Source of the DNA: a virus | DNA: 26,994 nt | IMG/VR virus record: IMGVR_UViG_3300018481_000062 | Location: 1-26,994 of that record | Reading direction: 5' to 3' (one strand) | Shown: positions 1 through 26,994 of the stretch, in pieces | How the letters are laid out: the number at the start of each line of letters is the position of its first letter | Numbering within the stretch: the first letter of the stretch is position 1 | Position numbers and translations under genes: made by a program | Notes under the pieces: model-generated | Seen by the model: only the letters and a program-made list of their open reading frames with translations | The model's database searches: none | Told to the model about the DNA's origin: nothing

Positions 1-1
1 G

Positions 2-1147
2 GCAATAGGTACTACTAGTTTAACTGCAACTACATTGACTATCGGTGCTGGAACCCTTACTGCTACAAACTATTCTGGAACTGCAGCAACGGCTACTCAA
101 GCAACTAACGCTACTAATGCAACCAACGCTGCTCAAGCAACTAACGCTAATAATGCAACCAACGCTCTTTCTGCAAATAACTCTACATATTTGAATGGTC
201 AACCGGGTTCTTATTATTACCCAGCAGCAAGCATTGGTGGTGCATCAGTCAGCTATGCAACTGCTGCTGGCAACGCGACTACTGCAAATACCGCAGTCAA
301 TTCAACAAATTTGGCCGGCCAACCAGGTTCTTATTATTATCCAGCATCAAGCATTGGTGGTGCATCGGTTACTTATGCAACTTCTGCAGGCTCTGCGGGT
401 AGTGCAACTAATGCGACCAACGCTACAAACGCAACCAATTCTACCAATGCTACGTTGGCTACAAAAGCTTCTACAGTTTCCTCAGGCGGCGGTAACGGTA
501 CTGCAATGACTTTCAACTGGTCTGGTCAGAGTGGTCAACCAGCTTGGCTGTGGGGTGGCGGTGATGGCGTAAGTATGTATGTCTATAATCCATCAAATTT
601 CTCAGTCAACTATGCTACTTCCTGTGGTACTGCATCCAATGCAAATGCTTTCGGCGGACAGGGCACGGCTTATTTCTTAAATGCTGGCAATCACAATGGT
701 ACGCTCCCTGATGCATGTATTGGTGACGGTAATTCTTATTCTGCTCATATTTTTCATGCATTTAACTATCTCTATGCACAAGGAAACGTCTATGCTGTCG
801 GCGACGTATATTCTGCATATTCTGATATAAGATTAAAAAGAGATCTCGAACCAATTCATGGTGCATTAGACATTATTGACCAACTTACTGGATATACATA
901 TTATCAAAATGATTTGGGAAATGAATTGGGGAATGTAAATAATGAACGTCAACTTGGACTTTCTGCACAAGAAGTTCAAGCTATACTTCCCGAAGTTGTT
1001 TCGCTAGCAGCATGTGATATTACTAGAGAAGGCGTTTCAAAGTCTGGTGAAAATTATCTTGCTATTAATTATGAGAAATTGGTTCCTGTTCTTGTTCAGG
1101 CAATCAAAGAACTTAAACAACAAGTTGATGAATTAAAAGGAAACTAA
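2..1147 (+). CDS. Tail fibre / distal tail protein with C-terminal S74 chaperone domain (5' truncated)
   Basis: The frame is open to the left window edge, so the true start lies outside; the first in-window start-like codon (TTG at 35) is probably internal. The N-terminal part is low-complexity and Ala/Thr/Asn-rich (ATNATNATN-type runs), followed by two copies of a fibre repeat with the core GQPGSYYYP. The last ~110 residues are a peptidase_S74 intramolecular chaperone. SDIRLK begins at base 821 and is followed by a GLSAQEV motif, a YLAINYEKL segment and a C-terminal coiled helix (AIKELKQQVDELK). In this family the domain drives trimerisation of the fibre and then cuts itself off just before the conserved Ser of SDxRLK, so mature fibre would end near base 820. 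The protein is probably a host-recognition fibre or part of one; which T4 fibre it replaces cannot be told. Confidence 0.88.
   Translation, partial: AIGTTSLTATTLTIGAGTLTATNYSGTAATATQATNATNATNAAQATNANNATNALSANNSTYLNGQPGSYYYPAASIGGASVSYATAAGNATTANTAVNSTNLAGQPGSYYYPASSIGGASVTYATSAGSAGSATNATNATNATNSTNATLATKASTVSSGGGNGTAMTFNWSGQSGQPAWLWGGGDGVSMYVYNPSNFSVNYATSCGTASNANAFGGQGTAYFLNAGNHNGTLPDACIGDGNSYSAHIFHAFNYLYAQGNVYAVGDVYSAYSDIRLKRDLEPIHGALDIIDQLTGYTYYQNDLGNELGNVNNERQLGLSAQEVQAILPEVVSLAACDITREGVSKSGENYLAINYEKLVPVLVQAIKELKQQVDELKGN
191..390 (+). repeat. Two ~80-bp tandem fibre repeats with a 120-bp period
   Basis: Bases 191-270 and 311-390 are near-copies exactly 120 bp apart. Both encode (N/A)GQPGSYYYPA(A/S)SIGGASV followed by a YAT(A/S)AG segment. 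Differences are mostly at third codon positions, which suggests selection on the protein after duplication. Spacer-type ATN runs separate and follow the copies. Such repeats are typical of phage fibre shafts. Confidence 0.85.
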
Positions 1148-1148
1148 A

Positions 1149-1379
1149 ATGGCAGTCGGCGGTCCTCCAAATGTAAGTCTCCGTAACGTACAGGGTGAAT
1201 ATGGGGGCGGATATAGTATGAATTGGTATTTGGGTAGAACATACTATAAATCTAGCGTCATTGCCGGGAATTGGCCAGGTAACAATCTTAGCTTGAATAG
1301 CATGGCAGGTTCTTCTCCAGATGATGATTGGTGGTGGGAACGTAATTGTGCCTGTGATTGTAACTGCAATTGTAAATAA
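1149..1379 (+). CDS. Small protein with Cys-rich C-terminal tail, unknown function
   Basis: This is a 76-residue ORF whose ATG lies one base after the fibre stop codon, so it is probably translated by coupling. The N-terminal two thirds are rich in Gly, Asn, Ser, Tyr and Trp (GGYSMNWYLG, AGNWPGNNLS). The end is striking: DDDWWWERNCACDCNCNCK, with five cysteines in alternating CxCxCxC spacing next to an acidic/Trp cluster. I see no membrane segment. I do not recognise the family. The position suggests a virion or fibre-associated protein, and the cysteines could bind metal or form disulphides once outside the cell. No function is claimed. Confidence 0.65.
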   Translation: MAVGGPPNVSLRNVQGEYGGGYSMNWYLGRTYYKSSVIAGNWPGNNLSLNSMAGSSPDDDWWWERNCACDCNCNCK

Positions 1380-1392
1380 AGGAAAAAAGTGA

Positions 1393-1710
1393 ATGTTATT
1401 TGATTATGTTTATAAAATCCACACTATTGATTCTTCGGGCGTAGCAACAGTAGAATATAAAAATGATAAGTTAGGTTCAGTTACTAGAGTTTTTTTTGTA
1501 CCTTATGCTGATAATGAATCTGTAATCCATCGAGTAATTAAAGAAAATTTTCCTTATTCATTATTTTATAGTAGATATTTGACGCGAACGAAAGCGGTTA
1601 TACCAGAATCTGTCGCTAATTTATCTGGAAGATTTTCTACTTCGTTTGAAGATTATTTTTATGATGTAAACGTCGAGGTGATAGCACAAAATGAAGAGAA
1701 GAGTTCTTAA
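1393..1710 (+). CDS. Hypothetical protein (105 aa)
   Basis: The ORF starts at ATG 1393, preceded by a purine-rich AAAGGAAAAAAGTGA ribosome-binding region. The product is a soluble, aromatic-rich small protein (many Tyr/Phe, e.g. FPYSLFYSRYLTR) without a recognisable motif, signal peptide or membrane helix. Its last 20 bases overlap the next gene (ATG 1691), which argues for an operon with the four genes that follow. I do not recognise the family. It could be a structural accessory protein or part of the desaturase cassette. Confidence 0.6.
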   Translation: MLFDYVYKIHTIDSSGVATVEYKNDKLGSVTRVFFVPYADNESVIHRVIKENFPYSLFYSRYLTRTKAVIPESVANLSGRFSTSFEDYFYDVNVEVIAQNEEKSS

Positions 1711-2239
1711 ATTTGATGATTTTCTTGTTTTCGTTTTCAACATGAATAAAGGAGATACAAAAACCTTTAATGCTGCAGAAGTAAATAAAGGAAATTTTAC
1801 AGAATATGGTGAAACTACTCTTTCTACTATTCCAATCTATGTCAAGGGATCCTTTGTAACATTTCTTCCAGATCAGAAACCATGGTACTCAAAGGCTGGT
1901 GAGGGAGCTTATCGGTGGCTTCAGACTGATAAGGACAAAGTAAGTTCAGTCAGATTGGTTGCATTAGAAGATAACTCCGAATTTCATTGCATGTTTCCTA
2001 GAGTACCAGCATATTATCATAGAAAAATAAACAAACTAAGCAGGGGTGAAACCTTCAAGGTGACCGAAGAACAGTTTGTTTATTTAGCTTCTGGTGAAAT
2101 AAGTGTTCCTAATGAAATGTGTGTTCCCAGAGCCAGATCATGGGGTGATAGTTTAACAGAAGTAAAACCTGGGATGTCCGTTTACGCAGTAGAAGATTCT
2201 TTAATTGTTAGAATGTCAAAAAATGAACTTACGATATAA
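1691..2239 (+). CDS. Hypothetical protein with possible cupin-like beta-rich C-terminal half
   Basis: This 182-residue ORF has ATG 1691 within the end of the preceding gene. The N-terminal half (residues 1-90) has no motif I know. Residues ~116-175 read as alternating short beta strands with turns of the kind LSRGETFKVTEEQFVYLASG and VKPGMSVYAVEDSLIVRM, reminiscent of small-molecule-binding cupin or beta-helix folds. The usual cupin metal histidines are not evident, so this is only a weak fold impression. The 3' end overlaps the desaturase start by 17 bases. Function unknown. Confidence 0.6.
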   Translation: MKRRVLKFDDFLVFVFNMNKGDTKTFNAAEVNKGNFTEYGETTLSTIPIYVKGSFVTFLPDQKPWYSKAGEGAYRWLQTDKDKVSSVRLVALEDNSEFHCMFPRVPAYYHRKINKLSRGETFKVTEEQFVYLASGEISVPNEMCVPRARSWGDSLTEVKPGMSVYAVEDSLIVRMSKNELTI

Positions 2240-2957
2240 ACCACACCATTATCAATGGATCTTACATTTTGGTCTTGCCAATGTAATATTAGGGTTTGCT
2301 TTGGTCATTTTTGGTACTTCATGGTTATGGCTTCTAGGTTCATTTATAGTATATTCATTCATGGCTATGATAAATTCTGCAGGTTTTCATAGACTATTTG
2401 CACATAGATCTTACACTACTACTCCATTTTGGGAAGCATTTTTACTTTTCTGTGGTACACTTACTTCATATGGATCATCCTTTGTTTGGTGCGTAGTACA
2501 TCATCAACACCATAAACATAGTGATACTGAAAGAGATCCTCACAAATTTGATTCTGTTAAGAGTATTTTCACTGCCAATTATGAGATGAACAAGGTTGAT
2601 TATTCGGCTAAAAAAGTAATACGAAAACTTATGGATAAACCATATCATAGTTTCGTACATAGACACTATTGGGCATTTCCTATTGCGTTTTCACTTATTC
2701 TTGGATTGATTAGTTTAAAAGCTTTGGTGTTCCTATATTGGGCACCAATTGGATTAGTCATTCTTTCTGCTGGCATTTTCAATTATATAGCACACAACGA
2801 AAACGGACCAACAAATACTGCATATTATGCTCTTCAAGCTTCAGGCGAATGGCGACATAAATTGCATCATGAGCAGCCTTGGCGATGGGATCTAAGAGAA
2901 AAATGGTATCACTTAGATCCAGCAGCATATTTCATAAGGCTTATTAAAAATGATTAG
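2223..2957 (+). CDS. Fatty acid desaturase (membrane di-iron, three His boxes)
   Basis: The product is 244 residues from ATG 2223; an upstream in-frame TTG at 2205 is possible but less likely. It is a hydrophobic membrane protein with helices around residues 12-50, 70-92 and 152-190. All three histidine boxes of the delta-9-type acyl desaturase family are present: HRLFAH (56-61), HHQHH (93-97) and HKLHH (212-216), plus NYIAHNENGP near 187-196 before box 3. These residues bind the two irons that insert a double bond into a fatty acyl chain. The protein is shorter than most bacterial family members but looks intact. It would act in the host inner membrane, presumably changing lipid fluidity during infection. 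Desaturases are known auxiliary metabolic genes in T4-like cyanophages. Its stop overlaps the next start (ATGATTAG). Confidence 0.9.
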   Translation: MNLRYKPHHYQWILHFGLANVILGFALVIFGTSWLWLLGSFIVYSFMAMINSAGFHRLFAHRSYTTTPFWEAFLLFCGTLTSYGSSFVWCVVHHQHHKHSDTERDPHKFDSVKSIFTANYEMNKVDYSAKKVIRKLMDKPYHSFVHRHYWAFPIAFSLILGLISLKALVFLYWAPIGLVILSAGIFNYIAHNENGPTNTAYYALQASGEWRHKLHHEQPWRWDLREKWYHLDPAAYFIRLIKND

Positions 2958-3618
2958 AAGATTAACAACCGAAGATTTACCATTTATTTTTAGAATTTTA
3001 GATTCGCGTACTAAACTGCAACTAATGACTCTGGATAGTGGAGCACACGATTGGTTTAAACAATATTATGCCGAATTATTATCAAATCCGAATTGTTACT
3101 TCTTCGGAAGATGGGAAGATGGCGATGATCGAATGAGAGGATTTATTAGTTTTACTCTTTTCAGACAAACTGCAGAAGTAGTTCTAGGTGCTTCATGGAA
3201 ATTAAGACTCGAAGAAGAAGAACCACATGCAGCACCACTCGTGAGCAAATCTCCATTCGATCAATATCTACTTTTAGCAATACCTATGTTTAGGAAATTC
3301 AATGTAGATACATATTGGAGAATGTATTCTATTGATCCTGATTGGCATTATCTAGTCAGTGACGTATTTGATGATGAAACTAAATTTAAGAAAATAGTAT
3401 TTGAACGTCTTGAGCCACGCCAATGGAGTTCTGATACATTTTTAAACATGGTTATGTTGCCCCGTGGTCCATTTACTACTGCACAAGAAATAGTCAAATA
3501 TGTGGATCTAAATCCTATAAAGCATCCAAAACCCGGAGCGATTTCAAGCGCGCTAGAATTTGAACAACCTCCCCGAGTACCGATAAAAGAAGAACCAGTC
3601 AAAAAAAGAAGAAGATAA
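2950..3618 (+). CDS. GNAT-like acetyltransferase-fold protein (tentative)
   Basis: This 222-residue protein has its ATG at 2950 inside the end of the desaturase gene, so the two are translationally coupled. The N-terminus (IRRLTTEDLPFIFRIL) resembles the first strand and helix of GNAT N-acetyltransferases. It is followed by strand-like segments YFFGRWEDGDDRMRGFISF and TAEVVLGASW in the order expected for the GNAT sheet. The acetyl-CoA loop (Q/RxxGxG/A) is not clearly visible, so activity is doubtful. The C-terminus is a Pro/Lys/Arg-rich tail ending KKRRR. It may instead be a non-enzymatic structural protein with a GNAT-like fold. Confidence 0.6.
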   Translation: MIRRLTTEDLPFIFRILDSRTKLQLMTLDSGAHDWFKQYYAELLSNPNCYFFGRWEDGDDRMRGFISFTLFRQTAEVVLGASWKLRLEEEEPHAAPLVSKSPFDQYLLLAIPMFRKFNVDTYWRMYSIDPDWHYLVSDVFDDETKFKKIVFERLEPRQWSSDTFLNMVMLPRGPFTTAQEIVKYVDLNPIKHPKPGAISSALEFEQPPRVPIKEEPVKKRRR

Positions 3619-4011
3619 ATGTCAAATGAAAACAGATTAGTATTGACTCTTATTGATCGTGATAATGAAATAACTGGCATCGTTTTAGACAGACAAACAC
3701 CAGCTCTTACAGATGAATATGGCCATCCTACTATAGATTTTGATACACATCCATTTGTACAGAGTTGGAAACCCGGATTAGCAGAAGCCGATGATAATCC
3801 TAGTCTTACTAAGACATTTTTGAATGCATTTCTCCTAAAACCTTCACCAGGATTGCCATCTGCCTGGTTAGAATCTGAAGATCCTGAAGTCTTTGAAGCT
3901 CATATGGATGCCTTTTTGGAAGCTATGAATTTGCTGACTGGTAAACAAGTCATTGGGGTTCATAAATATGAAAAAGGAGATAATGAATGGCCATCCCTAG
4001 AAGTAGAATAG
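3619..4011 (+). CDS. Hypothetical acidic protein (130 aa)
   Basis: ATG 3619 directly abuts the TAA of the previous gene. The product is an acidic soluble protein with a Pro-rich middle (LLKPSPGLPSAWLESEDPE) and an amphipathic helix near residues 90-108 (EAHMDAFLEAMNLLTG). I do not recognise a family. The last 25 bases overlap gp13, and the gp13 Shine-Dalgarno site lies inside this gene. It stands at the border between the accessory block and the neck genes, so it could belong to either. Confidence 0.6.
   Translation: MSNENRLVLTLIDRDNEITGIVLDRQTPALTDEYGHPTIDFDTHPFVQSWKPGLAEADDNPSLTKTFLNAFLLKPSPGLPSAWLESEDPEVFEAHMDAFLEAMNLLTGKQVIGVHKYEKGDNEWPSLEVE
3961..3968 (+). promoter_or_regulatory. Possible late-promoter box CATAAATA before gp13
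   Basis: CATAAATA differs by one base from the T4 late consensus TATAAATA and sits 26 bases before the gp13 ATG, inside the preceding gene. Transcription would start only a few bases before the GGAG Shine-Dalgarno site at 3976. It is weaker than the other boxes and may be chance. Confidence 0.25.
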
Positions 4012-4961
4012 AATTTGGAGAATATTGCTTACGAGCTCTAGGTGCTCCAGTTATCGAAATTAACGTGACTGAAGAGCAAGTTGATGATGCTATTGACTAT
4101 TCGCTGAAAATGTTTGCCGATTACCATTTTGATGGTTCTGATAAAATCTTTTACAAGTATCCCCTTACTTTGAAAAATCGTCCAGATCGTGTTTGGGAAT
4201 TAAACATTATTTTTGGCGGCTCGGGATATGCTAACACAGATGTCGTAGTGTTTTCACCTGAAGTCGATACTCCTGCCATTGCTACTATTAAGACTGACGA
4301 TGAAGGGGTTATAATAGACACAACCCTGGTAGATCCTGGCGCCAATTATGCTATGCCACCGAAAATATCAATAACTACTTCTACTGGTATAGGCGCTACG
4401 ATTACTTCTGATCTTGCTGGATTTGTTCCGATTCCCGATAATATCATGGGCATTGTCAATATCTTTGACATTGGTGCTTCCTTCTCGAATGTAGCAAGCA
4501 TTTTTAATATCCGATACCAATTGGTCATGAATGAGTTGTTCAATCTTTCAACTGCTAGTCTAGTACCATACTATATGACTATGCAACATATTGCACTTCT
4601 TGAAGAATTGCTTGTAGGTAAAGTGCCAATCCGCTACAATAGACACAAAAATCGTCTGTATCTAGACATGGACTGGGGCATTATTCAGGATGGTACCTTC
4701 CTAATCGCAGAAGCATTTGAGGTAGTTGATCCAGAAAAATTCACCGACGTTTGGGGTGATCGTTGGTTAGCTTCCTATTGTCAAGAAAGAATCAAGAAAG
4801 TCTGGGGTCAATCTCTGAAGAAATTCGGTGGGATGGCGATGCCAGGTGGAATCACATTCAACGGTCAGACCATATATGATGAAGCTATCGCTAAAATCTA
4901 TGAACTTGAACACGAATTGCTAAGAAATTACTCTATTCCACCGCTTGATGCAGTAGGATAA
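3987..4961 (+). CDS. gp13: gp13 neck / head completion protein
   Basis: This 324-residue protein matches T4 gp13 (309 aa) by its N-terminal pattern (SRIEFGEYCLRALGAPVIEINV, then EEQVDDAIDYSLKMFADYH). The C-terminal region (DRWLASYCQERIKKVWGQSLKKF, MPGGITFNGQTIYDEA) is typical of the family. gp13 joins gp14 on the portal to seal packaged heads and form the site for tail attachment. A Gly/Thr-rich insertion around residues 70-150 resembles a small beta domain that appears additional to the helical core. ATG 3987 has a strong GGAG 7 bases upstream. It is followed 6 bases later by gp14, as in T4. Confidence 0.92.
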   Translation: MAIPRSRIEFGEYCLRALGAPVIEINVTEEQVDDAIDYSLKMFADYHFDGSDKIFYKYPLTLKNRPDRVWELNIIFGGSGYANTDVVVFSPEVDTPAIATIKTDDEGVIIDTTLVDPGANYAMPPKISITTSTGIGATITSDLAGFVPIPDNIMGIVNIFDIGASFSNVASIFNIRYQLVMNELFNLSTASLVPYYMTMQHIALLEELLVGKVPIRYNRHKNRLYLDMDWGIIQDGTFLIAEAFEVVDPEKFTDVWGDRWLASYCQERIKKVWGQSLKKFGGMAMPGGITFNGQTIYDEAIAKIYELEHELLRNYSIPPLDAVG

Positions 4962-4967
4962 CATCCT

Positions 4968-5696
4968 ATGGCCCTTAATACTTATTTCAGTAATTTTCAA
5001 GCATCTGGAGAACAGCAGCTTTTAGAAAATTTAATCATAGAATCCATTAGAATCTATGGACAGGATATTGTTTATCTTCCTAGAACCCGTGGAAATTTTG
5101 ATGAGCTTTATGGTGCTGATGATACTTCATCATTCAACAAAGCAATCTATATTGAAATGTATATTAAGACATATGAAGGATTCCAGGGAGATGGAGTATT
5201 TCTTTCCAAGTTCAGTTTGGAAATTAGGGATCAGGTAACTTTCACAGTTGCCAAATCCAGATTTGAAGATACTGTTCAATCAGAAGCTGACATTCTTAGA
5301 CCGAATGAAGGCGACCTATTGTATTTTCCTCTCCATGGTAAAGTTTTTGAAATCAGATTTGTCGACTATAAACCATTCTTCTATATGTTGAACAAACTTC
5401 AGACTTATGATCTGCGTTGTGAATTGTTTGAATACTCAAATGAAAGTTTCAATACTGGAATAGCAGAGATAGATAGTATACAAAAGGATTATGGAACTGA
5501 TATTCTTATGGATGCTCTTCATAATGAAAATCTGCAACCGCTCCAGAATGAAAATGGCGATTACCTGACACTTATTTCACCTGAAGATAGAATTGAAATT
5601 TCTATGCCTACATCAGACAATCAAGAGTTGGAACATATTGGTGATAACATTATTAGCTTTGATGAAATGAATCCGCTGATAGATAGGACATACTAG
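4968..5696 (+). CDS. gp14: gp14 neck protein
   Basis: The 242-residue product matches T4 gp14 (256 aa). It begins NTYFSNF, followed by EQQLLENLIIESIRIYGQDI and the family-typical YLPR motif, then DELYGAD and a middle segment EMYIKTYEGFQGDGVFLSKF. gp14 forms the lower neck ring under gp13 and contacts the tail terminator gp15. The C-terminus (from ~residue 170) is acidic and variable. Its TAG stop shares its last base with the GTG start of gp15 (TAGTG), so the neck genes are probably made by coupled translation. Confidence 0.93.
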   Translation: MALNTYFSNFQASGEQQLLENLIIESIRIYGQDIVYLPRTRGNFDELYGADDTSSFNKAIYIEMYIKTYEGFQGDGVFLSKFSLEIRDQVTFTVAKSRFEDTVQSEADILRPNEGDLLYFPLHGKVFEIRFVDYKPFFYMLNKLQTYDLRCELFEYSNESFNTGIAEIDSIQKDYGTDILMDALHNENLQPLQNENGDYLTLISPEDRIEISMPTSDNQELEHIGDNIISFDEMNPLIDRTY

Positions 5697-6514
5697 TGTT
5701 AAATGAAGATCCATTTTATTTTTCTATTCTTCGGAAGTCTGTATCTTTATTTGGTACCCTCTTCAACAATATCTACGTCACCAGAACTAATGCTGATGGC
5801 GTGGTTGTTGACGATATACTTGTACCGATTATGTATGCTAATAAAGACAAAATGCTTTCTCGAGTAGATGCTGAACCGACCCTTACCGAAAGACCTGCTG
5901 CTATTTTGCCCATGATGTCATTTGAAATCCTGGGATTACATTACGATGGCGCCCGTAAACTTGCGACTATGAATAAGACTGTTGGTCTTGATTTAGAAAA
6001 CAAGAACAAACTGAAACTACAGTATGGTCCTGTACCTTATGATATACAATTCGCACTGTATATCTATGTGAAAAATGCAGAAGATGCTGCGAAAATCGTA
6101 GAACAAATTGTTCCATATTTTACACCCGATTGGACTCCTAGCGTTTATCTAGTTCCAGAACTTGGGCATGTTGTTGACATTCCAATCATTCTGGATGCTC
6201 CAGCTGTTGAAGATTCATATACGGGTGATTTTAATACCCGAAGAGCTCTTATTTGGACTCTTAATTTCACCATGAAAACATACTTCTTTGGACCCGTCAA
6301 GAATAAACCTATCATCAAGTTTGCTAATACCAACTTCCTTGTTGGAAATACTACCGACAATTCTGGAGTGCTCGTTAATGTAAATACTCAGCCTGGTCTC
6401 GATGCCGACGGGTATCCAACCTCAAATGCGTCACTTAGCATTGGTGCTAATAACATTATTGCGACTGACAATTTCGGCTTTATTGAAACCATAACTATTC
6501 CGAGATTCCGATGA
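5696..6514 (+). CDS. gp15: gp15 proximal tail sheath stabiliser / tail terminator
   Basis: This 272-residue protein is the homologue of T4 gp15 (272 aa). Typical segments are FYFSILRKSVSLFGTLFNN at the start, ILPMMSFEILGLHYDGARKL, and RALIWTLNFTMKTYFFGPV in the C-terminal part. gp15 forms a hexameric ring that caps the completed tube and sheath and docks the tail to the neck. Translation starts at GTG 5696, which overlaps the gp14 stop by one base; there is no better ATG upstream. The 3' end overlaps gp16 by ATGA. Confidence 0.93.
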   Translation: MLNEDPFYFSILRKSVSLFGTLFNNIYVTRTNADGVVVDDILVPIMYANKDKMLSRVDAEPTLTERPAAILPMMSFEILGLHYDGARKLATMNKTVGLDLENKNKLKLQYGPVPYDIQFALYIYVKNAEDAAKIVEQIVPYFTPDWTPSVYLVPELGHVVDIPIILDAPAVEDSYTGDFNTRRALIWTLNFTMKTYFFGPVKNKPIIKFANTNFLVGNTTDNSGVLVNVNTQPGLDADGYPTSNASLSIGANNIIATDNFGFIETITIPRFR

Positions 6515-6924
6515 CAGCAAATACCTCAAATACAAATATTACCAAATTATTCAGTCTTAATCCACCACCAGTGGTACCACAACAGGAGGAGGTTGAACTA
6601 TCAGCACCAACAGTAGAGAACGATTTTACTTTCATAAGAAAAAATATTTACGAAGTAATAGAAACAGGGCAGACGGCGTTAAGCTCACTTGCCCAAATTG
6701 CGGAGCAGTCGCAGCATCCTCGAGCGTTCGAAGTATTAGCAACCCTGATGAAGACGATAGTAGAAAGCAACCGAGAGCTCTTAGACATCCAGAAAAAGAA
6801 GTTGGATCTGTCAGAGACTCAGCGCTATGGCGACAGATCTACGATAACTAATAATCTCGTAATTACAACTGCTGAACTCCAACGGATGTTAGCACAGAAA
6901 ATAGAGCCACCAGATGTCAACTAA
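6511..6924 (+). CDS. gp16: gp16 terminase small subunit
   Basis: The 137-residue product sits directly before gp17, overlapping gp15 (ATGA) and gp17 by 11 bases. It has a Pro-rich N-terminus, then two long helices (DFTFIRKNIYEVIETGQTAL and RAFEVLATLMKTIVESNREL) that form the coiled-coil core typical of the T4 gp16 family, and ends in a short variable tail. The small terminase recognises concatemeric DNA and stimulates gp17 ATPase; it forms oligomeric rings. The length is near T4 gp16 (164 aa). Identification rests on core pattern and position. Confidence 0.88.
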   Translation: MTANTSNTNITKLFSLNPPPVVPQQEEVELSAPTVENDFTFIRKNIYEVIETGQTALSSLAQIAEQSQHPRAFEVLATLMKTIVESNRELLDIQKKKLDLSETQRYGDRSTITNNLVITTAELQRMLAQKIEPPDVN

Positions 6925-8542
6925 TGGTATTGATGACGGTTATAATGGTAATATAAATCTTAAGAAAGAAAATACGCCCATAGAATGGACGATGGATCAA
7001 CTTCTAGAATATAGAAAATGTTCCCTTGATCCGCTCTATTTTACCGAGACGTATATGAAGATCATACACGTCGATTATGGGTTAATTTCATTCAAACTCT
7101 ACGACTATCAAAAAACTATGATGTCGGCGATGTTCAATAACCGTGATGTAATTATTACAACAGCACGACAGACGGGTAAGTCAACTACTACTTGTGCTTA
7201 TATTCTTTGGTATATTCTATTTCACACCGAAAAAACAGTTGCTCTTCTCGCCAACAAGGGTGAAACGGCTCGAGAAATTCTATCTAAGATTAAACTTGGG
7301 TATCAACATCTTCCAAAATGGATGCAGCAGGGCATCTCAGTCTGGAATGAAGGTTCTATAGATCTCGAAAATGGTTCTCGAGTCATTGCATGTTCTACTT
7401 CATCCGATGCGATCCGTGGTTATGCTATTAACATGCTGTTCATCGACGAAGCAGCTCACATCGACAATTGGGATGAATTCTTTACTTCAACCGCACCAAC
7501 AATTTCTTCTGGACAAACAACAAAAACTATTCTGGTTTCTACACCATTTGGTCTTAATCACTTCTACAAGATGTTTGAAGAAGCACTTCGTGGTGATAAT
7601 GACTACATTCCTATCAAAGTCATGTGGGATCAGGTTCCTGGTCGTGATGATGAATGGAAGAGAAAAACCCTTTCACAAATGGGTGGTGATGTTGAAAAAT
7701 TCGAGCAGGAACACTGTTGCTCATTTGTCGGTTCATCTGGCACATTGATCTCTGGTTGGAAGCTGAAAGAACTTCTATCTCAAAATCCTATTCAGGAAAA
7801 GAACGGTCTATATCAATATATTGCTCCTATAAGAGATCACAGATACTGTGCTATCGTGGACGTGTCTCGAGGTAAAGGACTTGACTATTCTGCGCTGCAA
7901 ATCATTGACATTACTCAGATGCCATATCAGCAGGTCTGTGTCTTTAGATCAAATATAATGACGCCTACTGATTTTACAATGATAGTCCATACTACCATAA
8001 AACAATATAACACTGCAGTTGTTCTTGTAGAAATTAATGATATTGGTGCCCAGGTTGCAGATATTCTTTTTGAAGAATATGAATATGAAAATATTCTTTT
8101 CACCGAACATGCCGGTCCAGCGGGTAAAAGAATTACTGCAGGATTTAGTAAAAATGCCGACAAGGGTGTCAGAACTACTAAAACTGTTAAAAATGTTGGA
8201 TGTTCATTGCTCAAATTGCTCATCGAACAAAATCAACTGGTTATAAATGATCTTTATACCATTCAGGAATTGAATACATTTTCTAAAAAAGCAACTTCAT
8301 ATGAAGCAGAACAAGGATGCCATGATGATCTTGTTATGTGTTTGGTTCTATTTGGATGGCTTACTTCACAACGCTATTTCAAAGAATATACGGACATAAA
8401 TACTCTTGCCGCACTTCGAGATACTACTGACGAACAACTCGCCGAAGATCTGATGCCGTTCGCCGTTGTCAATGGTCTGGAAGAAATTTATGAAACTGAC
8501 AACGGTAGGTATCCCATAATCGACACCATGTCTAATTTCTAA
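6914..8542 (+). CDS. gp17: gp17 terminase large subunit (packaging ATPase-nuclease)
   Basis: This 542-residue protein has both terminase domains. In the N-terminal ATPase, Walker A is ARQTGKST (84-91), Walker B is MLFIDEA (174-180) and the coupling motif is STPFG (209-213). In the C-terminal RNase H-like nuclease, the acidic residues are D316 (IVDVSRG), the E373-D376 region (VEINDIGAQ) and HDD (470-472). It translocates DNA into the prohead through the portal and cuts concatemers at headful. It is shorter than T4 gp17 (610 aa), mainly at the C-terminus, but all catalytic elements are present. The gene ends just before a late promoter for gp18. Confidence 0.97.
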   Translation: MSTNGIDDGYNGNINLKKENTPIEWTMDQLLEYRKCSLDPLYFTETYMKIIHVDYGLISFKLYDYQKTMMSAMFNNRDVIITTARQTGKSTTTCAYILWYILFHTEKTVALLANKGETAREILSKIKLGYQHLPKWMQQGISVWNEGSIDLENGSRVIACSTSSDAIRGYAINMLFIDEAAHIDNWDEFFTSTAPTISSGQTTKTILVSTPFGLNHFYKMFEEALRGDNDYIPIKVMWDQVPGRDDEWKRKTLSQMGGDVEKFEQEHCCSFVGSSGTLISGWKLKELLSQNPIQEKNGLYQYIAPIRDHRYCAIVDVSRGKGLDYSALQIIDITQMPYQQVCVFRSNIMTPTDFTMIVHTTIKQYNTAVVLVEINDIGAQVADILFEEYEYENILFTEHAGPAGKRITAGFSKNADKGVRTTKTVKNVGCSLLKLLIEQNQLVINDLYTIQELNTFSKKATSYEAEQGCHDDLVMCLVLFGWLTSQRYFKEYTDINTLAALRDTTDEQLAEDLMPFAVVNGLEEIYETDNGRYPIIDTMSNF

Positions 8543-8546
8543 AACA

Positions 8547-8554
8547 TATAAATA
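8547..8554 (+). promoter_or_regulatory. Late promoter TATAAATA before gp18
   Basis: This is an exact copy of the T4 late-promoter -10 element TATAAATA, 53 bases before the gp18 ATG in a 57-base gene-free gap. In T4 this element is read by host RNA polymerase carrying gp55, whose gene is in this window. A GGGAG ribosome-binding site follows at 8586-8590. Confidence 0.85.
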
Positions 8555-8599
8555 CTCCTAGAATTAGAGGAATCTCTATAAAAAAGGGAGAAAACAAAA

Positions 8600-10900
8600 A
8601 TGCCATTTCAACTTTCGCCAGGCGTAAATGTAACAGAAATTGACTTAACTACTATTGTTCCTGCTGTTGCATCCACCGACGGAGCTATCGCGGGCGTATT
8701 TCACTGGGGACCAATTGGCGAGCGTGTTTTGGTTGATTCTGAAGTATCTCTTTATAATCGCTTTGGTAAGCCCGACAGCTTTAATGCAGAAACTTGGTTT
8801 ACTGCTGCCTCATTCCTTGCATATGGCAACCGCCTTTATGTATCCCGTACCGCTAACACCTCGCTTCCTACACCATCTGGGACATTCTCAATAACTGGTC
8901 CTTCAAATACAAACATTGCTTTGGTTGGTGCTAATGCTACTTTCACACCAACAACTCTTGGTGTCAATAGCCAGATGTTCACGGTCCAATCAAATAATGC
9001 CGGCGTTCCAATGGGCGTATCAGTCGTAAGTACAAATGCTACTCACGTCACTCTTTCCTCTCCAGTTACTGTTGCAGGTAACTCAGGAATCATGTTCACC
9101 ACAAAAGATAAATCAGCATATAACGCCGTTGCTACAGAAGGATTCATTGCCAACCTTGCTGCACAGGTAGTACGTAATCGTACTGATTATCTTCTCAAGG
9201 ACGGTAACTACGATACCGATGCCAACTATATTGCAAAATATCCTGGTGCTTTCGGTAACAGCCTTCGTATTTCAGTCTGTGATTCCGGTAGTCAGTTTTA
9301 TGCTGACCTTGGACTTGCAAATGACGTTATGGACGGCAGAGTAACTACAGTCGTTGGATCTAACAATGTTAGTGTTCTTCTGACACCAGGTGTTGCTTCT
9401 AACGTGACAGCTTCAAATACTCTTGCAACAACTATACATGGTTCCGTTGCAATCAACGATTATATTCAGGTCGGTAATGCTTCTATTGGTACGCAGTATC
9501 TTAAGATTACAGGTAAAACTCCTGTAACTACTAACGCAACTGCATCATACTTCACATTCACAACAGAAGATCCATACCGTCTGTCTACCGATTACACCTC
9601 CAATAATATTCCTCGTTATTGGGAATTCTATAATGTTGCCGATCTTCCTCCCGGTCAGTCTGACTTCGTTACTGCTTTTGGTAACACTGCTGCCGATGAT
9701 GAACTTCATATCGTGGTTGTCGACGACGGTGGTAAATTCTCTGGTACACCAGGAACTATTCTTGAAGTCTTCCGTGGTCTTTCTCGTGCAACTGATGCTA
9801 AAACAAATGAAGGAGCTGCTAACTACTACAAAGATGTTCTTAACCATGACTCCAAGTTCGTTTGGATGGCAAATGACCGCAGCAATGCACCGTCTGCAAA
9901 TGCTGCATATGTGACTTCATCAACAAACACTCAGGCACTTGATCTTAGATTTGCTTTTGGTTCCGATGGTGCGAATGAAAATACTGTATCCATGGGTTCA
10001 CTTGCTGCAGGTTATGATCTGTTCCAGTCTGCTGAAGATGTTGACATTTCACTTATTATGCAGGGCAAACCACGTGGTGGCGTTGATCCTAGCACAGGTA
10101 AAGTTGGATTCCAGCTTGCAAATTATATCATCGATAACATTTGCGAAATCCGTAAGGACTGTATTACTCTTATCACTCCTGAGTCAAGTCTGACTGTCCA
10201 TAATTCTGGAAATGAAGCACTCGATCTCGTAGATTGGAGAAACAATGTTCACGGATCTTCATATGCAGTTTTGGATTCCGGATATAAGTATATGTACGAT
10301 AGATATAATGATCTATATCGTTGGATCCCTCTGAATGGTGATATTGCAGGTCTCTGCGTTCGTACCGATACTACAAATGATCCTTGGTGGTCTCCTGCTG
10401 GTTACAACCGTGGTCAAATCAAGAACTTGATCTATCCTGCTTGGAATCCTCGTAAGGCATCCAGAGATATTCTCTACAAGAATGGTATCAATCCAGTAGT
10501 AACCTTTGCCGGTGTTGGAACTATTCTTTACGGTGATAAAACTCTTCTTGCAAAACCATCAGCATTTGACCGTATCAATGTTCGTCGACTGTTCATTGTT
10601 CTTGAAAAGGCAATTTCTGTCGCTGCAAGATATACACTCTTCGAGTTCAACGATGCCTTTACCCGCGCACAATTTAAGAACATGGTAACTCCATATCTTA
10701 GAGATGTTCAGGGTCGTCGTGGTCTTACCGACTTCTTGGTTGTTTGTGATACTTCAAACAATACCGGTGAAGTAATTGACCGCAATGAATTTGTTGGAGA
10801 CATCTATCTGAAGCCTGCAAGATCTATCAACTTCATTCAGTTGAACTTCGTCGCAGTTCGTACCGGCGTTGCATTCTCTGAAGTTGTTGGAAAGTTCTAA
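8600..10900 (+). CDS. gp18: gp18 contractile tail sheath protein
   Basis: At 766 residues it is longer than T4 gp18 (659 aa). The N-terminus (LSPGVNVTEIDLTTIVPAV, then GAIAGVFHWGPI) and the C-terminal domain (residues ~664-764, with TDFLVVCDTSNN at 711-722 and DIYLKPARSINF after it) are characteristic. Residues ~100-330 hold Thr/Asn/Val-rich beta domains, the variable surface-exposed part of sheath proteins. The protein polymerises around the gp19 tube and contracts at infection. It has its own late promoter and strong RBS, as expected for an abundant product. The C-terminal domain is echoed in the gene at 23688. Confidence 0.96.
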   Translation: MPFQLSPGVNVTEIDLTTIVPAVASTDGAIAGVFHWGPIGERVLVDSEVSLYNRFGKPDSFNAETWFTAASFLAYGNRLYVSRTANTSLPTPSGTFSITGPSNTNIALVGANATFTPTTLGVNSQMFTVQSNNAGVPMGVSVVSTNATHVTLSSPVTVAGNSGIMFTTKDKSAYNAVATEGFIANLAAQVVRNRTDYLLKDGNYDTDANYIAKYPGAFGNSLRISVCDSGSQFYADLGLANDVMDGRVTTVVGSNNVSVLLTPGVASNVTASNTLATTIHGSVAINDYIQVGNASIGTQYLKITGKTPVTTNATASYFTFTTEDPYRLSTDYTSNNIPRYWEFYNVADLPPGQSDFVTAFGNTAADDELHIVVVDDGGKFSGTPGTILEVFRGLSRATDAKTNEGAANYYKDVLNHDSKFVWMANDRSNAPSANAAYVTSSTNTQALDLRFAFGSDGANENTVSMGSLAAGYDLFQSAEDVDISLIMQGKPRGGVDPSTGKVGFQLANYIIDNICEIRKDCITLITPESSLTVHNSGNEALDLVDWRNNVHGSSYAVLDSGYKYMYDRYNDLYRWIPLNGDIAGLCVRTDTTNDPWWSPAGYNRGQIKNLIYPAWNPRKASRDILYKNGINPVVTFAGVGTILYGDKTLLAKPSAFDRINVRRLFIVLEKAISVAARYTLFEFNDAFTRAQFKNMVTPYLRDVQGRRGLTDFLVVCDTSNNTGEVIDRNEFVGDIYLKPARSINFIQLNFVAVRTGVAFSEVVGKF

Positions 10901-10913
10901 TACCAGTAATGCA

Positions 10914-10921
10914 GATAAATA
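10914..10921 (+). promoter_or_regulatory. Late-promoter variant GATAAATA before gp19
   Basis: GATAAATA differs from TATAAATA only at the first base and lies 44 bases before the gp19 start, in the 57-base gap after gp18. The same G variant recurs before gp22 and gp23, which supports it as functional. Confidence 0.7.
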
Positions 10922-10946
10922 ACTTAACAACAAATTCAGACTAAAT

Positions 10947-10952
10947 AGGAGG
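10947..10952 (+). promoter_or_regulatory. Perfect Shine-Dalgarno AGGAGG that sets the TTG start of gp19
   Basis: AGGAGG ends 5 bases before TTG 10958. No in-frame ATG or GTG lies nearby that would keep the family-typical N-terminus, so the strong site fixes TTG as the initiator. Confidence 0.8.
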
Positions 10953-10957
10953 CTTTA

Positions 10958-11554
10958 TTGGCATTTTCGATCCAAGGTTTTAAATCAAATGGTCTCGTTG
11001 GGGGTGGTGCACGTCCTACCCTCTTCGAAGTCATTCTAAACATGCCGGTTACAGGGGCCGATGTTGCAGATAAATTTCGATTTGTTTGTTCTGCTTCCCA
11101 ACTTCCTGCAATGACCTCCGGAGTAATCGAAGTCGGTTACTTCGGCCGTAAAACAAAAATTGCTGGTGACACAGTATTCGCTGATTGGACTGTCAACGTC
11201 ATGAATGACGAAGACTTCCTGATCCGTGATGCTCTCGAAAAATGGAAAAACACCATTAACACTCTTGAAACAAACATTCGTGTTCCTATTCAAGGTAACT
11301 CGCAAGGTCAGATTCAGGGCGGTATCGAGGGTTATAAGAATGTCGACGCACTTGTTCTCCAGTATGGAAAAGCAGGTGACATTCTTCGTTCATATAAAAT
11401 GATCAGTGTTTGGCCTTCAAACATTGAAGCAATTAATCTTGATTGGGAACGTACAAACGCAGTTGAAACATTCGCGGTTACATTCGCTTATGATTACTGG
11501 TTGCCCGGCGATCCTGATGAAGGACTGTTCGGTCAAGAAGCAGTACCCCTATAA
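10958..11554 (+). CDS. gp19: gp19 tail tube protein
   Basis: This 198-residue homologue of T4 gp19 (163 aa) starts at TTG 10958 behind a perfect AGGAGG. Conserved segments include ARPTLFEVILNMP, a GYFGRKTKIAGDTVFADWTV segment, VMNDEDFLIRDALEKW and the end LDWERTNAVETFAVTFAYDYW. The product stacks as hexamer rings to form the DNA-conducting tube inside the sheath. Extra residues at the C-terminus (after DYW, PGDPDEGLFGQE) are absent in T4. The gene lies between a late promoter and a strong terminator, so it can be transcribed alone or with gp18. Confidence 0.95.
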   Translation: MAFSIQGFKSNGLVGGGARPTLFEVILNMPVTGADVADKFRFVCSASQLPAMTSGVIEVGYFGRKTKIAGDTVFADWTVNVMNDEDFLIRDALEKWKNTINTLETNIRVPIQGNSQGQIQGGIEGYKNVDALVLQYGKAGDILRSYKMISVWPSNIEAINLDWERTNAVETFAVTFAYDYWLPGDPDEGLFGQEAVPL

Positions 11555-11560
11555 CTTGAA

Positions 11561-11591
11561 AATGGTAAGTTCCGACTTACCATTCTTTTTT
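11561..11591 (+). terminator. Rho-independent terminator after gp19
   Basis: A perfect 10-bp stem, AATGGTAAGT / ACTTACCATT (11561-11570 and 11575-11584), closes a TCCG tetraloop and is followed by TCTTTTTT. It starts six bases after the gp19 stop and separates the tail from the portal/head transcription units. Confidence 0.92.
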
Positions 11592-11596
11592 ATCAT

Positions 11597-11603
11597 GAGA
11601 GGA
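11597..11603 (+). promoter_or_regulatory. Shine-Dalgarno GAGAGGA pointing to an ATC start for gp20
   Basis: AGGA (11600-11603) lies 7 bases before ATC 11611, where the reading frame of the portal gene begins to look like a portal N-terminus. No ATG/GTG/TTG exists in that frame between the upstream TGA (11596-11598) and ATG 11686. An out-of-frame mini-ORF ATG-AGA-GGA-ATA-TAA (11595-11609) overlaps the site. Confidence 0.5.
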
Positions 11604-11610
11604 ATATAAC

Positions 11611-11685
11611 ATCAAATTATTTGGATTCGAGATCATTCGTAAAGCAGAAGTAGCTCGGGAAACCGAGTCATTTACTGCAAGAGAA
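11611..11685 (+). other. In-frame 25-codon upstream extension of gp20, possibly initiated at ATC
   Basis: Reading in the gp20 frame from ATC 11611 gives (M/I)KLFGFEIIRKAEVAR and then ETESFTARE, running into the MDDGA of ATG 11686. T4 gp20 has KLDDGARE about 35 residues from its own start, so MDDGA at 11686 should be internal and this segment the true N-terminus. ATC is a rare start codon, and a single sequencing error of ATG to ATC would also explain it. Confidence 0.55.
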
Positions 11686-13416
11686 ATGGATGACGGCGCG
11701 GTAGTTGTAGCGGCGGGTGGTGCTTATGGCACTTATGTAGATCTCGAAGGAACAGTCCGTTCAGAAGCAGAACTCATCACAAAATATCGTGACATGGCAC
11801 AGCATCCAGAAGTGGATGATGCGATCAATGAGATCGTCAATGAGTCCATTGCGATGGATGAAGAAACTCCCGTATCTCTTAATCTTGATGGATTTGCTAA
11901 ACTCGAAGTTCAAATCTCAGATGATATTAAGAATGTAATTCATTCCGAATTTAATAAAATCCTAGATCTGTTTGAGTTCAAGAACAAGGGTTATGACATT
12001 TACCGCCGTTGGTATGTAGATGGCCGTTTGTTTTTTCATGGTATTATCGACAATGAACATCCTGAACTTGGCATCAAAGAAATTCGAGCAATTGATCCCC
12101 GTAAAATCAGAAAAGTTCGTGAAGTCAACAAGCGTAGGTTGAAGGGTCTTCCAGGAGCTATTAGCAGTCAAAATGCTGATACGATCATAGCTAAAACCGC
12201 TGCTGAATATTACATTTATAATGATCGAGGATTTAATAACAGTGCTACTAATCAAACCATGGCACCTTCGCAAACAACTACAGGTATGCGAATTGCTAAA
12301 GATTCAATCATCAATATTGTTTCGGGTGTAACCGATACTACTGGTCAAATGGTGCTTTCATACCTTCACAAGGCAATGAAACCACTCAATCAACTTAGAG
12401 TACTCGAAGATGCGGTAGTCATTTACCGTCTGTCTCGTGCTCCAGAACGTCGTGTTTGGTACATTGACGTTGGCAACTTGCCCAAAGCAAAAGCTGAACA
12501 GTACATGCGTGAGCTGATGCTCAAGCACAAAAATCGTCTTGTCTATGATTCCTCTACTGGTGACATTAGAGATGATCGTAAGTTCATGACGATGCTTGAA
12601 GATTATTGGTTGACTCGACGTGAAGGTGGTCGAGGAACCGAAGTCACGACTCTTCCTGCTGGTCAAAATCTTGGTCAGATGGAAGATGTTCTGTATTTCC
12701 AGAAAAGACTTTATCAATCCTTGGGTGTTCCATCACAAAGACTTGAAGCTGCTGCACCATTTTCAACAGGCAGACCTACTGAAATCTCCAGAGATGAAGT
12801 CAAGTTCAACAAGTTCATCGTTAGACTTCGTAGAAAATTCGCACATATATTCATTAAAGCACTTGAGCGTCAACTTATTCTTAAGCAAATCGTCACCTAT
12901 GATGAATGGCTTATGATCCAAAATGTTATCCAGATTGACTTTGCAAAGGATAACTATTTCACAGAGTTGAAAGATTCTGAAATTCTCCAGAGCCGTATTG
13001 AAATTCTTCAAGCGATGGATCCATCAGGTCTTTATGTCAATAGATATTACTCACATGAGTGGGTTCGTAAGCATGTTCTGAAACAAACTGATGAACAGAT
13101 GATGGAAATTGATGGTCAAATTGCACAGGAAGCAATGAATCCTCAGTATCAAGATCCTCAAATTCCTGGACCTGAACCAGAAGATCAGGGAGGAGGAGAA
13201 GAGGAAGAAGAAGCTCCACCCAAGAAAAAAGAAGAAAAACCAAAAGCAAATGGAAATGGAGCGGCAGGAGCTGACAAACATAATCTCGTCGCACAAGCAA
13301 AACTAACTTATGGTAAGTTAGTAAAGAAAACAAATAGAACCCCTGCTGAGATGACAAAATTCCGCAGTGCCGTACAGATTTTGTCGCATATCCCAGGTGA
13401 CACTCACAATAAATAG
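11686..13416 (+). CDS. gp20: gp20 portal vertex protein
   Basis: The product is 576 residues from ATG 11686 (601 if the upstream ATC start is real). It is a clear T4 gp20 homologue: RRWYVDGRLFFHGIID, the EIRAIDPRKIRKVREV segment, LEDAVVIYRLSRAPERRVWY, EDYWLTRREGG and KFNKFIVRLRRKFAHIF. The dodecameric portal nucleates prohead assembly and is the channel through which gp17 packages DNA. After the usual end near YQDPQIPGPEPED, this protein carries an acidic EEEEE stretch, a Lys/Pro linker and a ~50-residue helical tail absent from T4 gp20. The TAG stop overlaps a late-promoter-like box for the next gene. Confidence 0.96.
   Translation: MDDGAVVVAAGGAYGTYVDLEGTVRSEAELITKYRDMAQHPEVDDAINEIVNESIAMDEETPVSLNLDGFAKLEVQISDDIKNVIHSEFNKILDLFEFKNKGYDIYRRWYVDGRLFFHGIIDNEHPELGIKEIRAIDPRKIRKVREVNKRRLKGLPGAISSQNADTIIAKTAAEYYIYNDRGFNNSATNQTMAPSQTTTGMRIAKDSIINIVSGVTDTTGQMVLSYLHKAMKPLNQLRVLEDAVVIYRLSRAPERRVWYIDVGNLPKAKAEQYMRELMLKHKNRLVYDSSTGDIRDDRKFMTMLEDYWLTRREGGRGTEVTTLPAGQNLGQMEDVLYFQKRLYQSLGVPSQRLEAAAPFSTGRPTEISRDEVKFNKFIVRLRRKFAHIFIKALERQLILKQIVTYDEWLMIQNVIQIDFAKDNYFTELKDSEILQSRIEILQAMDPSGLYVNRYYSHEWVRKHVLKQTDEQMMEIDGQIAQEAMNPQYQDPQIPGPEPEDQGGGEEEEEAPPKKKEEKPKANGNGAAGADKHNLVAQAKLTYGKLVKKTNRTPAEMTKFRSAVQILSHIPGDTHNK
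13408..13415 (+). promoter_or_regulatory. Possible late-promoter variant AATAAATA before gp67
   Basis: AATAAATA overlaps the last codons of gp20 and ends 16 bases before the gp67-like ATG; an AGGAG site lies between them. It is one base off consensus with a short leader, so plausible but not strong. Confidence 0.45.
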
Positions 13417-13431
13417 GATTAGGAGAAAAAA

Positions 13432-13716
13432 ATGGCAGAACAAGAATATAAAGTATTTGATCTTATCCAGTATGTCGAACAGGGCAAGCCCCTAGAGTTT
13501 GAACGTGCCTTTGGTGCAATCGTTCGTGAGAAACTTGCTGGTGCAGTTGATGAAAAAACTAGAGAAGTAGCCGATACATTCTTTGGTGGAACAAAGATTC
13601 CTGATGATCCAACACCTGAACGATTTGCAATCGACACTTCAGTTGATCGGTTTACAATTGAACCTCCTGAAAATTACGAAGACGAAGAATCAGAAGATGG
13701 AGAAGAAAATGCCTAA
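13432..13716 (+). CDS. gp67: gp67-like prohead core protein
   Basis: This 94-residue protein has a helical N-terminal half (YKVFDLIQYVEQGKPLEFERAF and EKLAGAVDEKTREVADTFFG) and a very acidic C-terminal tail (YEDEESEDGEEN). T4 gp67 (PIP, 80 aa) has the same design and the same place between 20 and 21: a short helical region with F(G/A)xx(V/M) helices, then an acidic tail. gp67 is part of the prohead scaffold core and is cut to an internal peptide by gp21. Assigned from position, size and composition rather than strong identity. Confidence 0.7.
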   Translation: MAEQEYKVFDLIQYVEQGKPLEFERAFGAIVREKLAGAVDEKTREVADTFFGGTKIPDDPTPERFAIDTSVDRFTIEPPENYEDEESEDGEENA

Positions 13717-14017
13717 GGCTCTTAAAAGCATATTACATCCTACAGGTTATACGCCAAAGGCCGAAGGTGAAAAAGCTTTTGTAAGACTTCATACCGTCAA
13801 GAAACATGAATATCGTGCTGAAATCAAGGGCAAACGAGTAGGTTCGGGTGATGAAGTATTCAATGCTTCAAAAATCAAACATGCCGATCATCCCGGTCAT
13901 CCTGAAAAAGTTGTAGAAGCCTATAGAGGTCCACACGGATTAAAAGTTAGACGTGGTCTTAGTCACTCACTTACACCAGATAATCGTTCAATTCATCAAA
14001 CAGCAAAACATTCATAG
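13709..14017 (+). CDS. Small basic head-region protein, possibly the 5' part of a TAG-split gene
   Basis: This 102-residue protein starts at ATG 13709 (overlapping the end of gp67), preceded by GGAG at 13699-13702; ATG 13697 is an alternative. It is rich in Lys, His and Arg (KAFVRLHTVKKHEYRAEIKG, KIKHADHPGHPEKV, HGLKVRRGLSH). It sits where T4 has gene 68, a prohead core protein, but I see no clear sequence likeness. It ends in TAG 14015-14017. The frame then stays open for 14 codons into the next ORF, so the two may once have been, or may still be, one protein. A DNA-associated internal head protein is plausible. Confidence 0.6.
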   Translation: MPKALKSILHPTGYTPKAEGEKAFVRLHTVKKHEYRAEIKGKRVGSGDEVFNASKIKHADHPGHPEKVVEAYRGPHGLKVRRGLSHSLTPDNRSIHQTAKHS

Positions 14018-14059
14018 ACTGAAAAGGGTCTTGTAAAGACTCCTCGTAGAGTACCTAAA

Positions 14060-14683
14060 ATGCCACTCTATAAAATTCCTCAACAACCTAGATGGAAACC
14101 ACCAGAAGGTTCTCATCCTCAGCAGGAATCAGTCATCCATGAAATTTCTGATAAGACAAAAGCATCTTATGGTGCAAAATCATATGGTGATTGGGAACAT
14201 GCTGTAGCTCAAAAAGATAAACATCGTGCAAAGCGCCGTCAAAAGGGTCTTGATCGAATGATGAAAGATTCTGGTGGCGTTAAGGGTCATAGAGGTGGGC
14301 CTGATCGTGGCCTTGCACGAGAAGAAACAATGACTCCTGCATTGATGGAAATTTCTAGCAAAGTCTTGCGTTCCTATATCAAAAAAGCAAGTGGTGTTAT
14401 GGGCCAAAAAGCTTCTAAAGGTCCAGGTCCTAAAAAAATAATGAACAGATTACAGGGAATTACTAAAGCTTATAAGATGTCAAAAGAAGAAACTGCACTT
14501 GATGAACTTTCAACGAAGACTCTAACTTCTTATCTTAGAAAACGAGATAAGGATAAAACCGATCATCATAAAATTGCTACGACTACGAAAGATCCAAGTG
14601 CTTTTAAAAAATCTATGAAAAAACTAGGTGGATATGACAGGGCTTATAAGAAAATAAGAAAAGCAGGAGCCGAATATCACTAA
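14060..14683 (+). CDS. Basic protein with three LSxKxxxSY repeats; candidate internal head protein
   Basis: This 207-residue, strongly Lys/Arg-rich protein lies between gp67 and gp21. A motif occurs three times: HEISDKTKASYGAK (27-40), MEISSKVLRSYIKKA (96-110) and DELSTKTLTSYLRKR (148-162), separated by basic linkers rich in Gly, Lys and His. The first ATG (14060) has no clear Shine-Dalgarno site. It is in the same frame as the preceding ORF, separated by TAG plus 14 sense codons. I infer a DNA-binding protein packed in or assembled with the prohead core, like T4 internal proteins; the repeats may be packaging or protease-recognition units. The stop overlaps the next start (TAATG). Confidence 0.65.
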   Translation: MPLYKIPQQPRWKPPEGSHPQQESVIHEISDKTKASYGAKSYGDWEHAVAQKDKHRAKRRQKGLDRMMKDSGGVKGHRGGPDRGLAREETMTPALMEISSKVLRSYIKKASGVMGQKASKGPGPKKIMNRLQGITKAYKMSKEETALDELSTKTLTSYLRKRDKDKTDHHKIATTTKDPSAFKKSMKKLGGYDRAYKKIRKAGAEYH

Positions 14684-14937
14684 TGAATAAGTTTGATGCC
14701 ATAACTGCAGCACTGATGGAAGAGGTACAGACAGCTGATAGAGCTGCAAAATATCTTACGCAGTCGAAGCATCATGCGCGTCATGCTGAAGAGTCAAAAC
14801 ACTGGCATAACCTTTTTAAAGGTGAAGCAGGTGAAATAGAAAAAAGAATTTCTAAAAAACACGGTGCGCTTGCAAAGGCTCATGCCGCTGCATCTGCAGC
14901 TTGTCTTGCCCTTCACGCTGCACATAAGGAACCATAA
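14683..14937 (+). CDS. Small Ala/His-rich helical protein, unknown
   Basis: This 84-residue ORF has its ATG 14683 overlapping the TAA of the upstream gene by one base, and its stop lies 2 bases before gp21. The protein should be almost all helix, with heptad-like Ala spacing (AKAHAAASAACLALHAAHKE) and about ten histidines. The position between gp67 and gp21 suggests a prohead core component (T4 gene 68 position), but sequence likeness is not visible. Weakly: could be an assembly chaperone or internal peptide precursor. Confidence 0.6.
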   Translation: MNKFDAITAALMEEVQTADRAAKYLTQSKHHARHAEESKHWHNLFKGEAGEIEKRISKKHGALAKAHAAASAACLALHAAHKEP

Positions 14938-14939
14938 TA

Positions 14940-15593
14940 ATGAAGCTGTTAACAGAAGTCAACGAACGATTGGAATATCTTTCAGAGGTAGATGATACTG
15001 GAAAGAAAAATCTCTACATCGAAGGGATTTTTATGCAATCAGAAATTAAGAATCGCAATGGACGTTTGTATCCTGCTGCAATTCTAGAACGTGAAGTCAA
15101 TCGTTATGTTGCAGAATCAGTTAATGGCAATCGTGCATATGGTGAACTGGGGCATCCACAGGGTCCAACCATCAATCTTGATCGCGTATCACATATGATT
15201 AAGTCTCTTCGTAGAGAAGGAAATGATTTTGTTGGTAAAGCAAAAATCATGGATACTCCAATGGGTAATATTGTTCGTAACCTTATCGGTGAAGGTGCAA
15301 GAGTTGGTGTTTCATCTCGAGCGCTAGGTTCACTCAAATCGCGTGATGGCGTGATGGTTGTTCAAGAAGATCTTCATCTTGCTACCCCTGCTGACATTGT
15401 TGCAGATCCTTCTGCTCCATCAGCATTCGTTCGTGGCATCATGGAAAATGCTAACTGGATTTTCGATGCTTCGAAAGAAACATGGATCCAGGAATCACTT
15501 CATGAGACTAAAAAATCACTCAAGAAAATGACCATGGATGAAATCGAAAAGAATCAAATTCGCATCATGGAATCATTCCTAAAAAGCTTGTAA
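14940..15593 (+). CDS. gp21: gp21 prohead maturation protease
   Basis: This 217-residue protein matches T4 gp21 (212 aa). It has the catalytic His segment GELGHP (H72), the Ser segment GVSSRALG (S125/S126 region) and NLYIEGIFMQSEIKNRNGR early in the protein. The latter is the first strands of the herpesvirus-assemblin-like protease fold. gp21 is built into the prohead core and, once the shell is complete, cuts the scaffold, core proteins and the gp23 N-terminus, then itself. The C-terminal helix (KKSLKKMTMDEIEKNQIRIMESFL) would be removed by autoprocessing. The gene precedes a separate late promoter for gp22. Confidence 0.95.
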   Translation: MKLLTEVNERLEYLSEVDDTGKKNLYIEGIFMQSEIKNRNGRLYPAAILEREVNRYVAESVNGNRAYGELGHPQGPTINLDRVSHMIKSLRREGNDFVGKAKIMDTPMGNIVRNLIGEGARVGVSSRALGSLKSRDGVMVVQEDLHLATPADIVADPSAPSAFVRGIMENANWIFDASKETWIQESLHETKKSLKKMTMDEIEKNQIRIMESFLKSL

Positions 15594-15594
15594 A

Positions 15595-15602
15595 GATAAA
15601 TA
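15595..15602 (+). promoter_or_regulatory. Late-promoter variant GATAAATA before gp22
   Basis: GATAAATA starts two bases after the gp21 stop and 39 bases before the gp22 ATG; an AGGGAGA ribosome-binding site follows. It has the same sequence as the boxes before gp19 and gp23. Confidence 0.7.
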
Positions 15603-15633
15603 TAACTAGAAGATTTCAAGGGAGACCATTCAA

Positions 15634-16692
15634 ATGGCTAAGAAAATGAAAATTGAAGCAATTAACGAAGAAACAGTTGATGAAACTGTAGCAGCAGATA
15701 CTCTACATCCAGCTGCAATGGCAATTGCACAACCTGATTCCCGTACAGAAAAAATTGCTGCAGTTATCGGACATTTGGCTACTGTTGATAAGGAAAGCTT
15801 GACAAAAATTTGGGATGCCGTTATGGCTAAAGCTGCTGAAATCGGACATGGTCCCGGTGTTGGCAACGTCTCTGGTTCAAATGCCGCAACCCTTAGCATG
15901 AAACCATCAAACGCTTCTCCATCTCCAACTCCTGCTGCTATGGCTCATATTGTTTCTGGTGCTGTCAAAGAAGATCTTAATGATATTTTTGCAGGCACCG
16001 AACTTTCAGAAGAGTTCAAAGAAAAAACTGCAACTCTTTTTGAAGCCGCTGTTAATGCCCGTACATCTGCATTGATTGCAGAAGCCGAAGAACTTCTTAT
16101 CAATGAAGTTGAAGAATTCAAGGCAGAATACGTTGGCGAACTTACCGAAAAACTTGATTCTTATCTTGGTTATGTAACCGATACATGGCTAGAAGAAAAT
16201 GAAGTACAAATCACCAATTCAATTCGTGCAGATATGACTGAATCTTTCATCGACGGTATGAAGAATTTGTTTGCATCTCATTACATCGAACTCCCAGAAG
16301 AAAGAGTTGATGTTCTTGAAGCTCTTACAGCTGAATTGGCTGAACTAGAAACAAAGCTTGATGAAGTTCTTACTGAAAACGCTTCATTGAGAAAAGAAAA
16401 TACCGATGCCGTTCTTGAAACCGCGTTTGATGATGTTGCCGAAGGTCTGGTAATGACACAGGCTGAAAAGTTTAAGGTCCTTTCCGAAGGTATCTCTTAT
16501 GACGGTACTGTAGAAGATTATGTGAAGAAGCTTCTCATCATTAAAGAAAAGCATTTTCCAAAAAATTCTGTTGCCCAAAATACTCTTAATGAAGAAGTAG
16601 ATGGTTCAGCAGGTGAAGTAAATGAGGCTCTTGTCGCATCAGGTCCGATGAAGCGTTATGCTCAGGCAATCTCAAATACCGTGAAGAGATAA
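15634..16692 (+). CDS. gp22: gp22 prohead core scaffold protein
   Basis: This 352-residue homologue of T4 gp22 (269 aa) carries the family core in the middle. That core is KLDSYLGYVTDTWLEENEVQ, then IRADMTESFIDGMKNLF and a SHYIELPEERVDVLEAL segment, followed by a coiled coil (AELETKLDEVLTENASLRKEN). The N-terminal ~110 residues, with an Ala/Ser/Pro-rich stretch (LSMKPSNASPSPTPAAM), are extra compared with T4. The scaffold fills the growing prohead and is degraded by gp21 to make room for DNA. Own late promoter and a good RBS fit high, late expression. Confidence 0.93.
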   Translation: MAKKMKIEAINEETVDETVAADTLHPAAMAIAQPDSRTEKIAAVIGHLATVDKESLTKIWDAVMAKAAEIGHGPGVGNVSGSNAATLSMKPSNASPSPTPAAMAHIVSGAVKEDLNDIFAGTELSEEFKEKTATLFEAAVNARTSALIAEAEELLINEVEEFKAEYVGELTEKLDSYLGYVTDTWLEENEVQITNSIRADMTESFIDGMKNLFASHYIELPEERVDVLEALTAELAELETKLDEVLTENASLRKENTDAVLETAFDDVAEGLVMTQAEKFKVLSEGISYDGTVEDYVKKLLIIKEKHFPKNSVAQNTLNEEVDGSAGEVNEALVASGPMKRYAQAISNTVKR

Positions 16693-16696
16693 AAAC

Positions 16697-16704
16697 GATA
16701 AATA
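16697..16704 (+). promoter_or_regulatory. Late-promoter variant GATAAATA before gp23
   Basis: GATAAATA lies 47 bases before the gp23 ATG in a 51-base gap, followed by an AGGGAGAG ribosome-binding site. This would drive the most abundant virion protein. Confidence 0.75.
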
Positions 16705-16743
16705 AACCAGCTAATAAAAAACCCAGATAGGGAGAGTAAAAAA

Positions 16744-18108
16744 ATGTTTCTAAATGAACAACTTCAGCAAAAGTGGAAAGTAATTCTTGAACACCCAGAA
16801 TTGACTCCTATTAAGGATTCTCTTCGTCGTTCAGTAACTGCTATTACGCTTGAAAATACCGAGCGTGAACTGATGAATGAAGCCGGGATTCTTAATGAAA
16901 CCAATCCGACTTATACAGCCGGCATCCCTGCTAACTTCATGGGCGCTTCATCCTCTACTACCGGTACCGGTGGTATTGATACCTTTGATCCCGTACTTAT
17001 CTCCCTAGTACGTCGTGCAATGCCTAATCTAATTGCATATGACATTTGTGGCGTTCAGCCTATGACAGGACCTACTGGTCTTATCTTCGCGATGCGTTCA
17101 CGTTATGCTAACCAGACAGGCGCAGAAGCATTCTACAACGAAGCAAATACTACTGCTTCATCTCTAGTAGGTGCGAACAGCGCTGCAGGTGCCCGCCATG
17201 TTGGTACACTTCCTGGTTCAGGTTCTGTTACAGCTAACCTTGCTGAAACCAATACTTATAACTACGGCGTAGGTATGTCAACGGCACAGGGTGAAGCTCT
17301 CGGAACTGATGGCAATTCAGCTTTTGCTGAAATGGCATTCACAATCGAAAAGGTACTTGTTGGTGCAAAGACTCGTGCCCTTAAGGCAGAATATACTCTG
17401 GAACTTGCTCAGGACTTGAAAGCAATTCATGGTCTTGATGCTGAAACAGAACTTTCGAATATTCTTTCTTCGGAAATTCTTGCCGAAATCAATCGTGAAG
17501 TTATCCGTACCATTAACGTCACCGCTGTTGTCGGTGCCGATCAGGGTAACGTGACAACTGCTGGTATCTTCGATCTTGATACCGATTCTAACGGTAGATG
17601 GTCTGTTGAAAAATTCAAGGGTCTTATGTTCCAGTTGGAACGTGACTCTAACAGCATCGCACGCCAGACTCGTAGAGGTAAGGGAAACATCGTGATTTGT
17701 TCTTCAGACGTTGCGTCTGCACTACAAATGGCTGGTGTCCTTGACTATACGCCTGCGCTTAACTCTAACAACCTTCAGGTTGATGATACAGGCAACACAT
17801 TTGCCGGTGTTCTGAATGGTCGTCTAAGGGTTTATATTGATCCTTATGCATCTGGTGGTAACTATTACAACGTAGGATATCGTGGGTCATCTGCCTTTGA
17901 TGCCGGACTATTCTATTGTCCGTATGTTCCTCTCCAGATGCTTCGTGCTATGGATCCGCATTCAATGCAGCCAAAGATTGGTTTCAAAACTCGTTACGGA
18001 ATGGTATCAAATCCATTCGCTCAAGGTGGTGTAACAACAAATCCTGGCGCTCTTATCAAGGACTCCAATGTTTACTACCGTCGTGTTCTTGTTACTAACT
18101 TGATGTAA
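16744..18108 (+). CDS. gp23: gp23 major capsid protein precursor
   Basis: This 454-residue HK97-fold capsid protein of the T4 gp23 family has the sequence marks RRAMPNLIAYDICGVQPMTGP, GLIFAMRSRY, MAFTIEKVLVGAKTRALKAEY and MDPHSMQPKIGFKTRYGMV. It is shorter than T4 gp23 (521 aa). The N-terminal propeptide (from MFLNEQLQQKW) should be removed by gp21. A consensus (L/I)xE site occurs at ILNE (residues 49-52), which would leave TNPTYTAG as the mature end. No gp24-like vertex paralogue follows, as in T4-like cyanophages. Preceded by a late promoter and followed by a strong terminator. Confidence 0.97.
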   Translation: MFLNEQLQQKWKVILEHPELTPIKDSLRRSVTAITLENTERELMNEAGILNETNPTYTAGIPANFMGASSSTTGTGGIDTFDPVLISLVRRAMPNLIAYDICGVQPMTGPTGLIFAMRSRYANQTGAEAFYNEANTTASSLVGANSAAGARHVGTLPGSGSVTANLAETNTYNYGVGMSTAQGEALGTDGNSAFAEMAFTIEKVLVGAKTRALKAEYTLELAQDLKAIHGLDAETELSNILSSEILAEINREVIRTINVTAVVGADQGNVTTAGIFDLDTDSNGRWSVEKFKGLMFQLERDSNSIARQTRRGKGNIVICSSDVASALQMAGVLDYTPALNSNNLQVDDTGNTFAGVLNGRLRVYIDPYASGGNYYNVGYRGSSAFDAGLFYCPYVPLQMLRAMDPHSMQPKIGFKTRYGMVSNPFAQGGVTTNPGALIKDSNVYYRRVLVTNLM

Positions 18109-18151
18109 TCTATAAAAAGAAAAGCGATTGTAACATACAACTTGCAAACTT

Positions 18152-18181
18152 AACCGGGGGCTAAAAATCCCCGGTTTTTTA
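18152..18181 (+). terminator. Rho-independent terminator after gp23
   Basis: The stem AACCGGGG / CCCCGGTT (18152-18159 and 18169-18176) encloses a GCTAAAAAT loop and runs into a T tract (18175-18180). It lies about 45 bases after the gp23 stop and would end the head-gene transcript. Confidence 0.93.
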
Positions 18182-18194
18182 TAAATGACGATAA

Positions 18195-18202
18195 TATAAA
18201 TA
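18195..18202 (+). promoter_or_regulatory. Late promoter TATAAATA before the 189-aa gene
   Basis: An exact T4 late-promoter element 46 bases before ATG 18241, immediately after the gp23 terminator. A CAGGAGAG ribosome-binding site (around 18228-18235) follows. Confidence 0.85.
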
Positions 18203-18240
18203 GATTATCAGGGAATCAACAACTACCAGGAGAGATTTAA

Positions 18241-18810
18241 ATGACTGATAAAATTCGATCTGCATTTCTAACCAGACTTCACAATATCAATTTTGCTGGT
18301 CATAACGTAGCAAAGCGCGTTAATGAAGAAGTAGAAACAGAAGCTGAACTTACCGTTGATGACATTGATGTAGAATCTTGGCCTGATAACGAACTTATTG
18401 AGTTCGTTGATTCTCTTGACCACGAAGAAGCCGTCGAAATGCTCTATGAAGAACTAGAAGATGTTTCTGCTGAAGAACTTCGAGAACAGGTCCGTGCTCT
18501 TCTTGAATTGAGCCCAGGTCTTCTTGGACGTTATGCCTCAGCTGCTCGTAAACAATACCGTGCAGTTCGTCCTGTATATGCTGCAGCCCGTGCTTCAGGT
18601 GATACCAGCAATAAAACAGTTGGTAAGAAAACATTTACTCCTGCTCAATTGAAGAACAATCAATCAAAGCGTAAATGGGGTAATGCCACAGCACTTCGTA
18701 AGCTAGATCTTCACAAGTCTGGAAAGTATAAGGGTGCCGCTACAAGTGAAAAGAAAGCTGCAGCCAAAGCTCCTGCAAAGAAGAAAGAACCGGCAGCCGC
18801 TACTGCCTAA
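18241..18810 (+). CDS. Acidic-basic two-part protein, candidate late head protein
   Basis: This 189-residue protein has an exact late promoter and strong RBS, so it is expected to be abundant late. Residues ~28-90 are very acidic and helical (VDDIDVESWPDNELIEFVDS, EEAVEMLYEELEDVSAEELR). Residues ~97-189 are basic and end in a histone H1-like Lys/Ala/Pro tail (KKAAAKAPAKKKEPAAA). At the junction, ELSPGLLGRYASAARK resembles the LSxKxLxSYxxK repeats of the protein at 14060. I infer a DNA- or capsid-interacting virion protein, but do not recognise the family. A gap of only 5 bases separates it from the next gene. Confidence 0.65.
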   Translation: MTDKIRSAFLTRLHNINFAGHNVAKRVNEEVETEAELTVDDIDVESWPDNELIEFVDSLDHEEAVEMLYEELEDVSAEELREQVRALLELSPGLLGRYASAARKQYRAVRPVYAAARASGDTSNKTVGKKTFTPAQLKNNQSKRKWGNATALRKLDLHKSGKYKGAATSEKKAAAKAPAKKKEPAAATA

Positions 18811-18815
18811 GCTAG

Positions 18816-19337
18816 ATGTCAGCATTAGATAAGTCGCCTTTAAACCAAAACTTTCAGTCCCCCTTAAACTTTAAGTTTTTTATTAAAAAGGCGCCTTATC
18901 TAACATTCTTTGTCCAAAAGACAGCTATACCTGAAATCTCTTTACCTGCTACCGAATATCCAAATCCATTCGTTGTTATTCCACTACCAGGGGATCATAT
19001 CACTTATGATCCCTTTCAACTCACATTCAAAGTAGATGAAAAGCTTAAGAATTATGTAGAAATGCATGATTGGCTTAGATCAATGGGTTTCCCTAATAAC
19101 TTTGAAGAATACATTTACAAAACAAACCGTCCAAAAAGCGATCTTACTGGATTGTATTCAGATCTTCAGTTGTTGGTGCTTTCATCGTCTGAAAATCCTA
19201 CATTCTCTGTAAATTTTGTAGATGCATTTCCTATTCATCTATCATCACTAGACTTCAATACTACCGATCCTACTGTTCATTTCATAGAAGCAACCGTCTC
19301 ATTCAGATATACTTCCTTCTATATTGAAACTATATAG
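18816..19337 (+). CDS. gp3: gp3-like tail completion / tail-tube-fold protein
   Basis: This 173-residue protein has the pattern of T4-like tail completion and tube-fold proteins: PLNFKFFIKKAPYLTFFVQK, IPEISLPATEYPNPF, a PGDHITYDPFQLTFKVDE segment and MHDWLRSMGFP, ending in a strand-rich VSFRYTSFYIETI. The length is near T4 gp3 (176 aa). The position between the capsid gene and uvsY is where gp3 is annotated in T4-like cyanophages, as I recall. gp3 caps the end of the tube and stabilises the sheath. It could instead be another tube-fold baseplate protein (gp54-like). Confidence 0.72.
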   Translation: MSALDKSPLNQNFQSPLNFKFFIKKAPYLTFFVQKTAIPEISLPATEYPNPFVVIPLPGDHITYDPFQLTFKVDEKLKNYVEMHDWLRSMGFPNNFEEYIYKTNRPKSDLTGLYSDLQLLVLSSSENPTFSVNFVDAFPIHLSSLDFNTTDPTVHFIEATVSFRYTSFYIETI

Positions 19338-19366
19338 TTGACAGTCCTTAAAGAATAATATAATAT
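19338..19366 (+). promoter_or_regulatory. Sigma70-like promoter before uvsY
   Basis: A perfect TTGACA (19338-19343) is followed either by TATAAT at 19359-19364 (15-base spacer) or TAATAT at 19361-19366 (17-base spacer). The gene start lies 33-35 bases downstream, with a TGAGGTGA ribosome-binding site between. A second TTGACA occurs at 19374-19379. An early or middle promoter read by host sigma70 would separate recombination genes from the late genes upstream. Confidence 0.7.
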
Positions 19367-19398
19367 AAAGGTATTGACAACTAATCATGAGGTGATCT

Positions 19399-19833
19399 AT
19401 GACATTGGATGAGGTCCAAGCGCTATGGGATGTTGATTCCAAAATTGATCGTACGGAACTCGGTGAAGAAGCACTAAACATTCCCCAACTACATGCAAAA
19501 TACATAAAGATTTTCACAGCAGAAAAGCTTTTCTTTAGAAAACTTCAAGCTGAGATGGATGTATTGAAACGCGATAAGCATCAGTTTTTTACTGATGGTC
19601 CTACTAAAGAATCAGAAGATAAAAATTGGCACTATCCAGCCCGTGGTAAGATTTTAAAAACAGATACTGATAGGTATGCTGTTGCCGACAAAGAACTTCA
19701 AGCTATGCAATTTAAACTCGATTATCAAAAAGAAAAAATAGATACTCTTGAAAGCATTATTAAAATGATTAGCAATCGCAATTTTCAAATCTCTAATGCA
19801 ATCAATTGGCATAAGTTTCAGAATGGAGGATAA
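19399..19833 (+). CDS. uvsY: UvsY recombination mediator
   Basis: This 144-residue protein matches UvsY (T4, 137 aa) in layout. It has an N-terminal DxxxDxTELGEEA segment (KIDRTELGEEALNIPQLHAKY), a central long helix with basic residues (FFRKLQAEMDVLKRDKHQFF), and a C-terminal helix ending in SIIKMISNRNFQISNAINWHKF. UvsY loads UvsX recombinase onto gp32-covered single-stranded DNA. It is followed by uvsW with a TAATG overlap. uvsX itself is not in the window. Confidence 0.9.
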   Translation: MTLDEVQALWDVDSKIDRTELGEEALNIPQLHAKYIKIFTAEKLFFRKLQAEMDVLKRDKHQFFTDGPTKESEDKNWHYPARGKILKTDTDRYAVADKELQAMQFKLDYQKEKIDTLESIIKMISNRNFQISNAINWHKFQNGG

Positions 19834-21269
19834 TGGTTACTGTTAAACGCTATAACGAAGTATATAGTAAAATAGATTGTGAACCTTCGATAGCGATGGA
19901 GCTATCGGAGAAATTTTCTTTTTATGTTAATGGTTATCGTTACATGCCGGCATATAGAAACCGGATATGGAACGGTAAAATCAATCTATTCAACAGACAA
20001 ACCCGTCTGATTTATTCTGGTCTCGTAGAAGAAATTGAAAAATTCTGCAAGGAACGAGACTACGAGTTTATCAACGAAACCTCTGTAGATCATGAATACT
20101 CTCTCCATGAAGCTGTTCGTGACATTAAGAACATGGAATTGTCTAAAGATCCTCGGGACTATCAGCTCGAAGCATATACACATGCAATCCGCAAATCAAA
20201 AGCACTTCTTCTTTCACCTACAGCATCTGGTAAATCCCTTATTATCTATATGCTCATACGATATTACGGTGAGCGTACTCTAGTAATCGTACCTACTATA
20301 AACCTAGTCAAGCAGGCTGTCAAACACTTTAATAGTTATGGCAACGGTATAGATGACATTCATGCTATTACCGCAGGTATTACGAAACAAATCAACATAC
20401 ACACTAACATAGTAATTACTACATGGCAAAGTATCTATAAACAGCCCAAAGAATGGTTTGATCAGTTCAAAGCTGTTATGGTAGATGAGGTACATCATGC
20501 CAAAGCTAAATCGCTGACCGGCATCATGGAAAAAACCGTAAACACCAAATATAAATTTGGATTTACGGGAACTCTAGACGATATTCAAACCCATATCATG
20601 GTAATAACGGGCCTTTTTGGCCCTGTGAAAAAAATTGTTTCTTCAGCGCAACTTATGAAAGAGGGACACATTGCCCCTTTAAAAATAAAGGCTATTCTTT
20701 TAGAATATCCCGAACATGTAAAAAGGTTAGCTGGAACCTATAAATATAGTGATGAGATAGACTATATAGTAGGAAACAAGGCACGAAATAGATTTATAAA
20801 AAACTTAGCCCTTTCTTTGAAAGGAAATACGCTTATTCTTTTCCAGTTTGTAGATAAACATGGCAAAGTTCTGCACGATTCTCTTAAAAATTGTGGTAAA
20901 AACGTATATTATGCCTCAGGAGAAACAGATGGTGACCTTAGAGAAGAAATAAGAAACATTATTTCAAAAGAAGATAACTGCATATTCGTAGCCTCTTCTG
21001 GAACCTTTTCTACAGGAGCGGATATGCCTAGAATCAACAATGTTATTTTCGCATCTCCAACGAAATCGAAGATTAAGGTGCTTCAGTCTATTGGACGAGG
21101 ACTGAGAAATTCTCCAGGAAAGGAACATTGTACGCTTTATGATATAGCAGATGACCTTTCCTGGAAAAAGCATCAGAACTATACATTGATCCACTTCCTA
21201 GCAAGAATGAAGATCTATGCTGAAGAACGCTTTGTTTATAAACTCTATCGAGTAAAGATAAAGGCATAA
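19833..21269 (+). CDS. uvsW: UvsW superfamily 2 DNA helicase
   Basis: This 478-residue protein (T4 UvsW is 503 aa) has the SF2 motifs in order: RDYQ (108-111), Walker A SPTASGKS (128-135), DEVHH (218-222), GFTGTLDD (243-250) and motif VI QSIGRGLR (418-425). The first ~90 residues are the small N-terminal DNA-binding domain of UvsW (YRYMPAYRNRIWNGKINLF). The enzyme remodels R-loops, stalled forks and Holliday-type junctions, moving the phage from origin- to recombination-dependent replication. Start ATG 19833 shares one base with the uvsY stop. Confidence 0.95.
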   Translation: MVTVKRYNEVYSKIDCEPSIAMELSEKFSFYVNGYRYMPAYRNRIWNGKINLFNRQTRLIYSGLVEEIEKFCKERDYEFINETSVDHEYSLHEAVRDIKNMELSKDPRDYQLEAYTHAIRKSKALLLSPTASGKSLIIYMLIRYYGERTLVIVPTINLVKQAVKHFNSYGNGIDDIHAITAGITKQINIHTNIVITTWQSIYKQPKEWFDQFKAVMVDEVHHAKAKSLTGIMEKTVNTKYKFGFTGTLDDIQTHIMVITGLFGPVKKIVSSAQLMKEGHIAPLKIKAILLEYPEHVKRLAGTYKYSDEIDYIVGNKARNRFIKNLALSLKGNTLILFQFVDKHGKVLHDSLKNCGKNVYYASGETDGDLREEIRNIISKEDNCIFVASSGTFSTGADMPRINNVIFASPTKSKIKVLQSIGRGLRNSPGKEHCTLYDIADDLSWKKHQNYTLIHFLARMKIYAEERFVYKLYRVKIKA

Positions 21270-21272
21270 ACT

Positions 21273-21707
21273 ATGGAAAAATATATGTCAATACACCTAA
21301 TAACTGGTGAAGAGGTATTTGGAACTGTTCAGGAAACGGAACACACTGAACAGGACTTTAGACTTCATAATCCTCTAGTCATTCTTAAAAAAATGATGGT
21401 AGGAGGAGAAGAAGGTAAGGTTCTAGAGCGTTATAATAATAACGCTAAAGAGAGCTGGGTTGATATAAAATTAGATCATGTAGTTTCTATGTATGAACTA
21501 ACAGATCTTATGGCAGAATACTATAGAAAGTCTTTAGCATACAATACTACTCATCTAGATAGAATGAATAATGCTCATATTAGAAATATCTTGACTATGT
21601 TTGATAGTATTACAGAGATTAGACCTAGAATGAATAGTAATCAGCCTAAAAGAGACCGTATAGTGACAGTAGCTAATATCCTTGATGGTAATACTACTAA
21701 ACACTAA
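21273..21707 (+). CDS. Sm-like beta-barrel candidate (144 aa)
   Basis: ATG 21273 follows uvsW by 3 bases. Residues 5-38 (MSIHLITGEEVFGTVQ, then FRLHNPLVILKK) have the Sm1-type pattern of a bent beta sheet: hydrophobic strand, (T/S)GEE turn, strand with G, then a polar strand and NP. Residues 62-76 (WVDIKLDHVVSMYEL) could be the last strands. The C-terminal half is helical and polar. I have seen similar TGEE...NPL patterns in small phage proteins but cannot name a studied one. An RNA- or DNA-binding role next to uvsW and gp55 is only inferred. Confidence 0.65.
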   Translation: MEKYMSIHLITGEEVFGTVQETEHTEQDFRLHNPLVILKKMMVGGEEGKVLERYNNNAKESWVDIKLDHVVSMYELTDLMAEYYRKSLAYNTTHLDRMNNAHIRNILTMFDSITEIRPRMNSNQPKRDRIVTVANILDGNTTKH

Positions 21708-21752
21708 TAGGTGCTACTGCTGAATATAGTTCCGGGTTTCCTGGACAGTTCT

Positions 21753-21780
21753 ATTCTACCACAAATCTAAAACCTGTCAA
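21753..21780 (-). promoter_or_regulatory. Sigma70-like promoter candidate on the minus strand
   Basis: Read on the minus strand, TTGACA (21780-21775) is followed by a 16-base spacer and TAGAAT (21758-21753). Transcription would run leftward, antisense to the 144-aa gene and uvsW. No minus-strand ORF of note follows, so a product would be non-coding. It may be chance, since only one strand is gene-bearing here. Confidence 0.35.
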
Positions 21781-21805
21781 CCCCTAAACTCAAAAATATT
21801 GCCGA

Positions 21806-21834
21806 TTGACAAATGAACCAACGAGGAATAGAAT
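21806..21834 (+). promoter_or_regulatory. Sigma70-like promoter candidate at gp55
   Basis: TTGACA (21806-21811), a 17-base spacer and TAGAAT (21829-21834) make a near-consensus promoter, but the expected start site (~21841) falls on the gp55 start codon at 21838. An ACGAGGA ribosome-binding site lies in the spacer. So either the transcript is nearly leaderless or the true promoter is upstream and this match is incidental. Confidence 0.4.
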
Positions 21835-21837
21835 GTA

Positions 21838-22461
21838 ATGAATAAGAAACTTAAAACAATTCCAAAAAAGAATCCTACAGAATTAATCGGAGGCCGTGGT
21901 AGAGCTAAACCGAGAAATCAAAATGCAAAGGATTATGTTAACAACAGGGGTTTATTAGAAACACTTGAAGTTTTAAACAAAGGCATTAGAAAAGCTAAAA
22001 GAAACAAAATACCGGAACCCCAAATTCCAGACTATGTTGGTAAATGCATTATTCTTATATGCAACCGACTGTCGATGAATAAGAATTTCGTTGGTTATAC
22101 ATATCGCGATGAAATGGTAGGCGACGGTATTGAAAAATGTACCGCCGCTGTTCTTAATTTCAATGCAAAGAAATCAACGAACCCTTTCGGGTATTTTACA
22201 CAAATCGCTTGGAATGCTTTTATCGCTCGTATTCAACGAGAGAAAAAGCAATCCTACATCAAACATAAGAATTTCACCAATTCCTTCATTATGCAGGATA
22301 TACATAACTATATGGATGGTGATGAAAACAAAAATATGTCCCAAAGCTCTTCTGAACTTGTAGATGATTTTATCCACAAATTTGAAGAGGGTATTGCTAG
22401 AAACAAAGCAAAGGCAAAATCTAAGAAAAAGGGCGTAGAACTATTTGAGGAAAAATCATGA
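21838..22461 (+). CDS. gp55: gp55 late-transcription sigma factor
   Basis: This 207-residue protein is the homologue of T4 gp55 (185 aa), a minimal sigma70-family factor. Its core reads DYVNNRGLLETLEVLNKGI, DEMVGDGIEKCTAAVLNFN and NPFGYFTQIAWNAFIARI, which parallels T4's EMIADGIEAS, LHNFDETKYKNPHAYITQA and CFNAFVQRIKKER. Basic N-terminal (residues 1-28) and C-terminal tails are extra. It directs host RNA polymerase to TATAAATA boxes such as those before gp18, gp22, gp23 and the 18241 gene. Upstream ACGAGGA serves ATG 21838. The stop overlaps the next small gene (ATGA). Confidence 0.93.
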   Translation: MNKKLKTIPKKNPTELIGGRGRAKPRNQNAKDYVNNRGLLETLEVLNKGIRKAKRNKIPEPQIPDYVGKCIILICNRLSMNKNFVGYTYRDEMVGDGIEKCTAAVLNFNAKKSTNPFGYFTQIAWNAFIARIQREKKQSYIKHKNFTNSFIMQDIHNYMDGDENKNMSQSSSELVDDFIHKFEEGIARNKAKAKSKKKGVELFEEKS

Positions 22462-22625
22462 ATAAAGAACATCTAGTACCACAAGCAATTATTGACTGCG
22501 GTGAAAATCTAAAGACGGCTCCGCAACATCTTAAAGACATGCATCTTGAACGTCTTGAAGTTACTAAAAAATATATTGACGCTGTAATCCAAGCATATCA
22601 TGCTAAGCTTTTTCGCGGGAAATAA
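22458..22625 (+). CDS. Small hypothetical protein (55 aa) between gp55 and gp47
   Basis: A 55-codon ORF starts at ATG 22458, overlapping the gp55 TGA by four bases, and ends directly before the gp47 ATG at 22626. It thus bridges two conserved genes with no gap, which supports it as real. The product (MNKEHLVPQAIIDCGENL..., ending KLFRGK) is helical, with one Cys and an amphipathic segment HLKDMHLERLEVTKKYIDAV. No family is recognised. Confidence 0.65.
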   Translation: MNKEHLVPQAIIDCGENLKTAPQHLKDMHLERLEVTKKYIDAVIQAYHAKLFRGK

Positions 22626-23684
22626 ATGGCACTCATAGCATTAATAACGGATACTCACTGGGGAGTCAGAAATGATTCTCCAGAATTTCATGATTATTTT
22701 GACAAGTTTTTCAGCACGATATTTTTTCCATATTTAGAAGCACATAACATCAAGACTATCGTCCATCTGGGGGATATGGTTGACCGCCGAAAGTACATTT
22801 CTTTTCAGACTGCTTCTCGACTTTGGAAAGACTTCACATCTAAAGTGTTAAATTATGACTTTCATTTGATCTTGGGCAACCATGATATTACATTCAAAAA
22901 CACAAACACCCTCAATGCCGCAGTCGAACTCTACAGACATGCAAACTTCAAAGTGTATGAAAATGCAACAGAAGTAACTTTGCACGGCGAGAAGTTTTTG
23001 TTCATCCCTTGGATAAATAGCGAGAACAGAGAGGCTACAAATGTACTTATCTCTTCCACTATCGCAGAGGTCGTATTTGGACATTTGGAACTCGCAGGCT
23101 TCGAAATGTATAAGGGAATTACCAATATTCATGGTGATGATCCTAGCATCTTTCGTAAGTTTTTTATGGTTTGTTCTGGGCACTTCCATCGCCGCAGCAG
23201 TGCTGACAACATCCATTATCTCGGATCGCCTTGTGAGTTTACTTGGGCGGATTTTGATGACCCTAAAGGATTCCATGTTTATGATACCGAAACGAGAGAA
23301 TTGACATTCATCCCGAACCCTTATACAATGTTCCATAAGGTGTTTTATGATGATCTCAATAAAAGCCAGGATGAAGTCTTAAATGTAGACTTCAAAGAAT
23401 TAAACGGAAGTTATATTAAGTTAATTATAACGAATAAAACAAATCCATATTGGTTTGATCTGTTTCTTTCCAAATTGGAAAAGGCAGAAGTTTCAAATAT
23501 TCAAATCGTTGAAGATCACCACAACATTCATGTTGTGGAAGATGCAGCAATTGTATCCGAAGTCGAGTCTACTATTGATATTTTCAAGAAACATATTTCC
23601 ACAACTACATATGATGCTGCACACAAGCTTGCATTAGAAAAATGTATTGTCAGCCTCTATAATGAGGCTATTTCTATGGAGTAA
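22626..23684 (+). CDS. gp47: gp47 recombination nuclease subunit (Mre11/SbcD-like)
   Basis: This 352-residue metallophosphoesterase (T4 gp47 is 339 aa) carries the motifs in order: DTHWG (9-13), GDMVDRR (49-55), GNHD (84-87), FGHLE (151-155) and GHFHRR (185-190), which bind the two metals. Residues ~270-352 form the C-terminal segment that contacts gp46. With gp46 it resects double-strand ends for recombination-dependent replication and degrades host DNA. In T4 it lies close upstream of gene 46; here one extra gene (23688-24221) stands between them. Confidence 0.95.
   Translation: MALIALITDTHWGVRNDSPEFHDYFDKFFSTIFFPYLEAHNIKTIVHLGDMVDRRKYISFQTASRLWKDFTSKVLNYDFHLILGNHDITFKNTNTLNAAVELYRHANFKVYENATEVTLHGEKFLFIPWINSENREATNVLISSTIAEVVFGHLELAGFEMYKGITNIHGDDPSIFRKFFMVCSGHFHRRSSADNIHYLGSPCEFTWADFDDPKGFHVYDTETRELTFIPNPYTMFHKVFYDDLNKSQDEVLNVDFKELNGSYIKLIITNKTNPYWFDLFLSKLEKAEVSNIQIVEDHHNIHVVEDAAIVSEVESTIDIFKKHISTTTYDAAHKLALEKCIVSLYNEAISME
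23519..23538 (+). repeat. Perfect 8-bp inverted repeat inside gp47
   Basis: CCACAACA (23519-23526) and TGTTGTGG (23531-23538) enclose TTCA. It encodes part of DHHNIHVVED, so coding constraint alone could produce it. No T tract follows, so it is not a terminator. Confidence 0.4.
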
Positions 23685-23687
23685 ATC

Positions 23688-24221
23688 ATGACACAATTAT
23701 CACGACGCAGTCTAATCAAAGGTTTAACCGCAATCTTTGCAGTTGTCACTGCTGGACCAGTCTTTATAGAATCAACAGCTGCCCTTACGAAGGTTCCTAG
23801 GGTTCCTTCTATTATGGAAATTGTTGAGATGTCCATTAAAAAGGCACTCGAACAAACTGTAGTAAAACAGAATGATTATGAAACACGAAAAGAAATATCT
23901 ACTGCTCTAGTTGCTGCAGTTCGTCCATTCCAAAATTCAAGTCAAATTTACGACTTCCAGGTTGTTTGTGATAGTAGTAATAATCGTAATGCTATTTTCG
24001 AAGCTGATCTAAGTGGTATACATGTAGATGTATATGTAAAACCAGTAGAGTCTATTGACTTCTTTCTCTTTAGTTCTGTAATAACAGAAGAAAAAGCCTA
24101 TCATGCAATTGGTGGGGTTTCTAACGGCCCGCTGTTGCCGGCGAGCGACCGCGACGACGGACTGCGCTATGACGGCAGCCTTAATACACTCATTAAAACG
24201 CCTAGTCCTTTGTTAGGTTAA
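23688..24221 (+). CDS. Tat-signal protein with a tail-sheath C-terminal-like domain
   Basis: This 177-residue protein has GGAG (23678-23681) six bases before ATG 23688. Its N-terminus is a classic twin-arginine signal: SRRSLIK (5-11), a hydrophobic stretch TAIFAVVTAGPVFI and a possible cut near STAA (29-32). Residues 42-143 align with the C-terminal domain of the window's own gp18 (~664-764): 54 gap-free positions sharing ND, TR, R, Q and DF, then VVCD followed by (S/T)SNN. Two residues are then inserted before D(V/I)Y(V/L)KP and SI(D/N)F. This is the domain that links sheath subunits. Residues ~144-165 are encoded by very GC-rich DNA. It is inserted between gp47 and gp46 with gaps of 3 and 4 bases. 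Signal and homology are seen directly; export and function are inference. Confidence 0.85.
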   Translation: MTQLSRRSLIKGLTAIFAVVTAGPVFIESTAALTKVPRVPSIMEIVEMSIKKALEQTVVKQNDYETRKEISTALVAAVRPFQNSSQIYDFQVVCDSSNNRNAIFEADLSGIHVDVYVKPVESIDFFLFSSVITEEKAYHAIGGVSNGPLLPASDRDDGLRYDGSLNTLIKTPSPLLG

Positions 24222-24225
24222 ATCC

Positions 24226-25941
24226 TTGATATTTTTTCAAAAAATAAGATGGAAAAATCTTCTTTCTACGGGTAATGCATGGACTGAAATTGATTTAACC
24301 AAGGATAAAATGACCCTCTTCGTTGGAAACAATGGAGCGGGTAAATCTACAATTCTAGATGCCCTTTGTTATGGTCTTTTTAGCAAACCATTCAGAAACA
24401 TCCGTAAAGCACAATTAATCAATTCCTCAATCAACAAGGATCTTCTTGTAGAAATAGAATTTTGTCTAAATAACAAGCAATATCTCGTTCGCAGGGGACA
24501 AAAACCTTCTGTCTTCGAGATATTTAAAAATGACAAGATGCTTGACCAATCTGCCGATGTCAAGGATTATCAGAATATCCTCGAAAAACAAATTCTCAAA
24601 ATCAACTTCAAATCATTCTGCCAAGTTGTAATTCTTGGTTCTGCAACTTTTGTACCTTTTATGTCCCTGACTACCGGCGCTCGTCGTGAAATCGTTGAAG
24701 ATTTGCTTGATCTGCAGATCTTCTCAGTTATGAACATTTTAGTGAAGGAAAAGATAACACATAACAATGAAAACCAAACAAAAAATTCTGCTCAAAAAAC
24801 TCTTCTCGAGGAGAAAATCAAACTTATTAATGAGCACATTGAAACGACTCTTAGTAACAATGAAACGCAGATAGAAACCAAAAAGAATAAAATCAAGAGT
24901 CTTATAGAAAACATCAATGATGCTACATCTAAATGTGATTTGTTGCTGATTAGGCGTCAAAATGTCCTTGATAAAATGAAGAATGGAAACAAATACAAAA
25001 AGAAATTTACCGAACTCAATCAATTTGAAAATAAGATAAACATCAAGTGCAATAATGTTGTAGGTGAAAAGACCTTTTTTGAGTCCAATGATGTATGCCC
25101 AACTTGTACACAATCCATTGATATGAAATTTAGACAAAAAGCGATCAATATGCATCTTGCTAAAATTACAGAATACAATAATGCACTAGAAGAATTAGCA
25201 GTTGAAAAGACCAAACTCGAAGAAAAACTCGCTAAAATTGAAGCTCTCGATAAGCATTTGCTTGACATATCGATGGATATTGTCCAACTAGAAACTCAGA
25301 TTAACAATTGGAAAAAACATATCGCAGAATTAGAAAGAGATTTAGATAACATCACTACTAATTTTTTCAGTATAGATACAGGTAGAATAGTTGAACTCGA
25401 AGCATCCCTAGATGAAGTTATTAAAGAATATAATGTACTTTATGAAAACAAGAAGATAATGACAGCAGCCGCAGCATTGTTAAAGGATGACGGCATCAAA
25501 TCTAAAATCATCAAACAATATGTCCCAATAATTAATAAACTGATCAATAAAAACCTTGCTGCATTAGATTTTATGTGTCACTTTGAATTGGATGAAAATT
25601 TCAATGAAACCATTTTATCACGGGGTCGTGACAATTTTTCTTACTCTTCATTCTCCGAGGGAGAAAAGTTTAGAATCAATATTGCCATATTATTTGCCTG
25701 GCGAGCTCTCGCCCGCCTTCGAAATTCAATTTCTACGAACGTGCTTATTTTGGACGAAATTCTCGATAGCTCGCTAGATCAGGAAGGAACCGATGAATTT
25801 ATGAAAGTTCTTTCAGGGTTGACTGAAGATAATAATGTATTCATAATAAGTCATAAGACTGATCAATTGATTGACAAATTCCCCAATATTCTCCATTTTG
25901 AGAAAATTCACGGATTTAGTAAAATACGAGAGTTAACATGA
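24226..25941 (+). CDS. gp46: gp46 recombination nuclease ATPase (Rad50/SbcC-like)
   Basis: This 571-residue protein (T4 gp46 is 560 aa) has Walker A GNNGAGKS (34-41) and long coiled coils (~residues 170-280 and 310-400) around a zinc hook CPTC (C291, C294). The ABC signature is FSEGEKFRINIA (476-487), and Walker B is LILDEILD (507-514) with D-loop SSLD. It works with gp47 to resect DNA ends. The start is TTG 24226 (LIFFQKIRWKNLLSTG reads as a Rad50 N-terminus), preceded by AGG at 24215-24217 in the end of the Tat gene. The stop overlaps the next ORF (ATGA). Confidence 0.95.
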   Translation: MIFFQKIRWKNLLSTGNAWTEIDLTKDKMTLFVGNNGAGKSTILDALCYGLFSKPFRNIRKAQLINSSINKDLLVEIEFCLNNKQYLVRRGQKPSVFEIFKNDKMLDQSADVKDYQNILEKQILKINFKSFCQVVILGSATFVPFMSLTTGARREIVEDLLDLQIFSVMNILVKEKITHNNENQTKNSAQKTLLEEKIKLINEHIETTLSNNETQIETKKNKIKSLIENINDATSKCDLLLIRRQNVLDKMKNGNKYKKKFTELNQFENKINIKCNNVVGEKTFFESNDVCPTCTQSIDMKFRQKAINMHLAKITEYNNALEELAVEKTKLEEKLAKIEALDKHLLDISMDIVQLETQINNWKKHIAELERDLDNITTNFFSIDTGRIVELEASLDEVIKEYNVLYENKKIMTAAAALLKDDGIKSKIIKQYVPIINKLINKNLAALDFMCHFELDENFNETILSRGRDNFSYSSFSEGEKFRINIAILFAWRALARLRNSISTNVLILDEILDSSLDQEGTDEFMKVLSGLTEDNNVFIISHKTDQLIDKFPNILHFEKIHGFSKIRELT

Positions 25942-26084
25942 CAGAAGATGATGATATTTTCAGGGGAGTGTTATCTCTTGGACTTTTAGGATTTTTAGCA
26001 TTTTGTTTTTATCTGCTCAACGCTAGCTGGCATGCTTATGCTTTGTTAATATTGGCCAATATCATATTGGGTATGCTCACATGA
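25938..26084 (+). CDS. Small two-helix membrane protein (48 aa)
   Basis: This 48-codon ORF overlaps the gp46 stop (ATGA at 25938) and the deformylase start (ATGA at 26081), so it exactly fills the gap. After an acidic N-terminus (MTEDDDIF) it has two hydrophobic segments, residues ~11-27 (VLSLGLLGFLAFCFYLL) and ~31-47 (WHAYALLILANIILGML), with a short polar turn. It would be an inner-membrane hairpin with the N-terminus probably inside. Function unknown; a holin-like or regulatory role is possible but unsupported. Confidence 0.65.
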   Translation: MTEDDDIFRGVLSLGLLGFLAFCFYLLNASWHAYALLILANIILGMLT

Positions 26085-26641
26085 AAACCGACGCAACACC
26101 CAGATCATTTACGCCAGCGGATTTAAGTTTTATGGATGTTATTCCTGCAAAGGAACAGCCACGATCTGAACGCATTATTACAGATCCAAACAAACTCAAG
26201 GAACCATGTATTCCTTTTGATTTTGATAATCCACCAATGAATCCCAGTGAACTCGCTTATAATCTTGTCAAGGAAATGCGGGACTTCAACGGAATTGGTT
26301 TAGCTGCAAATCAAATGGGGTATCCCTGGCGAGTATTTGCAATGCGATCAGATCCTAATATGGTTTGTTTCAATCCAAAAATTGTTATGCCTTCTGAGGA
26401 AACTATTGCTCTTGAAGAAGCATGTTTGTCCTTTCCTGGTTTGTTCGTCAAGGTTACTCGACCTAAACATGTTCGAGCTCGCTTTCAATTAGCAAATGGG
26501 GATACTCGTACTGAGATGTATATCGGATTGGCCGCTAGAGTATTTCAACATGAGTTGGACCATTTAAACGGCATCTTGTACTATGATCTCGCTAATAAAT
26601 ATCATCGTGACCTAGCTTTTAAACGATGGAAGAAAAAATGA
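26081..26641 (+). CDS. def: Peptide deformylase
   Basis: This 186-residue protein has the three deformylase motifs: GIGLAANQ (71-78), EACLS (113-117; usual form EGCLS, so Gly is replaced by Ala) and HELDH (157-161). Together these supply the metal ligands Cys115, His157 and His161 and the catalytic Glu158. It removes the formyl group from new N-terminal Met. Phage deformylases are known in T4-like cyanophages, where they have been linked to maturation of fast-turning-over host proteins. The N-terminal ~35 residues are an extension beyond the usual start. ATGA overlaps join it to both neighbours. Confidence 0.94.
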   Translation: MKTDATPRSFTPADLSFMDVIPAKEQPRSERIITDPNKLKEPCIPFDFDNPPMNPSELAYNLVKEMRDFNGIGLAANQMGYPWRVFAMRSDPNMVCFNPKIVMPSEETIALEEACLSFPGLFVKVTRPKHVRARFQLANGDTRTEMYIGLAARVFQHELDHLNGILYYDLANKYHRDLAFKRWKKK

Positions 26642-26994
26642 TTGTTACTCCAGAAGAACGCGAATATGTAAGAAATTACATCAATGATGCTTGCATAATG
26701 AGAGTTCCACAAGGTTCTACTGCACTACCTTCCTATGGAAATCGCGGTTATTATACTTGGCAGTTTTATCTTCGTGCTGTCTTGTATGACGCAAAAGCGC
26801 TGCGTCTTATAACCAAAGATTTTTTCCTTAGACATAAGGGATTTGATTTTTCAAAATTCCGAATTGCAGGAATAGAATCGTCTGCAGTTCCGCTTCTGAT
26901 TGCATTTTCACAAGAAGCACATAGATATGGTGTAAAACTTGATGTTCTTTCGGTAAGAAAGAATGCTAAGGAATATGGTCTCTGTCAATGGGTA
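26638..26994 (+). CDS. Phosphoribosyltransferase-like protein (3' truncated by window)
   Basis: The frame is open to the right edge (119 codons seen). Start ATG 26638 overlaps the deformylase stop (ATGA); ATG 26626 in the same frame is an alternative. The segment FRIAGIESSAVPLLIAFSQE followed by LDVLSVRKNAKEYG resembles the core of orotate-type phosphoribosyltransferases, in which a Gly-rich 'iaGvesgaip' strand-turn precedes the VRK(x)AKxYG motif. The PRPP-binding DD loop would lie beyond the window. It may salvage or make pyrimidine nucleotides, or be a regulator using the fold. Identification is moderate because the protein is incomplete. Confidence 0.72.
   Translation, partial: MIVTPEEREYVRNYINDACIMRVPQGSTALPSYGNRGYYTWQFYLRAVLYDAKALRLITKDFFLRHKGFDFSKFRIAGIESSAVPLLIAFSQEAHRYGVKLDVLSVRKNAKEYGLCQWV

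Follow-up and report, generated by a model that had tools for sequence, protein, structure and literature searches.

The C-terminal domain of the tail sheath is the part that interlocks neighbouring subunits, as has been established for the R2 pyocin and T4 sheaths, and Tat leaders require or tolerate folded passengers. Proteins that interfere with tail assembly have also been described. One of them is Tab, which is encoded by a Pseudomonas prophage and blocks tail assembly by targeting the tape measure protein (PMC10884400); Tai is another protein that blocks tail assembly (PMC11364771). Like the protein that is the subject of the present analysis, Tab is small and phage-encoded. However, it acts in the cytoplasm on the tape measure protein, has not been described as a fragment of a sheath, and is no Tat substrate.

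We analysed a stretch of 26,994 nucleotides (IMG/VR record IMGVR_UViG_3300018481_000062; hereafter referred to as the window), which represents a T4-like phage fragment. Within a gene cluster of the order 55-47-X-46, the window contains an intact reading frame that we refer to as ORF X (Table 1). An earlier note on this DNA had placed this ORF precisely between genes 47 and 46 with a ribosome-binding site of its own, and its coordinates proved to be exact: the ORF starts 3 nt past the gene 47 stop, ends 4 nt ahead of the gene 46 start, and has a GGAG motif at 6 nt from its ATG. Judged by its sequence, ORF X is a three-part mosaic of a Tat-type leader, a sheath domain and captured host DNA. We consider it very probable that it represents a stand-alone sheath C-terminal domain that is preceded by a Tat-type signal and followed by recently acquired host DNA at the 3' end.

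Table 1. Positions in the window of ORF X, its predicted parts, its neighbours and the sheath gene of the same phage.
Feature	Position	Strand	Basis
ORF X: Tat leader, tail-sheath C-terminal domain and host-derived tail; 177 aa, ATG start (predicted parts)	23688..24221	+	ORF, profile and similarity searches
Shine-Dalgarno GGAG, 6 nt 5' of the ATG of ORF X, within the last codons of gene 47	23678..23681	+	sequence
Tat-type leader (predicted), residues 1-33; SRRSLIK at 23700-23720; hydrophobic residues 10-27; possible STA-A cleavage	23688..23786	+	sequence rule; phage Tat-leader HMM
Tail-sheath C-terminal domain, residues 38-145, to the natural sheath C-terminus	23799..24122	+	PF17482, phrog_23, alignment, AF2 model matched to T4 gp18
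Out-of-frame TTC TAA near the natural sheath end	24119..24124	+	frame comparison and sheath alignment; inference
Captured host DNA, 58 bp, 53/58 identical to a dgcA-like 3' end, Nitrobacteraceae; GC 70%, GC3 85%	24124..24181	+	DNA and protein matches
Gene 47, recombination nuclease subunit, 5' neighbour of ORF X	22626..23684	+	profile searches
Gene 46, recombination nuclease subunit, ATPase, TTG start, 3' neighbour of ORF X	24226..25941	+	profile searches
gp18, the complete tail sheath protein of this phage; its family is the parent of the ORF X domain	8600..10900	+	Pfam, PHROG, similarity

The sheath domain of ORF X was recognised by Pfam model PF17482 (Phage_sheath_1C) with 36.2 bits, where the curated cut-off is 26.9 (E 6.8e-9, residues 38-133), and by PHROG 23 (phrog_23, tail sheath) with an E-value of 3.8e-12, a similarity well beyond what chance would give. 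The only other match in the record was the C-terminus of gp18 (E 6.6e-11, 30% identity). The earlier note had described this alignment as gapless for 54 residues and then continuing through D(V/I)Y(V/L)KP and SI(D/N)F. Indeed, residues 38-99 align without gaps and the alignment runs on through DVYVKP and SIDF, but a 2-residue gap intervenes. In an alignment of ORF X with 19 sheaths, the VVCD-SNN core was free of gaps and the alignment extended to the natural sheath end. The AF2 model of ORF X adopts the two-helix, four-strand fold of the sheath C-domain, and for most of this domain the pLDDT is about 80. When the model was compared with the PDB, the sheaths of T4 and KP1 matched best (probability 1.00, E 3.6e-3); it should be noted that the AF2 input alignment included sheaths, so that this fold test is not fully independent. 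In the viral library, a 148-aa phage protein was the closest match by fold. The profile search and the structure prediction with superposition, both proposed in the earlier note, thus favour its view of a C-terminal sheath domain detached from the remainder of the protein.

PF17482 is the sole sheath domain in ORF X, while gp18 has both PF17482 and the subtilisin-like core PF04984. By profile, alignment and predicted fold, residues 38-145 correspond to the C-terminal domain of T4-type gp18 (PF17482, PHROG 23), but ORF X differs from gp18 in that it lacks the subtilisin-like and N-terminal sheath domains, has a leader, and is located outside the tail module. By this domain content, ORF X belongs to the PF17482 domain family without being a tail sheath protein. 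Its identity to any sheath is about 30%, and gp18 of the same phage (about 29%) is no closer than foreign sheaths. A recent duplication of gp18 as the origin of ORF X is therefore rejected.

The N-terminus of ORF X shows every element of a Tat-type leader, namely an (S/T)RRxFLK-like motif (SRRSLIK at residues 5-11), a hydrophobic region (an 18-residue stretch with a mean hydropathy of 1.84) and an AxA-like site (STA-A), which bears out the twin-arginine signal that the earlier note had read there. When 1742 ORF starts of the window and of T4-like relatives were screened, the same rule fitted only ORF X and one ORF that is antisense to annotated genes. The generic Tat model TIGR01409 gave 12.3 bits for ORF X, below its cut-off of 16.7, and PF10518 did not report ORF X in the Pfam search, a model that detects just 14 of 105 leaders of the phage class described below. 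An HMM of these phage Tat leaders ranked ORF X first among 6243 ORFs, but with an E-value of 0.086, and ORF X has no APAIVR motif. Since the generic models fall short of their cut-offs, we infer Tat targeting of ORF X on good grounds rather than regard it as demonstrated, and we consider such targeting likely.

The 3' end of ORF X has a different origin. Residues 146-165 correspond to the final portion of a dipeptide-epimerase-like enzyme of Bradyrhizobium, Afipia, Nitrobacter and Rhodopseudomonas, which we take to be dgcA-like from what is known of the enzyme family. The corresponding DNA match has sharp edges (91% identity and E 6.5e-17 in the best genome), and a dgcA-like match was present in 51 of the 392 genomes of the bacterial family at E <= 1e-12. 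The composition of this piece differs sharply from that of the sheath part, which has a GC content of 35% and a GC3 of 18%, and because of this difference the piece appears to have been captured recently. A chance match to dgcA is ruled out by the 53 identical positions in 58 bp, the E-value, the recurrence of the same gene in these genomes, and the GC content of 70% against a background of 35%. With one extra base upstream, ORF X would end in IGG?F-stop, as sheaths end in VVG(Q/K)F-stop. The sequence suggests that ORF X once ended at the TTC TAA listed in Table 1, and that it came to run on into the host piece through the loss of 1 nt in a G run or, alternatively, through a sequencing error. 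By these comparisons, the C-terminal 32 residues are host-derived DNA plus run-on and not sheath. The earlier description of a two-part product therefore holds for the leader and the sheath domain, but misses the host-derived residues 146-165.

T4-type late promoters (TATAAATA) were found at position 8547, upstream of gp18, and at position 18195, upstream of the gene at 18241, whereas no late promoter was found upstream of ORF X. This indicates that ORF X is probably made together with genes 47 and 46, ahead of the sheath, which agrees with the expectation in the earlier note of expression with early or middle rather than late genes, as does the location of ORF X in the 55-47-X-46 cluster. A perfect 6-bp inverted repeat (AGCCTC-TATAAT-GAGGCT, positions 23652-23669) is located in the end of gene 47, just 5' of the ribosome-binding site of ORF X, and could be a hairpin or a chance occurrence. 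On the other side of the cluster, a peptide deformylase gene (26081-26641) follows gene 46, as in Caulobacter phage Cr30.

Three further features belong to the structural part of the window or to its sheath. A 250-aa ORF (2205-2957) has motifs (HRLFAH, HHQHHKH, HHEQPW) that suggest a membrane fatty-acid desaturase, with no Pfam match above the cut-off. Positions 2-1147 encode the end of a tail fibre, which contains repeats and, at its C-terminus, a motif (SDIRLKRDLEPI) of the type seen in self-cleaving chaperones. Lastly, gp18 has 766 aa, about 100 residues more than T4 gp18 (659 aa), and the extra length probably stems from an insertion outside the C-terminal domain.

The earlier note had also proposed to look for the same gene between genes 47 and 46 of related phages. 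No such gene was present in this slot in any of 79 viral contigs with both genes, or in the cultured phages DLP_6, HTVC008M, phiM12 and Cr30; in relatives with both genes the slot was either empty or occupied by different small genes. Likewise, no orthologue of ORF X was found in IMG/VR, where all 29 matches were sheaths, or sheath fragments at contig edges or in broken frames. Two plasmid matches were sheaths, and the same was true for the top annotated matches among those listed for cultured phages. A second match in DLP_6 was dismissed, being the annotated baseplate wedge gene. No match to the Tat leader was obtained in six cultured T4-like relative genomes, and a tblastn search of cultured phages with the leader consensus gave zero matches, which is probably due to low-complexity filtering and does not imply absence.

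The only other stand-alone sheath C-domain that we found is gp012 of the T4-like Caulobacter phage Cr30 (YP_009098770.1; L328:2734-3060, positions 6733-7059 of the Cr30 record), a hypothetical orphan protein of 108 aa that is unannotated in function. This protein resembles ORF X in having a sheath-C-like domain on its own in a related phage, but it has no Tat or RR leader, adjoins a glutaredoxin gene elsewhere in the genome, and has a match restricted to residues ~34-92. A different kind of gene is found near the sheath of Rhizobium phage RHph_I1_18: its annotation reads 'decoy of host sigma factor' (L287:5460-6212), and it runs on the opposite strand across the 3' end of the sheath gene.

The earlier note regarded the fusion as a one-off of no known role. 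This view was not supported, because many phages carry comparable fusions of a Tat leader to part of a virion protein. A degenerate Tat-leader search of IMG/VR returned 27 contigs and a second search gave further matches, so that the numbers are a lower bound; the resulting class comprises at least 104 distinct complete phage ORFs of 70 to about 200 aa. The leader consensus of this class is RRGFLxGLxALxAAPAIVRAxSLMPV, with an RR-to-APAIVR spacing of 13 in 79 of 104 cases; the APAIVR and LM positions were imposed by the search pattern, while the RR spacing and the SLMPV(K) context were not fully imposed. In the likeliest host bacterial family the leader pattern is rare (3 of 199 genomes).

Most class members have a passenger without a recognisable relative. 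Every functionally named PHROG family that matched a passenger at E<=0.01 was a virion protein (coat, collar, fibre or sheath), and the Pfam matches were Collar (four), GP7 coat (two), head-tail connector, LamG (lectin), pectate-lyase and DUF7483. For comparison, the 25 best represented of the 67 families matched by 103 ordinary small genes of the same contigs were mostly RusA and HNH nucleases. In 7 of ~104 distinct cases the passenger was related to a long ORF at its own locus, whereas among 838 control genes there were 3 such cases (Fisher p 1.5e-5, a value to be read with caution as part of the control ORFs may be spurious). A further match of this kind in L213 was rejected as a fused-frame artefact. 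The same-locus parents of the 7 passengers were coat proteins, and different coat parts were represented, namely the N-terminus (L134, L158) and the 230-320 region (L230). Altogether, there were 8 cases of a full-length coat or portal gene in the same contig as a Tat-leader fragment. No tailspike parent was found in the genome of L186 and no second collar domain was found for the collar passengers, where it should be noted that some contigs are fragments. A sheath was present in 1 of 9 larger class contigs examined. The dN/dS values of passenger pairs across contigs were mostly 0.2-0.5, which indicates that the passengers are maintained as proteins under purifying selection. A tandem pair of Tat-leader genes with different passengers occurs within one phage (L213, L239, L144).

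The genomic positions of these genes vary. In L134 the Tat gene is located directly 5' of the coat gene, and both this gene and the Tat gene of L157 lie inside late virion modules. In a 154-kb contractile phage, the Tat gene adjoins the clamp loader gene, a replication-cluster position like that of ORF X; its passenger is pectate-lyase-like by eye and a parent was not detected. In L334, the leader precedes part of a portal protein (PF04860 E 1.9e-7; PHROG portal E 1.5e-6), and a full portal gene is located 48 kb away in the same contig.

An independent search that was built on the start of ORF X itself (pattern RRxLIKGLxA) returned 11 contigs, 4 of which encode real Tat leaders, two of these four being the same protein. 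It was this search that yielded the portal fusion of L334. Like class members with coat (L134, L158, L230), collar (L127) or portal (L334) passengers, ORF X combines an RR leader with a fragment of a virion protein, the full-length protein often being encoded in the same contig; for ORF X, the full-length relative is gp18. The class leader is usually of the type RRGFLxGL...APAIVRASSLMPVK, whereas that of ORF X is RRSLIKGL...AGPVFIESTAAL, and the class passengers are mostly non-sheath. The link of ORF X to the class rests on the architecture and the common RRxLIKGL start, the first rank with the class HMM being without significance. On this basis, ORF X is probably a T4-like case of the recurrent combination of a Tat leader with a virion fragment.

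What, then, might ORF X do? As a best guess, we infer a folded virion-domain decoy that is brought to the inner membrane by Tat. The sheath domain would fold in the cytoplasm after synthesis with genes 47 and 46, ahead of the late sheath, and the Tat leader would carry it to the inner membrane, where it would be anchored or from where it would be exported. Since Tat takes folded passengers, the domain should reach the membrane in its native form, and the need for a folded, recognisable domain would explain why Tat rather than Sec is used. At the membrane, the domain would act as a decoy of the virion protein by holding whatever recognises it; alternatively, the recogniser might be carried out as a Tat piggyback complex. 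Possible targets would be a host sensor of virion proteins (capsid, portal), the sheath subunits of a competing phage, or assembly partners of the phage itself. If this guess is correct, ORF X would work in a way comparable to phage-encoded interference proteins such as Tab. The common factor of the class would be a native-looking virion domain at the membrane, whose simplest job would be to bind a recogniser of the virion protein. However, the late-module location of several class members (L134, L157) does not suit an early decoy. We would put the probability of the whole proposal, including the identity of ORF X, its class membership, Tat targeting and decoy role, at roughly one in three. 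The decoy mechanism as such is tentative, and it is more doubtful that Tat targeting of pieces of the phage's own virion (coat, portal, collar, sheath) is a general strategy of many phages, for instance one in which decoys remove host sensors of virion proteins from the cytoplasm, with ORF X as the sheath version in a T4-like phage.

Other readings have to be weighed against the decoy. The fragment may have lost sheath-related binding and been exapted for an envelope role, as a small protein of the periplasm or membrane that would, for example, mask a receptor or change the envelope after infection. The Tat leader is consistent with such a fate, and so are the high diversity of class passengers and the low identity of ORF X to any sheath, its own gp18 included. 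However, the VVCD-SNN core has been kept in ORF X, and an unrelated role would leave the virion nature of the recognisable passengers unexplained. We consider this reading unlikely. Less likely again is that ORF X is functionless debris, left behind when illegitimate recombination brought a leader, part of a sheath and a piece of host DNA together at a variable position. The recent host DNA within the gene, the different small genes at this position in relatives, and the lack of an orthologue in IMG/VR and the cultured phages searched would all fit. Yet, the sheath part is some 70% diverged from every sheath with an open frame and the core motif retained, the ribosome-binding site is good, and comparable genes elsewhere are under purifying selection.

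It is improbable that ORF X acts specifically against contractile systems, by binding the exchanged arms of foreign sheaths (of a co-infecting phage, a tailocin or a host T6SS) and thereby blocking assembly or contraction in a dominant-negative manner. The retained domain is the one that interlocks subunits, and tail-assembly blockers such as Tab and Tai are known from prophage and host, although Tab is not described as a sheath fragment. A Tat leader, however, would remove ORF X from the cytoplasm, where sheaths assemble. Moreover, the class also uses capsid, portal and collar pieces, so that a reason specific to sheaths is not general; the use of capsid and portal fragments makes explanations based on T6SS or tailocins less likely for the class. 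Lastly, the idea that the leader alone is active, for example by occupying the Tat translocase with a folded plug made from virion domains that were merely at hand, would account for leaders that are more conserved than their widely varied passengers (including the spacing noted above), but is very improbable because the passengers are under purifying selection, their named matches are all virion proteins rather than arbitrary folds, and the APAIVR and LM conservation was partly imposed by the search pattern.

For the phage itself, the 58 bp of dgcA-like DNA are a trace that points to a Bradyrhizobium-type host of an otherwise unassigned fragment. More generally, placing Tat leaders on fragments of a phage's own particle proteins seems to be a wider, undescribed phage habit; no description of Tat-tagged virion fragments was found in the open-licence literature searched, and an account may exist elsewhere. 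Export signals on virion proteins are unexpected, and current accounts of how phages assemble, lyse their hosts or exclude other phages do not provide for a recurrent class of selected genes in which Tat leaders precede capsid, portal, collar and sheath domains, in many cases close to the full-length gene. If the fragments are decoys, they would represent a new way of handling defences that sense virion proteins, or of handling competing phages. If they are not, they would still reveal a job at the bacterial inner membrane that is new to accounts of phage biology.
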